DNA of 63,548 bases from Actinomycetes bacterium (GTDB lineage: Bacteria; Bacillota; Sulfobacillia; Sulfobacillales; JAIMBI01): assembly GCA_023565505.1 (NCBI GenBank), contig JAIMBI010000021.1, positions 1 to 63,548 of the forward strand. The letters are read 5' to 3'. Below the pieces are notes generated by a model. It worked only from the letters and a program-made list of their open reading frames with translations, was not told the DNA's origin and searched no databases. Below are positions 1 to 63,548 of this stretch, one piece after another (the stretch's first letter is position 1; each line of letters opens with the position of its first letter). The position numbers were made by a program, and so were the translations under genes.

Positions 1-93
1 AGCTCGTGGGCTTAGCCACCGGCTAACCCCGTTCGGCGCCCCCGAGGAGTTTTCACCTACAAAAGCTTGACACGGCCAGCGGGACAGGTTCCG

Positions 94-122
94 TTGACCC
101 TCGCGGCTCCCAGTGTTAGGCT
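94..122 (+). promoter_or_regulatory. Predicted vegetative promoter of lysA
   Basis: TTGACC at 94-99, a 17-nt spacer and TAGGCT at 117-122. The same -35/-10 pair, with an 18-nt spacer, precedes ridA at 10449, which supports it as a housekeeping sigma-A-type promoter in this GC-rich genome. The start point would be near 129, just ahead of a strong hairpin. Bases 1-93 hold no gene I can recognise. Confidence 0.55.
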
Positions 123-131
123 TCAACCGAC

Positions 132-163
132 GGCCGCTCCGGCCTGACCGGGGCGGCCTTTCT
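132..163 (+). terminator. Terminator-like hairpin in the lysA leader (possible attenuator)
   Basis: GGCCGCTCCGG (132-142) pairs with CCGGGGCGGCC (148-158) over 11 bp with one G-T wobble and a 5-nt CCTGA loop, followed by TTTCT. It lies between the predicted promoter and the lysA ribosome binding site (GGGAGG, 164-169). It could end an upstream transcript or attenuate lysA. No lysine-riboswitch core is visible. Confidence 0.5.
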
Positions 164-174
164 GGGAGGCGGCG

Positions 175-1467
175 GTGAAGCCAGTTACGTGTACCCGCGA
201 CGCGCGGGGGGTTCTGACCGTAGGGGGCGTACCGCTCGACGAGCTGGCGGAGCGGTTCGGGACACCCCTTTACGTGATGGATGTGGCCACCATCCGGGAG
301 CGCTTGGCCGCTTGGCGGGAGGCGCTGGGGGACGCGGGCCGGGTCTACTACGCCGGCAAGGCGTTCTTATGCCGGGCCATGGCCGAGTTGGTACGGGCCG
401 CGGGCGTAGGCCTCGACGTGGTGTCGGGCGGCGAGCTGACCACCGCGCTGTTGGCCGGCGTTCCGCCGGCCGACATTGTGCTGCACGGCAACGTCAAGAC
501 GCGGGCGGAGTTGGAGCTGGCCGTCGACGCCGGGGTCGGCCGGATCGTCGTGGACAGTCTGGAGGAACTGCCGCTCCTCGACGAACTGGGCCGGCGCGCG
601 GGACGCCGAGTCGCGGTCCTGCTGCGACTGACGCCGGGGATCGAGGCGCACACCCACGAGTTCATCCGGACCGGCCAGTTCGACAGCAAGTTCGGCTTCG
701 CCACGCTCGGCGGCGCCGCCGAGGAGGCCGTGCAGGCGGCCTTGGAGTGTTCCGGGCTGTACCTGGCGGGCCTGCACGCCCACATCGGCTCGCAGATCCT
801 GGACGTCTCGCCGTTCGCGGCCAACGCCGAGGCTCTGATGCAGTTCGCACGCCGGCAGTACGACCGGTGGGGTTGGTGGCCCGAGGAGATCGACATCGGG
901 GGCGGTCTCGGCGTGAGCTACGAGCCGGGGGACGACCCGCCCACGCCGGCGGCGGTGGTCCGGGCGGCCCGGGAGCGGATGGCGGAATGGGTGCCGCCCG
1001 GCCGGGCGGTGCCGATCCTGTCGGTGGAGCCGGGCCGATCCGTCGCGGCCGACGCCGGGGTGACGCTATACCGCATCGGCGTCAAGAAACGCGTCCCGGG
1101 CGGACGGACGTACGTCGCCGTGGACGGCGGGATGGGCGACAACATCCGGCCGGCGCTGTACCAGGCCCGTTACACCGCCGAGCCGGTGGGGCCGCCGCGG
1201 CCGGAACGCGAGGTCGTGACCGTGGCCGGGCGGTACTGCGAGTCGGGGGATTTGCTCCTGAGGGACGCAGACCTGCCGCGGCTGGAACCGGGCGAGTTGC
1301 TGGCGGTCTTCACCACCGGGGCGTACACTTACGCCATGGCGTCGACCTACAACCGCGTGCCCCGTCCGGCCGTCGTGGCGGTCGACCGGGGCGACGCGCG
1401 GATTTGGGTGGAGCGCGAGACGTGGGCTGACCTGGCTCGGTACGACCGCGCGCTCGGCAGCCCGTAG
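175..1467 (+). CDS. lysA: Diaminopimelate decarboxylase
   Basis: Cytoplasmic PLP enzyme that decarboxylates meso-diaminopimelate to L-lysine, the last step of lysine synthesis. The 430 residues match the family length. The fold-III PLP barrel shows YYAGKAF with the Schiff-base lysine K62, HIGSQ, the glycine loop GGGLG, EPGR, and CESGD with C355, which completes the active site across the dimer. The GTG start at 175 is preceded by GGGAGGCGG. It is the first gene of a run leading into the M50 protease, trpS and scpAB, an order common in Firmicutes. A hairpin just upstream may attenuate it. The family is clear; DAP rather than ornithine or arginine specificity rests on CESGD and the gene context. 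Confidence 0.95.
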   Translation: MKPVTCTRDARGVLTVGGVPLDELAERFGTPLYVMDVATIRERLAAWREALGDAGRVYYAGKAFLCRAMAELVRAAGVGLDVVSGGELTTALLAGVPPADIVLHGNVKTRAELELAVDAGVGRIVVDSLEELPLLDELGRRAGRRVAVLLRLTPGIEAHTHEFIRTGQFDSKFGFATLGGAAEEAVQAALECSGLYLAGLHAHIGSQILDVSPFAANAEALMQFARRQYDRWGWWPEEIDIGGGLGVSYEPGDDPPTPAAVVRAARERMAEWVPPGRAVPILSVEPGRSVAADAGVTLYRIGVKKRVPGGRTYVAVDGGMGDNIRPALYQARYTAEPVGPPRPEREVVTVAGRYCESGDLLLRDADLPRLEPGELLAVFTTGAYTYAMASTYNRVPRPAVVAVDRGDARIWVERETWADLARYDRALGSP

Positions 1468-1492
1468 CCAGACGCGCCCCCGGGGAGGGACC

Positions 1493-2152
1493 ATGGCGTT
1501 CTTCGACTGGCGGACAATGCTGCTGGCGCTGCCCGGCATCCTGGTCGCGATGACGTTCCACGAATATGCGCATGGGGTGGTGGCGCTCCGCCTGGGGGAT
1601 CCCACGGCCTTGCGGGCGGGCCGGCTGTCGCCGGAACCGTGGGCCCACATCGACTGGTTCGGTCTCCTGGCGCTTTTGATCTTCGGGTTCGGCTGGGCGA
1701 AGCCGGTCCCCATCGATCCGCGCTACTTCCGTCATCCGCGCCGCGACATGATGTGGGTCGGACTGGCGGGGCCGGTGTCGAACCTGGTCATGGCGTTCGC
1801 CTTCGCCCTGGCGCTCGGCTTCTGGAATCGCATCGCGCCGGCCAGCATGGTCGGCGGCATCGGCTACTACGCCGCCGAGGTGGTCGACACCGCGTTCGTT
1901 CTGAATGTCGCCTTCGGGTTGTTCAACCTCATCCCCATCCCGCCGCTCGACGGGTCGCGCGTCCTCGCCGGGTTGGTGCCGGGCTCGGTGGCCCGCGCGA
2001 TCTACCGGCTCGAGCCTTACGGGCTGGTCATTCTGGTGTTGGCGCTAGTGGCGACGCCGCTTTTGCCGGCGGTCCTGAACCCGCTCCGCCAAGCCGTGGC
2101 GGGGGGATTGTGGTCGGGAGCGGAATGGGTGGTGCGGGGAGTGCTCCGGTAG
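1493..2152 (+). CDS. Site-2-protease-family (M50) membrane metalloprotease
   Basis: Polytopic membrane zinc protease of the short S2P/YwhC-type family, 219 aa. HEYAH (H23, E24, H27) gives two zinc ligands and the catalytic glutamate. The second motif, PIPPLDGSR, carries the third ligand D153. Hydrophobic segments cover most of the rest. There is no PDZ domain, unlike RseP at 52412 in this window. The ATG start follows GGGGAGGGACC. It lies 25 nt after lysA and 46 nt before trpS in what looks like one operon. The natural substrate of this subfamily is not known; the position beside trpS and scpA is conserved in many Firmicutes. Confidence 0.88.
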   Translation: MAFFDWRTMLLALPGILVAMTFHEYAHGVVALRLGDPTALRAGRLSPEPWAHIDWFGLLALLIFGFGWAKPVPIDPRYFRHPRRDMMWVGLAGPVSNLVMAFAFALALGFWNRIAPASMVGGIGYYAAEVVDTAFVLNVAFGLFNLIPIPPLDGSRVLAGLVPGSVARAIYRLEPYGLVILVLALVATPLLPAVLNPLRQAVAGGLWSGAEWVVRGVLR

Positions 2153-2198
2153 GGGCGGCCTGCGGAACCGCCGGATGCGGGACGGACGGGAGGTCAGG

Positions 2199-3245
2199 AT
2201 GGAGCAGGGTACAGGTAGGGAACGGGTCCTCTCGGGGATGCAGCCGTCGGGCGCACTGCACCTGGGGAACTGGATGGGGGCCCTGGCCAAGTGGGTGGAA
2301 CTCCAGGACCGCTACGAATGCTTCTTCATGGTGGCCGACATCCACGCGCTGACGACCGGCTACCACGACACGAGCCGGCTGCCCGAGCTCACCCGGGCGA
2401 TGGCCGTGGACTGGCTCGCCGCGGGCCTCGACCCGGCGCGCGCGGTGCTGTTCGTTCAGAGTGCCGTCCCGGCGCACGCGGAACTGTTCCTGGCGTTGTC
2501 CATGTTGGTGCCGCTCGGTTGGCTGGAGCGGGTCCCGAGCTACAAGGAAAAGCTTAGGGAGCTGGAGCAGCGGGAGATCCACACCTACGGCTTCCTGGGG
2601 TATCCGGCGTTGCAGGCCGCCGACATCCTGCTCTACCGGGCCGCCTGGGTCCCGGTCGGCCAGGACCAGGTGCCGCACGTGGAACTCACCCGGGAGATCG
2701 CCAGGCGGTTCAATCATCTTTACGGGCCCGTGCTCCGGGAACCCGAGGCGCTCCTGGGCGACGCCCCCGTCCTGCCGGGTCTTGACGGCCGCAAGATGTC
2801 GAAGAGCTACGGCAACACCATCGCGCTGGCCGACTCGGCCCAGACGGTCGAGACCAAGATCCGGGCCATGGTCACCGATCCCGCCCGCGTCCGGCGGACG
2901 GATCCGGGCCATCCCGAGGTGTGCCCGGTCTTCCAGTGGCACCGTATCTTCCATCCCGACGCGGGCGCCATCGAGTCGGCCTGCCGGACGGCGCAGATCG
3001 GGTGCGTCGACTGCAAGCGCCAGCTGGCCCGCTTGGTCAACGAGCGCCTGGAACCCATCCGGGAGCGGCAGGCCTACTGGTCCGGACGCCCCGCCGAGGT
3101 GGAGGACGTCCTGGTGGAGGGGTCCGCCCGGGCCCGCGAGGCGGCTGAGGCCGTGATGGACGACGTGCGGACGGCGATGCATCTCACGGAAGGCCGGGCT
3201 TGGACGGATGGGCGCGGCGCTGCGACTGGTCCACTTCCGCGGTAG
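2199..3245 (+). CDS. trpS: Tryptophanyl-tRNA synthetase
   Basis: Class-Ic synthetase charging tRNA-Trp, cytoplasmic, 348 aa as usual. The N-terminus reads SGMQPSGALHLGNWMG (HIGH-type motif HLGN at 21-24), and the KMSKS loop is K199-S203 in GRKMSKSYGN. ATG 2199 is preferred over ATG 2175 because GGGAGG sits 6-12 nt before it and the family begins close to the SGMQPSG motif. The 3' end overlaps scpA by 38 nt. No T-box leader is visible in the short upstream gap, so control probably comes from the lysA promoter region. Confidence 0.95.
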   Translation: MEQGTGRERVLSGMQPSGALHLGNWMGALAKWVELQDRYECFFMVADIHALTTGYHDTSRLPELTRAMAVDWLAAGLDPARAVLFVQSAVPAHAELFLALSMLVPLGWLERVPSYKEKLRELEQREIHTYGFLGYPALQAADILLYRAAWVPVGQDQVPHVELTREIARRFNHLYGPVLREPEALLGDAPVLPGLDGRKMSKSYGNTIALADSAQTVETKIRAMVTDPARVRRTDPGHPEVCPVFQWHRIFHPDAGAIESACRTAQIGCVDCKRQLARLVNERLEPIRERQAYWSGRPAEVEDVLVEGSARAREAAEAVMDDVRTAMHLTEGRAWTDGRGAATGPLPR

Positions 3246-3903
3246 TCTCGCGGGCTTGGCCGAGCGCCTGCGGCGGCGTCGGCTCGAGGCGCGGGACATC
3301 CGGGCGACGGAGCTGGTGCGCCAGCTGCGGGCCTATTGGGCGACCGTGGAGAGCGTCGACCCGGTGGCCGACGAGCTGCCGGTGGCGGCGTGGGTGATCC
3401 GACAGAAAGCGGCGGCGATGGTACCCGCGGAGACGCCGCCCGAGCCACCGCCCCCGGCTCCGCCCGCCGGCGTGGACGCGTGGGCCGAGACGCTGCGCCG
3501 CCTCTACGCGGCGCGCGTCCCCGCGGTGGCGGGGCCGCCGCGCTGGCCCGACGCCGGTCCGCCCCGCATCGCGGGGGCGACACCGGCCCGTCTTGCGGCC
3601 GCGTGGCCGCCCACCCGGCAAAAGCGCCCGCCCCCGGTCCCGGTCGCCGTACCGACCCCGCCGCCGTTGTGGCGCCGGGCGCGGGAGGTCCTGCAGCGGC
3701 TGCGCCGGGGCGGCGCGCGGGTGCGGTGGAGTCGGCTGGTGGCCGGCTGGGGACGCCCTCGCCGGGTGGACGCGTTTCTGATCGTGCTGGCGTTGTGGCG
3801 TCGCGGCGCGGTGGACGTGATCCAGGAGGACGCGTCCGGAGAACCGGAGGTGAGCTGGCGTGGCCGACGGTCGCCCGCCCGTTCCGCCCCCGCCCGACTC
3901 TGA
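3208..3903 (+). CDS. scpA: Divergent segregation and condensation protein A (kleisin)
   Basis: Kleisin that should bridge SMC heads and bind ScpB. Identification rests on position (trpS-scpA-scpB) and on two weakly conserved ends. Near the N-terminus, VHFRGSLAGLAERLRRRRLE corresponds to the FxGPLDLLLHLI helix of ScpA, followed by a DELPVAAWVIRQKAAAMVP block like the usual AAxLLxIKSxxLLP. The C-terminal winged helix is FLIVLALWRRGAVDVIQ. The middle (about residues 75-150) is proline- and alanine-rich and looks disordered, and the acidic residues typical of ScpA are scarce. At 231 aa it is slightly short. It overlaps trpS by 38 nt and scpB by 44 nt. A fast-evolving but functional ScpA is more likely than decay, because the frame is intact and coupled. 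Confidence 0.7.
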   Translation: MGAALRLVHFRGSLAGLAERLRRRRLEARDIRATELVRQLRAYWATVESVDPVADELPVAAWVIRQKAAAMVPAETPPEPPPPAPPAGVDAWAETLRRLYAARVPAVAGPPRWPDAGPPRIAGATPARLAAAWPPTRQKRPPPVPVAVPTPPPLWRRAREVLQRLRRGGARVRWSRLVAGWGRPRRVDAFLIVLALWRRGAVDVIQEDASGEPEVSWRGRRSPARSAPARL

Positions 3904-4405
3904 CCTGTCCGCGGGCCTTGCGGCGATTCTCTTCGCTCACGGCGATCCGGTGCCCGCGGAGACGCTCGCCGAATGGTTGGGCCTCCCGGCGGAGGGGGTC
4001 GAGGCCGTCGCCCTCGACCTCGCGGAGCGGCTCCGGAGCACGCCCTGGACCGTGCGGCAAGTGGCGGGGGGCTTCCAGCTGGTCTTGCGTCCGACGTGGT
4101 CCCGCTGGATCGAGGCCCTGCAGCCCGAACGTGTGGAGACGTTGTCGGCCGCGGCGTGGGAGTGTTTGGCGGTGGTCGCCTACCGCCAGCCGGTGACCCG
4201 GCTCGAGGTCGAGGCCCTGCGCCAGGTGGGATCCGAGGCCGCCCTGGAGATGTTGGAACGGCGGGGTCTCATCCAGGCGGTCGGGCGCAAGCGGGCTCCC
4301 GGACGCCCCATCCTGTACGGCACGACCCCGCGCTTTCTGGAGATGTTCGGCCTCGCGCGGATCGAGGACCTGCCCCCACTGCCGGAGGCCCCCGACGCGG
4401 AGTGA
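3860..4405 (+). CDS. scpB: Segregation and condensation protein B
   Basis: Winged-helix dimer that joins SMC and ScpA in the bacterial condensin complex. Of 181 residues, about 18-170 carry two winged-helix domains. Recognisable family blocks are AAILFAHGDPVPAETLAEWL at the start, EALQPERVETLSAAAWECLA, VVAYRQPVTRLEVEALRQVGS, and GRKRAPGRPILYGTTPRFLE, the classical ScpB signature, followed by FGLARIEDLPPLPE. ScpB is far better conserved than the ScpA next to it. It starts inside scpA (44-nt overlap), indicating translational coupling. The N-terminal proline-rich tail is family-typical. Confidence 0.93.
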   Translation: MADGRPPVPPPPDSDLSAGLAAILFAHGDPVPAETLAEWLGLPAEGVEAVALDLAERLRSTPWTVRQVAGGFQLVLRPTWSRWIEALQPERVETLSAAAWECLAVVAYRQPVTRLEVEALRQVGSEAALEMLERRGLIQAVGRKRAPGRPILYGTTPRFLEMFGLARIEDLPPLPEAPDAE

Positions 4406-4444
4406 GCCGATGCCGCCCCGGGCATGCTGGGCCCGGGGTGGACC

Positions 4445-5107
4445 ATGTTCTGGGCGGTTGCCGCGATGCTCGTGCTGGCCGTGTGCGCCGAGGCCGCGGC
4501 GACGCCGTTGGCGGTGCACGTCCGCTGGCAGGGGCGGCCGGATCGCCGGGCGATGGAGATCGCCCTCCGGGTGGGACCGCGCCGGTTCACCGACACCTGG
4601 CCCATCCCGGCCACGCCGGCGGCCGCGGTCGCGCCGCACGCCGCGTTTGATCCCCGCCGGGTGCGCGGCGGCGCCCAGGCCCTCACGTTCTGGGCGGCGT
4701 TCGTCCGGCATCTCGCGCCCCGCGTGCGCGTGACCGAATGGACGCTGGACCTCGCCGTGGGGATGGGCGACGCGGCAGGCACGGCCATCGTGGCCGGGAT
4801 CCTGGCGACCGTCGTGGGGACCCAGACGGGCGCCCTGGGGCGCCGTCTGGCCTGCGTGCCGCACTGGCGGATCACGCCACGGTGGGACGCGGACACCTTC
4901 CTCCTCGAGGGGGAGGCGAGCGTGGGCTTCGACGGGCGGGTCGCCGACCTCGTCGGGGCGGCCTGGGCGGGCGCGGCGGCCGCCCTCCGCCGGTTGGGGG
5001 GCCGGGAGCGGGCCCGGTGGGGGCACGTCGGGCATAGGGGGCGGCGACGGACGGCACACTACCGCCGACGGGCCCGCAACGAGCCGGGCTCCCGCGAGAG
5101 GAGCTGA
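4445..5107 (+). CDS. DUF2953 / YtfI-like membrane-anchored protein
   Basis: About 220 aa with an N-terminal hydrophobic anchor (residues 1-20) and a mostly soluble remainder ending in a very basic tail. Length, topology and position directly before ytfJ match the DUF2953 (YtfI) family, whose B. subtilis member also precedes ytfJ. Similarity is inferred from context and general layout, since no sharp motif is visible. ATG 4445 is chosen because GGGGTGG lies 5-11 nt before it; ATG 4424 in the same frame would add seven residues. The gene starts 39 nt after scpB. Its biochemical role is unknown; a part in spore coat or germination is inferred from the partner. Confidence 0.6.
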   Translation: MFWAVAAMLVLAVCAEAAATPLAVHVRWQGRPDRRAMEIALRVGPRRFTDTWPIPATPAAAVAPHAAFDPRRVRGGAQALTFWAAFVRHLAPRVRVTEWTLDLAVGMGDAAGTAIVAGILATVVGTQTGALGRRLACVPHWRITPRWDADTFLLEGEASVGFDGRVADLVGAAWAGAAAALRRLGGRERARWGHVGHRGRRRTAHYRRRARNEPGSRERS

Positions 5108-5112
5108 CGTGC

Positions 5113-5547
5113 ATGAGCCTCAATCCCACGGCGGGCGAACCACACCCGCCGAATCCGGCCCATCCCATCGAGAGCCTGATGAAGACGGCCATGGAAGCCA
5201 TCGCGGGGATGATTGACGTCAACACGGTCGTGGGCACGCCCGTGGAGACGGGGGACGGGACGACCATCATCCCGATTTCCCGGGTCTCGTTCGGCTTTGC
5301 GGCGGGCGGGGGCGAGTACTACAGCCCCGCGGCGGCGCCGGGGCGGCCGTTCGGCGGCGGCAGCGGCGCGGGGGTGTCGGTGCGTCCGGTCGGCTTTCTG
5401 GTCGAACACCAGGGGAGCGTGCGGCTTTTGGCCGTCGAGGGCGGGGATCTGGCCACGCGACTGATGGATCTGGCGCCGGACGTGGTGCGCTGGATTCAGG
5501 AACGGTTCGGCCGGAGCGCGGACGGCGAAGCGACGCCACCGTCGTAG
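5113..5547 (+). CDS. ytfJ: Spore protein YtfJ (GerW family)
   Basis: Small sporulation protein of the GerW/YtfJ family, 144 aa, linked in Bacillus to spore germination. The family core is plain: HPIESLMKTAMEAIAGMIDV, then NTVVGTPVETGDGTTIIPIS, RVSFGFAAGGGEY, a glycine-rich stretch GGGSGAGVSVRPVGFLV, and a C-terminal amphipathic helix. GAGAGGAG provides the ribosome binding site. It is one of several markers that this organism forms endospores. The ku gene follows after only 17 nt, so the DNA-repair cassette downstream may share its forespore expression. No sigma-F or sigma-G box was found directly upstream. Confidence 0.9.
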   Translation: MSLNPTAGEPHPPNPAHPIESLMKTAMEAIAGMIDVNTVVGTPVETGDGTTIIPISRVSFGFAAGGGEYYSPAAAPGRPFGGGSGAGVSVRPVGFLVEHQGSVRLLAVEGGDLATRLMDLAPDVVRWIQERFGRSADGEATPPS

Positions 5548-5564
5548 GCGGGAGGCGGCCCCGG

Positions 5565-6392
5565 GTGCGCAGTCTGTTCTCCGGCACGCTGGGCTTCGGG
5601 TTGGTGGCCATCCCGGTGCAGCTGTACAAGGCGCTCGAGAACGACCAAGTGGCGCTGCACTGGGTGCACCGCCCGTGCGGGAGCCGGATCCAGTACAAGA
5701 AGTGGTGCCCAGTCTGCGACCGGATCGTCGCCGCGGACGAGCTGGTCAAGGCGGGCGTCCTCGAGGACGGCCGGCTGGTCCCCCTCGACGAGCCGCAGCC
5801 CGTGCGGGCCCCGGCAGAGCGGACCATCGGGCTGGTCAGCTTTCATGCCGCCGACGAGATTGACCCCATTTATTACGACCAAGCGTACTGGGTGGCTCCC
5901 GGGGCCGGCGGCCGCCATCCCTACGCCGTGTTGTGGACGGTCCTGCGGGAAACCGGCCGCGTGGGCCTGGCGGAACTGACGCTGGCCCGTCGCCGCCGGC
6001 TGGCGGTGGTCCGGCCCTGGCGCGAGGGCCTGCTGGCGCTGCAGACGCTGCATTGGCCCGAAAGCCTGAGGACGCTGGTCGCTCCCGCGGCGTCGGCGGC
6101 GGTGCCGTCCCCCAAGGAGATCCGGCTGGCGCGGACCCTGGTCGACGCCCTGACGGAGCCGTTCCGGCCCGAGGCGTATCCCAACCGCGCCAAGCAGGAC
6201 CTCCTCGAACGGCTGGCGGCGCGCGCCGGCGAAGCGATCGCGGTCCGTGCGCCGGCGGGCATGCTGGCCGACCTGGTCGCCCAGCTCAAGGCCTCTGTTG
6301 AGGCGGTGGAGCGAGCCGCCCCGGCAGCGGACGGCGGCGCGGCCGAGGCCGCCCCGCCGGCGCGCCGCCGGCGCGCCCGCGCGGCCCGATGA
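5565..6392 (+). CDS. ku: Non-homologous end-joining protein Ku
   Basis: Homodimeric ring protein that binds double-strand DNA ends and recruits LigD. At 275 aa it has the bacterial one-domain Ku layout. The N-terminus MRSLFSGTLGFGLVAIPVQLYKA corresponds to the family W-x-G-x-I-x-FGLV-x-IPV-x-LY start. A central CGSRIQYKKWCPVCDRIV motif and the DPIYYDQAYWVAP block are also Ku-typical. The C-terminal tail (about 255-275) is arginine/alanine-rich, as in many bacterial Ku proteins, and may contact DNA or ligase. The GTG start follows GGAGGCGGCC. It overlaps the ligase gene by 4 nt (ATGA). Confidence 0.95.
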   Translation: MRSLFSGTLGFGLVAIPVQLYKALENDQVALHWVHRPCGSRIQYKKWCPVCDRIVAADELVKAGVLEDGRLVPLDEPQPVRAPAERTIGLVSFHAADEIDPIYYDQAYWVAPGAGGRHPYAVLWTVLRETGRVGLAELTLARRRRLAVVRPWREGLLALQTLHWPESLRTLVAPAASAAVPSPKEIRLARTLVDALTEPFRPEAYPNRAKQDLLERLAARAGEAIAVRAPAGMLADLVAQLKASVEAVERAAPAADGGAAEAAPPARRRRARAAR

Positions 6393-7168
6393 CGGACCCG
6401 CGGGGGTTCGTGCCGCCGATGCTGGCTGTGACCGCCTCGGGGCCGTTCACGGACGACGACTGGCGGTTCGAGGTGAAGTGGGACGGCTGGCGGGCCCAGG
6501 TGAGCCTCGTCGACCGCCTCCGGGTGCGCTCCCGGCACGGCTACGACCTGCTGGAGCGGTTCGCTGGCATCGGCCGGCTCGCGGAGGGACTGCGCGGCCC
6601 CGTGATCCTCGACGGGGAACTGGTGGCCATCCGGGACGGGCGGCCCGCCTTCGGGGCCCTGGCCGCCTCCGGCGCGGCCCTCGTCTTCGTGGCCTTCGAC
6701 TGCCTCTATGACCGGGACGGCTGGGCGCTGGAGGATCCCCTCGACGTGCGCCTGGAACGGTTGGCTTCCGCCGTGGCCCCGGGCGCGCCGCACCTGGTGG
6801 TGGCGGACGGCTTGGTCGGCGCGGGCGAGGCCCTCTACGCCCAGGTCCGGGCCCACGGTCTGGAGGGCGTGATGGCCAAACGCCGGTCGAGTCGGTATCA
6901 ACCCGGGCGGCGCAGCCCGGACTGGCAGAAGGTCATCGCGGGCCAGGAAGCCTGGTGCCCCGTGGAACGGCTGGCCCGCGAAGACGGGACGCTCTGGGCG
7001 TGGGTGCGGCCGCCGGGGTCGGACGCCGCCCAGCGCCTGCCCTGCGCGCCGGGGGTCGTCGCCCCGGACGGCCGGGTCGGCCGCGCGCGCGTGCACTTCC
7101 GGGAACTGACGGCCTCCGGGCGATTCCGCCACGGTCGTGTCCTGGCCCTGGAGGGGCCGCCGCCGTGA
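6389..7168 (+). CDS. ligD: ATP-dependent DNA ligase, LigD-type ligase module (stand-alone)
   Basis: Seals DNA breaks in the Ku pathway. The 259-residue protein is only the nucleotidyltransferase and OB part of LigD. Motif I is KWDGWR with the adenylated lysine K30. Motif III lies around VAFDCLYD, motif IV is EGVMAKRRSS, and motif V is DWQKV. The OB-fold part (from about residue 180) is compact. No phosphoesterase or polymerase domain is fused; the polymerase is the next gene, overlapping by 4 nt. In Mycobacterium and Bacillus these modules are one chain. The symbol is used loosely for the module. Confidence 0.9.
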   Translation: MTDPRGFVPPMLAVTASGPFTDDDWRFEVKWDGWRAQVSLVDRLRVRSRHGYDLLERFAGIGRLAEGLRGPVILDGELVAIRDGRPAFGALAASGAALVFVAFDCLYDRDGWALEDPLDVRLERLASAVAPGAPHLVVADGLVGAGEALYAQVRAHGLEGVMAKRRSSRYQPGRRSPDWQKVIAGQEAWCPVERLAREDGTLWAWVRPPGSDAAQRLPCAPGVVAPDGRVGRARVHFRELTASGRFRHGRVLALEGPPP

Positions 7169-8025
7169 GACTGGACCGGGTGCTCTTCCCGGAGACGGGG
7201 ATCACCCGGCGGGACCTGTTGGCCTACTATGCGCGGGTCGCCCCCCTCCTCCTGCCCCACCTCGCGGACCGGGCCGTGACCGTACGCCGCTGGCCCCACG
7301 GGATCCACGAACCCGGGTTCTTCCAGAAACATCCGGTCCCTGGAAGCGACGAGCCGATTCGGATCCGGGATCCGGACGACCTCCTGCGCTGGGTCGCCCT
7401 CGGCGCCATCGAGTTCCATGTGCCCTTGGCCCCGCTCGGCGATCCGGAGGATCACGACTGGGCGGTACTGGACCTGGATCCCCAGCCGCCCCTGGAGCGC
7501 GAGGCGACCTGGCGCGCCGCGCGGGCGGCGGCCGCCGTCTGCGCGCGGCTGGGCATCCCCTTCCGCGCCAAGACGTCGGGCCAGCGAGGCGTGCATCTGT
7601 ACATCCCGATCGTGCCGACGCCGGCCCGGGCGGTGCTGGTCGCGGTGGAGCGGTTGGCGCGCCTGGTGCGCGCCGTGCTGCCGGACCTGGTGACCCTCGA
7701 ATGGCGTCGGGCCCGCCGCGGTCCCCGCGTGTACCTGGACGTCGGCCAGAACGCCAAGCATCGCACGATGGCGGCCGTGTACACGGTCCGCGCCCGCCCC
7801 GGCGCTCCGGTGAGCTGGCCCCTCGCGCCCGACGATCTGGCCCGTGCGCCGGGGCCGGTGCCCACGCTGGCGGCGGTCCGGCACGGCCCATTGCCGCCCT
7901 GGGACCGTCCGCCGCCGGTGGACCTGGGGCGGATCCTGGACGCCCACGGCGTCCCGCCGCTGGAGGTGCTCCGCGGCCTCAGCGGGGCCCCCGTCCCCGC
8001 GCCGCTCGGGCCCGCACCGGATTGA
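7165..8025 (+). CDS. LigD-type primase-polymerase module (stand-alone)
   Basis: Archaeo-eukaryotic primase family polymerase that fills gaps and adds ribonucleotides during end joining. At 286 aa it matches the LigD Pol domain alone. The metal-binding pair D103/D105 is in AVLDLDP. RWPHGIHEPGFFQKH near residue 43 is the 5'-phosphate/template-binding strand of the family, and AKTSGQRGVHLYIPI is the conserved GxxGxH nucleotide-binding block. The GTG start shares GTGA with the ligase stop. The stop codon overlaps the -35 box of the next promoter. Together with ku and the ligase it forms a complete but split NHEJ set. Confidence 0.92.
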   Translation: MRLDRVLFPETGITRRDLLAYYARVAPLLLPHLADRAVTVRRWPHGIHEPGFFQKHPVPGSDEPIRIRDPDDLLRWVALGAIEFHVPLAPLGDPEDHDWAVLDLDPQPPLEREATWRAARAAAAVCARLGIPFRAKTSGQRGVHLYIPIVPTPARAVLVAVERLARLVRAVLPDLVTLEWRRARRGPRVYLDVGQNAKHRTMAAVYTVRARPGAPVSWPLAPDDLARAPGPVPTLAAVRHGPLPPWDRPPPVDLGRILDAHGVPPLEVLRGLSGAPVPAPLGPAPD

Positions 8026-8049
8026 CGCCGCCCACCGGTGCCGTACCAT
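8022..8049 (+). promoter_or_regulatory. Predicted promoter of the rhodanese-like/PDO-like pair
   Basis: TTGACG at 8022-8027, a 16-nt spacer and TACCAT at 8044-8049. The TGA inside TTGACG is the stop codon of the polymerase gene. A 129-nt gap follows before the next start codon, the only sizeable gap in this stretch, which fits an independent transcription unit. Confidence 0.4.
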
Positions 8050-8154
8050 CAAGCCAGGCCCCCCCTACGAGCGGCGCCTCGGCCCGCGCACGTCGTCGCC
8101 CGCCGGCGCCCCGAAGCCTTCGCGACGGGGACCGGGGGAGCCGGGGAGTGAGGC

Positions 8155-8562
8155 ATGAACGTCATTCTGGGAATCTTGGCCCTGGCCTTCGTCGGGTGGC
8201 AGGTGGGACCCGCGCTGCGCGCGCGCTGGGTCTCCGCGGCATGGCTGGCCGAGCGTCTGGACCGAGGGGATCCGGTGATCGTGGCGGACATCCGATCCCG
8301 GGAGGACTATGACCGGGGCCACATCCGCCAGGCCGTCTCGGCGCCCCACACCCGCGTCCGCCAGTACGCGGGAATCTGGCCCAAGGACGCCGTCATCGTG
8401 CTTGTCGCCCGCTCCGGTTATCGCGAGGTCCAGGCCTGGCAGTGGCTCCGGCGGAGGGGATTCGCGCGGGTCTACTGCCTCAAGGGCGGGATGATCGGGT
8501 GGGTGCTGGCGCGGCTGGATGCCGCCGAGGCCGCGGGGGCGACCGATGCTGCCGCTGAATGA
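8155..8562 (+). CDS. Membrane-anchored rhodanese-like protein lacking the catalytic cysteine
   Basis: 135 aa. Residues 2-20 form an N-terminal membrane segment (VILGILALAFVGWQVG), then one rhodanese domain: VIVADIRSREDYDRGHIRQAVSAP is the conserved aspartate/arginine strand-loop, and the end GFARVYCLKGGMIGW matches the family C-terminus. In active rhodaneses the loop reads C-R-x-G-x-R. Here it is VARSGYR, with Ala85 in the cysteine position. A sulfurtransferase reaction is therefore unlikely, and a binding or scaffold role is inferred. It overlaps the redox protein downstream by 17 nt, so the two are probably made together. The cytoplasmic orientation of the domain is assumed. Confidence 0.8.
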   Translation: MNVILGILALAFVGWQVGPALRARWVSAAWLAERLDRGDPVIVADIRSREDYDRGHIRQAVSAPHTRVRQYAGIWPKDAVIVLVARSGYREVQAWQWLRRRGFARVYCLKGGMIGWVLARLDAAEAAGATDAAAE

Positions 8563-9172
8563 ACGGGACCGCAAGGTCTTGGGGCGGATGCTGCGGGAGA
8601 TCCGGCGCCCCATCACGCTGACGCTCTGGGGGCCGGACGGCACGGGGGCAGGACAAGCGGCCGAGTTGCTGGCCCCCCTGGCCGCGCTCGGGCCCACGCT
8701 CACGCTCGTGCGCGACCGGACGGCCCATCCGGCGGCGCCCGAAGCCCCCGTCATCACGCTGCACCCCGACGGCGGGGAGGCCCGGGGCTTGGTGTTTGCG
8801 GGCGTACCCGGCGGGTATCTCTTCGCCGGGCTGGTGCAGTTGCTGAGCGACTTCGACACGGCACCTCCCCCGTGGGATCCGGCCGTCCGCCGGCGGCTCC
8901 GTCGTCTCGGGGGATCGTGGTCGCTGGTGGTCTACGTGGCCGCCAACTGCCCGCCCTGCCCGTGGGTCATGCGCCTGGCCCATCGCCTGGCCCTCGCCCG
9001 TCCGGAGCGGTTCTTCGCCCTGGCCGTGGACGCCGGACTCGCCCCGGGGGTGGACGCCGTACCGCTCACGGTGGTCCGGGACGCCCGCACGGACGTGGAA
9101 CGGGGTCGGATGCAGGGCTTCTGGCGCCCCGAGGGCTTGTTGAGCCTCCTCACGCGGCCGGCCCCGGCCTGA
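8546..9172 (+). CDS. Two-domain thioredoxin-fold protein (PDO/glutaredoxin-like)
   Basis: 208 aa that resemble the protein disulfide oxidoreductase family built of two thioredoxin folds. The first fold (about 1-100) ends in GLVFAGVPGGYLFAGLVQLL, very like the family F-x-G-x-P-x-G-x-E-F block, but has no CxxC. The second fold carries VVYVAANCPPCPWVMRLAH with C135-P-P-C138, followed by the cis-proline segment AVPLTVVRD. So only one redox centre is present. ATG 8546 (after GGGGGCGACC) is chosen. Likely role: thiol-disulfide exchange in the cytoplasm, perhaps with the rhodanese-like neighbour. A partner reductase is not in the window. Confidence 0.72.
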   Translation: MLPLNERDRKVLGRMLREIRRPITLTLWGPDGTGAGQAAELLAPLAALGPTLTLVRDRTAHPAAPEAPVITLHPDGGEARGLVFAGVPGGYLFAGLVQLLSDFDTAPPPWDPAVRRRLRRLGGSWSLVVYVAANCPPCPWVMRLAHRLALARPERFFALAVDAGLAPGVDAVPLTVVRDARTDVERGRMQGFWRPEGLLSLLTRPAPA

Positions 9173-9229
9173 CCGGCCGAGACATGCCCCCCGGCGCCGC
9201 GTCATAGGGTGGCTCCGAGGGGGCGAAGC

Positions 9230-9859
9230 ATGGTCAACGCCGTGTGGGTGATCCTCATTGTCGGAGGACTTCTCGCGGCGGCGGCGGGCCATCGGGTGGA
9301 ATCCCTCACGGAGGCGGCCTTGGCCGCGGCCGGCAAGGGCGTGGAGATCGCGTTCGGGTTCGTCGGGATCATGACCCTGTGGCTGGGCATGGCCCGCATC
9401 GCGGAGCGGTCGGGGCTGATGCGGCTGTTGGCCCGGGCCCTCGCCCCGCTGCTGCGCCGGCTCTTCCCGGCGGTTCCCGCGGACCATGCGGCGCTCGGCG
9501 ACATCGCGATGAACCTGGTGGCCAACATGCTCGGGATGGGCAGCGCCGCCACGCCCTTCGGCCTGAAGGCCATGCAGGAGCTGCAGCGGCTCAATCCCGA
9601 TCCCGCCACGGCGTCGCCCGACATCATCACCTTCCTGGCCCTGAACACCGCGGCCCTGAACCTCGTCCCCGCCGCCATCATCGCGCTGCGCGTGGCCAGC
9701 GGGTCCCGCGATCCGACGGCCATCGTCGGCCCCACCGTCGTGGCGACCGCCGCGGCCATGGCGGTGGCGGTCACCGCCGACCGGATCCTGCGGCGCCTGG
9801 CCCCGCCGCGTTCCGGCCCTAACCCCACAGACGGTGGGCCACCACCACGGCGGCGATGA
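9230..9859 (+). CDS. spmA: Spore maturation protein A
   Basis: Integral membrane protein of the nucleoside-transporter-like (Gate) superfamily, needed in Bacillus for spore core dehydration and heat resistance. 209 aa. Recognisable SpmA blocks are GKGVEIAFGFVGIMTLWLGM, ARALAPLLRRLFPAVPADH, GDIAMNLVANMLGMGSAATPFG, and FLALNTAALNLVPAAIIALR. ATG 9230 follows GAGGGGGCGAAGC. Upstream, CATAGGGT (9203-9210) equals the -10 box of the spoIVA sigma-E promoter, but no good -35 lies 14 nt before it. Unusually, spmB is on the opposite strand and the two stop ends overlap by 41 nt. Confidence 0.93.
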   Translation: MVNAVWVILIVGGLLAAAAGHRVESLTEAALAAAGKGVEIAFGFVGIMTLWLGMARIAERSGLMRLLARALAPLLRRLFPAVPADHAALGDIAMNLVANMLGMGSAATPFGLKAMQELQRLNPDPATASPDIITFLALNTAALNLVPAAIIALRVASGSRDPTAIVGPTVVATAAAMAVAVTADRILRRLAPPRSGPNPTDGGPPPRRR

Positions 9860-10361
9860 ACCCCGCGAGGTCGCCCAGCAGGGCGACGGCGAGCGCGTAG
9901 CGGCCGTTGCGGATCCCGACCGAGCCGAGGTAGAGGGTGAGCACGTAGAACGTCGTATCGGTGCTGGACTGCAGGGTGGAGGCGAGCCGGCCGACGAAGG
10001 AATCCGGGCCGTGTTGCTGCAGCAGGCCGGCCGTGATCCCCAGGGAGGCTCCCCCCGACAGCGGGCGCACCAGCATCAGGGGCACGACCGGCGCGGGCAC
10101 GCCCAGGCGCCCGAGGGGACCCGAGAGGCGGGCGATGACCCAGGCCATCGCGCCCGACGTCTCGAACATGCTGAGCGCCACGAGGATCCCCACGATGTAG
10201 GGGATCATCGTGACCGCCATGCGGAACCCTTCTTCCGCGCCCTCGACGAACGTCTCGTACACCGGCAGCCCGCGGATCCACCCGTAGGCGGGGATGACGG
10301 CCAGCAGCAAGGGGATGGACCACACCGTGAGCGCCTCGACCAGACCGGTGAGATGGATCAT
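9819..10361 (-). CDS. spmB: Spore maturation protein B
   Basis: Membrane partner of SpmA, 180 aa, same Gate fold. Family blocks are MIPYIVGILVALSMFETSGA, PVVPLMLVRPLSGGASLGI and LQSSTDTTFYVLTLYLGSVGI. The last is the classical SpmB signature. It reads leftward and converges on spmA with a 41-nt tail-to-tail overlap, whereas in most spore formers spmA and spmB are co-directional. It diverges from ridA. GAGGAGG lies before the start. A CATATGGT sequence (rightward complement at 10409-10416) could be part of a sporulation-type -10, but no matching -35 was seen. Confidence 0.93.
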   Translation of the reverse strand: MIHLTGLVEALTVWSIPLLLAVIPAYGWIRGLPVYETFVEGAEEGFRMAVTMIPYIVGILVALSMFETSGAMAWVIARLSGPLGRLGVPAPVVPLMLVRPLSGGASLGITAGLLQQHGPDSFVGRLASTLQSSTDTTFYVLTLYLGSVGIRNGRYALAVALLGDLAGFIAAVVVAHRLWG

Positions 10362-10448
10362 GACACGCCTCCTCGTCGCCGGCGGGGCGGGCGGCGCCGG
10401 CCGCTAGAACCATATGGCCGGGACGGGGCGGCCAGTCCGGTTTGCTGG

Positions 10449-10478
10449 TTGACCCTCCCAAAGCGGGCGTGATAGGCT
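10449..10478 (+). promoter_or_regulatory. Predicted promoter of ridA-rluB
   Basis: TTGACC (10449-10454), an 18-nt spacer and TAGGCT (10473-10478), the same boxes as the lysA promoter. It stands in the divergent gap between spmB and ridA and could drive ridA, rluB and the nicotinate phosphoribosyltransferase gene. Confidence 0.55.
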
Positions 10479-10555
10479 TCCGGTGATACGGTGCGCCATC
10501 GCACCCGCGCGGCATGGGCGGGGAGCGCGGCGGAGAGCCTAGATGGCGGCGGGAG

Positions 10556-11023
10556 GTGCCCCCAACGGTCTCAAGGAATCTGGTACGGCTGGGTCTCACG
10601 CTGCCGGAGCCGCCGCGGCCGGTTGCCGCGTACGTACCCGCACGCATCCGGGGCGAGTATTGCTGGACGTCGGGGCAGCTGCCCTTCCGCGACGGCCAGC
10701 TCCTGTGGCCCGGCGCCGTCGGCGGGACCGTCGGCGTCGAGCAGGCCCGGGAAGCCGCCCGGCAGGCGGCGCTCAACGCCGTCGCGGCGGCGGCGGCGGT
10801 CGTGGGCGGCGTGGACCATCTGGGCGGCGTCATCAAACTGGTGGGGTACGTCCACTCCGCGCCGGGCTTCTTCGGCCAGCCCGAGGTCGTGAACGGCGCG
10901 TCCGAGCTGATGCTGGCCCTGTTCGAGGAGAACGGGCGCCACGCGCGGTCCGCCGTGGGCGTGGCGGCGCTGCCGCTCAACGCGCCGGTGGAGATCGAGG
11001 TCGTCTTCTGGGTCCAGCGATGA
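10556..11023 (+). CDS. RidA/YjgF-family protein
   Basis: Trimeric small protein; family members hydrolyse reactive enamine/imine intermediates made by PLP enzymes. About 155 aa. VSRNLVRLGLTLPEPPRPVA, YCWTSGQLPFRDG and NAVAAAAAVVGGVDHLGGVIKLVGYV match the longer YjgH-like subgroup. GARSAV-type ending: ARSAVGVAALPLNAPVEIE, with the usual RxAV arginine. The GTG at 10556 gives the family-typical short N-terminus; ATG 10514 would add 14 residues but has no ribosome binding site. Close to this class of protein, members often lack the catalytic arginine of true RidA, so the activity is not certain. Likely co-transcribed with rluB (31 nt later). Confidence 0.82.
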   Translation: MPPTVSRNLVRLGLTLPEPPRPVAAYVPARIRGEYCWTSGQLPFRDGQLLWPGAVGGTVGVEQAREAARQAALNAVAAAAAVVGGVDHLGGVIKLVGYVHSAPGFFGQPEVVNGASELMLALFEENGRHARSAVGVAALPLNAPVEIEVVFWVQR

Positions 11024-11054
11024 GCCGACCGTCCTCAAACCGTCGGGCACGTCC

Positions 11055-11954
11055 ATGAGACAGCGGCTGCAGCGTCTTCTGGCGCAGGCCGGACTGGGGT
11101 CGCGGCGGCAGATGGAGGCGTGGATCCGGGCGGGCCGCGTGGCTGTCAACGGCCGTATGGCGGTGCTCGGCACGCAGGCCGATCCGGCCGTCGACCGGGT
11201 GACCGTCGATGGGCACGCGGTGCCGCTCCCCCGGCCGGCGTTTCGGTATTATCTTCTTTACAAGCCCGAAGGGTACACCACGTCTCTGGCGGATCCCCAC
11301 GCCGAACGTCTCGTGACCGAACTCTTCCCGCGGGACGGGGCCCGCCTCTTCCCCGTCGGACGCCTCGACCGGGACACCTCCGGCGCGCTGTTGCTCACCA
11401 ACGACGGCTGGCTGGCGCATCGGCTGATGCATCCCCGCTTCCGCGTGCCCAAGGTCTACGAGGCGTGGGTGGAGGGACATCCCGGCCCGGAGGCCCTCAA
11501 GCGGCTCCGGCGGGGCGTCACCCTGGCCGAGGGTCCGGCCCGGGCCGAGTCCGTGACGGTGCTGGAGCGGACGCCCGGGTCCGCCCGCGTGCAGCTGGTG
11601 CTGACCGAGGGGCGCAAGCGGGAGGTGCGCCGCCTGCTGCAGATCATCGGCCATCCGGTGCGGCGCCTGGTCCGGACGGCGTACGCGGGGATCACGCTGG
11701 AGGGGCTCGAACCGGGTGCCGTGCGCCCGCTCACCCCCGACGAGGTGGCGGCACTGTATCGCATCGTGGAGGCGGGGCGGGACCCGGGCCGGCCGGCCGG
11801 GTCCGCCCCGCGAGAGGAGAGGGATGGACAACGTGGCAGCCGACGCACGGCCTCCCGCGCTGACCTTGGCCGAGATCAACCGCTGGACGCCGCCCGATCG
11901 CGGCGGCATCCGGTCCGCCACGCCCGAGGAGATTCTCGCCGGCCTGACCGCTGA
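11055..11954 (+). CDS. rluB: Ribosomal large-subunit pseudouridine synthase (RluB/RsuA family)
   Basis: Converts a uridine of 23S rRNA to pseudouridine. Domains: S4 RNA-binding (about 2-60, RLQRLLAQAGLGSRRQMEAWI) and the RsuA-type catalytic domain with YKPEGYTTS and GRLDRDTSGALLLTNDG, where D105 is the catalytic aspartate. KVYEAWVEG and EGRKREVRRLL follow as in the family. The domain is complete by about residue 240. The frame then runs on to a stop at 11954, overlapping the next gene by 131 nt, so the last 44 residues (arginine-rich) are probably read-through into a shared segment and not a domain. Its place before aroH/cmk is conserved in Firmicutes. Confidence 0.9.
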   Translation: MRQRLQRLLAQAGLGSRRQMEAWIRAGRVAVNGRMAVLGTQADPAVDRVTVDGHAVPLPRPAFRYYLLYKPEGYTTSLADPHAERLVTELFPRDGARLFPVGRLDRDTSGALLLTNDGWLAHRLMHPRFRVPKVYEAWVEGHPGPEALKRLRRGVTLAEGPARAESVTVLERTPGSARVQLVLTEGRKREVRRLLQIIGHPVRRLVRTAYAGITLEGLEPGAVRPLTPDEVAALYRIVEAGRDPGRPAGSAPREERDGQRGSRRTASRADLGRDQPLDAARSRRHPVRHARGDSRRPDR

Positions 11955-12897
11955 CGTCTACTTCGTCGGGTCGCTGGAGCTGTTGGACCACCTGGGGCTG
12001 GCGGATACCCCGGTCGTCGCCGAGGTCTTCGCCAACCGGGCGGGACTGCTGGCGGGGGTGGAGGAGGCCCTGGCCCTGCTGAGCCCGCTGGGGGTGGACG
12101 TCGAGGCCCTCGACGAGGGGCAGTGGGTGGAGGCCCGGCAGGTGGTCATGCGGATCACCGGGCCTTACCGCCGGTTCGGAATCTACGAGACGGCCCTCCT
12201 CGGCATCCTGGCGGCGTCGAGCGGATGGGCCACGGCCGCCCGCGAGGCGGTCCTGGCGGCCGACGGCGCGCCGGTCATTTCCTTCGGGGCGCGGCACGTG
12301 CATCCGGCCGTGGCCGCGGTGATGGACCGGGCCGCGCTGGTCGGGGGCGCGCAGGGCGCCTCGAGCATCCTCGGGGCGCGGCAGGCGGGACAGCGGCCGG
12401 CGGGCACCATGCCGCACGCGCTGATGCTGATGGTGGGGGACACGGTGGAGGTGGCGCGGGCGTTCGACCGGCTGATGCCGCCCGACGTGCCGCGTACCGT
12501 CCTGGTCGACACGTTCAAGGACGAGGCCGAGGAGGCGCTGCGGGTGGCGGCGGCCCTGGGCTCGCGGCTGGCGGCCGTGCGCGTGGACACGCCCCGGGAG
12601 CGGGGTGGCGTCACGCCGCACTTGGTCCGCGAGTTGCGCGCGCGCCTGGACCAGGCGGGCTACGGCCACGTCGGGATCTTCGTGTCGGGGGGGCTCACCC
12701 CGGACCGGATCCGGGAGCTGCGCCAGGCGGGCGCCGCCGGTTTCGGGGTCGGGAGCTACATCGCCGGGGCGCCGCCCTTGGACATGACCATGGACGTCAA
12801 GATGGTGGCGGGCCGCCCGGTCGCCAAGCGGGGACGGATCCCGGGACTCACTCCGGCGCCGGGCCTGCGCCGTCGCCTGCCTGCGTCCAGCGGCTGA
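11824..12897 (+). CDS. pncB: Nicotinate phosphoribosyltransferase
   Basis: Forms nicotinate mononucleotide from nicotinate and PRPP (NAD salvage). 357 aa, the short type found in archaea and some Firmicutes. Visible features: TADVYFVGSLELL near the N-terminus, ISFGARHVHPAVAAVMDRAA with the phosphorylatable histidine region, LVDTFKDEAEEAL, and the phosphate-binding end of the barrel FVSGGLTPDRIREL followed by GFGVGSYIAGAP. Start ATG 11824 has an excellent site, GAGAGGAGAGGG. It begins 131 nt inside the rluB frame. Its stop end overlaps the convergent SWIM gene by 50 nt. Confidence 0.88.
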   Translation: MDNVAADARPPALTLAEINRWTPPDRGGIRSATPEEILAGLTADVYFVGSLELLDHLGLADTPVVAEVFANRAGLLAGVEEALALLSPLGVDVEALDEGQWVEARQVVMRITGPYRRFGIYETALLGILAASSGWATAAREAVLAADGAPVISFGARHVHPAVAAVMDRAALVGGAQGASSILGARQAGQRPAGTMPHALMLMVGDTVEVARAFDRLMPPDVPRTVLVDTFKDEAEEALRVAAALGSRLAAVRVDTPRERGGVTPHLVRELRARLDQAGYGHVGIFVSGGLTPDRIRELRQAGAAGFGVGSYIAGAPPLDMTMDVKMVAGRPVAKRGRIPGLTPAPGLRRRLPASSG

Positions 12898-13885
12898 GCC
12901 GCTGGCGCCAGGCGTCCGCCTCGGCCGGCCGCGCGGAGTGGACGCCCGCGCGGGCGAGGCGGAGGGCCTCGTCCGTCCGGCCCTGCCGCCAGAGCCAGTC
13001 GGCCCGCAGGAGGCCCGAGGGGTCGAATGCCCCGAAGGCGGTGAAGAGACGGTCGAGGTCGGCGGCGCGCGCGGGCTCGTCGAGGAGGGCGGCCAGCGCC
13101 AGAAGGAGGGCGCGGCCGCGCAGCCGGGCGGATGGCCGGGGCTCGAGGGCGGCCTCCGCGGCCAGTTGGTAGAGTGTCGCCCAGGCGGCCGCCTCGACCG
13201 CCGGGTGGCGCGCGGCTGGGCTGGCCCACAGCGGGTCGAGCGGGCATTCGGGGACGTCGCGGGCGACCGCCACCCACGCCACCAGCTCGCGGGGATCGGA
13301 GGTGCGGGTCGCCTCGCGCGCCAGGACCGTCCGGAGCCAGTCCACCCAGCGGGGCTCCTCCCACCATGCCGGATGGGCGCTGCGGGCCCAGGTGCGCAGG
13401 GTGGCGTGCCGGGCCCGGGGGCGCAGTCGGGCCAGTTCCCGGGCGGCGGCGTCCAGGGCGGCCCCGACGTCCGCGGGGGGCCGGGCGTACCAGGGAGGCG
13501 TCGCCGGCACACGGTCCCAGGGGAACGGCTGACCGGTCGCCCAGCGCCAGGGGGCGTCGGCGAAGACGGGGTCGGCCGGGTCCGGTGCGAACGGCTGGAA
13601 TCGGTCGGGGTCCCGGGCCCAGATCAACCACAGGGCCGCCACGTGGCCGCAGGGCATGCGACGGTCGCACGTGCAGCCGACTTGCCAGCCTTCGGGCGTC
13701 CAATCACAATGAGGGTAGTAGTGGTCGCCGTAGCCGACGAGACGCGCCGCCAGTGAGGTGCCGCGGCGCAGGCAAGGCCCGATCCGACCCTGGGCATAGT
13801 AGTCTTGGGCCGCTTCCCGCCGGGACGGCGGCAGGACGGCCCACAGATCGGCTTCCGAAAACCGTGGTCCGCCCAGCGCAACCAT
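12848..13885 (-). CDS. SWIM zinc-finger domain protein
   Basis: 345 aa on the minus strand. The SWIM motif CxCx(n)CxH is C71-x-C73 ... C79-x-H81 in GCTCDRRMPCGHVAALW, a zinc-binding element thought to bind DNA or protein. The first 60 residues contain an aromatic stretch (YYAQGRIGPC, YGDHYYPHCDW) usual before SWIM domains. The rest is helical, alanine/arginine-rich and without a recognised domain. In other bacteria such proteins often sit by SNF2-type helicases; none is present here. The ATG is preceded by AAAGGAGCC. It diverges from a small zinc protein only 33 nt away. Function unknown. Confidence 0.8.
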   Translation of the reverse strand: MVALGGPRFSEADLWAVLPPSRREAAQDYYAQGRIGPCLRRGTSLAARLVGYGDHYYPHCDWTPEGWQVGCTCDRRMPCGHVAALWLIWARDPDRFQPFAPDPADPVFADAPWRWATGQPFPWDRVPATPPWYARPPADVGAALDAAARELARLRPRARHATLRTWARSAHPAWWEEPRWVDWLRTVLAREATRTSDPRELVAWVAVARDVPECPLDPLWASPAARHPAVEAAAWATLYQLAAEAALEPRPSARLRGRALLLALAALLDEPARAADLDRLFTAFGAFDPSGLLRADWLWRQGRTDEALRLARAGVHSARPAEADAWRQRLSRWTQAGDGAGPAPE

Positions 13886-13918
13886 GGACAGAGGCTCCTT
13901 TCGTGAGGAGGTGCGGCC

Positions 13919-14077
13919 ATGACCATCCGGTGCACGGTGTGCGGCAAGGCGTTTGCCGTCGCCAAGTGGAACGAGGCGTACGAACGCCTCAGGCAGCACC
14001 AGACGGAGCCGTATGTCTGCGACACCTGTCAGGCGCGCATCCGGCGCGAAGCCCAGGACGAGGCGTTTCCGCGGTAG
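13919..14077 (+). CDS. Small zinc-ribbon protein (YlaI/DUF2197-like)
   Basis: 52 aa with two CxxC knuckles: C5-T-V-C8 near the start (IRCTVCGKAF) and C34-D-T-C37 (YVCDTCQARI), spaced as in the DUF2197/YlaI family of tiny Firmicutes zinc proteins. TGAGGAGGTG precedes the start by a few bases. It sits between the divergent SWIM gene and a strong hairpin. Role unknown; the zinc ribbon is inferred from the cysteines. Confidence 0.75.
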   Translation: MTIRCTVCGKAFAVAKWNEAYERLRQHQTEPYVCDTCQARIRREAQDEAFPR

Positions 14078-14085
14078 ACGTCATT

Positions 14086-14132
14086 ATAGCACGGCCCCGG
14101 GAAGGCTTTCCGCCGTTCCGGGGCCGTGCTAT
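14086..14132 (+). terminator. Strong inverted repeat between the zinc protein and aroH
   Basis: Bases 14086-14100 and 14118-14132 are perfect 15-bp complements (ATAGCACGGCCCCGG and its mirror) around a 17-nt loop. There is no T-run, so it may be a factor-dependent terminator, a bidirectional one, or a protein site. TATGCT (14130-14135), a possible -10 of aroH, lies on its right arm, so folding and promoter use could compete. Confidence 0.6.
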
Positions 14133-14163
14133 GCTGTCAACGACACCGAGGAGGGGATAGCTG

Positions 14164-14532
14164 GTGCGGGGAATCCGCGGCGCCATCACGGTGGATTCCA
14201 ACAGCCGGGAAGCCATCCTGGAGGCCAGTCGCGAACTGCTGCTGGCCATGATCGAGGCGAACCGCCTGGAACCCGAGGAGGTCGTGTCGGTCTTCTTCAG
14301 CCTGACGCCGGATCTCAACGCCGCCTTCCCCGCTCAATCGGCACGGGAACTCGGATGGACCCGCGTCCCGTTGTTCTGCGTCCAGGAGATCCCCGTGCCC
14401 GGGGCCTTGCCCCGGGTGCTCCGCATCCTCATGCATGTGAACCGGGACGTGGGACTGGACGACGTGCGGCACGTCTACCTGCGCGGCGCACGGGCCTTGC
14501 GCGCCGACTTGGCGGAGCCGGGGTGGACATGA
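14164..14532 (+). CDS. aroH: Chorismate mutase, AroH type
   Basis: Rearranges chorismate to prephenate for Phe/Tyr synthesis. 122 aa, trimeric AroH fold. Typical blocks are MRGIRGAITVDSN at the start (R4 and R7 region), VVSVFFSLTPDLNAAFPAQSAR, VPLFCVQEIPVPGALPRVLRILMHV (the catalytic Cys/Glu and the Arg loop), and HVYLRGARALR. The GTG start follows GAGGAGG. It overlaps cmk by 4 nt (ATGA), a linkage seen in many Firmicutes. Confidence 0.93.
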   Translation: MRGIRGAITVDSNSREAILEASRELLLAMIEANRLEPEEVVSVFFSLTPDLNAAFPAQSARELGWTRVPLFCVQEIPVPGALPRVLRILMHVNRDVGLDDVRHVYLRGARALRADLAEPGWT

Positions 14533-15203
14533 GGCGTCCGGTCATCGCCGTCGACGGCCCGGCCGGGGCCGGCAAGAGCACCGTCGCCCGCCGCGTGGCG
14601 CGGGCGCTGGGTTTCCGCTACATCGACACGGGCGCCATGTACCGGGCGGTGGCCCTGAAGGCCCTGACCACCGGGGTGGATCTGCGGAGCGAGGCGGCCG
14701 TGCGCCAGGTGGCGGCGGAGACGGAGGTGGATCTGACCTCCGGTCCGGGGGGCGAGACCCGGGTCTGGCTGGACGGCGTGGACGTGACCGAGGCGCTGCG
14801 GGGGCCGGAGGTAAACGCCAGCGTCTCCGTGGTGGCGGGATTTCCGAGCGTGCGGGCCCTCCTGGTGGAGCGGCAGCGGCGGTTGGCCGCGGACGGCGGC
14901 GTGGTGATGGACGGGCGGGACATCGGTACGGTGGTCCTCCCGTACGCGGACTACAAGTTCTTCCTAACCGCCTCCCTCGAGGCCCGGACGCACCGGCGGC
15001 AGCGCGAGTTGTCGCAGATGGGTTTTGCCGTGGATGCGGGCGCCCTGCGCGAGGAGATCCGGCAGCGCGACGCGCTGGACCAGAACCGGGCGGTCGCGCC
15101 GCTCAGGCGGGCGGAGGATGCGGTGGTCATCGACACGACCGACTTGTCCGTGGACGCCGTGGTCGATCGAATCCTGTCCCTGGTCACCGCGCGGGAGAGC
15201 TGA
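14529..15203 (+). CDS. cmk: Cytidylate kinase
   Basis: Phosphorylates CMP/dCMP with ATP. 224 aa. Walker A GPAGAGKST is at 10-18. FRYIDTGAMYRAVA carries the CMP-binding Asp, MDGRDIGTVVLPYADYKFFL is the second signature, and RRQRELSQMG and EIRQRDALDQNRAVAPL form the lid and Arg cluster. It is coupled to aroH upstream and is followed by plsC after one base (stop 15203, next start 15205). Confidence 0.96.
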   Translation: MRRPVIAVDGPAGAGKSTVARRVARALGFRYIDTGAMYRAVALKALTTGVDLRSEAAVRQVAAETEVDLTSGPGGETRVWLDGVDVTEALRGPEVNASVSVVAGFPSVRALLVERQRRLAADGGVVMDGRDIGTVVLPYADYKFFLTASLEARTHRRQRELSQMGFAVDAGALREEIRQRDALDQNRAVAPLRRAEDAVVIDTTDLSVDAVVDRILSLVTARES

Positions 15204-15204
15204 C

Positions 15205-15801
15205 GTGTACTGCGTGTTCTATTGGTTGGTGCGGGCGTTCTTCCAGGCGGTCTTCCGCGTGGAGATCCGGGGGCTGGAGCACCTCCCCCGGGGGCCGGCC
15301 ATCGTCGCGTGCAACCACATCAGCGGGTTCGACCCGCCGCTCTTGGGCTCCCTCCTGCCGCGGCCGGCGTGGTACATGACCAAGGCCGAGCTGTTTCGCA
15401 TCTGGGGGCTCCGCTGGCTCATCCGGAAGTTGCACGCGTTCCCGGTGCGGCGCGGTCATCCCGACCGCGCGGCTCTCCTGTACTCCCTGCGCATTCTAAA
15501 CGAGGGAGGCGTCCTCATCATCTTTCCGGAAGGACACCGCAGCCCCGACGGCGGGTTGCAGGATCCCCGCCGGGGGACGGCGTTCCTGGCGCAGAAGAGC
15601 GGGGCCCCCGTCGTGCCCGTCGGGTTGGTCGGACCGTACGGCTTCCGCCGGCGGGTGACCTTCCGGATGGGCCCGGCCTTTTACATCGATCCCGGGATGT
15701 CCGTGGACGAGGGCGCGCGGCGCATCATGGCCGCCGTCGCGGAGCAGATCGCCTCCATCCGGGAGGAGAGAGGGCTGGCCGCGTCGGGCGGAAAAGTATA
15801 A
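15205..15801 (+). CDS. plsC: 1-acyl-sn-glycerol-3-phosphate acyltransferase
   Basis: Acylates lysophosphatidate to phosphatidate at the membrane. 198 aa, normal for Firmicutes PlsC. The H(x4)D catalytic motif is in CNHISGFDPPLLG, with FPEGHRSPDG as the acceptor-binding block III and VPVGLVGPYG as block IV. One N-terminal hydrophobic segment may anchor it. The GTG at 15205 begins one base after the cmk stop. ispH, often between plsC and rpsA in relatives, is absent here. Confidence 0.93.
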   Translation: MYCVFYWLVRAFFQAVFRVEIRGLEHLPRGPAIVACNHISGFDPPLLGSLLPRPAWYMTKAELFRIWGLRWLIRKLHAFPVRRGHPDRAALLYSLRILNEGGVLIIFPEGHRSPDGGLQDPRRGTAFLAQKSGAPVVPVGLVGPYGFRRRVTFRMGPAFYIDPGMSVDEGARRIMAAVAEQIASIREERGLAASGGKV

Positions 15802-15804
15802 AAT
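15776..15804 (+). promoter_or_regulatory. Possible promoter and leader hairpin of rpsA
   Basis: TAAAAT at 15799-15804, strikingly AT-rich for this genome, with a weak -35 around 15776. The leader then holds CGGCAG (15811-15816) pairing with CTGCCG (15838-15843). It would allow rpsA to be made separately from cmk-plsC; the -35 is poor. Confidence 0.4.
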
Positions 15805-15859
15805 TGTAGACGGCAGAGTGTCGCACGTCACGCCGCACTGCCGGTTAGGGGGTCGCAGG

Positions 15860-17089
15860 ATGGAAGAGCCTTTCGACAAGGAACGCGAACAGAACCCACA
15901 GACTGCGGGGGCGCAACAGGAAGAACAGGCGGCCCTCGAACAGTCCATGGGGATGGGGGCGGTCGAAGACATTCGGCCGGGCCAGATCGTGACCGGCACG
16001 GTCGTGCACATCGCACCCGACAGTGTGCTGGTCGACGTCGGCGCCAAGTCCGAAGGCATCGTTCACCTGCATGACTTGAGCCACCGGCGGTTGGAGCGTC
16101 CCGACGAAGTGGTCAAGCTGGGCGACGTGATCTCCGTGTACGTCCTGGGCTGGGAAGGCGAGGAGGGCATGCTGCGCCTGTCCAAGCGCCGGGCGGACGA
16201 GATCGAGGCGTGGCGCCGGCTGGAGGCGGCGATGGCCAACAACGAGGTCATCGAGGCGCCGGTGACGGAGGTCGTGCGCGGGGGCTTGGTGGTGGATGTC
16301 GGGCTGAGGGGATTCGTCCCGTCGTCCCACGTCGCCCAGGGATACGTGAACGACCTCAAACCTTTCCTGGGGCAGACGCTCCGGTTGAAGGTCATCGAGC
16401 TGGATCGCTCCAAGCGGCGGGCCATCCTCTCGCGAAAGGTCGTGCTGGAGGAAGAGGCGCGGATCAAGCGCGAGAAGCTGTGGCAGGAGATCGAGGAGGG
16501 TCAGGTCCGCGAAGGGGTCGTCAAGAGCCTCACGGACTTCGGCGCCTTCATCGATCTCGGCGGCGTGGACGGGCTCCTGCACATCTCGGAGATGTCCTGG
16601 GGCCGCATCCAGCACCCCTCGGAGGTGCTCAAGGAGGGGGAGACGGTCCGGGTCAAGGTGCTGCGCCTGGACCGGGAGAAGGAGAAGATCTCCCTCGGCC
16701 TCCGGCAGGTGCTGCCGAACCCCTGGGACACGGTGCAGGAGCGGTACCAGGAAGGTGCCATCTACACCGGCAAGGTCGTGCGGCTGGCGACGTTCGGGGC
16801 CTTCGTGGAGCTGGAGCCGGGCGTCGACGGGCTGGTCCACATCTCCCAGCTCGCCGACCACCGGGTGGCGACGCCGAGCGAGGTGGTGCAGGTCGGCGAC
16901 GTCATCCGGGTCAAGGTGCTGTACATCGACCCCCAGGCCAAGCGCATCTCGCTGTCCAAGCGCGAAGCCGACGAGGAGGACGCCCAGGCGGCGGAATTGG
17001 AGACCCAGGCGGAGGCGGACGAGGGCTTCACCGTCGGCGAGCACTTGGCCGCCTATCACGCGGGGAACTGGGACGACGAAGAGCAGTAG
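15860..17089 (+). CDS. rpsA: S1 RNA-binding domain protein / ribosomal protein S1 homologue
   Basis: 409 aa with an acidic N-terminal tail (1-38) and four S1 domains at about 41-110, 125-190, 208-280 and 293-365. Examples: GQIVTGTVVHIAPDSVLVDV, GVVKSLTDFGAFIDLGGVDG, and GKVVRLATFGAFVELEPGVDG, each ending in the LSKR/LSRK-type strand. Four domains are the Firmicutes form (six in E. coli). It assists translation initiation or RNA turnover. ATG 15860 is used; an upstream GTG in frame (15818) lies in the leader. A long hairpin follows the stop. Confidence 0.93.
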   Translation: MEEPFDKEREQNPQTAGAQQEEQAALEQSMGMGAVEDIRPGQIVTGTVVHIAPDSVLVDVGAKSEGIVHLHDLSHRRLERPDEVVKLGDVISVYVLGWEGEEGMLRLSKRRADEIEAWRRLEAAMANNEVIEAPVTEVVRGGLVVDVGLRGFVPSSHVAQGYVNDLKPFLGQTLRLKVIELDRSKRRAILSRKVVLEEEARIKREKLWQEIEEGQVREGVVKSLTDFGAFIDLGGVDGLLHISEMSWGRIQHPSEVLKEGETVRVKVLRLDREKEKISLGLRQVLPNPWDTVQERYQEGAIYTGKVVRLATFGAFVELEPGVDGLVHISQLADHRVATPSEVVQVGDVIRVKVLYIDPQAKRISLSKREADEEDAQAAELETQAEADEGFTVGEHLAAYHAGNWDDEEQ

Positions 17090-17113
17090 CGTCACTTCCC
17101 GGGCTGCTTGGGC

Positions 17114-17164
17114 GGAGGACCCCCGCAGAGCCCGACCGAGACGGGCGTTCCGCGGGGGTCCTCC
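17114..17164 (+). terminator. Hairpin terminator after rpsA
   Basis: GGAGGACCCCCGC (17114-17126) pairs perfectly with GCGGGGGTCCTCC (17152-17164), 13 bp. An inner GCCCG/CGGGC helix sits in the loop. There is no T-tract, as with other hairpins in this genome. It separates rpsA from the membrane protein gene. Confidence 0.6.
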
Positions 17165-17290
17165 GTTGCCGCCCGCCGGGTGGACCGCGGGCGCCGGGGC
17201 CGGCCGCAGCGGGGGCGCGCCGGTCGCATAGGTCGCGGTCTGCCGGGCATATTCCCCTCGACGGCGCGGTCGCCGAGGGGAGGCGGAGAC

Positions 17291-17845
17291 ATGCGGCTGG
17301 TGTGGGCCGAGGCCATCGGATTGGCGGCGCTGCTGCTCCTGGGGTCGGGCTACGGCGAGGCGTGGTGGGCCGCGCGCGGCGTGAGCATCCGGCGGGTGGT
17401 GGGCGTCGGGGCGGGCGTCTGGGCGGCCGGCGCGGTCGTGCCGGACGGCGTCGACGTAGGCTGGGTTCTGTTGTCGCTGTGCGCCGGCACGTGGTTGTGG
17501 CGACGGTGGCCGGATCTGGGCCGCGCCGCCGTCTGGGGGGCGGTGGCGGCCGCCGTACGGGCGTTCGCGCCGATCGACCCCTATCAGGCGACCGTGGTTC
17601 CGGCCGTGGGGATCGAGGCGGTTCTCCTCGGCCTCGTCGCCACCGTCGGCGCGGCCGACCCGCCCACGGCGGGGGCGGTGGCGGTGGGCGCCGCGGCTTT
17701 CGCCGAGGTCTGGCGATGGCTTTTCGCCGGTCCCGGCACCGCGGGCGGAGGACCGACCGCGTGGCTTTACGCCCTCACGGCCGCGGTCACGGCGTTCTCC
17801 GCGGCTGCCGTCGGGCGGCGCGTGCCGCGCCGGGTCCCCCGTTGA
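17291..17845 (+). CDS. Integral membrane protein between rpsA and der
   Basis: 184 aa with about five or six hydrophobic segments (for example AIGLAALLLLG, VVGVGAGVWAAGAVVP, VGWVLLSLCAG, VVPAVGIEAVLLGLVA, and ALTAAVTAFSAAAVG) and an arginine-rich tail. No motif was recognised. Position matches B. subtilis yphA, which also encodes a membrane protein between the S1 gene and der; whether they are homologous cannot be told by eye. ATG 17291 follows GGGGAGGCGG. Function unknown. Confidence 0.75.
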   Translation: MRLVWAEAIGLAALLLLGSGYGEAWWAARGVSIRRVVGVGAGVWAAGAVVPDGVDVGWVLLSLCAGTWLWRRWPDLGRAAVWGAVAAAVRAFAPIDPYQATVVPAVGIEAVLLGLVATVGAADPPTAGAVAVGAAAFAEVWRWLFAGPGTAGGGPTAWLYALTAAVTAFSAAAVGRRVPRRVPR

Positions 17846-17926
17846 GGGAGGCGTCGCGGCGGCTGGAGAGGAGCGGGGACGGTGGGCGGGCCGTCCCCCT
17901 GTTGTCGAGGAGGGAACAGGCGCCGT

Positions 17927-19228
17927 ATGGCGACGGTGGTGTTGGTCGGACGCCCCAACGTGGGCAAGTCCGCCTTGTTCAACCGCCTGACGGGGACCCG
18001 TCGGGCGCTGGTCGAAGACGAGCCGGGGGTGACCCGGGACCGGCTCTACGAGGTCACGGACTGGAACGGACGGACGTTCACCCTCGTCGACACGGGCGGG
18101 CTGTGGCAGGAAGAGGAAGGCGCCATTCTGTCCTACGTGCGCCGCCAGACGCTGGAGGCCATTGGCGAGGCCGACGTGATCGGGTTCGTGGTGGACGCCA
18201 AGCAGCCGCTGTCGGCCGCCGACTGGGCGGTGGCCGACCTCCTGCGCAAGACCGACAAGCCCGTGGTCCTGATCGCCAATAAGGCGGAGGGATCGGTCGA
18301 CTGGTCCGAGTTGTACGAGCTCGGCATGGGTGACCCGGTTCCGGTGTCGGCCACCCAGGGCATCGGGATCGGGGACCTCCTGGACCGTCTGGTCGAGTGC
18401 CTGCCCCCCGAGGACAGCGCCGTCCCGTCCGGCGAGGCGGTGAAGGTGGCCATCGCGGGGCGTCCCAACGTGGGCAAGTCGTCGCTCCTCAACCGTCTCG
18501 TGGGGGCGGAGCGCAGCCTCGTCACGCCCATCGCGGGGACCACGCGGGACGTGGTCGACGCGCGCATCGAACGGGAGGACGGCACGTACGTGATCCTGGA
18601 CACGGCGGGGCTCCGGCGCCCGAGCCGGGTGGAGCCGGGGCTGGAGCGGCGGACGGTGGCGCGGACGCTCAGCGCCGTGCGGGAGGCCGACGTGGTCCTG
18701 CTCGTGGTCTCCGCCGAGGAGCCGGCCAGCCACCAGGACCTCCGCATCGCGGGGCACGTGCGGGACCGCCACCGGGCCGTGGTGCTGCTGGTGAACAAGG
18801 CCGACCTGGTGCGCGGCGAGACGCGCCCCCTGATCCGGTACGTCCGGGAGCGCTTCGACTTCCTGGCCTTCGCGACGGTGCTGCCGATCTCGGTGCTGAC
18901 GGGGTGGCACGTCGACGCCATCTGGCCCGCCGTGCGGCATGCGTACGAAAGTTTCAGCCGCCGCGTGGCGACCCCGGAGCTCAACCGGCTGGTGCAGGAG
19001 ACGGTGGCCCTGACGCCGCCGCCCACGGTGCACGGACGGACGGCGCGGTTCTACTACGCGACCCAGGTGGGGGTGCGGCCCCCGCACTTCGTGTTCTTCG
19101 TCAACAACCCCGACTGGGTCCACTTCTCCTACGAGCGCCATCTGGAGAACGTCATCCGCGAACGCTGGGATTTCGAGGGGACTCCGCTCCGGTTCACCTT
19201 CCGGGAGCGGCGGCCGCGGCCCTCCTGA
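17927..19228 (+). CDS. der: Ribosome biogenesis GTPase Der (EngA)
   Basis: Double-GTPase needed for 50S assembly. 433 aa. G-domain 1: GRPNVGKSALFN (8-19), GVTRDR, DTGG and NKAE. G-domain 2: GRPNVGKSSLLN (about 178-189), GTTRDV, DTAGLR and NKAD. A C-terminal KH-like domain follows, with FYYATQVGVRPPHFVFFVN and RWDFEGTPLRFTFRER at the end. ATG 17927 is chosen after CGAGGAGGG; the longer frame start has no family support. In relatives gpsA follows der; here spoIVA comes next. Confidence 0.97.
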   Translation: MATVVLVGRPNVGKSALFNRLTGTRRALVEDEPGVTRDRLYEVTDWNGRTFTLVDTGGLWQEEEGAILSYVRRQTLEAIGEADVIGFVVDAKQPLSAADWAVADLLRKTDKPVVLIANKAEGSVDWSELYELGMGDPVPVSATQGIGIGDLLDRLVECLPPEDSAVPSGEAVKVAIAGRPNVGKSSLLNRLVGAERSLVTPIAGTTRDVVDARIEREDGTYVILDTAGLRRPSRVEPGLERRTVARTLSAVREADVVLLVVSAEEPASHQDLRIAGHVRDRHRAVVLLVNKADLVRGETRPLIRYVRERFDFLAFATVLPISVLTGWHVDAIWPAVRHAYESFSRRVATPELNRLVQETVALTPPPTVHGRTARFYYATQVGVRPPHFVFFVNNPDWVHFSYERHLENVIRERWDFEGTPLRFTFRERRPRPS

Positions 19229-19265
19229 GGGCGACCCAGATCCTGGTATTCGAGCCAGGCTCCCG

Positions 19266-19294
19266 TCATATTCTGCATCGGGTTCTCATAGGGT
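19266..19294 (+). promoter_or_regulatory. Sigma-E-type promoter of spoIVA
   Basis: TCATATT (19266-19272), exactly 14 nt, then CATAGGGT (19287-19294). The Bacillus sigma-E consensus is KMATATT-N14-CATACANT: the -35 is a perfect match and the -10 keeps CATA and the final T. spoIVA is sigma-E controlled in B. subtilis, so sequence and biology agree. About 60 nt of leader follow. Confidence 0.8.
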
Positions 19295-19353
19295 GACTGC
19301 GGGACAGGCGAGGACCGGCGCCAACCCGAATGCAGGGGAGGGACGGGAGCGGC

Positions 19354-20832
19354 ATGGAGAAGTTCGACCTGTTTCAGGATCTGGCCGAACGCACCGGCGG
19401 TGACATCTACATCGGGGTGGTGGGGCCGGTCCGCACCGGGAAGTCCACCTTTATCAAGCGGTTCATGGAGCGGATGGTGCTGCCGGCCATCACCGACCCC
19501 AACGACCGGGAGCGGGCCATCGACTCGCTGCCCCAGAGCGGCACCGGACGGACGATCATGACCACGGAGCCGAAGTTCGTTCCGGACGACGGCGTCGAGG
19601 TGGTGCTCAACGACGCGGTCACCTTCCGTGCCCGGCTGGTCGACTCGGTGGGATACACCGTCGCCGGCGCGCTGGGTTACGAGGAGAACGCGGCCCCGCG
19701 CATGGTGCTGACGCCGTGGTCGGAGGCTCCCATGCCGTTCGAGGAAGCGGCGGAGATCGGCACGCGGAAGGTCATCGCCGAACACTCGACCATCGGGTTG
19801 GTGATCACCACGGACGGGTCGTTCGGCGAGCTTCCGCGCGAGGCGTACGTCCCCGCCGAGGAGCGGGTCGTGGCGGAACTCAAGGAACTCGGCAAGCCGT
19901 TCGCCGTGGTGCTGAACTCGGCGCACCCGTACGCCGAGGACACGATCCTGCTGAGCCAGGAGCTGACCGAGCGCTACGACGTGCCGGTGGTGCCCACGAA
20001 CTGCCTCGAGCTGCGCCAGGACGACATCGTACACATCCTCGAACAGGTCCTCTACGAATTCCCCGTGACCGAACTCACGGTCACGCCCACCGGGTGGCCC
20101 GAAGCGTTGCCGGCCGGCCACTGGCTGCTCCGGCAGCTCGACGAGGTCATCGCGCGGGTCCGGGCCGGCGTGCATCGGCTCCGTGACATCGAGGGGGCCC
20201 TGGCGGAACTCAAGGCGCAGGATTTCACCGACCAGGTGCGCCTGGTGTCCATGGCCCTCGGCACCGGCGAGGCGGCGATCAGCGTGGGGGTCCGCCCGGA
20301 GCTGTTCTTCCGGGTCCTGGGGGAGATGGCGGATCGTCATGTGGCCTCGGAGACCGACGTGCTCAAGCTCTGGCAGGAGTTCGTGCGCGCCAAGGCCGAG
20401 TGGGACAAGGTCGAGGAAGCGGTGCGGGACGTGCGCGCCACCGGTTACGGGATGGTCGCCCCGACCCTGGACGAGCTGAACCTGGCGGAACCCGAACTCA
20501 TCCGGCGGGGCAACCAGTTCGGCGTGCGGCTGCGGGCCCGCGCTCCCTCGATCCACATGATCCGCGCCGACATCGAGACGGAGATCACGCCCATCATCGG
20601 TACGGAGCGGCAGGCGGACGAACTGGTCCAGTATCTGCTCGACCAGTTCGAGGACGATCCCCAGAAACTCTGGGCGACGAACTTGTTCGGCAAGTCGCTG
20701 AACGACCTCGTGCGGGAGGGGATCCAGTCCAAGCTCTTCAAGATGCCGGAGAACGCCCAGGAAAAGCTCCAGGAGACGCTGCAGCGCATCATCAACGAAG
20801 GCTCCGGGGGTCTCATCTGCATCATCATCTAA
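19354..20832 (+). CDS. spoIVA: Stage IV sporulation protein A, coat basement ATPase
   Basis: ATPase that polymerises on the forespore outer membrane and anchors coat and cortex assembly. 492 aa, identical in length to the B. subtilis protein. Walker A GPVRTGKST at 24-32, FDLFQDLAERTGGDIYIGVV at the start, NDRERAIDSLPQSGTGRTIM and TTEPKFVPDD as sensor and switch regions, and the conserved C-terminal end EGSGGLICIII that contacts SpoVM. ATG 19354 follows GGAGGGACGGGAG. Upstream is a near-consensus sigma-E promoter. It is the clearest sign of endospore formation in the window. Confidence 0.98.
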   Translation: MEKFDLFQDLAERTGGDIYIGVVGPVRTGKSTFIKRFMERMVLPAITDPNDRERAIDSLPQSGTGRTIMTTEPKFVPDDGVEVVLNDAVTFRARLVDSVGYTVAGALGYEENAAPRMVLTPWSEAPMPFEEAAEIGTRKVIAEHSTIGLVITTDGSFGELPREAYVPAEERVVAELKELGKPFAVVLNSAHPYAEDTILLSQELTERYDVPVVPTNCLELRQDDIVHILEQVLYEFPVTELTVTPTGWPEALPAGHWLLRQLDEVIARVRAGVHRLRDIEGALAELKAQDFTDQVRLVSMALGTGEAAISVGVRPELFFRVLGEMADRHVASETDVLKLWQEFVRAKAEWDKVEEAVRDVRATGYGMVAPTLDELNLAEPELIRRGNQFGVRLRARAPSIHMIRADIETEITPIIGTERQADELVQYLLDQFEDDPQKLWATNLFGKSLNDLVREGIQSKLFKMPENAQEKLQETLQRIINEGSGGLICIII

Positions 20833-20986
20833 CAAGGATCGGGGGCGCGCGACCGCGGGGCGGGCGGCGCGTCGCCCGCGGCCGCCCGGTCGCCTCACCC
20901 GCGCGGCGAGGGGACGGGGCCGGTTCGTGCCCGGGCAGGGAGGTCTTCGTCCGCACGAAGGGAGGCGCGAGGGTGTCAAAGGAGAC

Positions 20987-21015
20987 TTGCGCCCGGGCGC
21001 GAGCCGGCCTATAGT
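20987..21015 (+). promoter_or_regulatory. Promoter of the tRNA-Pro gene
   Basis: TTGCGC (20987-20992), 17 nt, TATAGT (21010-21015), with the mature tRNA starting 13 nt later at 21028. The upstream 150 nt after spoIVA are GC-rich with several possible hairpins but no gene. Confidence 0.65.
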
Positions 21016-21027
21016 AAAGGTGGATGC

Positions 21028-21103
21028 CGGGCTGTGGCGCAGTAGGTAGCGCGCTACCTTGGGGTGGTAGAGGTCGTGGGTTCGAATCCCGCCAGTCCGA
21101 CCA
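21028..21103 (+). tRNA. tRNA-Pro (anticodon GGG)
   Basis: A full cloverleaf is visible. The acceptor CGGGCTG pairs with CAGTCCG (one G-T), the D stem GCGC/GCGC, the anticodon stem CTACC/GGTAG with loop TTGGGGT giving anticodon GGG (21061-21063), and the T arm GTGGG-TTCGAAT-CCCGC. Discriminator A and an encoded CCA end the gene. The C1-G72 pair is the bacterial tRNA-Pro identity mark. A promoter and terminator flank it, so it is a single-gene unit. Confidence 0.95.
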
Positions 21104-21107
21104 ATTA

Positions 21108-21137
21108 GGGGCCGAGCGGTTCGGCCCCGCTTTTTTT
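21108..21137 (+). terminator. Intrinsic terminator of tRNA-Pro
   Basis: GGGGCCGA (21108-21115), loop GCGGT, TCGGCCCC (21121-21128), then GC and seven Ts (21131-21137). It is the only textbook rho-independent terminator in the window. Confidence 0.9.
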
Positions 21138-21172
21138 GGTACAGGACCCGGGCGGCGGGGCATGCTACACCC

Positions 21173-21994
21173 ATGGGCCGAACGGACTTCCACCCCAAGC
21201 GGCGGGTCGTCTGGGACGACCGGGTGGTCGCGGCGGGGACCGTCTGGCGCCGCGGCCTGACGGTGCGGCGGGGCGGCGTTCGGCTGGAGGCGGCGGTCGG
21301 CGTGACGCTCTACTGGGTGGATTTCGCCGCCGGCCGGCTCTCGGTCCGCCCGGTGCGGATGTTCCTCGGGCCCCGTGGCGTTGTGACCGTCCACCGCGGC
21401 CCCGTGTTCGCGGGCGCGGCGGGGGGCTTGGACCCGATGCCGCAGCCCCGCGACGTGCTCGTCGGGGTCCTCCGCTGGCTCACCCACGCCAAGCTGGTCG
21501 CCCTCGAGCGGCTGGACCGGGCGGTCGCCGAGCTGGAGACGCACCGGGCGGAGCGGGCCGACGGGCGTTGGGAGGAGGTCGCCTTCCGGTTGCGGCGGGC
21601 GGCGGTCCGGTTGCGGCGGATCATCGGCCGGGAGCGCCTCGCCGTGCACGGGCTCCTGGCGGCGGGCACCCGGGCACCGGACGTGGGCCTGCTGGGCGTC
21701 TACGACGAGCTCGTGCGGCTCCTCGACCAGACGGACACCTGTCGCGACCTGCTGAACGGGGCGCTCGACGCGCACTTCTCGTCCCTTAGCGCCCGGCTGA
21801 ACGAAGTGGTCAAGACGTTGACCGTCCTCACCACCGGATTTCTGCCCATCTCGGTCGTGGCCGCGCTCTACGGGATGAACCTGCGCTACCTGCCCGCGGC
21901 GGACCATCCCTGGGGCTTCTGGGGTCTCATGGCCCTCATGGCCGTCGCCGAAGGGGGACTCGTCGTGTATTTTCGCCGCCGGCGCTGGCTCTAG
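21173..21994 (+). CDS. CorA-like divalent metal ion transporter
   Basis: 273 aa. The C-terminus has the CorA hallmark: a long helix ending LNEVVKTLTVLTTGFLPISVVAALYGMN, the GMN signature, followed by a second membrane segment WGFWGLMALMAVAEGGLVVYF and a basic tail. The cytoplasmic N-terminal domain (1-200) is shorter than the usual about 260 residues and has arginine-rich helices. It should form a pentameric Mg2+/Co2+ channel. The loop after GMN lacks the acidic MPE-type residues (LRYLPAADHPWG), so the ion preference is open. Start ATG 21173 is 36 nt past the tRNA terminator; the ribosome binding site is weak. Confidence 0.82.
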   Translation: MGRTDFHPKRRVVWDDRVVAAGTVWRRGLTVRRGGVRLEAAVGVTLYWVDFAAGRLSVRPVRMFLGPRGVVTVHRGPVFAGAAGGLDPMPQPRDVLVGVLRWLTHAKLVALERLDRAVAELETHRAERADGRWEEVAFRLRRAAVRLRRIIGRERLAVHGLLAAGTRAPDVGLLGVYDELVRLLDQTDTCRDLLNGALDAHFSSLSARLNEVVKTLTVLTTGFLPISVVAALYGMNLRYLPAADHPWGFWGLMALMAVAEGGLVVYFRRRRWL

Positions 21995-22040
21995 AGGAAC
22001 CCGGCGGCCGCTTGTGGAAATGCGTGGCCGGTGAGGCAGC

Positions 22041-23288
22041 ATGACGACACCTGAGGACAACCTGGTCGACCGGTTCGAGGCCACCGTCAATCCGGGGCTG
22101 GCGCGGATCCAGCGGTTCATGGGGTTGACGGCCGTCGAGGCGGGCGGGTTCGGCGCCGAGGTGTGGGACGAGACCGGGCAGCGGTACCTCGACCTGGGCG
22201 GCGGGTACGGGGTCTTCGTCCACGGTTACCGCCATCCCCGGATCGTGGCCGCCGCCGTCCGGCAGCTGGAACAACTGCCGCTGTCCTCGCGGGTCCTGTT
22301 GAACCGACCGATGGTCGCCCTCGCGGAGGAACTGCGGGCGCTTACGCCGGGTGACCTCCAGTACAGTTTCTTCTGCAACAGCGGGGCGGAGGCGGTGGAG
22401 GCGGCCCTCAAGTTCGCCCGGGCCGCGACCGGGCGGACCCACTTCGTCGCGGCCGAGGGGGCCTTCCACGGCAAGACCTTCGGGGCCCTGTCGGTCTCCG
22501 GCCGCCGTCTCTACCGGGAGCCGTTCGAGCCGCTGCTGCCCGGGGTGCGCCATGTGCCCTTCGGTTCGGTGGAGGCCCTGGAGGCGGCGGTCGGCCCCGA
22601 GACGGCGGCGGTCGTCCTCGAGCCCATCCAGGGGGAAGGCGGCGTCATCGTGCCCCCGCCGGGTTACCTGGCGGCCGCGCGGCGGATTTGCGACCGGGCG
22701 GGAGCCCTCCTCATCGTGGACGAGGTCCAGACCGGCATGGGTCGGACCGGTACCCTCTTCGCCGTGGAGCAGGAGGAGGTCGTGCCCGACCTGATGACCT
22801 TGGCGAAGGGCCTCGGGGGCGGTGTGGTCCCCATCGGCGCCGTGGTGGGGCGTCCCGGCGCCTTCCGGTTCTTCGAGGAAGCCCCGCTCCTGCACACGTC
22901 GACGTTCGGGGGCAACCCGCTGGCCGCCGCCGTGGCCCGCGAGGCGCTCCGGGTGATGGTGGAGGAGGATCTGCCGGGCCAAGCCCGCCTCAAGGGGGCT
23001 TGGCTCGCCGGCCAGCTGGACCAGTTGGCCCGGCAGTATCCCGACATCATCCGGGAGGTCCGGGGCCGCGGGCTCATGCTCGGGCTGGAGCTGGTCACGG
23101 CGGGACACGCCGGGGCCCTCATGAGCGAGATGTTCGCCCGGCATGTGCTCGCCGTGTACACGCTCAACAACGAACGGGTGATCCGGTTCATGCCGCCTCT
23201 GGTCATCACGGAGCAGCAGCTCGCCACGGTGGTCGAACGGCTTGCCGACGCGCTCGCGGCCGTGCGGGCCATGGATCTCGAGGAGTAG
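22041..23288 (+). CDS. Class-III PLP aminotransferase (putrescine/acetylornithine-type)
   Basis: 415 aa, fold-type I. Signatures: YLDLGGGYGVFVHGYRHP, FFCNSGAEAVEAALK (PLP phosphate), AFHGKTFGALSVSG, EPIQGEGG, LLIVDEVQTGMGRTG (PLP-pyridine Asp) and LAKGLGGG with Schiff-base lysine K256. VNPGLARIQRFMGL near the start resembles bacterial putrescine aminotransferase-like members. speD, a polyamine gene, is 1.7 kb downstream, which supports but does not prove a polyamine substrate. Acetylornithine or 4-aminobutyrate are alternatives. The next gene begins after 14 nt. Confidence 0.85.
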   Translation: MTTPEDNLVDRFEATVNPGLARIQRFMGLTAVEAGGFGAEVWDETGQRYLDLGGGYGVFVHGYRHPRIVAAAVRQLEQLPLSSRVLLNRPMVALAEELRALTPGDLQYSFFCNSGAEAVEAALKFARAATGRTHFVAAEGAFHGKTFGALSVSGRRLYREPFEPLLPGVRHVPFGSVEALEAAVGPETAAVVLEPIQGEGGVIVPPPGYLAAARRICDRAGALLIVDEVQTGMGRTGTLFAVEQEEVVPDLMTLAKGLGGGVVPIGAVVGRPGAFRFFEEAPLLHTSTFGGNPLAAAVAREALRVMVEEDLPGQARLKGAWLAGQLDQLARQYPDIIREVRGRGLMLGLELVTAGHAGALMSEMFARHVLAVYTLNNERVIRFMPPLVITEQQLATVVERLADALAAVRAMDLEE

Positions 23289-23302
23289 GAGGCGACCGAC
23301 GG

Positions 23303-23743
23303 ATGCCCACGGTGGAAGTCGAGATGACGGTGCCCGGGCCGCCCGATCGCGTCATGGCCCTCTTGGCGGACATGGAGCGGTTCCCCGCGTTCATGGCCAA
23401 CCTGGAGTCCGTGACCGTCCGGGAGCGGGGGGAGGGCTACACCATCTCGGAATGGGTGGCGCGCCTGCAGGGGGCCCGCTTCCGGTGGGTGGAGCGCGAC
23501 GAGTTCGGCGCGGACCGGATCACGTTCCGGCAGGTGGAGGGCGACCTCCGCCGGTTCGAGGGCGAATGGGTCGTGGAGCCGGCCGAGGGGGGGACGCGGG
23601 TGCGGTTCGTGACGACCTTCGAGTTCGGCATGCCCATGCTGGCGACGCTGCTCAACCCGGTGGCCAAGATTGCGCTGCGTGAGAACGGCCGCGCCATGCT
23701 GGCGGCCATCGCGGCGGAGCTCGCGCGGGAGGGGTCCGCCTAG
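23303..23743 (+). CDS. SRPBCC-fold (polyketide-cyclase/Coq10-like) protein
   Basis: 146 aa. The START/Bet v1-like helix-grip pattern is seen in VEVEMTVPGPPDRVMALLADMERFPAFMANLESVTV at the N-terminus, alternating strands (WVEPAEGGTRVRFVTTFEFG-type) and a long C-terminal helix LNPVAKIALRENGRAMLAAIAAELA. These proteins bind hydrophobic small molecules. GGAGG lies before ATG 23303, 15 nt after the aminotransferase. The ligand is unknown. It abuts the following gene (stop TAG then ATG), so the three genes form one unit. Confidence 0.8.
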   Translation: MPTVEVEMTVPGPPDRVMALLADMERFPAFMANLESVTVRERGEGYTISEWVARLQGARFRWVERDEFGADRITFRQVEGDLRRFEGEWVVEPAEGGTRVRFVTTFEFGMPMLATLLNPVAKIALRENGRAMLAAIAAELAREGSA

Positions 23744-24811
23744 ATGCCGCCCATCCGGCTGCTCCTGGTGGTCGCCGACGCTGCGCCGGAGAACTTGGCC
23801 TTCGCCGCCTGGGCGGCGGACCGGCTGGAGCGCCCGGCCTTCGCGCCGGGGATCATCGGCTCCGCGGCGGTGCGGGCGTTACCCGTACCGCCCGACGTGG
23901 AGCGGACGGCGTGGCCGGAGGGCGGCTTGGGGGCGCGCCGGGCGGCGCGGCGGATCCTGGTCCGGGCCGCCGCCGCGGCGGACGCCGTGGTCGCCGTCGG
24001 TCATCGGGCTCTCGACGCCGTCGGCCGGATCCGACCGGTCGGCGGCGTCGTCGTGTATGTCCGCACCCAGGTTCCGACTGGATATGGGGACCGCCAGCGG
24101 GAGGCGTGGTGGGCGTCGCGGATGGACGCCCGCTGGCTCGCGGGTCCGGCCGCGGCCGCCGCCCCGCCGGCCGCCGTCCCGGCGCGGGCGGCGGTCCGGT
24201 CCCGACTGGGTCTTTTGGCCGACACGCTCGTGGTGGGCCTCGGGGGCCGGCCGTCGGACGCCGGTCGGGCGGCCGCGGCGGCGGCGCTGAGCGCCGCGGG
24301 CCCCGACGCCGTGCTCCTCGACCTCGCCGGGTGGGGATCCGTGGTGCCCTGGCCCCGGTCGGTCGCGGCCGCCGCGACGGCCGTGGCGGCCGCCGACCTC
24401 CTCCTCCTGCCGGACGCCGGGGCCGGCGACGCCGCGCTCCTGGACGCGGCGATGCGCGCCGCCGTGCCGGTGGTGGCCAGTCCCGCGCCGGACCACGTGG
24501 GGCGGTTCCGCTGCCCGGTCGAGGGGTTCCTGGTGCCCCTCGACCGTCCGGACGCGTGGGCGGAGGTGGCGGCGGCGCTGGCTGAGGACGCCGGGTTTCG
24601 ACAGCAGGTCGGCGGGGCCGGGTCGCGGCGGACCACGGACGGAGATCAGGCGGCCCGCGAGTTTGGCTCGCTCGTGGCTGGCACCCTGGTGCGCCGTACG
24701 GGCCGCTGTCCGGTCTGCCCGGAAGGGGCGGCGCCCGGCCGCGGGGACGGTTCCCCCGGGTCGGTGGAAGGACTTGAGGAAGGCACTGTAAGACGGCGAG
24801 AGATGATGTGA
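23744..24811 (+). CDS. Glycosyltransferase-like (GT-B, GT4-type) protein, degenerate
   Basis: 355 aa, alanine-rich. The C-terminal half resembles a GT4 donor-binding domain: LLLPDAGAGDAALLDAAMRAAVPVVASPAPDHV and GFLVPLDRPDAWAEVAAALAEDAGFR follow the pattern E-A-M-A-x-G-x-P-V-V-A-S ... G-x-L-V-x-P-x-D. But the catalytic E-x7-E and the K/R of active enzymes are not evident (DAALLDAAMRAA has D for the first E). The N-terminal part has Rossmann-like strands. A C-terminal CPVCPE could be a small metal knuckle. Either a diverged transferase or an inactive relative; I cannot tell. It starts directly at the SRPBCC stop codon. Confidence 0.5.
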   Translation: MPPIRLLLVVADAAPENLAFAAWAADRLERPAFAPGIIGSAAVRALPVPPDVERTAWPEGGLGARRAARRILVRAAAAADAVVAVGHRALDAVGRIRPVGGVVVYVRTQVPTGYGDRQREAWWASRMDARWLAGPAAAAAPPAAVPARAAVRSRLGLLADTLVVGLGGRPSDAGRAAAAAALSAAGPDAVLLDLAGWGSVVPWPRSVAAAATAVAAADLLLLPDAGAGDAALLDAAMRAAVPVVASPAPDHVGRFRCPVEGFLVPLDRPDAWAEVAAALAEDAGFRQQVGGAGSRRTTDGDQAAREFGSLVAGTLVRRTGRCPVCPEGAAPGRGDGSPGSVEGLEEGTVRRREMM

Positions 24812-24854
24812 ACGAGAGATATTGCCGCGACGAAGGGGCGCCACGCGCAATGAC

Positions 24855-24886
24855 CTCGGCTTTTCACGCCCCAGCCGAGTATTTTA
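24855..24886 (+). terminator. Hairpin with T/A-rich tail upstream of speD
   Basis: CTCGGCT (24855-24861) and AGCCGAG (24873-24879) enclose an 11-nt loop and are followed by TATTTTAT. It ends the aminotransferase unit just before the speD promoter, whose -35 begins at 24887. Confidence 0.65.
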
Positions 24887-24914
24887 TTGACACAAGGGGA
24901 CCCTTTGATACAAT
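24887..24914 (+). promoter_or_regulatory. Near-consensus promoter of speD
   Basis: TTGACA (perfect -35, 24887-24892), 16-nt spacer, TACAAT (24909-24914). It is one of the strongest promoters in the window and sits in an AT-rich island of about 60 nt. Transcription should begin near 24920. Confidence 0.8.
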
Positions 24915-24920
24915 GTACCA

Positions 24921-24937
24921 TGGCCGCTGGGCGGCCA
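24921..24937 (+). other. 5'-terminal mRNA stem-loop of the speD transcript
   Basis: TGGCCGC (24921-24927), TGG loop, GCGGCCA (24931-24937): a perfect 7-bp hairpin right at the expected transcript start. 5'-end stem-loops often protect mRNA from decay. An ATG at 24920 lies at the predicted +1 and is in frame with speD, so a leaderless longer form is also conceivable. Confidence 0.5.
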
Positions 24938-25000
24938 GCCGGCGCGGCGCGCATCGACGCCGTTCGCCGCCAAACGGGGTCGAAGGGGGTTGGGAATGCG

Positions 25001-25378
25001 ATGAACGCTTTGGGTCGACACGTGCTGGCGGAAGTGCACGGTTGTGACCCCGAAGTGTTGAACGACGTGGCCGGCGTCGAGGAGGTCATGGTCCAGGCCG
25101 CCCTGCACGCCGGCGCGGAAGTCCGGGAGGTGGCCTTTCACAAGTTCAGTCCGCAGGGCGTGAGCGGCGTGGTGGTCATCTCCGAGTCGCACCTGGCCGT
25201 GCACACGTGGCCGGAGCACGGGTACGCCGCGGTGGACGTCTTCACATGCGGCGATTCCGTAAACCCCTGGGACGCCTGTCAGTACATCGTGGAACGCTTC
25301 GGGGCGACGCATTTCACGGCCTCGGAAACCTTGCGCGGCGTGATGGTGGGCAAAGCCGTCGAACGGGCGGCGGTCTGA
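25001..25378 (+). CDS. speD: S-adenosylmethionine decarboxylase proenzyme
   Basis: Self-cleaving pyruvoyl enzyme that decarboxylates SAM to supply aminopropyl groups for spermidine. 125 aa, the short prokaryotic (class 1B) form. Cleavage is expected at E62-S63 in [27 protein letters not shown], with Ser63 becoming the pyruvoyl group. H68 and C83 (FTCG) are the processing and proton-donor residues. ATG 25001 has AAGGGGGTTGGG upstream and matches the family start; an in-frame ATG at 24920 would add 27 residues. Strong own promoter. speE is not in the window. It starts the methyl-cycle cluster. Confidence 0.95.
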
Positions 25379-25394
25379 TGGCGGAGGCGGATTC

Positions 25395-25823
25395 GTGGCG
25401 CGAACCTTTGTGATGGTCAAGCCGGACGGGGTACGGCGGGGATTGGTCGGCGAGATCATCGCCCGGCTGGAGCGGAAGGGCCTGGTACTGGCAGGCCTGA
25501 AGCTCATGCGGGTCACGCCGGAACTGGCCGGCGCCCACTATGCGGAGCACCGAGACAAGCCCTTCTACCCCGAGCTGACAGCCTTCATCACCAGCGGTCC
25601 CGTGGTCGCCATGGTCTGGGAGGGTCCCCGGGCGGTCGAGGTCGTGCGGGCCCTGATGGGGGCGACGGATCCGCTGCGGGCGCAGCCGGGAACCATCCGG
25701 GGCGATTTTGGCTTGGCGATTACGGAAAACGTGGTGCACGGGTCGGACAGCGAGGAATCGGCCGAGCGGGAGATTGGCCTCTTCTTCACGAGCGGCGAAC
25801 TGGTGGCCGCGTCCTCCTCTTAA
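25395..25823 (+). CDS. ndk: Nucleoside-diphosphate kinase
   Basis: Transfers the terminal phosphate of NTPs to NDPs via phosphohistidine. 142 aa. The active-site histidine is H115 in [12 protein letters not shown], the family signature. [19 protein letters not shown] at the start, [30 protein letters not shown], and the hexamer Kpn-loop region are complete. The GTG start at 25395 follows GGCGGAGGCGGA. It lies 16 nt after speD. Confidence 0.97.
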
Positions 25824-25832
25824 AGCGGGTCC

Positions 25833-26750
25833 ATGACCGGGTGGTTCTGGGTTTTCGGCGGGGCGGCAGCGGGAGCTGCCGCCTATGCCGTCTTGGGGGA
25901 GCCGTACTGGATCCGGGAGGTGACGTACGTCGTCCCGGCGGAGGGCAAGGACGGGCTCGACGGCCTTTCGGTGGTGCTCCTCACGGACCTCCACGGGCGC
26001 GCCGACGCCCTGGCGCGGCCGACCGTCCAGGGTTGGATCGCGGCCGCCGACCTCGTCGTCGTGGCGGGGGACCTGTACAGTCCGCTGCGCCCCCGGCGGC
26101 CGCTGGCCCGGGCGTTGGTTCGCCTGGACCCGGCGCGCTTGGTCTTCGTGTCGGGCAACCACGACTGGCGCCGCGGCCGCCTCGATCTGGCGCCGTGGGT
26201 GCCGCCGCCCGGCGTGGTGCTGGACAACCGGTGGATCCGGCGCGAGCGGCGGGGCGCGCCGTACGTCGTGGCAGGCCTGCCCGACCTGGAGCGGGGCCGG
26301 CCGGACTGGGACGCGTTCGCCGATATCCCCGCGGGCCTCCCCGCGCTGCTGGTGAGTCACCGGCCGGATGCGGTGCTGGACCCGCGGAGTGCCCGGTTCT
26401 TCCTGGTGCTGGCCGGTCACACGCACGGGGGACAGGTCGCCATCCCCGGGTGGGGACCGATCCTGCGCCACACCCGGGTGCCCCGGCGGGCGGCGGCGGG
26501 CCTTTCCCGGTGGCCGCCCGACCGGTGGCTGGTGGTTTCGCGCGGCCTCGGCACCTCGGAGCTGCCGATCCGGTTCGGCGCCCGGCCGGAGGTCGTGCGC
26601 GTGGTGGTGCGGGTCCGGCCGGCGAGCGGCGCGCCGACGTCGGGACAGTGGATCCCCCCGGCCGAATCGGGGATCATGGAGGAAACGGATTACGAGGCCG
26701 GGGAGGCACGACGGGCGACGCGCCCGCACCCCCCGGACCGGGAGGGATGA
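25833..26750 (+). CDS. Metallophosphoesterase (YkuE-like), membrane-anchored
   Basis: 305 aa. Calcineurin-like phosphoesterase motifs run in order: LLTDLHGR (D-x-H), VVAGDLY (GD), SGNHDWR (GNHD), VSHRPDA and AGHTHGGQV (GHxH) followed by WGPILRH. An N-terminal hydrophobic segment (WFWVFGGAAAGAAAYAVLG) anchors it. The YkuE group acts on phospholipid or nucleotide phosphates; the substrate here is unknown. The C-terminal 40 residues are charged and look disordered. ATG 25833 lies 9 nt after ndk, and the next gene starts one base after its stop, so the unit is continuous from speD. Confidence 0.88.
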   Translation: MTGWFWVFGGAAAGAAAYAVLGEPYWIREVTYVVPAEGKDGLDGLSVVLLTDLHGRADALARPTVQGWIAAADLVVVAGDLYSPLRPRRPLARALVRLDPARLVFVSGNHDWRRGRLDLAPWVPPPGVVLDNRWIRRERRGAPYVVAGLPDLERGRPDWDAFADIPAGLPALLVSHRPDAVLDPRSARFFLVLAGHTHGGQVAIPGWGPILRHTRVPRRAAAGLSRWPPDRWLVVSRGLGTSELPIRFGARPEVVRVVVRVRPASGAPTSGQWIPPAESGIMEETDYEAGEARRATRPHPPDREG

Positions 26751-26751
26751 C

Positions 26752-27567
26752 ATGGGACAGGCACCGGTCGGGGTCATCGGGGGGACGGGCGTTTACGACC
26801 CGGCTTGGCTCGACGGGGCCGAGCCGCGGACGGTGGACACCCCCTACGGATCCGTGGCGGTGGTGACGGGATCGGTCGACGGCGCCCCGGCTGTGTTCCT
26901 CAACCGGCACGGGGCGGGCCATGCGCTCCCGCCGCACCGGGTGAACTACCGCGCCAACGTCTATGCGCTGTGGCGCCTCGGCGTCCGGCGGGTGGTGGCT
27001 ACCGCGGCGGTGGGCTCGCTCCATCGGGCCCTCGCGCCGGGCCACCTGCTGCTGGCCGACCAGTTCCTCGACTTCACCAAGGGACGGGTGGCCACCTTCT
27101 TCGACGGGGGACCCGGGGGCGTGGTGCACACCGACATGACCGAGCCCTACTGCCGGGGGTTGCGCGAGGCGCTCAGGGCGGAGGCCGTGGCCCAGCGCCT
27201 GCCGCTCACGGCGGGCGGCACCTATGTCGCCACCGAGGGACCCCGGTTCGAGTCCGCCGCGGAGATCCGGGCGTTCCGCCTGCTGGGCGGCGACGTGGTG
27301 GGGATGACGGGCGTCCCCGAGGTGGTCCTGGCCCGCGAGCTGGGGCTGTGTTACGCCACCGTGGCGCTGGTCACCAACTATGCGGCGGGCCTGGCGGGGG
27401 CCCGGCTCACGCACCAGGAGGTGCTGGACGTCATGGCCCGGCAGAGCGCGAGCGTGCGGCATCTCTTGCGCGCCGTGCTCCCGCGGCTGGACGCCGTGGC
27501 CTGCGACTGCGCCGGCGCCCCGGCGGCGTTGCCCCCCGCCGCCCGGGAGGAGGGGACGGGACCGTGA
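26752..27567 (+). CDS. mtnP: Methylthioadenosine/methylthioinosine phosphorylase (PNP family)
   Basis: 271 aa of the trimeric purine-nucleoside phosphorylase/MTAP family. GVIGGTGVYDP and FLNRHGAGHALPPHRVNYRANV are the phosphate-binding block; TAAVGSL, GTYVATEGPRFES and GGDVVGMTGVPEVVLAREL follow. The purine-6-position residue sits in VTNYAAGLAG as Asn209, where adenine-specific MTA phosphorylases carry Asp and 6-oxopurine enzymes carry Asn. With a deaminase two genes downstream, methylthioinosine or hypoxanthine-type substrates are likely. GTGA overlap with the next gene. Exact substrate is inferred. Confidence 0.85.
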   Translation: MGQAPVGVIGGTGVYDPAWLDGAEPRTVDTPYGSVAVVTGSVDGAPAVFLNRHGAGHALPPHRVNYRANVYALWRLGVRRVVATAAVGSLHRALAPGHLLLADQFLDFTKGRVATFFDGGPGGVVHTDMTEPYCRGLREALRAEAVAQRLPLTAGGTYVATEGPRFESAAEIRAFRLLGGDVVGMTGVPEVVLARELGLCYATVALVTNYAAGLAGARLTHQEVLDVMARQSASVRHLLRAVLPRLDAVACDCAGAPAALPPAAREEGTGP

Positions 27568-28808
27568 GCGAGACACCCACCCGAGACGTCCGTGCGGGCG
27601 AGGCCAAGCTGGCCTGGGTACGGCCCCGGATGCCGCTCCTGGCGCGGATCCGGGAGCGGTTCCGGGCCGAGCGGCCGCTGGCCGGCGAACGGCTGGCCAT
27701 GTCCCTCCATCTCGAGGCCAAGACCGCCGTCCTGGCCGAGTTGATGGCCGAGGGAGGCGCGGAAGTGGCCATCACCAGCTCCAACCCGCTCTCGGCGCAG
27801 GACGACGTGGCGGCGGCCCTCGCCGCGCGCGGGGTCGCGGTCCACGCCCGGCGGGGCACGGACGCGGCGGAGTTCGACCGGTTGCACCATCGCGTCCTGG
27901 ACATCCGGCCCACCCTCATCCTCGACGACGGGGGCGAGCTCCTGGCCCGGCTGGTGACCAGCCGCCGCGACCTGGCCCCGGGGGTCAAGGGAGGCGGCGA
28001 GGAGACGACCACGGGGGTCCTTCGCATCCGGGCGCTCGCCCGGGAAGGCCGGCTGCCCTTCGCGATGGTCGTCGTCAACGACGCGCCCATGAAGCACCTG
28101 TTCGACAACCGTTACGGCACCGGCCAGTCGACCTGGGACGGGATCATGCGGGCGACCAACATGTCGGTCGCCGGGGCCCGGGTGGTGGTGGCCGGCTACG
28201 GCTCGTGCGGCCGAGGGATCGCCCAACGGGCCCGCGGCCTCGGAGCGCACGTGGTGGTCACCGAAGTGGATCCGGTCCGGGCCAACGAGGCCTGGATGGA
28301 CGGCTTCGCCGTCGCGCCGATGGCCGAGGCGGTCGTGGGAGCGGACATCGTGGTCACCGCCACGGGCAACCGGGGCGTGGTCCGGGCCGAGCACTTCGCC
28401 GCCATGAAGGACGGGGCGGTCCTGGCCAACGCCGGCCACTTCGACGTCGAGGTGGACGTGGCGGCCTTGCGCCGGACCGCCGTGGAGACGGTGCCGGGGC
28501 GCACCCCCGACGTGGTGGGCTACCGGCAGCCGGACGGGCGGGTCCTGTACGTGCTGGCCGAGGGCCGGCTGGTCAACCTGGCGGCGGCCGACGGGCACCC
28601 CGTCGAGATCATGGACCTGACCTTCGCCCTGCAGGCGCTCACGCTCGAGCGGCTGGCCCGCGAGCCCAAGCCGCCGGGGGTCTGGCCGGTGGATCCGGAC
28701 ATCAACCGATGGGTCGCCGAGACGCGCCTGGCGGTCCTCGGCGTGGCCATCGACCGGCTGACGCCGGAGCAGGAACGCTACCTCGGATCGTGGGAGGGGA
28801 TCGGGTGA
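27564..28808 (+). CDS. ahcY: Adenosylhomocysteinase
   Basis: Hydrolyses S-adenosylhomocysteine to adenosine and homocysteine, NAD-dependent. 414 aa, the short form without the usual C-terminal K-x-x-x-Y tail, as in Thermotoga. MSLHLEAKTAVLAELM, SSNPLSAQDDVAAAL, VKGGGEETTTGVLR, NDAPMKHLFDNRYGTGQS (K177, D181, catalytic hydride network) and the NAD loop VAGYGSCGRG (about 211-218) are all present. The GTG start shares GTGA with mtnP and the stop shares GTGA with the deaminase gene. Next to it lies an SAH/MTA deaminase, so SAH has two possible fates. Confidence 0.93.
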   Translation: MSETPTRDVRAGEAKLAWVRPRMPLLARIRERFRAERPLAGERLAMSLHLEAKTAVLAELMAEGGAEVAITSSNPLSAQDDVAAALAARGVAVHARRGTDAAEFDRLHHRVLDIRPTLILDDGGELLARLVTSRRDLAPGVKGGGEETTTGVLRIRALAREGRLPFAMVVVNDAPMKHLFDNRYGTGQSTWDGIMRATNMSVAGARVVVAGYGSCGRGIAQRARGLGAHVVVTEVDPVRANEAWMDGFAVAPMAEAVVGADIVVTATGNRGVVRAEHFAAMKDGAVLANAGHFDVEVDVAALRRTAVETVPGRTPDVVGYRQPDGRVLYVLAEGRLVNLAAADGHPVEIMDLTFALQALTLERLAREPKPPGVWPVDPDINRWVAETRLAVLGVAIDRLTPEQERYLGSWEGIG

Positions 28809-30100
28809 GCCCGGGGCACGACGAGGTGGTCATGACCGCCGAGGTGGTGGTGACGGGCGACGCGGCGGGGACCGTGTACGCGCCGGGTGAGGTGGCCTGG
28901 TCCGGCGACCGCCTCGTGTACGTGGGGCCGCCGAGGGGGCGGACGGGCGGCCGCCGCATCGCCGTGGGGGACGGCGCCATCCTGCCCGGTCTGGTCAACA
29001 CCCACAACCACGCTGCGATGGCGCTGCTCCGCGGCTACGCCGACGACGCGCGGCTCATGGCGTGGCTGAGGGATCACATCTGGCCCGTGGAGGCCCGCAT
29101 GACGGCCGAGGATGTCTACGTCGGCACGCTGCTGGCCTGCCTGGAGATGATCCGGGGCGGGACGGTGGCGTTCGCCGACATGTACCTCCACGCCGACGCG
29201 GTGGCCCGGGCGGCGGACGCGGCCGGCCTCCGGGCGTTCGTGGCCCGGGGCCTCGTGGGGGACGGGCCCGAGGCGGAGGCGGCTCTCGCGCGGGCGGTCG
29301 AGGAGGCGCGCGGCTTCGCCGCCCGCTACCCGCTGGTGGAGGGCTGGCTCGGCCCGCACGCACCGTACACGTGTTCGCCCGCGCTGCTGGAGCGCGTGGC
29401 GGATCAGGCCCGCCTCCACGGCCTGGGCATCCACATCCATCTCAGCGAGAGCGTCGAGGAGATTCGGGAGGTGCGGGCGCGCTACGGCCTGTCGCCGATC
29501 GCCTTGGCGCAGCGCACGGGCATTCTGGGGGAGCGCACGCTCGTCGCGCACGGGGTCCACCTGGATGCGGAGGACATCCGCCTGCTGGCGGAAAGCCGGG
29601 CCACCGTGGCGCACTGTCCCGTCTCGAACCTCAAGCTGGGCAACGGGACCGCGCCGGTGCTGGACCTCTTGGCCGCCGGGGTGAACGTGGCCCTCGGCAG
29701 CGACGGCCCGGCCAGCACCAACACCCTGGACCTCTTCCTGGAGATGCGGGTGGCGGCCTGGCTGCAGAAGACTCTCCGGGGCGATCCGGCCGCCTTCGGG
29801 GCCCGCCAGGCGCTGGCGCTGGCCACGCGGGGCGGCGCCCGGGGTCTCGGCTATGCCGGCGGCGTGCTCGAACCCGGCGCCCCGGCCGACCTGGTCGCCG
29901 TCCGGTGGAGCCGTCCGCACACGACGCCGCACACGGACCCGCTCTCGACCGTGGTGTACGCGACCCAGGCGTCCGACGTGCGCTACACCGTCGTGGCGGG
30001 GCGCCTTCTGCTGGACGACGGGCGGGTGACGGTGGTGGACGAGGACGCCGTCCTGGCGGAGGCCCGGGAGCGGGCCGGACGGCTCACCGGGCGGCCGTAA
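28805..30100 (+). CDS. mtaD: S-adenosylhomocysteine / methylthioadenosine deaminase
   Basis: Amidohydrolase that deaminates SAH and/or MTA to the inosyl forms. 431 aa. Metal site H67-x-H69 in NTHNHAAM, PHAPYTCSP, IHIHLSES (His and catalytic Glu), LVAHGVH and GSDGPASTN with the metal Asp. It matches the MtaD/SsnA-like group (LLRGYADDARLMAWLRDHIWP). The GTG start overlaps ahcY by 4 nt. Its placement behind an Asn-type phosphorylase suggests MTA to MTI, then phosphorolysis. SAH versus MTA preference cannot be read from the sequence. Confidence 0.9.
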   Translation: MSPGHDEVVMTAEVVVTGDAAGTVYAPGEVAWSGDRLVYVGPPRGRTGGRRIAVGDGAILPGLVNTHNHAAMALLRGYADDARLMAWLRDHIWPVEARMTAEDVYVGTLLACLEMIRGGTVAFADMYLHADAVARAADAAGLRAFVARGLVGDGPEAEAALARAVEEARGFAARYPLVEGWLGPHAPYTCSPALLERVADQARLHGLGIHIHLSESVEEIREVRARYGLSPIALAQRTGILGERTLVAHGVHLDAEDIRLLAESRATVAHCPVSNLKLGNGTAPVLDLLAAGVNVALGSDGPASTNTLDLFLEMRVAAWLQKTLRGDPAAFGARQALALATRGGARGLGYAGGVLEPGAPADLVAVRWSRPHTTPHTDPLSTVVYATQASDVRYTVVAGRLLLDDGRVTVVDEDAVLAEARERAGRLTGRP

Positions 30101-30253
30101 CGGGTCACGGGCGCAGGAACGCCGCCGGCGGGCGCCGAAGCCAGGCCGGGAGCGCGCGATGCGGCGCCGGTGCGGAGGACGGCGGCCTCGACGCGACCGC
30201 GCCGGGGCGGGATGCGTCGGCGGGAAGTCGTCGTCGGGAGGAGGACGCAACCC

Positions 30254-30655
30254 ATGAATCCGTTGGAGGACAACCCCTGCATCATCTGCGGCCCGGACAA
30301 CCCCATTGGGCTTCGCGTCCGCTACGTCCCCGAGGGGGACGGGGTGGTCGCGCGCGTGGCGGTGCGGGAGGATTTCCAGGGCTTCCGCGGCGTCGTGCAC
30401 GGCGGGGTGCTGACGGCGCTCCTCGACGACGCGATGTGGCACGCCGTCTTTCATCGGACCGGGCGCTCCACGGTGACCGTGGACCTCACCACCCGGTTCG
30501 TCAAGCCCGCTCCCGTGGGGACGGAGCTGACGGTGACGGCGACGGCCGAAGCCATGCGCCATCGCTTGGCGCACGCGGCGGCCACGATCCGGGAGGCCGC
30601 CACGGGGGCCGTCCTGGCGCAGGCGGAAGGCCGGTTCATGGCCCAGCCCCGGTGA
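30254..30655 (+). CDS. PaaI-family (hotdog) thioesterase
   Basis: 133 aa. The hotdog fold signature is FRGVVHGGVLTALLDDAMWHAV (HGG...D, active-site Asp) followed by TVDLTTRFVKPAPVGTELTV. CIICGPDNPIGLRV at the N-terminus is a short Cys-rich lead seen in the YiiD/PaaI-like subgroup. It hydrolyses acyl-CoA; the acyl group is unknown. A 153-nt gap after the deaminase shows no gene or clear promoter. It shares GTGA with the PHP gene. Confidence 0.85.
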   Translation: MNPLEDNPCIICGPDNPIGLRVRYVPEGDGVVARVAVREDFQGFRGVVHGGVLTALLDDAMWHAVFHRTGRSTVTVDLTTRFVKPAPVGTELTVTATAEAMRHRLAHAAATIREAATGAVLAQAEGRFMAQPR

Positions 30656-31716
30656 CGCCGGACGCGGGCCGGATGCCGGTCGTGGCGCTGCATGTCCACA
30701 CGCGGTACTCCGACGGCACCGGCACGCCGGCAGAGGTGCGGGCGGCGGCGGCCCAGGCGGGGATCGACGTGGTGTGGATCACCGATCACGACACGCTGGC
30801 CGCCCGGGACGACCCGGCCGTGGGGTGGCGTGACGGGCGTCTTTTGCTCGTCGGCGCCGAGGTGACCACCCGCGCGGGGCATCTCCTGGTGCTCGGTGCC
30901 CCGTCGCTGACCGACGCGGGGCGCGACGGCGTCGAGACCGCCCGCGCGTACCGGGCCCGGGGTGCCGCGGTGTTCGCGGCGCACCCGGCGGACCGGGGCA
31001 ACCGCTTGCTGGGTTTCGGGCCGTATCCGTGGACCGCGGGGCGGGACGCGCTCACGGGCCTGGAGGCGTGGAACCATCTCTCCCAGTGGGGAGCGGCCCG
31101 GGACGGCCTCGGCCGGCTCCTCGTGCGGGGCCGTCGGCCGGAGGCGGGGACACGGTGCCCCGACCCGGCGGCCTTGGCCCTGTGGGACGCGTGGAGCCGG
31201 GAGGGACCCATGGCGGCCGTCGCCGGCGTCGACGCCCACGGCATCCGACTGGGCCGGGGGCGGTGGACGGTGGCCGTGCTGCCCTACGCCGCCGCCTTCC
31301 GGACCGTGTGGACCCAGGTGGTGCTCGACCGGCCGCTGTCCGGACGCGTGGCGGACGACGAACAGCACCTCACGGCGGCCGTCGCCCGCGGGCGTGCGCT
31401 CCTGGTCGCCGGCTCGGGCGGGCGGGCCACCGGGTTCCAGTACGAGGCGGAGGGGCCGGACGGGCCGGCGCCGATGGGGTCGACCGTCCCGTGGCGCCCG
31501 GGGTTGACGCTGGTCGCGCGGGCTCCGACGGCGGTCGAGTGGGTCTGGGTCGCCGACGGCCGGCCGGTCTCGTCCGAGCGCGGCCGGGCGAGCCGGTTCG
31601 TGGTCGCGCACCCCGGTGTCTATCGTGTCGCGGCCGGCCGCCTGGGTCCGCGCGGGGTGCTTCCGTGGGTGTACGCGAACGCCATCCGGGTAGTCGAACC
31701 GTCGGCCCCGGGATGA
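30652..31716 (+). CDS. PHP-domain metallohydrolase (CehA/McbA-like)
   Basis: 354 aa. PHP motifs are LHVHTRYSDGTGTPAE (HxH), VVWITDHDTLAARDD (DHD), GAEVTTRAGHLLVLG and AAHPADRGNR (H). A second region VAGVDAHGIRLGRGR gives the final His. The C-terminal 100 residues form a beta-rich domain ending PMGSTVPWRPG and a Ig-like strand set (VAHPGVYRVAAGRLG), typical of the CehA/McbA phosphoesterase group. The GTG at 30652 overlaps the thioesterase stop; ATG 30673 is an alternative. Substrate unknown. It ends 2 nt before a convergent gene. Confidence 0.82.
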   Translation: MTPDAGRMPVVALHVHTRYSDGTGTPAEVRAAAAQAGIDVVWITDHDTLAARDDPAVGWRDGRLLLVGAEVTTRAGHLLVLGAPSLTDAGRDGVETARAYRARGAAVFAAHPADRGNRLLGFGPYPWTAGRDALTGLEAWNHLSQWGAARDGLGRLLVRGRRPEAGTRCPDPAALALWDAWSREGPMAAVAGVDAHGIRLGRGRWTVAVLPYAAAFRTVWTQVVLDRPLSGRVADDEQHLTAAVARGRALLVAGSGGRATGFQYEAEGPDGPAPMGSTVPWRPGLTLVARAPTAVEWVWVADGRPVSSERGRASRFVVAHPGVYRVAAGRLGPRGVLPWVYANAIRVVEPSAPG

Positions 31717-31717
31717 G

Positions 31718-32065
31718 CTAGAGCCGCCCGCCCGCCCGCTCGAGCACGGCGCGCGCCCGTTCCGCCGCTTCCGCCGGCACCACGGCGGTCACCAGGGCCG
31801 CCTCGTTCCAGGTGGCGCCGGCGTACCAGTTGGCCGCAGCCGTCCACTTGTCGTCCAGGGCGGCGGGGTGGTAACCGAGGCGGCCCCACTCGGCGATGGG
31901 GGCGCCGTCGGTCGGGTCGTCGGGGGCCGAGCCCACCGAGACGACGTCGAACCCGGCCTCGCGGAGGGCGTCGGCGGCGCGTTCCGCGTCTTCGCGGAAG
32001 GCGAAGCGGGCGATGAGCGTCCGCTCTCCGGGGTCGAGGACGGGATGCCGGTTGTCTTGGGGCAT
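31718..32065 (-). CDS. Small stress-protein-like (GSP17M-like) protein
   Basis: 115 aa. TLIARFAFREDAERAADALREAGFDVVSVG is a ferredoxin-like beta-alpha-beta start, and WYAGATWNEAALVTAVVPAEAAERARAVLERAGGRL is the matching C-terminal half; such a repeat is seen in proteins annotated as general stress protein 17M-like. The ATG at 32065 has AAAGGAGGT, one of the best ribosome binding sites in the window, so it is probably well expressed. It is convergent with the PHP gene and divergent from the phosphatase. Family assignment is by pattern only. Confidence 0.6.
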   Translation of the reverse strand: MPQDNRHPVLDPGERTLIARFAFREDAERAADALREAGFDVVSVGSAPDDPTDGAPIAEWGRLGYHPAALDDKWTAAANWYAGATWNEAALVTAVVPAEAAERARAVLERAGGRL

Positions 32066-32236
32066 GGCGAGACCTCCTTTGTCCGCGCATGGGGCCGGAA
32101 GCCCCCGGGCCGGTCGGCGTGCGGCGGGCGCCGGGGTCTTGGGGGCCGCACCGGACATGCGGCGGGCATCTTCGCGACGCGTCTAGCATTCCCGGGGGCG
32201 CGGCGGTCGACGCGCCCCGCGGACCGGGGGGACACG

Positions 32237-32788
32237 GTGAAGATTTATTGGATCCGGCACGGAGAGACTTTCTACAATCAAGCCAACCGCTTTCAGGGCA
32301 TGCTGGACGTGCCGCTGTCCGACCGCGGCCGCCGGCAGGCGGCCACGCTGGCCGAGGTGTTCCGCCCGGGGACGGTGGAGGCGGTCGTGGCCAGCGACCT
32401 GGAGCGGGCCCGGGCCACGGCCGAGCCGTTGGCGCATCGACTCGGGGTGCCGTTGGTGCTCAGGCCCGGTCTGCGTGAGCGCCACCTGGGACGGCGACAG
32501 GGGCAACCGGTCTGGCCGGGGGGTTTCAGCCAACCGGGCGACGGTATCGAGACCGGCCCCCGGTTCCGCTTCCGGGTGCACCAGGAACTGCGCTGGCTGT
32601 TGGCTCAGCCCTGGCAGGCGGTGGCGGTGGTGGCCCACGGGGGCGTGCTGCGGATGGCGGCGGAGCTGATGGGAGCCGGCCTCCGGCCGCGGTTCGGCAA
32701 CGCCTCGGTGACGTTGTGGGAGAGGCAGGCGGGCGCGACGTGGATCCTGCACTATTCGAACGCGAGCTGGACCGAGTCCCGACCCTAG
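32237..32788 (+). CDS. Histidine phosphatase superfamily protein (PhoE/CobC-like)
   Basis: 183 aa. The phosphohistidine motif is IRHGETFYNQ (RHG), followed by DVPLSDRGRRQA, ASDLERARATAEPLA (Arg pocket) and VVAHGGVLRMAAEL (second His). The family includes phosphoglycerate mutase-like and alpha-ribazole phosphatases; the substrate is unknown. The GTG start follows GGGGGGACACG. Its 3' end overlaps dinG by about 49 nt if the second GTG is used there. Confidence 0.87.
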   Translation: MKIYWIRHGETFYNQANRFQGMLDVPLSDRGRRQAATLAEVFRPGTVEAVVASDLERARATAEPLAHRLGVPLVLRPGLRERHLGRRQGQPVWPGGFSQPGDGIETGPRFRFRVHQELRWLLAQPWQAVAVVAHGGVLRMAAELMGAGLRPRFGNASVTLWERQAGATWILHYSNASWTESRP

Positions 32789-35496
32789 CGCCGGGGTACG
32801 TCGTCCTCGACCTGGAGACCACCGGCTTCGATCCGCGGCAGGACGCCATCCTTCAGGTGGCGGCCGTGGCCGTGGGACCGGAGGGCGTCGCCTGCTGGAG
32901 CTCGTTGGTCCGGCCCTCCGGGCCGGTCCCCGACGAGGTCCTGCGGCTGACGGGCCTCGACCGGCGGGCGTTGGCGGCCGCTCCGCCCGAGGCCGAGGTC
33001 CTCGCGGCGCTGGAGCGGTTTTTGGAGGGACGGCCCGTCGTGGGCCACAACGTGGGCTTCGACCGCGACTTCCTCGCGGCTCGCGGTATCCGGCCGCCCG
33101 TGGCGGCCGATACCCTGACCTGGTCCCGGATCGCGTTTCCCCGACGCCCGAGCCATCGGCTGGAAGACTTCGGCGACCTGGTCGGTCCGTTGCCGGGCGG
33201 ATTTCACGACGCCACGGTCGACGTGCTGGCCACCCTGCGGCTGGTGGCGGCCATCCGCCACCGTCTCGCGGGGCTCGGGCCGCACACGCGCCGGGCGTTG
33301 GCCGACCTCCTGGGGCCGGAGTGGGACTGGTGGGCGGTGCCGCACGACGGACCCGGGGCGGAGTCGGCCGTCTTCCTGCCCGGCGGCGAACCGGAGCCGG
33401 AGCCGGAACCGGTCGCCGGCCCGGTGGTCGAACCCGCGGAGCGCTGGTGGGCCCCGGACGGGCCCCTGGCCCGGCGGCACCCGGGCTGGGAGCGGCGGCC
33501 GGCGCAGGAGCGCCTGGGGGAGGCGGTGCGCGAGGCCTTGGCGGCGCGCGCCACGCTCCTGGCGGAGGCCGGCACGGGCCTGGGCAAGAGCCTGGCCTAC
33601 CTTCTGCCGGCCGTGGCGGCGGCGGCCGACGGGGCGCGGGTGGTGATCGCCACGCATACCGTGGCGCTGCAGGACCAACTGTGGGGCAAGGACGTGCCCG
33701 AAGCGGTGGAGGCCCTCGGCGTGCCCGGACTGGCGCGGGCGTTGGTCAAGGGGCAGGGCCGCTACGCGTGCCTGCTGAAGGCCGAGGACGTGCTGGAAGG
33801 CGCGCGGGGCCGGACCCTGGCCCCGCCGTATGCCTTGGCGGCTCTCGTGGTCTGGCTGGCCGAGACGGTCGACGGGGAGCGGGACGACTGGACGGCCATG
33901 CGCCTACCCGACGGGCCGGCCCTCTGGGAGGCGGTCGCCGCCGACCCCGCGGCGTGCGCCCGCGACCGGTGCCGCTTCGCCGGGCCGTGCTACCTGCGCA
34001 CGTCCCGCCGGCGGGCCCAGACCGCACGCATCCTGGTGGTCAACCACGCGCTCCTGCTCGCGCACGCGGGCCTCGGCGGGGGGGTGCTGCCGCCCTTCGA
34101 CCACCTGGTGGTAGACGAGGCGCATCGGCTGCCGGAGGCGGCCGACCACGCCTTCGGCTTCGCCGTGCCGCTCGGTGCGACGGCCCGGCGCCTGGAGGAG
34201 TGGGGGGCCCGGGGCGGCTTGGTCGACCGCCTGGAAGGCGTGGAGCGGCTCGGGGGTCGGGAGGCGATCCGCCGCGGGCTCGGGCTCGCGGCGGGAGCCG
34301 TGGGGCGCCTGGCCGCGGCCCTCCGGGCGGAGGCGGCGGGGCGGGGTACGGAGACGGTGCGCGTCCGACCCGAGGTCGACCCCTTGCCGGAGGCGGCGGA
34401 GTCCGCCCGGGCAGACGCGGAGACGGCTCTCCGGGGCTTGGCCGAGCGGATGGAGGGACTGGTCGAGCGGGCCCGGGCGGAGCTCGGGGCGGCGGTGCTG
34501 GACCGCGCCGGGTGGCTGGGCTGGGCGCGGGCGGCGGCGCAGGCGGCCGAACTGGCGGAGGTGCTCGCGGCCTTCGGAACGGGGGCGGACGAGTGGGTGG
34601 ACTGGTGGCAGGTGACGGGGCCGTCGGGGGACGAGGTGACCATCCGACGGGCACCCCTCAATCCGGCCCCCTGGCTCCGGGAGCGGTTGTGGGAGCAGGT
34701 CCCCGGCGGCAAGATCCTCGTGTCGGCGACGCTGCGCATCGGGGGGCGGTTCGACTACCTGGCCGAACAGCTCGGCCTCGAACTCCAGGGCCTGCGCACG
34801 CTGGATCTGGCGAGTCCCTTCAACGTGCGGGAGCGGGCCTTGCTGGCTGTCCCCTCGGATTTTCCCGATCCGCGGGAAGAGGCGCATCTGGACCGGGCGG
34901 GCGAGTTCGTGGCCCGCCTCGCCGCGGCCATCGGCGGCCGCACGCTGGTCCTGACGACGAGCCGCCGGGCGGTCTTGCGCCTGCGCGAGCGGCTCGGGCC
35001 GGTCCTCGAGCGACAGGGCATCCAGCTCTGGGTCCAAGGTCCCGACGGTCCGGCCGAGCGGCTCGCGCGGCGGCTCCGGGCGGATCCGCGGAGCGTCGTG
35101 GTCGGCACGGCGAGCCTGTGGGAGGGGATCGACGTGCCGGGACCGGCGCTCTCGGCGGTCGTGGTGACCCGCTTGCCGTTCGCCTACCCGGACGACCCCC
35201 TGGAGGCCGCCCGCCTGGAGCGGATCGCGCGGACCGGCCGGTCGGCGTTCTGGGCCCGGACGCTGCCGCAGGCGGTGTTGCGGTTCCGCCAGGGGTTCGG
35301 CCGGCTCCTGCGGGCGATGGATGACCGGGGGGCCGTCGTGGTCCTGGATCCCCGGCTGGTGGGGCGCCCGACCTACGGCCGGGTGTTCCTGGACGCGCTT
35401 GGGGGGCCCCGCCTCGTGGTCGGGGAGAGCGCGGCGTTGGTGGAAACCGTCAGCCGGTTCATCGGGGCGGGGGAGGATGCGGCATGCGCGTTCTAG
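32740..35496 (+). CDS. dinG: DinG-type helicase with N-terminal exonuclease domain
   Basis: 918 aa. Residues about 20-185 are a DEDD exonuclease (VVLDLETTGFD, GHNVGFDRDFL, FHDATVDVLATL). The rest is an XPD/DinG helicase with Walker A AGTGLGKS, DEAH at 459-462, and C-terminal motifs SATLRIGGRF and RFRQGFGRLLR. Four cysteines, C344, C406, C411 and C417, have XPD-style iron-sulfur spacing. Bacillus-type fused proteins often lack this cluster, so the combination is notable. Start is uncertain: GTG 32740 or GTG 32716. SurE follows with 13 nt overlap. Confidence 0.9.
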   Translation: MDPALFERELDRVPTLAPGYVVLDLETTGFDPRQDAILQVAAVAVGPEGVACWSSLVRPSGPVPDEVLRLTGLDRRALAAAPPEAEVLAALERFLEGRPVVGHNVGFDRDFLAARGIRPPVAADTLTWSRIAFPRRPSHRLEDFGDLVGPLPGGFHDATVDVLATLRLVAAIRHRLAGLGPHTRRALADLLGPEWDWWAVPHDGPGAESAVFLPGGEPEPEPEPVAGPVVEPAERWWAPDGPLARRHPGWERRPAQERLGEAVREALAARATLLAEAGTGLGKSLAYLLPAVAAAADGARVVIATHTVALQDQLWGKDVPEAVEALGVPGLARALVKGQGRYACLLKAEDVLEGARGRTLAPPYALAALVVWLAETVDGERDDWTAMRLPDGPALWEAVAADPAACARDRCRFAGPCYLRTSRRRAQTARILVVNHALLLAHAGLGGGVLPPFDHLVVDEAHRLPEAADHAFGFAVPLGATARRLEEWGARGGLVDRLEGVERLGGREAIRRGLGLAAGAVGRLAAALRAEAAGRGTETVRVRPEVDPLPEAAESARADAETALRGLAERMEGLVERARAELGAAVLDRAGWLGWARAAAQAAELAEVLAAFGTGADEWVDWWQVTGPSGDEVTIRRAPLNPAPWLRERLWEQVPGGKILVSATLRIGGRFDYLAEQLGLELQGLRTLDLASPFNVRERALLAVPSDFPDPREEAHLDRAGEFVARLAAAIGGRTLVLTTSRRAVLRLRERLGPVLERQGIQLWVQGPDGPAERLARRLRADPRSVVVGTASLWEGIDVPGPALSAVVVTRLPFAYPDDPLEAARLERIARTGRSAFWARTLPQAVLRFRQGFGRLLRAMDDRGAVVVLDPRLVGRPTYGRVFLDALGGPRLVVGESAALVETVSRFIGAGEDAACAF

Positions 35497-36305
35497 TCAC
35501 GAACGACGACGGCATCGAGGCCCGGGGCATCCACGCCTTGGCCGACCGGCTGGCCGAGGACTTCGCCGTGACGGTGGCCGCCCCGGCCCGGGAACAGAGC
35601 GCCAGCGGGCACTCCATCACCCTGCACCGTCCCGTGCGGGTCCGGCCGTACGCCTGGCCCGGGGTCCGGGCGTTCGCCGTCGAGGGGACCCCCGTCGACG
35701 CCGTCAAGCTCGCCGTGGAGGCCCTCATGCCCGAACCGCCCGACGTCGTGGTGTCGGGCATCAACCACGGGTCGAACCTTGGGCGGGACGTGTTCTACTC
35801 GGGGACGGTGGCCGCGGCCATCGAGGGGTTTCTCCTCGGCGTGCCGGCCGTGGCCGTCTCCCTGGAGGCGCCGGACGGCCCGGGGTTCGACTGGGGGGCG
35901 GCGTTCGTGGCGTGGTGGCTCGCGACCCGGTTCTCCCCGCCGGAGCCGGGCACGCTCTGGAACATCAACCTGCCGCGCGTGGGGCCGCGGGTGCCGACGG
36001 GGATGCTGACCGTTCCGTTGGGCCGGCGGGAGTACGTCAACACCCTGTCGCGCGAGCCGCATCCGGGCGGGGGCGAGTCGTTCCGCATCGCGGGGCAGGT
36101 GGCCCAGTACCACGGCGGCCCCGACACCGACGTGGGGGCGGTCGCCCACGGCTACGTGGCCGTCACGCCGCTCCAGCTCGACATCACCGCCTGGGAACGG
36201 ATTCCCCGTCCGCCGGTGGCGGTGCCCATCCCGCCGGAGGCGCTCCGGATACGGCGCAGCGCCGGTGCCACCCTAGACGACGAAGGAGGTGTGCACCGTG
36301 GATGA
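35484..36305 (+). CDS. surE: 5'/3'-nucleotidase SurE
   Basis: Survival protein, metal-dependent nucleotidase. 273 aa. MRVLVTNDDGIEARGIHAL carries the metal Asp pair and APAREQSASGHSITL the Ser/His loop. VVVSGINHGSNLGRDVFYSGTVAAA is the conserved Asn motif, and TDVGAVAHGYVAVTPLQ closes the fold. ATG 35484 overlaps dinG by 13 nt. The last 60 nt carry a sigma-G-like box for the next gene. Confidence 0.96.
   Translation: MRVLVTNDDGIEARGIHALADRLAEDFAVTVAAPAREQSASGHSITLHRPVRVRPYAWPGVRAFAVEGTPVDAVKLAVEALMPEPPDVVVSGINHGSNLGRDVFYSGTVAAAIEGFLLGVPAVAVSLEAPDGPGFDWGAAFVAWWLATRFSPPEPGTLWNINLPRVGPRVPTGMLTVPLGRREYVNTLSREPHPGGGESFRIAGQVAQYHGGPDTDVGAVAHGYVAVTPLQLDITAWERIPRPPVAVPIPPEALRIRRSAGATLDDEGGVHRG
36247..36275 (+). 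promoter_or_regulatory. Possible sigma-G promoter for the SASP gene
   Basis: GGATA (36247-36251), 17 nt, CACCCTA (36269-36275), compared with the sigma-G consensus GHATR-N17/18-CATNNTA: one mismatch in each box. It lies inside the 3' end of surE, 22 nt before the start of the spore protein gene, whose family is forespore-expressed. Confidence 0.5.
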
Positions 36306-36513
36306 CGCGGAGCGCGGAGCGGGACGGGCCCGGCGGCGGTTGCGCCGGCTCAAGTACGAAGTGGCCCGGGATCTGGGACTGGATGACGACATCGCCCGGC
36401 GGGGCTGGGGCAACATGACCACCCGCGAGGTCGGGCGCATCGGCGGCCAGATGGTGCGGCGCCTCGTGCGCCGGGGCAAGCGGGCTTTGGCCGAGGAGGC
36501 GGCGGGGGACTGA
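36298..36513 (+). CDS. Small acid-soluble spore protein, alpha/beta type
   Basis: DNA-binding protein that coats spore DNA. 71 aa. LKYEVARDLGLDDDIARRGW is the first family helix with a GPR-protease-site-like segment, and GNMTTREVGRIGGQMVRRLV is the second signature (GxLTSRxxGxxGGxMV). The N-terminus is arginine-rich. GTG 36298 has AAGGAGGTG 8 nt before it and overlaps the surE stop by 8 nt. It is a second spore marker after spoIVA. Confidence 0.93.
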   Translation: MDDAERGAGRARRRLRRLKYEVARDLGLDDDIARRGWGNMTTREVGRIGGQMVRRLVRRGKRALAEEAAGD

Positions 36514-36574
36514 CGGGACGCTCCCTGCTCTAGTCCCGGCCGGTCCGGCGTAGGTTCGGGACAGGAGGGAGATC

Positions 36575-36928
36575 GTGAGCCTCGGGGCAATCCTCCGCGG
36601 GACGGCGGTCGGCCTGCTGGCCGCCCTGGTCCTGGCGGTGGCGCTCGCGCTCGTCGTCTACCACACGACGTTGCCGGACCGGTTCGTGGTGAGCGGGTTG
36701 TGGCTCGCGGACGCAGCGGCGAGCTTCGTCGCCGGGTACGCCGCGGCGCGGCAGGCGGAGACGGGGGCGGCGGTGCACGGCATCCTGGCGGCGTTGACGC
36801 TGACCGTGGTGGGGGATCTGGCGGCCGAGTGGCTCCGGGTGCCCACGGGGGCGCTCTGGGGCCAGCTGGCGTTGGCCGCGGTGATGGGGCTGGTCGGGGG
36901 CATGGCCGCCGTCCTCGCGACCGGCTGA
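36575..36928 (+). CDS. Small membrane protein (TIGR04086/YrzE-like)
   Basis: 117 aa with four hydrophobic helices: TAVGLLAALVLAVALALVVY, GLWLADAAASFVAGYAAA, HGILAALTLTVVGDLA and QLALAAVMGLVGGMAAV. The layout matches the small TIGR04086 (YrzE) Firmicutes membrane proteins of unknown role. The GTG start follows GGAGGGAG, 61 nt after the SASP gene. No motif beyond topology. Confidence 0.65.
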   Translation: MSLGAILRGTAVGLLAALVLAVALALVVYHTTLPDRFVVSGLWLADAAASFVAGYAAARQAETGAAVHGILAALTLTVVGDLAAEWLRVPTGALWGQLALAAVMGLVGGMAAVLATG

Positions 36929-36946
36929 GGCGTCCCCGCCGGGCGG

Positions 36947-36975
36947 TAGACGGCACGGGACCGAACTCCGATAAT
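36947..36975 (+). promoter_or_regulatory. Possible promoter of ypmA-nudix-TPR
   Basis: TAGACG (36947-36952), 17 nt, GATAAT (36970-36975), the latter distinctly AT-rich for its surroundings. It stands in the 68-nt gap before ypmA. Confidence 0.45.
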
Positions 36976-36996
36976 GACCCTCGGGGGGGCCGAGAC

Positions 36997-37191
36997 ATGC
37001 CGTCGGACGTGCCGCCGCTGCGCTTGGTGGGCCACCGCCGGTTCGTGGGCTTCGAGCCGCACCAGGTGGTCACGTTCCTCAACCAAACCCTGAAGGCCTA
37101 CGGCCTCGTCTTCGGCGTCCGCATGGTGCCGGGAGGCTACGAGTTGTCCGTGTACGACGCGGAGCATCCCGATGAGCCGGACGCACCCTGA
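36997..37191 (+). CDS. YpmA/DUF4264-like small protein
   Basis: 64 aa. VVTFLNQTLKAYGLVFGVRMVPGGYELSVYDAEHP matches the YpmA pattern of a T-L-N-x-T-L-K helix followed by LxFG and two strands. B. subtilis ypmA also stands next to dinG, so context agrees. Function unknown. It overlaps the nudix gene by 20 nt. Confidence 0.7.
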   Translation: MPSDVPPLRLVGHRRFVGFEPHQVVTFLNQTLKAYGLVFGVRMVPGGYELSVYDAEHPDEPDAP

Positions 37192-37627
37192 GGGACCGGC
37201 GGTCGGGGTCGGGGGCATCGTCCGGGACGGTGCCGGGCGGGTGCTTCTGGTCCAACGGGGACGGGACCCGGGGCGGGGGACGTGGAGCTTTCCCGGCGGA
37301 CACCTCCGGTGGGGCGAGACCCTGGCCGAGGGGACGCGCCGCGAGGTCTGGGAGGAGACGGGGATTCGCGTCGACCCGAGCCGCGTCCTCTACGTGACGG
37401 AGGTCCTGGCGCCGGACCCGGCCGGGGGTGCCGTGGGGCACCATTTTGTCATCGTGGATCTCGCGTGCGAGTGGATCGACGGGGAGGCCCGGCCCGGGGA
37501 CGACGCGGCCGCCGTGCGCTGGGTCGGTCCGGAGGAGGTCCCGGCCCTCGCGCTGACGCGCGGCATGGCCCAGGCCCTGGGCGATCCGGCGGTCCGCGCG
37601 TTCCTGGGATGGCCGCCGGTTCTCTAA
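37172..37627 (+). CDS. NUDIX hydrolase
   Basis: 151 aa. The Nudix box GHLRWGETLAEGTRREVWEETGI fits Gx5Ex7REUxEExGU exactly. VGGIVRDGAGRVLLVQRGRDPGRGTWSFPGG is the NADH-diphosphatase/MutT-like lead, and a strand with HHFVIVDLACEW lies C-terminal. It hydrolyses a nucleoside diphosphate derivative; substrate unknown. It overlaps both neighbours (20 and 19 nt). Confidence 0.92.
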   Translation: MSRTHPEGPAVGVGGIVRDGAGRVLLVQRGRDPGRGTWSFPGGHLRWGETLAEGTRREVWEETGIRVDPSRVLYVTEVLAPDPAGGAVGHHFVIVDLACEWIDGEARPGDDAAAVRWVGPEEVPALALTRGMAQALGDPAVRAFLGWPPVL

Positions 37628-38397
37628 GGCGCGCGGCGGTGGCCGCCGTGGCCCTGGCGCTGGCGGCCGGTCTGGCCGGCTGCGCGGCGACGCCAAACGC
37701 GGCCCCGCCGGGGGGCAACGCGGCGGCGACGGGCTTCGCCGCCGCCGGGGAGACCCGCTGGAGCCGGGTGACGTTCGAGTTGGGGCGCGCCGCCTACGAC
37801 GAGGAGCAGGCCATCGCCCGGGATCCGCGATGGGCCGCGCCCCACGCCCGCTTGGCGCAGATCTTCGCCGCCCAGGGCGACACGGCGGCCGCGCTGGCCG
37901 AAGCCGAGACAGCCGCCCGGCTGGATCCGAAGAATCCCCTGTACGCCGACGACTTGGGCGACCTGGCCCGCCGGGTCGGCGACCTCGCGCGGGCCGAACG
38001 GGCCTACGAGGCGGCGCGACGCGCGGATCCGGCCGACTGGCAGGCGGCCTGGGGCCTCGGCCTGGTCGCCGTCGCGCGCCGCCAGTGGGGCCCGGCCGCC
38101 CGGTGGCTCCGGCTCGCCCTGCTCCTCGGCGGCCCCCGGGGCACGGTGGACGACGCCTTCGGCCAGCTTTACGCGGCCAGCGGGGACGTCCCCGAGGCCG
38201 CCGCCTATTTCGCCGCCGCCGTGGCCGCCGATCCCGGATGGTGGCAACCCTACTACGACCGGGCGGCGCTCGAGGCCCGGCTCGGACAGCGGGCGGCCGC
38301 GCTGGCGGACCTCAGGCGGGCCCTCGCGCGCCAGCCGGCCAGCGGCGCCGCCTTCGAGCTGTACCGGAAGCTCGCGGAGGCCGCCCCAACCCCTTGA
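37609..38397 (+). CDS. TPR-repeat lipoprotein
   Basis: 262 aa. A lipoprotein signal peptide (AAVAAVALALAAGLAGC) ends in the lipobox LAGC at residues 22-25, then an alanine/glycine linker and five to six TPR helix pairs: for example HARLAQIFAAQGDTAAALAEAETAARLDPKN and GDLARRVGDLARAERAYEAARRADPA. It is probably displayed on the outer face of the membrane as a protein-binding scaffold. Partner unknown. ATG 37609 overlaps the nudix gene by 19 nt. Confidence 0.85.
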   Translation: MAAGSLRRAAVAAVALALAAGLAGCAATPNAAPPGGNAAATGFAAAGETRWSRVTFELGRAAYDEEQAIARDPRWAAPHARLAQIFAAQGDTAAALAEAETAARLDPKNPLYADDLGDLARRVGDLARAERAYEAARRADPADWQAAWGLGLVAVARRQWGPAARWLRLALLLGGPRGTVDDAFGQLYAASGDVPEAAAYFAAAVAADPGWWQPYYDRAALEARLGQRAAALADLRRALARQPASGAAFELYRKLAEAAPTP

Positions 38398-38461
38398 CGT
38401 GCGGACGGTTTCGGTGTGTTAAGCTTGTCGCGAACACCACGGGGACGGGAGGGTGACGGTG

Positions 38462-39847
38462 ATGAGCGGGGCGCCGGCCTACTACATCCGGACGTACGGC
38501 TGCCAGATGAACGAGCGGGACTCGGAGATCCTGGCGGGCCAGCTGGAGCAGCTGGGCTATCGTCCGGCCGCGGGGGCCGAGGACGCCCAGTTGGTCATCG
38601 TCAACACCTGCGCGGTCCGCGGTTCGGCCGAGGAACACGCGCTGGGCTACATCGGGCAGCTCAAGCGGCTCAAGGACGCGCGGCCGGAAATGACGATCGC
38701 CGTCGCCGGCTGCATGGCCCAGGAACCCGAGACCATCGCGTGGCTCAAGCGGCATGCGCCCCATGTCGACATCGTCTTCGGGACGCACAACCTCCACCGG
38801 CTGCCGGCCCTGCTGGAGGAGGCGCAGGCGGCGGACGAGATGGTGGTCGACGTCTGGGAGTCGGCGGGCGAGGTGGTGGAGAACCTCCCGTCGCGCCGGG
38901 CCGAGGGCGTCCAGGCGTTCGTCAACGTCATCTACGGGTGCGACAAGTTCTGCACCTTCTGCATCGTCCCGTTCACGCGGGGGCGGGAACGCAGCCGCCG
39001 CCCCGAGGACGTGGAGGCGGAGGTGCGGGCCCTGGCCCGGGAGGGCTTCCAGGACGTGACGCTGCTCGGGCAGAACGTCAACTCCTACGGGCACGACCTC
39101 GACCCGCCCACGGATCTCGCCGACCTCCTGACCCGGCTCGAGCCCATCGAGGGGATTCGGTGGCTCCGGTATCTCACCAGCCATCCCCGGGACTTCAGCC
39201 AGAAGCTCATCGACACGGTGGCCGCGAGCGCGAAGATCAGCCGGCACATCCACCTGCCGGTGCAGTCCGGCAGCTCCGCCGTGCTCCGCAAGATGAACCG
39301 GAAGTACACCCGGGAGCAGTATCTGGACCTGGTGGAACGGATCCGCCGCGCCATCCCCGACGCGGTGCTGACGACGGACATCATCGTGGGGTTTCCGGGC
39401 GAAACGGAAGAGGACTTTCTGGCGACGCTGTCGCTGGTGGAGACGGTCCGGTACGACGCCGCCTTCACGTTCCTCTACTCGGCCCGGGCGGGGACGCCGG
39501 CGGCGCGATGGGAGGCCCGGGGACCGGTCCCGGACCCGGTCAAGAAGGACCGCCTCAACCGGCTCATGGCGCGGCAGTATGCCATCAGCTGGGAGAAGAA
39601 CCAGGCCTGGGTGGGGCGGCGGGAAGTGGTCCTGGTCGAGGGCGTGAGCAAGAAGGACCCGGGGGTGTTGGCCTGCCGCTCGCACGCCAACAAGGTCGTG
39701 CTCATCGCCAACGAACCGGGCGTGGACTTGGTGCATCGTTTCGTCCCTGTGCGTATCACGGGGGCGAAAACCTTTTTCCTGACGGCCGAGCGGGTGGGCG
39801 AGCCGGTCAGCCCGCCGCGACGCCGCGTGGAGCTGCCGGTCCTATAG
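38462..39847 (+). CDS. miaB: tRNA-2-methylthio-N6-dimethylallyladenosine synthase MiaB
   Basis: Radical-SAM methylthiotransferase acting on A37 of tRNAs. 461 aa. The N-terminal UPF0004 domain binds the second cluster (YGCQMN, VNTCAVR, AGCMAQE). The radical-SAM triad is C160, C164, C167 in YGCDKFCTFCIVP. The TRAM domain is C-terminal (HANKVVLIANEPG and RFVPVRITGA). ATG 38462 with GGGAGG 10 nt upstream is preferred over the GTG at 38453. A weak promoter-like TTGACG (38394) overlaps the TPR stop. ypdA/mutS, the usual miaB partners, are absent here. Confidence 0.96.
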   Translation: MSGAPAYYIRTYGCQMNERDSEILAGQLEQLGYRPAAGAEDAQLVIVNTCAVRGSAEEHALGYIGQLKRLKDARPEMTIAVAGCMAQEPETIAWLKRHAPHVDIVFGTHNLHRLPALLEEAQAADEMVVDVWESAGEVVENLPSRRAEGVQAFVNVIYGCDKFCTFCIVPFTRGRERSRRPEDVEAEVRALAREGFQDVTLLGQNVNSYGHDLDPPTDLADLLTRLEPIEGIRWLRYLTSHPRDFSQKLIDTVAASAKISRHIHLPVQSGSSAVLRKMNRKYTREQYLDLVERIRRAIPDAVLTTDIIVGFPGETEEDFLATLSLVETVRYDAAFTFLYSARAGTPAARWEARGPVPDPVKKDRLNRLMARQYAISWEKNQAWVGRREVVLVEGVSKKDPGVLACRSHANKVVLIANEPGVDLVHRFVPVRITGAKTFFLTAERVGEPVSPPRRRVELPVL

Positions 39848-39875
39848 GGCCGCCGCGGGGCGGCCAGGGCGGCCC
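39847..39875 (+). terminator. Alternative hairpins after miaB
   Basis: GGGCCGCC (39847-39854) can pair with GGCGGCCC (39868-39875), or GGCCGCC with GGCGGCC (39859-39865). No T-tract follows. It may separate miaB from the permease operon. Confidence 0.4.
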
Positions 39876-39936
39876 GGGTCTCCGACGGGCCGCAGGCCGG
39901 GCAGACTCCGACTGACGCAGGCGGTGGGGGAGCAGC

Positions 39937-41367
39937 GTGGCGAAACAGGAGGGCGCGGCGCCGGAGCTGTCGCGAGTCCTCGGCGTGTCAGGTCTGTGGG
40001 CCGTCGGGTACGGGAACGTCGGGTCGTCGATCTATTACGCCCTGGGGGTGACCACCCTCTACGCGTTGGGCGCGTCGCCCATCGTGCTGATGGTGGCGGG
40101 CGTCTTCTTCACCTTCACCGCGCTGTCGTACGCGGAGGGGACGGCCATGTTGCCCGAGGCGGGCGGGTCGTCCAACTTCGCCCGCCTTGCGCTCAACGAG
40201 GTGTTCAGTTTCTTCGCCGGCTGGGCCCTGATGCTGGACTACATCGTCACCATCGCCATCTCGGCCTTCACGTCGGTGAGCTACCTCAGCTACTTCATCC
40301 CGGGGATGGACCGCGCTCCCGACAACGTCATCGGCGGCCTGGTGGTGGTGGCGCTGCTCATGGCGCTCAACATCGTCGGCGTGCGGGAGACCTCGTGGGT
40401 CAACGTGTTCTTCGCCCTCTTGGACATCGCCACCGAGGTCTTCCTCATCATCGTCGGCGTGGCGGTCGTGCTGAACGGACCCCAGCTGGTGCGGCAGATC
40501 CACTGGGGCACGGCCCCCACGTGGCATGCGCTCATCTACTCGGTGTCGATCGCCATGGTGGCGTATACGGGGATCGAGTCGGTCGCCAACCTGGCCGAGG
40601 AGGCGCGGCAGCCCTCCCGCACCGTGCCGCGGGCCATGATGCTGGTGGTGGGAGCCGTGCTGGCCATCTACCTCGGCATCTCGTCGGTGGCCCTCTCCGC
40701 CCTGCCGGTGCACTACGATCCCCGGCTGCACGCGTACACCAGCTCGCTCGGAACGCGGTGGATCAACGACCCGGTGGCGGGCATCGTGCGACACCTGGGG
40801 GTCTTCTCCCACATCCTGGCCCCGTGGGTGGCCCTCCTGGGCTTCACGATCCTGTTGGTGGCGACCAACGCCGGATTGCTCGGGGTGTCGCGACTCACCT
40901 ACTCCATGGGACGGCACCGGCAGATTCCCGAGGGGCTGCACCGCCTGCACCCCCGCTTCCACACGCCCTACGTGGCCATCTGCTTCTTCTCCCTGCTCGC
41001 CATGGTGCTCATCCTGCCCGGGAGTGTGGAAGACCTCGCCGACCTGTACAGCTACGGGGCCCTTTTGGCGTTCACCACGGCCCACGCGGCCATCATCATC
41101 CTGCGGGTCAAGCGCCCGGACCTCCCGCGACCTTTCATGCCCCCCGGCAACGTGCGCGTGGGCAAGGCCCTCATCCCCCTCACGGCGGTGCTGGGGGGCC
41201 TGGGGACGTTCGGGACGTGGCTGGCGGTGGCCTTGCTGCATCCGGTGGCCCGCGTCGTGGGGCCGCTCTGGATCGTGTTCGGGATGACGCTGTATGTCGT
41301 GTATCGGCGCCGGCACGGCCTGTCGCTCACGCGCACCTGGCAGCCGGCGAGGGGGGAGAGTCCGTGA
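39937..41367 (+). CDS. APC-superfamily permease (KimA/amino-acid-permease-like)
   Basis: 476 aa with about 12 membrane helices. The first helix carries the APC unwound-loop signature GYGNVGSSIYYALGV, followed by ALSYAEGTAMLPEAGGSSNFA and WALMLDYIVTIAIS, then VGVRETSWVN and SVSIAMVAYTGIESVANLAEEARQPSRTVPRA (APC consensus loop). DYIVTIAIS resembles the potassium importer KimA, but the fused C-terminal cytosolic domain of KimA is missing. The GTG start follows GGTGGGGG. Directly coupled (GTGA) to an RCK gene. Substrate, K+ or an amino acid, is open. Confidence 0.85.
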   Translation: MAKQEGAAPELSRVLGVSGLWAVGYGNVGSSIYYALGVTTLYALGASPIVLMVAGVFFTFTALSYAEGTAMLPEAGGSSNFARLALNEVFSFFAGWALMLDYIVTIAISAFTSVSYLSYFIPGMDRAPDNVIGGLVVVALLMALNIVGVRETSWVNVFFALLDIATEVFLIIVGVAVVLNGPQLVRQIHWGTAPTWHALIYSVSIAMVAYTGIESVANLAEEARQPSRTVPRAMMLVVGAVLAIYLGISSVALSALPVHYDPRLHAYTSSLGTRWINDPVAGIVRHLGVFSHILAPWVALLGFTILLVATNAGLLGVSRLTYSMGRHRQIPEGLHRLHPRFHTPYVAICFFSLLAMVLILPGSVEDLADLYSYGALLAFTTAHAAIIILRVKRPDLPRPFMPPGNVRVGKALIPLTAVLGGLGTFGTWLAVALLHPVARVVGPLWIVFGMTLYVVYRRRHGLSLTRTWQPARGESP

Positions 41368-41768
41368 AAGTGATCGTGGTGGGGTCGGGGCGGCTCGGCG
41401 CCAACGTGGCGTCGACGCTCGACCAGGAGGGGCACACCGTGGTGGTCGTGGACAAGAATCCGACTGCCTTCCGCCGCCTGGACCCCCGTTTCGGCGGGAC
41501 CACGCTGGCGGGCGACGGCACCGACATCGACGTCCTCAAGAAGGCGGGCATCGGGGAGGCGGACGTGTTCCTGGCGCTCACCAACTCGAACAACGCGAAC
41601 ATCATGATGGCCCAGGTGGCGATGACCCTGTTCGGCGTCCGGCGCGTGGTGGCCGAGGCCCTCGACCCTGACCGGGTGCGGGTGTTCGAGGTGCTGGGGA
41701 TCCCGTACGTCAACCCCTTCGCGCTGGGCATCGCGGCGGTACTGGACAAGGTCCGGGAGGGGGTGTGA
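41364..41768 (+). CDS. RCK_N (TrkA-N) nucleotide-binding protein, single domain
   Basis: 134 aa, only the Rossmann half of an RCK protein. VIVVGSGRLGANVAS has G7xG9xxG12, and VVVVDKNPTAFRRL ends in the aspartate that binds the NAD(H)/ATP ribose. DVLKKAGIGEADVFLALTN completes it. No TrkA-C ligand domain is present; that is found in the next gene. Four-nt overlap with the permease (GTGA) and three nt to the next start show tight coupling. It probably gates or senses nucleotide state for the permease (inference). Confidence 0.85.
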   Translation: MKVIVVGSGRLGANVASTLDQEGHTVVVVDKNPTAFRRLDPRFGGTTLAGDGTDIDVLKKAGIGEADVFLALTNSNNANIMMAQVAMTLFGVRRVVAEALDPDRVRVFEVLGIPYVNPFALGIAAVLDKVREGV

Positions 41769-41771
41769 GCA

Positions 41772-42440
41772 ATGTACGTCATCGTGGTGGGAGCGGGCCA
41801 GGTCGGGTTCCACTTGGCCAAGAACCTCATCGCCGAAGGGCATGAGGTCACCATCGTGGAGCTCGACGTCAAGACCTGCGACATGCTGGTGGACGTCTTC
41901 GGCGACCGGGTGATCCCGGGGAGCGGGGCCCGCCTGTCGATCCTCAGCCAGGCCGGAGCGGAGCGCGCCGACGTGCTGGTGGCCGCCACCGGGGCGGACG
42001 AGGACAACCTGGTCATCGCCCAACTCGCCCGGCGCCTCGGCGTGCGGCGCGTCATCGCGCGGGTGAACAATCCCTCCAACGTCGAGATTTTCCACCGGCT
42101 GGGCATCGAACTGACGGTGTCGGCGACGCGTCTCATCGCCGCCCTCATCGACCAGGAGGTCGCGGTGGAGGACATGCGCACGCTGCTCACGTTCCCCAGC
42201 GGGGACTTCGAGATCGTGGAGGTGGACGTCTCCGACCGGACCGCCCTGGCCCACCGTCAGGTGCGGGAGATCCTGTGGCCGGACAACACCCTCCTGGTGT
42301 CGATCCTCCGCGCCGGCCGCGTCCTGGTGCCGAAGGGTCGCACGGTCCTCCGCCCCGGCGACCGCCTGCTCGTCCTCACGCCTCCGGACGGCGCGCCGCA
42401 AATCCGCGCCCGCATCGGGGCCGCCCCCGCGAGGACCTGA
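41772..42440 (+). CDS. TrkA-type regulator, RCK_N plus RCK_C
   Basis: 222 aa. RCK_N with VIVVGAGQVGFHLAK (G7xG9xxG12), VTIVELDVKTC and DVLVAATGADEDNLVIAQLA, then RCK_C (about 138-218) with DFEIVEVDVSDRTALAHRQV and RPGDRLLVLTPPDG. RCK_C domains of Firmicutes KtrA-type proteins bind c-di-AMP, which would tie the transporter to turgor signalling; this is a family property, not shown here. No TrkH/KtrB channel gene is nearby, so the partner is presumably the permease. Confidence 0.88.
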   Translation: MYVIVVGAGQVGFHLAKNLIAEGHEVTIVELDVKTCDMLVDVFGDRVIPGSGARLSILSQAGAERADVLVAATGADEDNLVIAQLARRLGVRRVIARVNNPSNVEIFHRLGIELTVSATRLIAALIDQEVAVEDMRTLLTFPSGDFEIVEVDVSDRTALAHRQVREILWPDNTLLVSILRAGRVLVPKGRTVLRPGDRLLVLTPPDGAPQIRARIGAAPART

Positions 42441-42443
42441 CGT

Positions 42444-42872
42444 ATGTGGCGGCATGCGGTCGTACCGGTCGACGGAACGCCCCACAGCCTCCGGGTGCTG
42501 GAGGCGGCCTGCGCCTTCCAGCGCGTCTTCGGCATGGCCATCGACGCCGTCTACGTCATCGAGGTGCCGCGCGCGCTGCCGCTGTCCGCGGAGCTGCCCG
42601 CGCTCCGCTCCAAGGCGGAGGCGGTGATGGCGGAAGTGCGCGCGGTAGCCGAACGGGAAGGGGCGGTGGTGCGCCAGCGGATCATCCAGGCGCGGGCGCT
42701 GGGGGCAGCCATCATCGAGGCGGCGGCGGAGGGCGACGTGCTGATGGTGGCGGGGCGCGCCACGACGCGGTTCAACAGCCCTTGGGGGGAGGATCTGGCG
42801 TCGTTCCTGTTCCGCAAGGCGCCGACGGCGGTCCTGCTCTTCCGCGATCCCCGGGTGGGCCAGGAGAGTTGA
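42444..42872 (+). CDS. Universal stress protein (UspA) family protein
   Basis: 142 aa. The start RHAVVPVDGTPHSLRVLEAAC is the UspA strand-turn-helix with the nucleotide Asp, and the phosphate loop is VAGRATTRFNSPWGEDLASFLFRKAPTAVLLF. The usual G-x2-G-x9-G-S/T motif is diverged (GRATTRFNSPWGEDLAS), so ATP binding is uncertain. It is the last gene of the permease-RCK-RCK unit, 3 nt after the RCK stop. KimA-type importers carry a related domain at their C-terminus. Confidence 0.85.
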   Translation: MWRHAVVPVDGTPHSLRVLEAACAFQRVFGMAIDAVYVIEVPRALPLSAELPALRSKAEAVMAEVRAVAEREGAVVRQRIIQARALGAAIIEAAAEGDVLMVAGRATTRFNSPWGEDLASFLFRKAPTAVLLFRDPRVGQES

Positions 42873-43072
42873 CCCGGCCCCCGGCCGGTTCGTCCCCGGC
42901 GCCGAGCCGGGAAGACCGCCGCGGCGTGTCCGTCGCCGGGAGGGGGGACGGTGCCCGGGCGGCCACGCCCGGTTGGCGACGCGCGGAAGCCGGCGCGGCG
43001 GCGGTGTGAAGGGAGGCGCGCCGTGGTGAAGACCCCGGGAGAGACCGGGAGGCGGCCGGGGGCGGTGGGGCG

Positions 43073-43381
43073 GTGAGCCTCACGCTCTCGCACGTGCTGC
43101 TGGTCGCGCTGGCGACGGCGGTCGGCGCCGCCCTGGGCCGGGCCATTCGCGCCCGCTCGCGGCGGCTCCAGTATTTGAAGGAGATCGTGCGGGCGGCGGC
43201 TTTTCTGCTCGGCGTCGTCGCCGTGGTGGCGTTCGTCGCGCTGAGTCCCGGCACCGCGGTGGAGAAGAGCACCCTGGCCGGGTTCTACATCGGCGCCCTC
43301 TACGGTTTGGTGGCCTCGGAACCGCGTCGCCCCTCCGGCCGGCGGGATCGGGAACGGGGCGGACCCTCGGCCGTCGGGTAG
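43073..43381 (+). CDS. Small membrane protein of unknown function
   Basis: 102 aa. Two hydrophobic segments (LSHVLLVALATAVGAALG and IVRAAAFLLGVVAVVAFVAL), a short amphipathic GTAVEKSTLAGFYIGALYGLVA region and a basic, arginine-rich tail. No family recognised. The GTG start follows GGTGGGG. The 200 nt before it (42873-43072) are GC-rich with no gene or clear promoter. Coding status is moderate because GC-rich sequence gives many open frames; the plus-strand hydrophobic pattern supports it. Confidence 0.55.
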   Translation: MSLTLSHVLLVALATAVGAALGRAIRARSRRLQYLKEIVRAAAFLLGVVAVVAFVALSPGTAVEKSTLAGFYIGALYGLVASEPRRPSGRRDRERGGPSAVG

Positions 43382-43836
43382 GGGGGTTCGGGGACGCACG
43401 GCCGCGGTCCGGAGACCCGGGCGCCGTGGGGGTTCGGGCGGCACGCGACGCCTCCGGCGGCGAAGCGACGCCGGGGGGCCCCGGGGAGGCGCGCCCGCAG
43501 GCGGTCGGCCCGCGGCCGCAGGAGGCCTGGGCCCGGGACCGGCGGTCTGCATCCCTGCGCCCCGGGGGAGGGGCCCGGTTCTCCCTGCCCCTCGGATCCG
43601 TCTCCGGTGTTCTCCCGACCACCCGGAGTGCGGCTTGACCGCTGCTCCGCCGGCGAGCTGGCCGGGTCGTCCCCGAGCCGCGCCGGCCGTCCCGCGGACC
43701 GGCGCCGGTGGCGGGGACCGGCAAGACCGCCGCGCGGCGGTCGCGCGCCCCGGCGGAAGGTGGTCCGTCCGTCCCCGCGGGCCGGCGGGCCGCCTCGGGC
43801 GGAGTCACCGCCCGACGCCGCGGCGCCCCGCGGATG
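43382..43836. other. 455-nt gene-free, GC-rich stretch
   Basis: No frame on either strand looks like a protein: the open frames are arginine/proline/glycine-rich noise. I searched by eye for RNase P RNA (GAGGAAAGTCCGG-type core), SRP RNA, tmRNA and riboswitch cores and saw none. Several short GC palindromes occur (for example GGGGCCCCGGGG region near 43470). It lies between the tail of the small membrane gene and the GH18 stop, so it is mostly a 3' region for both. Confidence 0.5.
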
Positions 43837-44958
43837 CTACCGCCCCGTCCCCTTGTGCTGCGGCGAGTGGTGCGGTCGGACCGCGGCCACGGGCCGGTGC
43901 ATCACGGCTGCGGCGACCGCGTTCCACCAGCGTTCGTCTTCGTAGCCGACGCGCCAGAAGGCGACGCCGGCCAGGTGATAGCGTTCCGCGAGGCGGATCC
44001 GCGCCACCGCTCCCCGGTCCGGCACGAACCAGATGACGTGCTTGACCCCGTGGCTCACGTAGGTCGTGGTGGCCTCCTGGTAACGGGGCACGTAGCGGTA
44101 GTGCCCGTAACGGTACGCGTGCATCACCTTGAGCGGCACCGTCGTCGCCTTGCTGCTGCCCTCGGGCCAGTCGTAGCCGTAATTGGCGATGCCGAGGTAG
44201 AGTTTGCTCGCCTCGACGCCGGCTTGGCGGGCCCGATAGATCGCGCGGGACACCCAGCGGATGGGGCTTACGGGACCCGGCGGCGTGCCGTCGCCGTGGA
44301 GGTCGTAGGCCATCAGGACCATGGCGCCGACGATGTGGTCGAGGGCCCGGTAGTCGTAGGCGCTCTGGCTGCCGTTGGTGGTCTTGAGCGGGACCACCGA
44401 CATGGACAGCAGAGACCCTTTGGGCAGCGCCCGGGCCAAGGCGTCCATGAAGGTGGTCAGGTCCTGCCGGTCCGCGGGGGAGAGCCCCTGGAAGTCGATG
44501 TTGACCCCGGCGTAGCGATGGGTCCGCACCAGGCCGGCGATCGCGTTCACGGCCCGGCTGCGCGCGGCGGGGTCCTTCAGGAACGTGTCGTTGCCCTGGG
44601 CGTTGTTGAACAGCGGGACGAGGGGTAGGTGCTGCTGCTGCGCCAGGGCCGGGAGATTGTCCTGGGGACGGCCGACCACGCTCCCCGTCGGCTCGACTTT
44701 GTACCAGAACGGCGCCAACTCGGTGACCAGGCCCGGATGCGACTTCAGGAGCGCCAACGGGTTCGGGGGCGCCGCCTGTCCGGCGGTCTGATCATAGAAC
44801 GCCATCACCTTCAGGCGGGGCGGCGGCGCAGGGGGGGCGGCCAAGCGGGGAGCCGGCTTCGGAGCCGGCGGGGCCCCCATGAACGCGCACCCGGCCAACG
44901 AGGCGGCGAGCGCGACCGCCAAGGTCGCGGTCCGGGCGTACGGACCGAACTTCTGCAT
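43837..44958 (-). CDS. Glycoside hydrolase family 18 lipoprotein (spore-cortex-enzyme-like) with catalytic Glu replaced
   Basis: 373 aa, minus strand. Signal peptide and lipobox LAGC (C24), then a proline-rich linker and a GH18 barrel (about 60-360) of the YaaH/SleL type: VMAFYDQTAG, LAPFWYKVEPTG, LMAYDLHGDGTPPGPVSPI, LGIANYGYDWPEG and VAFWRVGYEDERWW. The active-site strand is GVNIDFQGL, where the acid Glu of GVNIDFEG is Gln157; N153 and D155 remain. So hydrolysis is doubtful and peptidoglycan or chitin binding is more likely. ATG 44958 has GAAGGAGGCG. A sigma-G-like promoter lies upstream. Confidence 0.85.
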   Translation of the reverse strand: MQKFGPYARTATLAVALAASLAGCAFMGAPPAPKPAPRLAAPPAPPPRLKVMAFYDQTAGQAAPPNPLALLKSHPGLVTELAPFWYKVEPTGSVVGRPQDNLPALAQQQHLPLVPLFNNAQGNDTFLKDPAARSRAVNAIAGLVRTHRYAGVNIDFQGLSPADRQDLTTFMDALARALPKGSLLSMSVVPLKTTNGSQSAYDYRALDHIVGAMVLMAYDLHGDGTPPGPVSPIRWVSRAIYRARQAGVEASKLYLGIANYGYDWPEGSSKATTVPLKVMHAYRYGHYRYVPRYQEATTTYVSHGVKHVIWFVPDRGAVARIRLAERYHLAGVAFWRVGYEDERWWNAVAAAVMHRPVAAVRPHHSPQHKGTGR

Positions 44959-45052
44959 CAACGACGCCTCCTTCGCGCAGAACAAGTGCGAGACACCGTC
45001 GCGTCGGACTGGCGCGACGGCGGCAACGGACGGCCGTGCCGCGAGTCGCGCT

Positions 45053-45081
45053 TAGTATGGGTGGCGGATGCGGTCTCATTC
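45053..45081 (-). promoter_or_regulatory. Sigma-G-type promoter of the GH18 lipoprotein
   Basis: On the minus strand, GAATG (plus 45077-45081) is followed by 17 nt and CATACTA (plus 45053-45059). This fits the sigma-G consensus GHATR-N17/18-CATNNTA perfectly. The gene starts about 90 nt downstream. It predicts expression in the developing forespore. Confidence 0.65.
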
Positions 45082-45138
45082 CGCCGGCAGCCACATAGAC
45101 CGGAGGCGATGATTGGAAATCCAGGGACGGAGGGGTCC

Positions 45139-45669
45139 ATGCGGACCGGAGGACGGTTCTGGACCGGGGTGGGCGTCGGCATCGTCCTGACGCTCGCCGC
45201 GGCGGCATTGACGCTCGGCGTGGTCGTGGCCGGCACCGGGGCATGGACGGTGGACGTGCCCGTCCAAGCGGTGCTGCCGGTCTTCCGGCAGGGGGCCGAG
45301 GCGGCCTTGGGCGCCGGGTTGGACACGGCGGTGACCCGGGCGGTCGAACAGCAGGTGGGGCCCGTGCTGGCGGGGGTGGTGATCTCGGTCGACGGCGTCG
45401 CGGTGCGCCTCCCGGCGGCGGCCCGGCGGCGCATCGCGGCCCGGTTGGGCCGCCGCGTGGCGCCGGCGGTGGAGCGGGCCGCCCGACGATGGGTCGCGGG
45501 CCCCGGATTGACGCGCGCCCTGTCGGCCACCCTCGGCCCGCACCCGTTGGAGGTTTTCACCCGGCTCGGACCGGCCGGATGGATTCGGGTGCACTGGCGG
45601 GTCCGCGGCGGTCCCGCGCCGTCGGCCGGGGCCGCCCGGAGCGGCGCGGCAGGGGCCGGCGGGGCCTGA
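45139..45669 (+). CDS. Membrane-anchored protein of unknown function
   Basis: 176 aa. A single N-terminal membrane helix ([23 protein letters not shown]) leads to an extracytoplasmic part with helices [25 protein letters not shown] and arginine-rich [25 protein letters not shown]. No family recognised. GACGGAGGGG precedes ATG 45139. It diverges from the GH18 gene and precedes the rpsB promoter by a few nt. Confidence 0.6.
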
Positions 45670-45679
45670 GACCGCTTCG

Positions 45680-45709
45680 TTGCTGGCCAAAATTGGCGTG
45701 TGCTATAAT
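45680..45709 (+). promoter_or_regulatory. Promoter of the rpsB-tsf operon
   Basis: TTGCTG (45680-45685), 18 nt, consensus TATAAT (45704-45709) preceded by TGC (extended -10). About 105 nt of leader separate it from rpsB, enough for S2 autoregulation; several GC hairpins are possible, but no known leader motif was recognised. Confidence 0.8.
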
Positions 45710-45818
45710 GCCTTCGGCTTTGACAACGACACACGCGGGGGATGTTCGGACCGGTGCCCGGCCGGCCGGGTTGGACCCGAACGAGGAACCCGCGGCGGGG
45801 ATAACCGGAGGTGTACTT

Positions 45819-46553
45819 TTGGCCGTCATTTCCATGAAGCAGCTCCTGGAGGCAGGCGTCCACTTCGGGCACCAGACGCGGCGCTGGAACCCGAAGATGA
45901 AGCCCTATATCTTCACGGAGCGCAACGGGATCTACATCATCGACCTCCAGAAGACCGTGCGCAAGGTCGAAGAGGCCTACGCCTTCATGCGGGAGGTCGG
46001 CGCCTCGGGCGGGCACGTCCTGTTCGTGGGCACGAAGAAGCAGGCGCAGGACGCGGTGGCGGAGGAGGCCCAGCGGAGCGGCCAGTTCTACGTCAACCAG
46101 CGGTGGCTGGGCGGAATCCTGACCAACTTCGTCACCATCAAGCGGCGGATCCGGCGGCTGGCGGAGCTCAAGCAGCAGGAGGCCGACGGCGCTTGGCAGC
46201 GCCTCCCCAAGAAAGAGGTCAGCCGCCTGCAGCGGGAAAAGGACAAACTCGCCAAGTATCTGGGCGGCATCGAGGGCATGCGGGAGCTGCCGCAGGCCGT
46301 TTTCATCGTCGATCCGCGCAAGGAGCACATCGCGGTGACCGAGGCGCGCAAAATGAAGATTCCCATCGTGGCCATCGTCGACACGAACTGCGACCCGGAC
46401 GAGGTGGATTACGTCATACCGGGAAATGACGACGCCATCCGGGCCGTTCGGTTGCTGACCTCGAAGATGGCCGACGCCATCCTGGAAGGTCGGGAAGGCC
46501 GCGAGAGCCGCGAGAACCAAGCGGTACCGGATACCGCCGCAGTGGCGCAGTAG
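45819..46553 (+). CDS. rpsB: 30S ribosomal protein S2
   Basis: 244 aa. The start is TTG at 45819, giving [18 protein letters not shown], the usual S2 N-terminus. CCGGAGGTG ends 5 nt upstream. [64 protein letters not shown] and [13 protein letters not shown] are all present. The ATG at 45834 would remove five conserved residues. First gene of the ribosome/isoprenoid super-operon. Confidence 0.97.
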
Positions 46554-46563
46554 CCGGCGGGCA

Positions 46564-46590
46564 GGGCGGCGCAAGCCGCCCTTTCTTTCG
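46564..46590 (+). terminator. Terminator/attenuator between rpsB and tsf
   Basis: GGGCGGC (46564-46570), tetraloop GCAA, GCCGCCC (46575-46581), then TTCTTTC. The tetraloop is of the stable GNRA class. It probably lowers expression of tsf relative to rpsB. Confidence 0.75.
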
Positions 46591-46636
46591 GGACGTGGAG
46601 GGTCGTCCAAGGAGCGCGGGAGGGGTTGTCGGGCGG

Positions 46637-47233
46637 ATGATCACGGCGCAGCAGGTGAAGGCTTTGCGGGAAAAGACGGGCGCGGGCATGATGGAGTGCA
46701 AGCGCGCGTTGGAGGACGCGGGCGGGGACATGGACCGGGCCACCGACCTGCTGCGGCAGCGGGGTCTGGCTCAGGCCGCCAAGAAGGCCGGCCGCCGCGC
46801 CGAGGAGGGGCTCATCGCCAGCTACGTGCACGGGGGAGGCCGGATCGGAGTCCTGGTGGAAGTGAACTGCGAGACGGACTTCGTCGCCGCCACGGACGAC
46901 TTCAAGACGCTCGCCCGGGATCTGGCGATGCACATTGCCGCCGCGCGCCCCCGGTGGGTGGAACGGGGAGACGTCCCCGAAGCGGAACTCGAGCGCGAAC
47001 GGGCGGTGCTGACAGCGCAGGCCGAGGCGGAAGGGAAGCCCCCGGCCATCGTCGCCCGCATCGTCGAGGGACGGCTTAACAAGTTCTTCCAGGAAACGTG
47101 CCTCTTGGAACAGCCTTTCGTGAAAAACCCCGAGCAGACGGTTGAGGACCTGATACGCGAGCACACGGCCCGGCTCGGCGAGAATATCCGCGTGCGGCGG
47201 TTCGTCCGCTTCGAGCGCGGCGAGCCGGTCTGA
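46637..47233 (+). CDS. tsf: Elongation factor Ts
   Basis: Exchanges GDP for GTP on EF-Tu. 198 aa, the short Thermus-like form with one core subdomain (Bacillus has 293 aa). [22 protein letters not shown] is the UBA-like N-domain, [27 protein letters not shown] the core, and [20 protein letters not shown] the coiled-coil region end. ATG 46637 was chosen by the family start MITAxxVKxLRExTGAG. 83 nt after rpsB. Confidence 0.97.
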
Positions 47234-47255
47234 TACCGAGAAACGGGGGAGAGTC

Positions 47256-48014
47256 GTGGCGGACGATCGAAGCCGCGAAAGTCCCGGGACGACCCCGCGG
47301 TACCGCCGGGTGGTCCTCAAGATCTCGGGCGAGGCCCTGGCGGGGCAGGCCGGTTTTGGCATCGACCCGGGCGTCCTGGACAGCATCGCACGCCAGATCC
47401 GGGACGTGCTGCAGCTGGGCGTGCAGATTGCCATCGTGGTGGGCGGAGGGAACTTCTGGCGCGGCCTCGCGGGCAGCTCCCAGGGCATGGACCGGGCGAC
47501 GGCGGACTACATGGGGATGCTGGCGACGGTCATCAACGCCCTCGCGCTGATGGACGCGCTCGAGAAGTACGGCGTCGTGGTGCGGGTGCAGACGGCGATT
47601 GAGATGAAGGAGGTCGCCGAACCGTACATCCGGCGCAAGGCCATCAGCCACCTGGAAAAGGGGCGGGTGGTCATCTTCGCGGCGGGGACGGGGAATCCGT
47701 TCTTCTCCACCGACACCACGGCGGCTTTGAGGGCGGCGGAGATCGAGGCGGACGTCATGCTGAAGGCGACCAAGGAGGCCGGGGTGTTCGACGCGGATCC
47801 CCGGACGCACCCCGATGCCCGCAAACTCGACGAGATCGCCTACCTGGACGTCCTGAAGCGCAACCTCAAGGTCATGGACGCCACGGCCACGTCGCTCTGC
47901 ATGGACAACCAGATTCCCATCATCGTGTTCGACATCAACGTCTACGGCAACATCCAGAAAGCCATCATGGGCGACACGATCGGCACGTTCGTGGGGGGCG
48001 AGAGCCGTGGTTAA
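47256..48014 (+). CDS. pyrH: Uridylate kinase
   Basis: Makes UDP from UMP. 252 aa, amino-acid-kinase fold. [77 protein letters not shown] and [18 protein letters not shown] are the family blocks. A basic N-terminal tail of about 16 residues precedes the core. The GTG start overlaps no gene; the stop end overlaps frr by 8 nt. Confidence 0.97.
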
Positions 48015-48564
48015 GGAGACACTCGCCGACGCCGAGCAACGGATGCAGCGCACCGTCGAGATCTTCCAGAAGGAGCTGGCCGGCATGCGGGCGGGGCGGG
48101 CCCATCCCGCCCTGCTGGACAAGGTGCAGGTCGACTACTACGGCACGCCCACGCCCCTGGCGCACCTGGCGCAGATCGCCGTGCCGGAGCCGCGGCTGAT
48201 GCTGGTGCAGCCTTACGACAAGTCCATCGTCAACCAGGTGGAGAAGGCGATTCAGAAGGCCGACCTCGGGGTCGGCATCCAGGTCGACGGGGCCGTGGTG
48301 CGGCTGACCATCCCCCCGCTGACGGAGGACCGCCGGCGCGAGCTGGTGCGGCAGGTCAAGCGCCGCCTCGAGGACGAGAAGGTGGCGGTGCGCAACATCC
48401 GGCGGGATGCGCACGAGGCCATCAAGACGGCCGAGAAGGAGAAGGCCCTCTCCGAGGACGAGAGTCGGCGCGTCCAGGAACAGCTCCAGAAACTCACCGA
48501 CCGTTACATCCGGATGCTGGACGAGATCGGGGCGGCGAAGGAGAAGGAACTGATGCAGCCGTAG
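48007..48564 (+). CDS. frr: Ribosome recycling factor
   Basis: 185 aa, standard length. [58 protein letters not shown] and [31 protein letters not shown] give the two-domain fold. The C-terminal helix [19 protein letters not shown] ends the protein. The GTG start lies inside pyrH (8 nt). Splits post-termination ribosomes with EF-G. Confidence 0.97.
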
Positions 48565-48614
48565 CCCCGGCGGGGCGGTCTCTGGGGCGGGCGACGGAAG
48601 CGAGGGAGCAAGCC

Positions 48615-49370
48615 TTGCCGTTAGCCAACAAGCCGGCCGAGGCGGCGCGCCCGGCAGCACGCAGCAGCGCCGGACGGGTCCGCCATCTGGCCATCATCAT
48701 GGACGGCAACGGGCGCTGGGCCGAACGACGGGGCCTGCCCCGGGTGGAGGGGCACCGCGCGGGGATCGAGGCCCTGCGCCGGGTGGTGGAGGCGGCGCCG
48801 GGCCTCGGGATCGAGGTGTTGACCGTCTACGCCTTCTCCACGGAGAACTGGCGCCGCCCGAAGGCGGAAGTCGACGCGCTCATGGGACTCCTGGTGGAGT
48901 TCCTCCACGCCGAGACCCCGGCGCTCAAGGCCCAGGGGGTCCGCATCCAGGCGATCGGGGATCTGGCCGGCCTCCCGCCGCAGCCGCGGGCGGCCTTGGC
49001 CTGGGCGATGGCGGAGACGCGGGAGCAGAAGCGGCTCGTCCTCAACTTGGCCCTCAACTACGGGGGACGGTCGGAAATCGTCCGGGCGGCCCGCAAGCTG
49101 GCGCGGGAAGTGGCGGCGGGCCGGCTCGACCCCGAGGCCATCGACGAGGACCGGTTTGCGGCCGCCCTCGACACGGCGGGTCTGCCCGAACCGGACCTGC
49201 TCATCCGGGCCAGCGGGGAGGAGCGGCTCTCCAACTTTCTCCTCTGGCAATGCGCCTACACCGAGTTCTGGCTCACGTCCACCCTGTGGCCGGACTTCGA
49301 CCGCAGCGATCTGGAGATGGCGCTGGACGCCTATGCCAACCGACAGCGTCGTTATGGCGGACTCGGCTGA
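48615..49370 (+). CDS. uppS: Isoprenyl (undecaprenyl) diphosphate synthase
   Basis: Cis-prenyltransferase making the C55 lipid carrier of cell-wall synthesis. 251 aa. HLAIIMDGNGRWAERRG has D30, then GHRAGIEALRR, VYAFSTENWRRP, NLALNYGGRSEIVRA and DLLIRASGEERLSNFLLWQCAYTEF. The start codon is TTG at 48615 after GAGGGAGCAAG, with a non-conserved lead of about 20 residues. The end overlaps cdsA by 17 nt. Confidence 0.96.
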   Translation: MPLANKPAEAARPAARSSAGRVRHLAIIMDGNGRWAERRGLPRVEGHRAGIEALRRVVEAAPGLGIEVLTVYAFSTENWRRPKAEVDALMGLLVEFLHAETPALKAQGVRIQAIGDLAGLPPQPRAALAWAMAETREQKRLVLNLALNYGGRSEIVRAARKLAREVAAGRLDPEAIDEDRFAAALDTAGLPEPDLLIRASGEERLSNFLLWQCAYTEFWLTSTLWPDFDRSDLEMALDAYANRQRRYGGLG

Positions 49371-50172
49371 GCGGGGCCGCTGGGGCGCGCTCGGCCAGCG
49401 CGTCGGCACCACCGTGGTCGGGGTGCCGCTCTTGGTGTTGGGCCTCTGGCTGGGCCACTGGCCGCTCTGGGCCATGACGTGGCTCCTGGCGCTCGTGGGG
49501 AGCGTGGAATTCTCCCATCTGCTTCGGCTTCGGCACCTCGACCTGCCGCCCTGGCAAACGGGCCTGTTCACCACCGGGGTGTTGGCGGCGAACGCGCTGC
49601 ACTGGCCGCTTTGGCCGGTGGTCGTCGCCCTGTTCTTCCTGGCGGCCCTGTTGGGGCTCGGCGGCAGCGACAACCAACGCGGGTTCCTCACGGGTGTGAG
49701 CGCCCTCTTCGGCGGACTGTACCTCGGCGGGCTGTTCAGCTTTCTGGTGCGGCTCCGGGGCATGCCGCACGGCTTCTGGGTGACGCTCTACGTCTTCGCG
49801 GTTACGTGGCTCACGGACGCGGCCGCCTTTTTCGCCGGGCGGGCCCTGGGGCGCCACCCGCTCCTGCCCCGCGTCTCGCCGGGCAAGACGTGGGAGGGCG
49901 CGGTCGCGGGGCTGGCGGTCGGCGTGCTGGTGGGAGCGGCGGCCAGCCCATTGGTGGGCCAGGATGCCGGAACCGGTCTGTGGGTGGGAGGTCTCGTCTC
50001 GATGGCCGGACAGATCGGGGACCTGGTGGAGTCCAACCTCAAACGGTTCGTGGGCGCCAAGGATTCGGGAGGCATCCTGCCCGGCCACGGCGGCGTGCTC
50101 GACCGGTTCGACTCGGCCCTGTTCGCGATGCCGGCGGCATATTATCTTCTCAAGGGCATCGGGCTGAGCTGA
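49354..50172 (+). CDS. cdsA: Phosphatidate cytidylyltransferase
   Basis: Membrane enzyme forming CDP-diacylglycerol. 272 aa, about eight helices. The CdsA signature is SNLKRFVGAKDSGGILPGHGGVLDRFDS (S-x-x-K-R-x4-K-D ... HGGxxDRxDS). VGVPLLVLGLWLGHWPLWAM and LTGVSALFGGLYLGGLFSFL precede it. ATG 49354, inside uppS by 17 nt, gives the family length; no strong ribosome binding site is seen, so coupling is likely. Confidence 0.95.
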   Translation: MADSAERGRWGALGQRVGTTVVGVPLLVLGLWLGHWPLWAMTWLLALVGSVEFSHLLRLRHLDLPPWQTGLFTTGVLAANALHWPLWPVVVALFFLAALLGLGGSDNQRGFLTGVSALFGGLYLGGLFSFLVRLRGMPHGFWVTLYVFAVTWLTDAAAFFAGRALGRHPLLPRVSPGKTWEGAVAGLAVGVLVGAAASPLVGQDAGTGLWVGGLVSMAGQIGDLVESNLKRFVGAKDSGGILPGHGGVLDRFDSALFAMPAAYYLLKGIGLS

Positions 50173-50186
50173 GCCGGGAGGTGGCG

Positions 50187-51233
50187 ATGGGCGAGGAGAA
50201 CCGGCAGTACGTCCGCGCCCTCTTGTGGTGGGCGGGGCTCATCGTCGCCGCCTACCTCTTCTGGCGATACCTCGTGCCCTACCTGGTCCCGTTCGTCATC
50301 GCGGCGTTTCTCACGGCCTTGCTCGACCCGGTGGTCACGACCGCGGAACGCTGGCACGTTCCGCGCCCGCTGGCCACGCTGACGGTGCTGCTGGTCGGGA
50401 TCGCCGGGACGCTCGCCGGCCTCGGCGCCCTGGTGGGGGTGCTCATCGGGGAGATGATGACCCTCTCCTCGGAGCTGCCGGGGCTATACGCCGCCGGCCG
50501 GCGCGTGCTGGACGGGGTCCTGGACCAGCTCGTGGCCGTCTCGAACCTGCACCTGCCCAACGTCCAGACGTTGCTCAACAGCCAGCTGTCCACCCTGTAC
50601 CACCTGACCGGCACCGTGCTCCGGGCCTTGTTGATGGTGGCCGTCGGCCTGCCCAACGTGCTCCTGGTCGCCGTCATCGCCTTCGTGGCGGCGTTCTTCC
50701 TCGTGCGCGACCGGCGGGGCCTGCTGCACGTCTGGGAGTGGGTGGTCCCCCCCGCCATGCGGCGGCGCATGCCGCTCTTGAAACTCGAGGTCGTGCGGGG
50801 GACGTTGGGCTTTTTGCGGGCCCAGCTGTTTCTCGTGGGGGCCACGGCGTTGTCCACCTCGGTCGGATTGTGGCTGTACGGTTCCCGGTATGCGCTCCTG
50901 CTCGGCCTCATCGCCGGCCTGTTGGATCTCATCCCGTTCCTGGGACCGACGGCCCTCCTCGGTCCGTGGGCCGCGGTCCTGCTCCTGACCGGGCGGGTGA
51001 TCGACGGCTTGGAGGTGGCGGTGGTCCTGGCCGGGGTGGCCCTGGTGCGGCAGCTCATCGAGCCGCGCCTGGTGGGCGGGGGGACGGGCCTCCATCCCCT
51101 CACGGCCCTGGTCGCCCTGTACGTCGGCATTCGGGTTTTCGGCCCCCTCGGGTTTTTCATCGGACCCATCACGGCTGTGGTGATCAAGGCCGCGGTGCGG
51201 GCGGGCCGGATTCCGCCCTTCGCGGGGGCGTGA
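50187..51233 (+). CDS. AI-2E/YtvI-family transporter
   Basis: 348 aa, about eight membrane helices. FWRYLVPYLVPFVIAAFLTALLDPVVT at the start, GLIAGLLDLIPFLGPTALLGPWA, and LVALYVGIRVFGPLGFFIGPITAVVIKA at the end are conserved in the AI-2E superfamily, and the layout resembles the sporulation membrane protein YtvI. Substrate unknown. Inserted between cdsA and dxr, which are adjacent in most Firmicutes. RBS GGGAGGTGGCG. Confidence 0.8.
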   Translation: MGEENRQYVRALLWWAGLIVAAYLFWRYLVPYLVPFVIAAFLTALLDPVVTTAERWHVPRPLATLTVLLVGIAGTLAGLGALVGVLIGEMMTLSSELPGLYAAGRRVLDGVLDQLVAVSNLHLPNVQTLLNSQLSTLYHLTGTVLRALLMVAVGLPNVLLVAVIAFVAAFFLVRDRRGLLHVWEWVVPPAMRRRMPLLKLEVVRGTLGFLRAQLFLVGATALSTSVGLWLYGSRYALLLGLIAGLLDLIPFLGPTALLGPWAAVLLLTGRVIDGLEVAVVLAGVALVRQLIEPRLVGGGTGLHPLTALVALYVGIRVFGPLGFFIGPITAVVIKAAVRAGRIPPFAGA

Positions 51234-51264
51234 GCGGGACAGGCCGGAAGGGAGGGCAGGGCGG

Positions 51265-52410
51265 ATGGACGTCATCGTGCTCGGGGCGACGGGTTCGGTG
51301 GGGCGGCAGACGGCCGCGGTGATCCAGCGCCACCCGGAACGGCTCCGGACGCTCGGGCTGGCGGCCCGGCGGGACGTGGACACGATGGAGGCGCTGGTCA
51401 GGGAGCTACGGCCGCGCTGGGTGGTCATGACCGACCCCGACGCCGCCGCGCGTCTTGGCCGGCGCGTGCCGCCCACCGTGGCGGTCGCGGCCGGGGTGGA
51501 GGCCCTGGTCGACCGGGTGGCCGCCGCCCCCGCGGGAACGGCGGTGGTCGCGGCCATGACCGGCTTCGCCGGCCTGGCGCCGACCCTCGCGGCCGCCCGC
51601 GCGGGACACCGGGTGTGCCTGGCCAACAAGGAGACGCTGGTCGCCGCGGGGGGGCTGGTCACGGCCGCGGTGGCGGCCGGGGGCGGCCGCCTCGTCCCGG
51701 TGGACAGCGAGCACTCCGCGGTGCTCCAGTGCCTGGGGGAGCCGCCCCGCCCGTTCCGCCGGATCATCCTGACGTGCTCGGGGGGGCCGTTCCGCGGCTT
51801 GACGCGGGCGGACCTGGCCCGGGTCGGCGTCGCCGACGCCCTCCGCCATCCGACCTGGCGGATGGGCGCCAAGATCACGGTGGATTCGGCGACACTGATG
51901 AACAAGGGCCTGGAGGTCCTGGAGGCGCACTGGCTGTTCGGAGCCCCGCTCGACGCCATCGACGTGTGGGTGCACCCCGAAAGCTTGGTGCACTCGCTGG
52001 TCGAATTCGCCGACGGCGCGCTCCTTGCCCAGGTGGGGCCGGCGGACATGCGCCTGCCGATCCAGCTGGCCTTCTCCTGGCCGGAGCGGTGGGAGGCGGA
52101 CACCGGCCGGCTGGATCTCGCGGCGGTGGGCCGTCTGTCCTTCGAGGAACCCGACCGCGAGACCTTCCCGCTCCTGGAGCTGGCGCGCCAGGCGGGGCGG
52201 CTGGGCGGCACGGCGCCCGCCGTGCTGAACGCGGCCAACGAAGTCGCGGTGGAGCGCTTCCTGGCGGGGACCCTCCGCTTCCTGGACATCGCGGCGCTGG
52301 TGGAGGCGGTGGTGACGGCGCACGACCCCGTGCCGGCCGACTCGCTCGAGGCGGTCCTGGACGCCGATCGGTGGGCCCGCGCGCGGGCCGCCGCCTGGGG
52401 AGGGCCGTGA
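51265..52410 (+). CDS. dxr: 1-deoxy-D-xylulose-5-phosphate reductoisomerase
   Basis: Makes MEP in the non-mevalonate isoprenoid route, NADPH- and metal-dependent. 381 aa. IVLGATGSVGRQT (NADPH), ANKETLVAAGGLV, PVDSEHSAVLQCL (metal Asp and Glu), CSGGPFRG, TVDSATLMNKGLEVLEAHWLFG and WVHPESLVHSLVEF are present. The C-terminal helical domain is complete. Two nt lie before rseP. Confidence 0.97.
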   Translation: MDVIVLGATGSVGRQTAAVIQRHPERLRTLGLAARRDVDTMEALVRELRPRWVVMTDPDAAARLGRRVPPTVAVAAGVEALVDRVAAAPAGTAVVAAMTGFAGLAPTLAAARAGHRVCLANKETLVAAGGLVTAAVAAGGGRLVPVDSEHSAVLQCLGEPPRPFRRIILTCSGGPFRGLTRADLARVGVADALRHPTWRMGAKITVDSATLMNKGLEVLEAHWLFGAPLDAIDVWVHPESLVHSLVEFADGALLAQVGPADMRLPIQLAFSWPERWEADTGRLDLAAVGRLSFEEPDRETFPLLELARQAGRLGGTAPAVLNAANEVAVERFLAGTLRFLDIAALVEAVVTAHDPVPADSLEAVLDADRWARARAAAWGGP

Positions 52411-52411
52411 C

Positions 52412-53446
52412 ATGACGACGGTGCTGGCGTGGGTGCTCGTCTTCGGCGTCCTGGTGGCGGTGCACGAATTCGGACACTATGCGGTGGCCAAGGCGGTCGG
52501 CATCCGGGTGGACGAATACGCGCTCGGCTTCGGTCCGGCCATCTGGGCGCGGCGGTGGGGCGAGACCCTGTATGCCCTGCGGGCCATCCCGCTCGGCGGT
52601 TACTGCCGCCTCGCGGGGATGGACGGGGACGACCGGGGCGACCCCCGTAGCTTTCCCCGGAAGCCCCTGTGGCAGCGCCTGCTGGTGGTGCTGGCGGGCC
52701 CGCTCATGAACCTCTTGCTGGCCGGCGCCTGCTACGTGGTGGTCTTCGGGCCCATCGGCGTGCCGGTACCCACCACGACGGTGGGGATCACGATGCCCGG
52801 CTATCCGGCCCAGACGGCCGGGGTGCGCCCCGGCGACCGGATCGTCGCGGTCGACGGCCAGCGGGTGGACAGCTGGTCGGCCCTGGAGGCGGCGATTCGG
52901 CGGCATGCCCGGGCGCCGCTCCGCCTGACCCTGGTCCACGGCGGCGTGCGGCGGACGGTCGTGGTCCCGACCCGGTACGACGCGGCCGTCCGCCAGCGGA
53001 TCATCGGCATCCAGCCCCGCTACGTCTCGGCCCACCTACCCATCTTCGCCGCCATCGGGGCCGGGGTGGCGCAGACGGCGCAGCTCACGGCGCTCTGGTT
53101 CGCGCAGTTGTTCCGGCTGCTCACCGGCCAGGGTCCCTTCGACGTCGCCGGGCCGGTCGGCATGGCCGTCATGGTGGGGCAGGCCGTGCAGCAGGGCGTG
53201 GTCTCGCTCATCCTGCTGGCCGCCGCCCTGTCGGCCAACCTGGGCCTGTTCAACCTGCTGCCGGTCCCGGTCCTCGACGGCAGCCGCCTGCTGTTCCTGG
53301 GCGTGGAGGGGATCCGCCGCCGGCCCATCGACCCCGAGAAGGAGAACCTGATCCACATGGTGGGCCTCATGGTCCTGCTGGGGTTCATCGTCTTCGTCAC
53401 TTACCACGATCTGCTACGATTAGTCCGACAGGGGGTGTCCGGATGA
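52412..53446 (+). CDS. rseP: RIP metalloprotease RseP (SpoIVFB/S2P-like, PDZ)
   Basis: 344 aa. HEFGH (H18, E19, H22) and PVPVLDGSR with D289 as third ligand; one PDZ domain between (about 117-190, VRPGDRIVAVDGQRVDS). Four membrane segments. Cleaves anti-sigma factors or signal peptides within the membrane. ATG 52412 follows the dxr stop by one base; the stop overlaps ispG (ATGA). Confidence 0.96.
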   Translation: MTTVLAWVLVFGVLVAVHEFGHYAVAKAVGIRVDEYALGFGPAIWARRWGETLYALRAIPLGGYCRLAGMDGDDRGDPRSFPRKPLWQRLLVVLAGPLMNLLLAGACYVVVFGPIGVPVPTTTVGITMPGYPAQTAGVRPGDRIVAVDGQRVDSWSALEAAIRRHARAPLRLTLVHGGVRRTVVVPTRYDAAVRQRIIGIQPRYVSAHLPIFAAIGAGVAQTAQLTALWFAQLFRLLTGQGPFDVAGPVGMAVMVGQAVQQGVVSLILLAAALSANLGLFNLLPVPVLDGSRLLFLGVEGIRRRPIDPEKENLIHMVGLMVLLGFIVFVTYHDLLRLVRQGVSG

Positions 53447-54525
53447 CACGAGCGGTCAGGGTGCGCGACGTGCAGATCGGCGGCGGCGCGCCCGTCAGGG
53501 TGCAGGGCATGACCAAGTGCGACACGCGCGACGTCCGGGCCACCATCGACGAGATCCACCGGTATGCCGACGTGGGCTGCGAGATCGTGCGGGTGGCCGT
53601 GCCGGACATGGAAGCCGCCCAGGCGGTCGGCGCCATCGTCAAGGCCTCGCCCATCCCCGTGGTGGCGGACATCCACTTCGACTACCGCCTGGCGCTCGAG
53701 GTGCTGCGGCAGGGGGTCGACAAACTCCGGATCAATCCCGGGAACATCGGCGACCGCAGCCGGGTCGAGGCCGTGGTGGAAGAGGCTCGGCGGCGCGGGG
53801 TGCCCATCCGCGTGGGCGTCAACGCCGGGTCCTTGGAGAAGTCCGTGCGCCAGGATCTCGGCCGGACCGCCGAGGCGCTGGTCGAAAGCGCCCTCCGGCA
53901 CGTCCGGATTCTCGAGGAGCACGACTTCTTCGACATTGTGATCTCGCTCAAGGCGTCCGACGTCCCGACCACCCTGGCCGCCTACCGCCTCATGGCCCAG
54001 CGGGTGGACTACCCCCTCCACGTGGGGGTCACGGAGGCGGGGACCCCGTTCGCGGGGACCATCAAGTCGGCCGTCGGCATCGGGACGCTCCTGGCGGAAG
54101 GCATCGGCGACACGATCCGCGTGTCCATGACCGGCCCCGGGGAGGAGGAGATCCGGGTCGCCTGGGAGATCCTGAAGGCGCTCAAGCTGCGCCAGCGCGG
54201 CGTCGACATCGTGGCCTGTCCGACCTGCGGGCGGCTGCAGTTCGACATGTGGCCGGTCGTGGCGGAGTTGGAGAAGCGTCTGGCCACGGTGGCGGAGCCC
54301 ATGACGGTGGCCGTGATGGGCTGCGCCGTCAACGGGCCGGGCGAGGCCAAAGAGGCCACCCTGGGCATCGCCGGCGGACGCAACATGGGCCTGTTGTTCC
54401 GGCACGGGCAGATGGTCCGGCGGGTGGAGCAGGACGAAATGGTCGAAGCGGTCTGGCAGGCCGTGCAGGACGAGTTGAGGGAGGCCAAAGCGGGTGGAGC
54501 GCGCGCTCAAGGAGATCACTCCTAA
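53443..54525 (+). CDS. ispG: 4-hydroxy-3-methylbut-2-enyl diphosphate synthase
   Basis: Iron-sulfur enzyme of the MEP pathway. 360 aa, TIM barrel plus reductase domain. VQIGGGAPVRVQGMTKCDTRD at the start, INPGNIGDR, CPTCGRLQFD (two cluster cysteines) and VMGCAVNGPGEAKEA (third) end it. Works after dxr in the same operon. Overlaps rseP (ATGA) and proS (32 nt). Confidence 0.97.
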   Translation: MTRAVRVRDVQIGGGAPVRVQGMTKCDTRDVRATIDEIHRYADVGCEIVRVAVPDMEAAQAVGAIVKASPIPVVADIHFDYRLALEVLRQGVDKLRINPGNIGDRSRVEAVVEEARRRGVPIRVGVNAGSLEKSVRQDLGRTAEALVESALRHVRILEEHDFFDIVISLKASDVPTTLAAYRLMAQRVDYPLHVGVTEAGTPFAGTIKSAVGIGTLLAEGIGDTIRVSMTGPGEEEIRVAWEILKALKLRQRGVDIVACPTCGRLQFDMWPVVAELEKRLATVAEPMTVAVMGCAVNGPGEAKEATLGIAGGRNMGLLFRHGQMVRRVEQDEMVEAVWQAVQDELREAKAGGARAQGDHS

Positions 54526-55927
54526 GAGCCAGGATTATTCGCAGTGGTACGTGGACGTCGCCACCAAGGCGGAGCTGATGGACTACGCCCCGGTCAAGGG
54601 GTTCATGGTCATCCGCCCTTACGGCTACCGCATCTGGGAGCTCATCCAGGGGTTCCTCGACGCGCGGTTTCGGGCCACCGGGCATCAGAACGCGTACTTT
54701 CCCCTGCTGATTCCCGAGAGCCTGCTCATGCGGGAGGCGGAGCACGTCGCGGGATTCTCGCCCGAGGTGGCCTGGGTCACGCAGGGCGGCTCGGAGGCCC
54801 TGGCGGAGCGGCTCGCCATCCGACCGACCTCGGAGACCATCATCGGGGCGATGTACAGCCGCTGGATCCAGTCCTACCGCGACCTCCCCGTGTTGATCAA
54901 CCAGTGGTGCAACGTGGTCCGCTGGGAGAAGGCGACGCGGCCGTTCCTCCGGACCACGGAATTTTTGTGGCAGGAAGGCCACACGGTGCACCGGACCGAG
55001 GCCGAGGCCCGCGAGGAGGCGCGGCGAATGCTCGGCGTGTATCGGGAGACGGTCGAGGGCGAACTCGCCGTGCCCGTCATCCCCGGCGTCAAGAGCCCGG
55101 GGCAGCGCTTCGCCGGGGCCGTGGACACGTACACGCTCGAGGCGCTGATGGGCGACGGACGCGCCCTGCAGGCGGCGACGTCCCACTTCCTGGGCCAGAA
55201 CTTCGCCCGGGCCTACGAGATCCGGTTTCTCGACGAGGACGGGCAGTTAAAATATGGATGGACAACCTCGTGGGGCGCCTCCACGCGGCTCATCGGCGCC
55301 CTCATCATGGTGCACGGCGACGACAAGGGTTTGCGCCTGCCGCCGGCGGTCGCGCCGGTGCAGGTGGTCGTGGTGCCGATCGGGACCGGCGCCGACCGCG
55401 AGCGGGTGGTCGCCGAGGCCCGGCGGGTGGGCGAGGCCCTGACGGGGTTCCGGGTGACGGTCGACGACCGGCCGGAGTATACGCCCGGCTGGAAATACAA
55501 CGACTGGGAGATGCGGGGCGTCCCGCTCCGGATTGAGATCGGGCCTCGGGACCTGGCGCGGGGCCAGGTCGTGCTGGCGCGGCGCGACACGGGGGAGAAG
55601 ACGGTGGTGCCGGCGGGCGACGTGGTCCGGGCCGTCGGCGAGACGCTGGCCGCCGTCCAGCGGGGGCTGTACGAGCAGGCCCTGGCCTTCCGGCAGGCGA
55701 TGTCGCGGACCATCGCCGACGTGGAGGACATCACCCGGGAGGGCGGACGGGGTTTCTTCTGGGCCGGCTGGTGCGGCGAGAGCGCGTGTGAGGATGCGGT
55801 GCAGGAACGGACCGGGGCCACGCTCCGGTGCCTACCGGACGAGGCGGAGGAGGTCGAACCGCCCGGGTCGTGCCTGGTGTGTCACCGCCCGGCCCGGCAC
55901 CGGGCGGTGTTCGCGCGCGCGTACTAG
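54494..55927 (+). CDS. proS: Prolyl-tRNA synthetase, archaeal/eukaryotic type
   Basis: 477 aa, without the bacterial editing insertion. Motif 1: YFPLLIPESLLMREAEHV; motif 2 RPTSETIIGAMYSRWI and RWEKATRPFLRTTEFLWQEGHTVH; motif 3 in DKGLRLPPAVAPVQVVVVPIG. The anticodon-binding domain follows, and a C-terminal zinc-binding region has C-x-G-E-S-A-C and CLVCHRPARHR. This type lacks proofreading of Ala-tRNA-Pro in cis. GTG 54494 lies inside ispG. Confidence 0.95.
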   Translation: MERALKEITPKSQDYSQWYVDVATKAELMDYAPVKGFMVIRPYGYRIWELIQGFLDARFRATGHQNAYFPLLIPESLLMREAEHVAGFSPEVAWVTQGGSEALAERLAIRPTSETIIGAMYSRWIQSYRDLPVLINQWCNVVRWEKATRPFLRTTEFLWQEGHTVHRTEAEAREEARRMLGVYRETVEGELAVPVIPGVKSPGQRFAGAVDTYTLEALMGDGRALQAATSHFLGQNFARAYEIRFLDEDGQLKYGWTTSWGASTRLIGALIMVHGDDKGLRLPPAVAPVQVVVVPIGTGADRERVVAEARRVGEALTGFRVTVDDRPEYTPGWKYNDWEMRGVPLRIEIGPRDLARGQVVLARRDTGEKTVVPAGDVVRAVGETLAAVQRGLYEQALAFRQAMSRTIADVEDITREGGRGFFWAGWCGESACEDAVQERTGATLRCLPDEAEEVEPPGSCLVCHRPARHRAVFARAY

Positions 55928-55937
55928 GTGAACCGAC

Positions 55938-56597
55938 GTGAAGACCGGAGCGACGAAGACGAAGGAACGCGTGGCCGTCGTCATCCCGGCGTACAACGAA
56001 GCCGCCAACATCGGCGCCGTGCTGGCGACGCTGGCCCAGTTGGCGTCGGTCGACGAGGTCATCGTAGTCAGCGACGGCTCCACCGACGCGACGGCGGCCA
56101 TCGCGCGGAGCTACGGCGCCGACGTGGTCGAGTGCCCGGTCAACCAGGGCAAGGCGGCGGCCATGCGGCTGGGGTGGGAGCGCGCCCGGGACGCCGACGT
56201 GGTCCTGTTCCTGGACGCCGACCTGGTCGGCCTGGCCCCGGAGCACGTGGAAGCCCTCCTGGCGCCGGTGTTGGCGGGGGACACGGACGCGACGGTGGGC
56301 GTGTTCGCGGGCGGCCGCCGGGCGACGGAGCTGGCCCATGCCCTGGCCCCGTTCCTGTCGGGCCAGCGGGCCGTGCGCCGGTCGCTGCTGGAGCGGCTCG
56401 AACTGGACGACGACGTCGGCTACGGCGTGGAGATGGCGTTGAACCGGGCGCTCAGGCGGATGGGCGCGACGGTGAAGGAAGTGGCGCTCCCCGACGTGAG
56501 CCAGGTGCTCAAGGAGGAGAAACTGGGCCTCGCCAAGGGGTTGGCCGCGCGGATGCGGATGTATTGGGAGATCCTCCGCGAGATCCCGCGCGGCTAG
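55938..56597 (+). CDS. Family-2 glycosyltransferase
   Basis: 219 aa. GT-A nucleotide domain: VAVVIPAYNEAANIGAVL, VIVVSDGSTDATA, NQGKAAAMRLGWERARDADVVLFLDADLVGL with the DxD-like FLDADL. The second half is short and has no membrane segments. It resembles glucosyl-3-phosphoglycerate synthase-like or dolichol-P-sugar-type enzymes. Acceptor unknown. It is inserted between proS and polC, which are adjacent in most Firmicutes. GTG 55938, 10 nt after proS. Confidence 0.85.
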   Translation: MKTGATKTKERVAVVIPAYNEAANIGAVLATLAQLASVDEVIVVSDGSTDATAAIARSYGADVVECPVNQGKAAAMRLGWERARDADVVLFLDADLVGLAPEHVEALLAPVLAGDTDATVGVFAGGRRATELAHALAPFLSGQRAVRRSLLERLELDDDVGYGVEMALNRALRRMGATVKEVALPDVSQVLKEEKLGLAKGLAARMRMYWEILREIPRG

Positions 56598-56656
56598 ACG
56601 GGCGGGGCCGGGACGAAAGGAGCGGGACCGGGTTCGGGCGGGCGGACCCGAAGGGT

Positions 56657-59600
56657 ATGGCACGGTTTGAGGAGTTTTTGGCGCGTCATCCGGATCCGGC
56701 GGCGGGGACGGCGCGGGTCACGGGCGTGCGGCTCAGGCTCGACGGGCGCGGCGCCGAGGTGGCCGTGGCGGCCGCGGAGCCCTGGTCGGCGGCGCTGGTC
56801 CAGGACGCCGAGGCGTACCTGTCCGAGGCGCTGGGCGTTCCCGTGCGGGTGGTCGTCACGGCCGAGCCGGCGGCGTCCGGCTGGAGCGCCCGCCTCGCCC
56901 GCTTGCCCGGGGCCGGCCGGGTGCTGCAGGACGCGCGCATCGACGAGCTTCCGGACGGCCGACTGCACCTCGTCCTGCCGAGTCCCGGGGCCCTCGCCGT
57001 GTTCGAAACCTGGGGCGGGGTGGCCAAGCTCCGGAGCCGCTGGCCGGACCTGCCGCCCGTCGTCGTGAGCGCGGCCGAGGCGGCGCCGCCCCCGCCGGAG
57101 GAGGTGGCCGTCCGGCCGCCCCGGCCGGAGGGGTTCTTCTGGGGCCGGGGCGCGCCCGACGGGGCGGCCCAGCCGCTCGATGCCCTCGGCCTTGGGGGCG
57201 CGGCGGTCGTCGAGGGGCGGGTGTTCCTGACCGAGACGCGGACCCTGCGGGACGGCCAACGGCTGTTGGCGGTGGGGATCACGGACGGGCGATCGGCCCT
57301 GAAGCTCACCCTGTTCGGTCACCGCGGACAAGCCTGGCCGGCGGCGGAGCTGGAGGAGGGCCAGTGGGTCCGGGCCGCCGGCACCCTTGAGACGGACCGG
57401 AGCGGGGAGGTCGTCCTGCGCGTCGAGGATCTGGGCGTGGTACCCGGTCCGGAACTGTCGGACGGGGCGCCCGTGCCCCGGGTGGAGTGGCACTGCCACA
57501 CCAAGATGAGCGCCATGGACGGCGTCTTCGATCTCGAGGCGGCGTTCGCGTTGGCCCGGCAGCTCGGCCACCCCGCGCTGGGCATCGTGGACCACGGCGT
57601 GGTGCAGGCCTACCCCGAGGCGGCCCGCCTGGCGGCCCGCTACGGCGTCCGGGCCCTGTACGGCATCGAGGCGTTCGTGGCCGACGAGCACGTCCGGGTG
57701 CTGTGGGGGGCTCCGCCTTCCCCGGACTGGTGGGAGCGCCCGATCGTCGCGGTCGACTTGGAGACGACGGGTCTCTCGGCGCGGACGCAGGAGATCGTGG
57801 AGATCGGGGCGGTGCGCATCGAGGGCGGCGAGGTGGTAGACCGCTTCGAACGCCTAGTGCGCCCGGTCCGCCGACCCTTGTCGGCCGTCTCGAGCCGCAT
57901 CACGGGCATCCGCGACGCCGATCTGTCCGACGCGCCGACCTGGGCGGAGATCCTGCCGGCGTTCCGGGAGTTCTGCCGCGGGGCGGTGCTGGCCGCCCAC
58001 AACGCCGCCTTCGACTGGGGCTTCCTCCGGCCGCACCTGGGCGCGGAGACGGCCGTGGTCGACACGCTGGCGTTGGCGCGCGCGGTGCTCCCGGACCAGC
58101 GTCAGTTCGGGCTGGCGCCGTTGGCGGAGCGCTTCCGGATTCCGCTCGACCGCCACCACCGGGCTTTGGCCGACGCGGAGGCGGCGGGCCGCCTCCTCCT
58201 GGCCCTCTTGGCCACCGAGGGCGGGCGGGCATGGCTCCAGGCCGGATCGCCGGCCCGGCCCGCGGTTCCGGTGACGGTGGCCCATCCCGTGCCGGTGCTG
58301 ATCTACCCGCGCGACCCGGAGGGCCTGCTGGCCCTGTACCGGGCCGTGTCGGACAGTCACCTGAAGTACTTCCATCGGGTGCCCCGCATCCCCCGCGCGG
58401 TGGTGGAGGCGAATCGGGCCCACTGGCTGGTGGGCGCCCCCGCATTGGGCGGCGAGGTCACCGACTGGCTCTTCCGGGCGGGCGAGCCGGAGGAAGAGGC
58501 CGAGTGGCTGCGCGCCTACGACTTCTGGGAGATCGTGCCGCCGGCGGCCCTGGCGGACTGGGCGGAGGAGGGCGCCCTCGGTTCCCCGGAGGCGGTGCAG
58601 GATCTCCTGCAGGAGCTGGTGGAGCGGGCGGAGCGGGCCGACAAGCCGGTCATCGCCGCGTCGGACGCGCACTACGCGCGCCCGGCGGACGGGGTGTTCC
58701 GGGACATCCTGGCCCGCACTGCCAAGGGCGAGCTGCACCATCCCACCGGCGCGCTCCACTACCGGACCACCGGAGAGATGGTGGAGGAGCTCGCCTTTCT
58801 CGGCCCCGAACGCGCCGAACGCCTGGCGGTGGCTGCGCCGCGGGCCCTCCTCGACGCCGTCGCGGCGGATCTCAAGCCCGTTCCCGAGGGCTTGCACGCC
58901 CCCTCGCTGCCCGACGCCGAGCGGGTGGTGTCCGAACAGCCCTGGGCCCGGGCCCGGGAGCTCTACGGCGACCCGCTCCCGGAGGTGGTGCGGGCGCGGC
59001 TGGAGCGGGAGATTCAGGCCATCGTGCGCCACGGCTACGCCAGCGTCTACTACACGGCGCACCGCCTGGTGGAGAAGTCGCTCGCGGACGGATATCTGGT
59101 GGGCAGCCGGGGGTCGGTGGGCTCCTCCCTGGTGGCCACCTACCTCAACATTACCGAGGTGAATCCGCTCCCGCCGCACTACCGGTGCCCCCGGTGCCGC
59201 TACAGCGAGTTCTTCCTCCAGGGCGAGGTGGCCTCGGGGTTCGACCTGCCCCCCAAGGCGTGTCCCCGGTGCGGGGCGGCGCTCGTGGGAGAGGGCCAGG
59301 ACATCCCCTTCGAGACGTTCCTGGGGTTTGAGGGGGACAAGGTGCCCGACATCGACCTCAACTTCTCGGGCGAGTATCAACCGGTGATCCACCGCTTTGC
59401 CGAGGAGCTGTTCGGGACGGGGCGCGTGTTCCGGGCCGGCACCATCGCCACGGTGGCCGAGCGGACCGCGTTCGGACTGGTCAAGGCCTGGGCCCGCGAG
59501 ACCGGCCGGGAACTCCGGCCCATCGAGGTCGAGCGCCTGGTGCGGGGGCTGCTCGGGGTCAAGCGCACCACCGGGCAGCATCCGGGCGGACTGATGGTGG

Positions 59601-60769
59601 TCCCGGCGGACGACGACATCCACCGCTTCACCCCCTTGCAGCGTCCCGCCGACGCCGCCGACTCGGACGTGGTGACGACGCACTTCGATTACCACGCCAT
59701 CGAGGGGCGGCTCCTGAAGCTGGACCTGCTCGGTCACGAAGATCCCACCACCCTGCGGCTGCTCGCCGACTGGACGGGGATCGATCCGCGCTCCGTGCCG
59801 TTCCACGACCCGCCCACCATGGCGCTGTTCTCCGGCGTGTCCTCGCTGGGCGTGTCGGCCGAGGCCATCGGCTCCCCGGTGGGCACCCTGGGGCTGCCGG
59901 AGTTCGGGACGCCGTTCGTCCGCCGGATGCTGGCGGACACTCGGCCGACGACGTTCGGGGAGCTGGTGCGGATCTCCGGCCTGTCCCACGGGACCAACGT
60001 GTGGGTCAACAACGCCGAGACCCTCATCAAGCGGGGGCAGGCCACCCTGGCGGAGGTCATCGCCACCCGCGACGACATCATGACGTACCTCATCCGGCAG
60101 GGGCTGCCCGCGACGGAGGCGTTCGCGATCATGGAACGGGTGCGCAAGGGCAAGGGCATCTCCCCCGAACAGGAGCGGCTCATGCGCGCCCACGGCGTGC
60201 CGGAATGGTACTGCGACTCGTGCCAGCGCATCACCTACATGTTCCCCAAGGCGCATGCGGTGGCCTACGTGACCATGTGCTGGCGCATCGCCTGGTTCAA
60301 GGTCCACCATCCGCTCGCCTTCTACGCCGCCTACTTCACCGTGCGGGTGGACGACGTGCTGCCTGAGGCGTTCCTGGGCGGTCCCGAGGCCACCGAGGCG
60401 GCGTTGGCCCGTCTGGAGCGGCTCGGCCACCAGGCCTCCGCCAAGGAGCGAGCGCAGTTGAGCGTGCTCGAAGTCGCCCGGGAGATGTTCGCGCGGGGCA
60501 TCCGCATCGCCCCGGTGTCGCTCGAGGAGTCGGACGCGGTGCGATTCGTGCCGCTGCCCCCCAACCGGCTGCGCCTCCCTTTCGTGGCCCTGCCCGGCCT
60601 CGGCCGGACCGCGGCCCACAACATCGTGGAAGCGCGGCGGGCGGGACCGTTCCTGTCCGTCGACGACCTGCGCGAGCGGGCGCGGCTCTCCAAGCCGGTT
60701 CTGGATCTCCTGCGGCACGCCGGCGCGTTGGACAACCTCGGGGAGTCGCGGCAGCTGGCCCTGTTCTGA
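56657..60769 (+). CDS. polC: DNA polymerase III PolC-type alpha subunit
   Basis: Replicative polymerase with proofreading, 1370 aa (B. subtilis 1437). OB domain (about 185-260), PHP with EWHCHTKMSAMDG (H279), inserted exonuclease (VAVDLETTGLS, D367/E369) about 365-525, PHP remainder, palm with DIDLNFSGEY (catalytic D898 and D900), fingers, and a C-terminal helix-hairpin. A zinc-like CPRCRYSEFF ... CPRCGAALVG pair is within the palm region. ATG 56657 gives a short N-terminus; the longer open frame upstream is only a shadow of the glycosyltransferase. Confidence 0.96.
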   Translation: MARFEEFLARHPDPAAGTARVTGVRLRLDGRGAEVAVAAAEPWSAALVQDAEAYLSEALGVPVRVVVTAEPAASGWSARLARLPGAGRVLQDARIDELPDGRLHLVLPSPGALAVFETWGGVAKLRSRWPDLPPVVVSAAEAAPPPPEEVAVRPPRPEGFFWGRGAPDGAAQPLDALGLGGAAVVEGRVFLTETRTLRDGQRLLAVGITDGRSALKLTLFGHRGQAWPAAELEEGQWVRAAGTLETDRSGEVVLRVEDLGVVPGPELSDGAPVPRVEWHCHTKMSAMDGVFDLEAAFALARQLGHPALGIVDHGVVQAYPEAARLAARYGVRALYGIEAFVADEHVRVLWGAPPSPDWWERPIVAVDLETTGLSARTQEIVEIGAVRIEGGEVVDRFERLVRPVRRPLSAVSSRITGIRDADLSDAPTWAEILPAFREFCRGAVLAAHNAAFDWGFLRPHLGAETAVVDTLALARAVLPDQRQFGLAPLAERFRIPLDRHHRALADAEAAGRLLLALLATEGGRAWLQAGSPARPAVPVTVAHPVPVLIYPRDPEGLLALYRAVSDSHLKYFHRVPRIPRAVVEANRAHWLVGAPALGGEVTDWLFRAGEPEEEAEWLRAYDFWEIVPPAALADWAEEGALGSPEAVQDLLQELVERAERADKPVIAASDAHYARPADGVFRDILARTAKGELHHPTGALHYRTTGEMVEELAFLGPERAERLAVAAPRALLDAVAADLKPVPEGLHAPSLPDAERVVSEQPWARARELYGDPLPEVVRARLEREIQAIVRHGYASVYYTAHRLVEKSLADGYLVGSRGSVGSSLVATYLNITEVNPLPPHYRCPRCRYSEFFLQGEVASGFDLPPKACPRCGAALVGEGQDIPFETFLGFEGDKVPDIDLNFSGEYQPVIHRFAEELFGTGRVFRAGTIATVAERTAFGLVKAWARETGRELRPIEVERLVRGLLGVKRTTGQHPGGLMVVPADDDIHRFTPLQRPADAADSDVVTTHFDYHAIEGRLLKLDLLGHEDPTTLRLLADWTGIDPRSVPFHDPPTMALFSGVSSLGVSAEAIGSPVGTLGLPEFGTPFVRRMLADTRPTTFGELVRISGLSHGTNVWVNNAETLIKRGQATLAEVIATRDDIMTYLIRQGLPATEAFAIMERVRKGKGISPEQERLMRAHGVPEWYCDSCQRITYMFPKAHAVAYVTMCWRIAWFKVHHPLAFYAAYFTVRVDDVLPEAFLGGPEATEAALARLERLGHQASAKERAQLSVLEVAREMFARGIRIAPVSLEESDAVRFVPLPPNRLRLPFVALPGLGRTAAHNIVEARRAGPFLSVDDLRERARLSKPVLDLLRHAGALDNLGESRQLALF

Positions 60770-60793
60770 GGCCGCCGGCCCCCGCTTTGGCCC

Positions 60794-60822
60794 TTGAGCC
60801 GGGCGGTGGGTTGTGTTAGGAT
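60794..60822 (+). promoter_or_regulatory. Promoter of the nusA operon
   Basis: TTGAGC (60794-60799), 17 nt, TAGGAT (60817-60822). Same type as the lysA and ridA promoters. The leader is about 135 nt. Confidence 0.6.
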
Positions 60823-60876
60823 CGCCGTGACAGAATCCGACCCAACCCAAAAAGGGAAGACGCGTTGGCGGGATCG

Positions 60877-60907
60877 GAGTGGGTTGTTGCGAGGCGCCCA
60901 CTCTTTT
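60877..60907 (+). terminator. Terminator-like leader hairpin before nusA
   Basis: GAGTGGG (60877-60883) pairs with CCCACTC (60897-60903), 13-nt loop, followed by TTTT. Leaders with a GTGGG/CCCAC hairpin and T-tail are, as I recall, found before rimP in many Firmicutes. Here it precedes nusA directly, with no rimP gene. It may serve in NusA autoregulation. Confidence 0.55.
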
Positions 60908-60964
60908 CACTTGCCGAGGGCCAGTTTGCGTTTGGACCCGGGCCGGGGACAGGAGCGTGGGCGT

Positions 60965-62068
60965 GTGAACGCCGAGTTTCTCGGGGCGTTGGAAGACCTC
61001 GAACGCGAGCGGGGCATCAACAAGGAGGTCTTGCTGGAGGCGATCGAGGCCGCGCTGATTTCGGCCTACCGGCGGCACTTCGGCCAGGCGCAGAACGTCA
61101 GGGTGCACATCGACCGGGAGACGGGCGAGCCTCGCGTCTATGCGGTCAAGACGGTCGTGGACCGCGTCACCGACGACCGCCTGGAGGTGTCCTTGGCCGT
61201 CGCGCGAGAGCAGGACCCGACCGTGAAGATCGGGGACGTGGTGGAGTACAACATCACCCCCAAGGCGTTCTCCCGGATCGCGGCCCAGACGGCCAAGCAA
61301 GTGGTCATGCAGCGGATCCGCGAGGCGGAGCGCGGTCTCATCTATCAGGAGTTCTCCAGCCGGGAAGGCGACATCGTCACCGGCGTGATCCAGCGGGTCG
61401 AGCCGCTGCACGACGGCGGGAGCCGGGACTTGGCCGACCTCCTCCGGGGAGGCGACCGCCACCCGCGGATCTTCCTGGACCTCGGGCGGACGGAGGCCAT
61501 CCTTCGGCCGTCGGACCAGGTACCGACGGAGCGGCTCCGCTCGGGCGACCGGGTGAAGGCCTACGTGGTGGAGGTCAAGAAGACCACCAAGGGTCCGGAG
61601 ATCTACGTCTCGCGCAGTCACCCCGGTCTCCTGAAGCGCCTGTTCGAGATGGAGGTGCCGGAGATCCACGACGGCATCGTGGAGATCAAGGGCATCGCGC
61701 GGGAGGCCGGCTATCGGTCGAAGGTGTCGGTCTGGTCGGACGATCCCAACGTGGACCCCGTGGGGGCGTGCGTGGGACCGCGCGGGATGCGGGTCCAGGC
61801 GATCGTCAACGAGATCCAGGGCGAGAAGCTCGACATCATCCGGTGGGACCCCGACCCGGTGCGGCTCGTCGCTAACGCGCTCTCGCCGGCGAAGGTCACG
61901 TCGGTGACGGTGGACCCGGAGACGCGGGTGGCGCGGGTCGTGGTGCCGGACTACCAGCTGTCCCTGGCCATCGGCAAGGACGGGCAGAACGCGCGGCTGG
62001 CCGCCAAGTTGACGGGGTGGAAGATCGACATCCGGTCGGAGTCGCAGGCGGAAGGCGGGAACTGGTGA
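60965..62068 (+). CDS. nusA: Transcription termination/antitermination factor NusA
   Basis: 367 aa, the standard Firmicutes size. N-terminal RNAP-binding domain (FLGALEDLERERGINKEVLLEAIEAALISAYRR), S1 domain (about 135-205, SREGDIVTGVIQRVE), KH1 (VPEIHDGIVEIKGIAREAGYRSKVSVWS) and KH2 (VGACVGPRGMRVQAIVNEIQGEKLDII). The GTG start at 60965 follows AGGAG; the longer open frame begins inside the leader. rimP, its usual upstream partner, is absent. One-nt overlap with ylxR. Confidence 0.96.
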   Translation: MNAEFLGALEDLERERGINKEVLLEAIEAALISAYRRHFGQAQNVRVHIDRETGEPRVYAVKTVVDRVTDDRLEVSLAVAREQDPTVKIGDVVEYNITPKAFSRIAAQTAKQVVMQRIREAERGLIYQEFSSREGDIVTGVIQRVEPLHDGGSRDLADLLRGGDRHPRIFLDLGRTEAILRPSDQVPTERLRSGDRVKAYVVEVKKTTKGPEIYVSRSHPGLLKRLFEMEVPEIHDGIVEIKGIAREAGYRSKVSVWSDDPNVDPVGACVGPRGMRVQAIVNEIQGEKLDIIRWDPDPVRLVANALSPAKVTSVTVDPETRVARVVVPDYQLSLAIGKDGQNARLAAKLTGWKIDIRSESQAEGGNW

Positions 62069-62343
62069 TGCGTGTCCGGAAGATACCGCAGCGGACGTGC
62101 GTGGGCTGCGGGCAGGTGCGGGAGAAGCGCCAGCTGCTCCGGATCGTCCGGACGCCGGCCGGCGAGTTGGCCGTGGATCCGACCGGGAAACGGTCGGGCC
62201 GCGGGGCCTACATCTGTCCCGTCCCCGAATGCCTCGAACTGGCTTTGAAACACCGCCGCCTGGAGCGGGCGCTGGCCACGCCGCTTGGCGACGCCGTCGT
62301 CAACCTGTTGCGCGAGACGCTGAGCGGCGCGGCCCATGGCTGA
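62068..62343 (+). CDS. ylxR: YlxR-family RNA-binding protein
   Basis: 91 aa. RTCVGCGQVREKRQLLRIVRTP and GRSGRGAYICPVPECLELALK contain the CxxC/Cx(n)C and basic patches of the YlxR/DUF448 family; a role in RNA binding and in regulating gene expression is reported. Start ATG 62068 shares one base with the nusA stop. Eight-nt overlap with ylxQ. Confidence 0.92.
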   Translation: MRVRKIPQRTCVGCGQVREKRQLLRIVRTPAGELAVDPTGKRSGRGAYICPVPECLELALKHRRLERALATPLGDAVVNLLRETLSGAAHG

Positions 62344-63526
62344 GCGCTGGCTTGACTGGCTGGGGCTCGCCCGCCGGGCCGGAAAGTTGGCCGCGGGCGA
62401 CTCGGAGGTGCGGCGGGCCCTCGATCATCACCGCGCACGGCTGGTCGTGGTCGCCCGGGATGCGGGCCACGCCGCCGTCCGACGGTACGTCGAGCGGCCC
62501 CAGGACCCGCGGGTGCGCGTGTTGGTGCGCGGCACCAAGGAAGAATTGGGCGCGGCCATCGGCAAGGGTCCCCACGCCGTGCTGGCGATTTTGCAATCAA
62601 GTTTGGCCCGCGGGCTGCTGAAGGCCCTGGGGGAGACCACGGAGGGGACGGAGAGTGGCAGACAAAGACAACAAGATTCGCGTCTACGAGCTGGCCAAGG
62701 AGCTCAAGCTCGACAGCCGGCGGCTCATCGACCTGCTCCATCGACTGCACGTGGAGAACATCAAGAACCACATGAGCACGGTGGAGCCCGAGGCCGTCCA
62801 GATCGTGCGGGACATCATGGAAGGCAAGCTGCCGGCCACGCCGCCGGCCCCGCGGGCGGAGGCGAACGCGCGCCCGGCGGCGGGCGGGCGGCCGGCCGCC
62901 CCGCCCCCGCGCCCCGCCGGCCGGCCCGTCGCGGCGGCGCCCCAACGGCCCGTTCCGCCGTCCCGTCCCCCGGTGGATCGCGCCGCGACGCCGCCGCCGA
63001 CCGCCGCCCCGGCCCGGCCCGAGGCGGGCGGGCGGACTCCGGCCGCTCCCGCTCGCAGCGCTCCGCCGCCGACGCGGGTGGGCGAGACGTTCGCCCGGCC
63101 CGCCGCCCCCTCGGCTCCCGGCCCGCGGCCGGCGGCACCCCCCCAGCCCCGCGGCACCGTGCTGAGCCCGCCGCCCGGCGCCCCGCCGGCGGCCCCGAAC
63201 GCCCCGACCGGCGCGGGACGGGGCGTTCCGCCCCGTCCCGCAGCGGGTCCGACCGCGGGGTATCCGCGTCCGCAGGGCGTCGGCAGCCGGCCGCCGGGCA
63301 CGCCGCCCGCCCCGCGACGGGAAGGGCCGCCTCCGGCGCGGCCGGGCGGGGCGCCGCCGACGCGTCCCGGCGCTCCGGGGGCCCCGCGGCCCGCGGGCGC
63401 GGGGCGGGCCCCCCCCGGCCCCCGCCCGCCCCCCGCCGGGGCCCCCCCCCCCCCCCCGCCCCCGGGGGGCGGGCGCCGCCCATCACTCCGGTGCCACCCC
63501 CGCGCGCCACCAGCGGCACCTGGTAG
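62336..63526 (+). CDS. L7Ae-like protein YlxQ with missing stop (frame runs through infB)
   Basis: Ribosome-associated L7Ae/L30e/YlxQ-family protein. Only about residues 1-105 look real: WLDWLGLARRAGKLAAGDSEVRRALDH and LVVVARDAGHAA, HAVLAILQSSLARGLLKALG. Family members end there. In this sequence no stop follows: the frame continues through 290 more arginine/proline-rich codons inside infB to 63526, and that last stop lies in a suspect segment. Either a frameshift or a natural lack of stop codons in very GC-rich sequence. ATG 62336 overlaps ylxR. Confidence 0.6.
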   Translation: MAERWLDWLGLARRAGKLAAGDSEVRRALDHHRARLVVVARDAGHAAVRRYVERPQDPRVRVLVRGTKEELGAAIGKGPHAVLAILQSSLARGLLKALGETTEGTESGRQRQQDSRLRAGQGAQARQPAAHRPAPSTARGEHQEPHEHGGARGRPDRAGHHGRQAAGHAAGPAGGGERAPGGGRAAGRPAPAPRRPARRGGAPTARSAVPSPGGSRRDAAADRRPGPARGGRADSGRSRSQRSAADAGGRDVRPARRPLGSRPAAGGTPPAPRHRAEPAARRPAGGPERPDRRGTGRSAPSRSGSDRGVSASAGRRQPAAGHAARPATGRAASGAAGRGAADASRRSGGPAARGRGAGPPRPPPAPRRGPPPPPAPGGRAPPITPVPPPRATSGTW

Positions 63527-63548
63527 CGGGCCGCCCAACGCACCACCG
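62655..63548 (+). CDS. infB: Translation initiation factor IF-2, N-terminal part (broken at the window end)
   Basis: The first 50 residues are the IF2 N-domain: KIRVYELAKELKLDSRRLIDLLHRLHVENIKNHMSTVEPEAV. A long alanine/proline/glycine-rich linker with arginines follows. The G domain is not reached. GTG 62655 follows GGAGGGGACGGAGA. After about 63470 the sequence is a poly-C/GC run and then an unrelated fragment, so the true infB continuation is not in this window. Expected full length would be 900-1000 aa. Confidence 0.85.
   Translation, partial: MADKDNKIRVYELAKELKLDSRRLIDLLHRLHVENIKNHMSTVEPEAVQIVRDIMEGKLPATPPAPRAEANARPAAGGRPAAPPPRPAGRPVAAAPQRPVPPSRPPVDRAATPPPTAAPARPEAGGRTPAAPARSAPPPTRVGETFARPAAPSAPGPRPAAPPQPRGTVLSPPPGAPPAAPNAPTGAGRGVPPRPAAGPTAGYPRPQGVGSRPPGTPPAPRREGPPPARPGGAPPTRPGAPGAPRPAGAGRAPPGPRPPPAGAPPPPPPPGGGRRPSLRCHPRAPPAAPGSGPPNAPP
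63471..63548 (-). pseudogene. Fragment of an FAD-linked oxidase (GlcD-like), probable assembly chimera
   Basis: Reading leftward from 63546, the minus strand gives VVRWAARYQVPLVARGGGTG followed by VMGGARP, the PP-loop signature of the FAD_binding_4 domain (usual pattern V-x-x-A-x-x-x-x-V-P-x-x-x-R-G-G-G-T-G). It breaks off in a homopolymer run near 63470, where infB-like proline codons also end. A real gene order of infB running into the start of an oxidase in reverse without any infB G domain is implausible, so a misjoin is likely. Confidence 0.75.

What the first reader, a model, noticed from the sequence alone, without database searches (positions are those of the whole stretch)
39937..42872. 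Operon of an APC permease, two RCK proteins and a UspA protein: candidate undescribed, nucleotide-gated transport system
Four genes are coupled (4-nt overlap, then 3-nt and 3-nt gaps): a 12-helix APC permease, an RCK_N-only protein (134 aa), a full RCK_N+RCK_C protein (222 aa) and a UspA-like protein. RCK proteins normally gate TrkH/KtrB or Kch-type channels, but no such channel is here. KimA-type K+ importers are APC proteins with a fused UspA-like cytosolic domain; here that domain would be a separate gene and RCK regulators are added. RCK_C of Firmicutes often binds c-di-AMP. The inference is a modular potassium (or amino-acid) importer with a hetero-oligomeric regulator ring.
Basis: partly seen in the sequence, partly recalled or inferred. 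Interest (0 to 1): 0.75.

Follow-up and report, generated by a model that had tools for sequence, protein, structure and literature searches.

The report
Potassium carrier with borrowed regulator ring
Four coupled bacterial genes encode an amino-acid-permease-like carrier, a pair of RCK regulator proteins and a stress-type protein that together are predicted to import potassium; relatives of the same pair sit beside a channel subunit, a KimA-type carrier or an ion pump in other microbes, which would explain how some bacteria take up potassium without the usual Trk channel.

Summary
The operon is real: APC permease, RCK_N-only protein, full RCK protein and UspA-like protein, joined by a 4-nt overlap and two 3-nt gaps. 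It is not a local accident: an RCK pair lies beside permeases of this group in 9 of 14 same-phylum loci, against 0 of 40 other APC permeases, and in 25 of 80 loci of a wider scan. The permease keeps six residues of the KimA potassium/proton site (85 of 87 relatives; 0 of 41 control ORFs have even four), but KimA's essential aspartate is asparagine here. The assembly (97.6% complete) has no TrkH, KdpA, Kup or KimA match. Three same-phylum relatives carry a c-di-AMP riboswitch just upstream. The RCK proteins belong to an old pair, related to the solved TM1088A/B ring, that elsewhere sits beside TrkH, a KimA homologue or a P-type ATPase. Best reading: a potassium importer whose carrier is gated by a two-protein RCK ring. 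Unproven: substrate, complex, ligands. One actinomycete has the pair directly beside a KimA homologue, which suggests a membrane partner for the mycobacterial 'Trk', described as two TrkA proteins.

The parts
39937..41367 (+). APC-type permease, 476 aa, predicted potassium carrier
40015..40038 (+). TM1 motif N27-V-G-S-S-I-Y-Y34, read against KimA D36...Y43 and Kup D23...Y30 (same spacing of 7); N27 replaces the essential aspartate
   Evidence: TM1 paired by motif, it lies outside the local hhalign alignment
40237..40263 (+). TM3 motif D101-Y-I-V-T105-I-A-I-S109, equals KimA D117, T121, S125
40567..40590 (+). TM6 motif T211-G-I-E214-S-V-A-N218, equals KimA T230, E233 (proton site), N237
41047..41049 (+). 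Y371, equals KimA Y377 (potassium gate)
41364..41367 (+). GTGA start-stop overlap, permease to RCK1
41364..41768 (+). RCK1, RCK_N-only protein, 134 aa; best solved match TM1088A
41382..41399 (+). GSGRLG nucleotide motif of RCK1
41772..42440 (+). RCK2, full RCK_N+RCK_C protein, 222 aa; matches TrkA chains and TM1088B
41790..41807 (+). GAGQVG nucleotide motif of RCK2
42444..42872 (+). UspA-like protein, 142 aa; its relatives are fused to the permease in many Actinomycetota loci

Best explanation
The four genes encode an APC-type carrier, a two-protein RCK pair and a UspA-like protein that likely form one potassium importer in which a TM1088-like RCK ring would gate the carrier. Shown here: the operon, its conservation, the KimA-like residues, the absence of other recognised potassium importers from the assembly, and the kinship of RCK1/RCK2 with TM1088A/TM1088B. 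Inferred: the carrier imports potassium with protons, E214 being the proton site as E233 is in KimA; RCK1 (short) and RCK2 (full) assemble into an octameric ring like TM1088; the ring touches the cytosolic face of the carrier and switches it with adenine nucleotide or NAD(H) level; the USP protein plays the part of KimA's C-terminal cytosolic domain. The RCK pair would thus have changed its membrane partner between a TrkH channel and a LeuT-fold carrier.
For: (1) Linkage: 9 of 14 loci of the permease group in the window's phylum have an RCK pair within 3 kb and 10 of 14 a USP gene; of 40 other APC permeases none has an RCK pair or USP gene within 3 kb. In the wider scan 25 of 80 loci have the pair downstream, 9 directly and 16 after a second related permease. 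(2) Fusion: permease and USP domain are one protein in many Actinomycetota loci. (3) Site: profile comparison with KimA-type proteins, hhalign probability 99.3, E 2.9e-20; six KimA site residues (T121, S125, T230, E233, N237, Y377) kept in 85 of 87 relatives and 3 of 3 KimA types, at least four in 0 of 41 control ORFs. (4) Sole candidate: the window's assembly has 0 TrkH, 0 KdpA (72), 0 Kup (73), 0 KimA (74) matches and only two other APC permeases (17). G257 (the genome of L015, which holds the whole cluster) also lacks TrkH, KdpA and Kup, and its one KimA-query match is, by its coordinates, this permease itself. (5) c-di-AMP riboswitch (RF00379, 86-90 bits) 17-120 nt before the most upstream permease start in 3 of 14 loci of the window's phylum, each from a different family; none so placed in the 40 control loci, some of which end close to the permease. 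(6) RCK1's best solved match is TM1088A, E 3.5e-27, the RCK_N-only half of a ring whose other half is a full RCK protein (PMC4380455, passages). (7) In Nonomuraea a KimA homologue (E 3e-120 to 6s3k) is divergent from, and 70 nt away from, an RCK pair of the same two lineages.
Against: KimA D36N is dead (PMC6994465, passages), and the window has N27 there; N in 82 and D in 5 of 87 relatives. The second permeases ('b') of dual loci, which lie next to the RCK pair, mostly keep only 1-4 of the six residues (25 of 28), and the 14 permeases from other genomes of the window's phylum keep 2 of 6 and have acidic residues instead. By family profiles the permease is nearest to amino acid transporters, though far below their cut-off (177 of 556.8 bits), and the fold does not separate KimA from ApcT and CATs. 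In 39 of the 59 loci with at least 4 kb downstream no RCK gene starts within 3.5 kb on that strand. The short-RCK/full-RCK pair also lies beside TrkH. KimA homologues of two other genomes (L221, L222) have no RCK match within about 6 kb. No riboswitch in the window or in 17 loci from other phyla. No contact between ring and carrier could be modelled.
Confidence: 0.6

Rival explanations
1. The permease is an amino acid (or polyamine) carrier of the CAT/APA kind that is allosterically controlled by RCK nucleotide sensors and a stress protein; potassium is not the substrate.
For: Nearest curated profiles are amino acid transporters; Foldseek ranks a bacterial CAT and BasC first; the TM1 aspartate essential in KimA is asparagine.
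Against: The third residue of the TM1 G-S-S motif is S in 87 of 87 relatives, where G stands in 26 of 41 control ORFs (5 not aligned there, 2 with S); the six-residue KimA site; riboswitch and RCK linkage; no other potassium importer found in the assembly.
Confidence: 0.17
2. The RCK pair serves a potassium channel elsewhere (for example the channel-like RCK protein on contig C41) and merely shares an osmotic-stress operon with an unrelated permease.
For: RCK pairs sit beside TrkG/TrkH in Acaryochloris and Cetobacterium; the own genome has a channel-like RCK protein; Halobellus has USP-permease-TrkA-TrkH in one run.
Against: The channel-like protein carries its own RCK part; TrkH is absent from the assembly; where relatives have TrkH, an RCK gene lies within 1 kb of it in 4 of 4 opened; the linkage is to this permease group and not to APC permeases at large.
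Confidence: 0.13
3. The carrier moves another cation, or exports potassium, the ring acting as in Kef or KhtTU antiporters.
For: RCK domains also control antiporters (KhtT/KhtU in PMC10117811, passages; Kef recalled); relatives in the window's phylum have an acid-rich site D27, D31, D101, D105.
Against: The fold is APC, not that of a CPA antiporter; the assembly would then have no importer that I could find.
Confidence: 0.1

Closest known systems
KimA (B. subtilis), KUP family potassium/proton symporter, APC fold
   Different: About 22% identity; N27 for D36; the USP is a separate gene in the window; two RCK genes added.
TM1088A/TM1088B two-subunit TrkA gating ring (Thermotoga maritima, 3l4b, PMC4380455)
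   Same: RCK_N-only plus full RCK protein; RCK1 best match E 3.5e-27, with G14, G16, R17, G19, D37, G57 and T80 of the AMP site conserved.
   Different: Partner there is TrkH (TM1089); here no TrkH. A59 is G and R105 is E in RCK1. RCK2 keeps GxGxxG, whereas the paper says TM1088B has no dinucleotide site (passages).
CeoB/CeoC 'Trk' system of mycobacteria
   Same: Two RCK proteins needed for potassium uptake (PMC6375644, PMC13163235, passages); the adjacent gene Rv2690c gave the same transposon phenotype as ceoB (PMC12216072, abstract, section 13 and a passage). A matching pair in Nonomuraea lies beside a KimA homologue.
   Different: Both RCK proteins are full length (224 and 218 aa in Nonomuraea); the carrier is KimA-type and divergent. 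That Rv2690c is KimA-like is recalled and inferred; no mycobacterial sequence was fetched.
GkApcT and CAT amino acid transporters
   Same: APC fold, rmsd 2.3-2.5; top Foldseek match 5oqt_A.
   Different: No GxG motif in TM1, KimA-type TM3/TM6/TM10 residues instead; profile score far below the cut-off.

Membership tests
KUP/KimA potassium symporters | Acidic residue in TM1 (KimA D36, Kup D23) | tested here: not met
   N27 in the window; N in 82, D in 5 of 87 relatives. TM1 paired by motif and spacing.
KUP/KimA potassium symporters | Y43, T121, S125, Y377 and proton site E233 | tested here: met
   Y34, T105, S109, Y371, E214; Y34 by TM1 motif.
KUP/KimA potassium symporters | Potassium transport coupled to protons | not testable with these tools
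   Needs an uptake assay.
KUP/KimA potassium symporters | Sequence membership (Pfam K_trans, or close KimA homology) | tested here: not met
   Pfam gives AA_permease families, no K_trans; 22% identity to KimA. Remote relation by profile E 2.9e-20.
CAT/APA amino acid transporters | Score over the curated cut-off (TIGR00909) | tested here: not met
   177.2 of 556.8 bits.
CAT/APA amino acid transporters | TM1 G-x-G carboxylate motif (recalled) | tested here: not met
   G-S-S in 87 of 87 relatives; third position G in 26 of 41 control ORFs.
Two-subunit TrkA ring (TM1088A/B type) | RCK_N-only protein paired with a full RCK protein | tested here: met
   RCK1 and RCK2 fall on the two sides of an old split (98/93; 100/97 without L218).
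Two-subunit TrkA ring (TM1088A/B type) | TrkH membrane partner | tested here: not met
   0 TrkH in the assembly.
Two-subunit TrkA ring (TM1088A/B type) | Octameric assembly and adenine nucleotide binding | not testable with these tools
   GxGxxG motifs present in both; no complex modelled.
c-di-AMP-binding RCK_C proteins | Signature (I/L)(I/L)X2DX1RX5N(I/L)(I/L) (from PMC10117811, passage) | tested here: not met
   0 of 73 RCK ORFs; window RCK2 negative.
ATP-binding universal stress proteins | G2xG9xG(S/T) motif (recalled) | tested here: not met
   Absent in the window USP; 1 of 102 fused ORFs has it.

The most novel reading that the evidence does not exclude
One ancient pair of RCK proteins (CeoB/CeoC = TM1088A/TM1088B = RCK1/RCK2) is an interchangeable gating ring that has been plugged into at least three unrelated machines, the TrkH channel, APC-fold carriers (this group and KimA) and a P-type ATPase; and the long-missing membrane subunit of the mycobacterial 'Trk' system is the KimA-type carrier encoded beside ceoBC.
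Probability: 0.4. Interest if true: 0.87.

Novelty: new variant of a known kind. Interest (0 to 1): 0.72.

Why it matters
RCK rings are known to gate channels and antiporters; a ring that gates a LeuT-fold carrier would be a new regulatory design and would let one regulator serve different transport mechanisms. It offers a testable answer to an open question: what membrane protein the TrkA-only 'Trk' systems of actinobacteria use. The streptomycete review (PMC10117811, passages) lists KimA-like Vnz_27465 and RCK_C protein Vnz_27460 in separate places, finds no TrkH or KtrB, and in the passages I saw does not connect the two, although their locus numbers are neighbours. In ten literature searches (open-licence PMC papers only) no listed title or abstract opening names an RCK-APC pairing; I opened nine papers, by find or section only.

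Tried and rejected
Rejected: c-di-AMP binding by RCK2; a TrkH, Kdp, Kup or KimA hidden in the assembly; TrkH in the window's phylum as the true partner of the RCK pair (TrkH opened in 4 of the 7 genomes that have it); a riboswitch on the window's own operon (none; the one match at E 0.25 is far below its gathering score).

Led nowhere: hhalign with E. coli Kup (E 0.24); PDB match for the window USP (none at E 0.01); the permease in the plasmid collection (best 29% identity); structure did not discriminate KimA from amino acid carriers. KimA-RCK adjacency is not general in what I saw: direct in Nonomuraea; in Streptomyces BHT-5-2 the KimA homologue is 2.5 kb from the RCK pair with a 681-aa ORF holding TrkA_N stretches between; none in L221 and L222.

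Not done: complex prediction (only single chains offered); scan of metagenome contigs; fetching mycobacterial sequences. Actinomycetota could not be sampled evenly because the genome search takes only G handles as centre, so those counts rest on the best 80 loci of one capped scan.

Counts mended and rows dropped: one search looked at 37 of the 40 control loci, 3 (L157, L160, L187) having no ORF over the permease-profile threshold, and took the same permease twice in L172/L191; one search repeats the test for all 40 at their intended coordinates: no pair, no USP, and one weak RCK-profile match in L187 that Pfam names alanine dehydrogenase; 29 of the 40 have 3 kb on both sides. The 41 control ORFs hold two genes twice for the same reason. 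Of the five linkage-negative loci L113 ends at the permease's 3' side. One search counts 26 of 80 and 20 of 59; I give 25 because in L090 only the first RCK is firm, the second match being a weak one in a 469-aa ORF. Not counted there: L043 (pair and second permease on the opposite strand) and L072 (RCK gene 4.9 kb downstream). L084 and L087 were sorted into group 'b' by score because an insert splits the match; by sequence they belong to the window's group.
Full report
OBSERVATION. The permease follows miaB (named from its Pfam domains; ends 39847) after 89 nt; no riboswitch lies in front of it.

CONSERVATION. A profile of 24 relatives was searched in genomes of the window's phylum (not named by the tool; Bacillota in the wide sense is my inference). 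At E 1e-60 it is rare in the phylum (3 of 199 genomes) and more frequent in the class (11 of 61). I fetched the 14 matches outside the window: 9 of 14 have two RCK genes within 3 kb and 10 of 14 a USP gene; the usual order is permease, USP, short RCK, full RCK. As control I fetched 40 other APC permeases of the same class: 0 of 40 have an RCK pair or a USP gene within 3 kb; one has a weak RCK-profile match that is an alanine dehydrogenase. A scan of one-genome-per-species contigs (capped, best 80 loci kept) gave mostly Thermoleophilia (Actinomycetota) and Chloroflexota: 25 of 80 have a firm RCK pair downstream, 9 directly after this permease and 16 after a second, more distant permease. With at least 4 kb downstream held, one search counts 20 of 59 (one of them, L090, with only one firm RCK); in 39 of 59 no RCK gene starts within 3.5 kb on that strand, so the permease also occurs apart from the pair. 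In 102 ORFs of those loci permease and USP are one protein. The first RCK of the cluster is RCK_N-only in all 26 loci counted (2 to 31 residues after the domain end), so the short form is a conserved state and not a truncation in the window.

THE RING. RCK1's best solved match is TM1088A (E 3.5e-27); RCK2 matches TrkA chains and TM1088B. PMC4380455 (passages) reports that TM1088A (binds AMP) and TM1088B form an octameric ring that serves TrkH. RCK1 keeps 7 of the 9 AMP-site residues named there; A59 is G and R105 is E. A tree of RCK_N domains separates the first from the second members of the pairs (98/93; 100/97 without Acetoanaerobium L218), whether the partner is TrkH (L216, L217), a KimA homologue (L123, L124), a P-type ATPase (L125) or an APC permease, and the subgroups repeat in both halves (129 columns for 66 rows, 22 open forks, the window's two proteins on open forks and RCK1 on a long branch). 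The pair is therefore old and its neighbours have changed.

POTASSIUM CONTEXT. The window's assembly (97.6% complete, 6.6% contamination) has no TrkH, KdpA (72), Kup (73) or KimA (74, E 1e-10) match; its two other APC permeases lack the site. Of 7 genomes from the wider scan, 1 has TrkH (an archaeal MAG); of the other 6, 3 have KdpA, 1 Kup, 2 a KimA homologue (G255, with one stop, and G261), and 2 (G256, G257) only what is, by coordinates, the permease itself. G257 has the RCK pair; the locus of G256 (L018) has none. Of 13 genomes of the window's phylum with the group, 7 have TrkH; I opened 4 of the 7 and an RCK gene lies beside TrkH in all 4, so TrkH there need not use the APC-linked pair. 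Three operons from three families carry the c-di-AMP (ydaO/yuaA) riboswitch 17-120 nt before the most upstream permease start (L111, L118, L119), 3 of 14 in all; none was found in 17 loci from other phyla. Among the 40 control loci one such riboswitch occurs, 3.5 kb downstream of the permease (L175). The window's assembly has a diadenylate cyclase domain.

LINK TO ACTINOBACTERIAL 'TRK'. In Nonomuraea (L123) an RCK pair is divergent from and 70 nt away from a KimA homologue (37.7% identity over 640 residues; E 3e-120). In Streptomyces BHT-5-2 (L124) a KimA homologue lies 2.5 kb from the pair, with a 681-aa ORF holding TrkA_N stretches between. In two Thermoleophilia-side genomes (L221, L222) the KimA homologue has no RCK match nearby. 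The literature calls the mycobacterial Trk a transporter of two TrkA proteins (PMC13163235, abstract and passages); my term searches in three such papers found no membrane subunit named. PMC12216072 (abstract, section 13, a passage) found ceoB and the adjacent Rv2690c with the same transposon phenotype. That Rv2690c is KimA-like is recalled plus inferred from the Nonomuraea arrangement.

VERDICT. A potassium importer made of an APC carrier with a KimA-like site, a TM1088-like RCK pair and a USP protein is the best reading (0.6). Substrate, coupling, complex and ligand are inferred. It fails membership in KimA/KUP on the TM1 aspartate and on sequence, and in the Trk ring family on TrkH, but would work like a KimA with a Trk-type ring. 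The parts are known kinds; I found no description of the combination in the searches named above.

Noticed in passing
L125 1529-5657 (Streptomyces fungicidicus plasmid p1); L215: A cation P-type ATPase gene overlaps an RCK pair by 4 nt, with universal stress genes nearby: a candidate RCK-controlled pump. L215 (another Streptomyces plasmid) has a short match to the same ATPase beside an RCK match.
   Followed up: partly
L106-L119: Permeases of this group in other genomes of the window's phylum have an acid-rich site (D27, D31, D101, D105 in 13 of 13 readable) instead of the KimA residues, with the same RCK/USP neighbours: perhaps another cation or a different coupling.
   Followed up: partly
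L111, L118, L119 upstream of the permease: c-di-AMP riboswitch directly upstream of the permease-USP-RCK-RCK operon.
   Followed up: yes
L126 2239-7298 (Halobellus ramosii plasmid): USP, permease with a long C-terminal part, TrkA and TrkH in one run: carrier, RCK and channel together.
   Followed up: no
L011, L025, L047, L054, L060 and others: Dual-permease clusters in Thermoleophilia: two USP-fused permeases of different site type before one RCK pair.
   Followed up: partly
L002 (own genome, contig C41 around 41382): Channel-like protein with RCK part whose filter region reads TTVGDA rather than TVGYG.
   Followed up: no
L114, L115, L116: Both RCK proteins of the pair are short (maximal ORFs 133-164 aa) in one genus.
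   Followed up: no
L124 2011-4053, minus strand (Streptomyces BHT-5-2): 681-aa protein with two TrkA_N stretches between the KimA homologue and the RCK pair: a third possible regulator.
   Followed up: no
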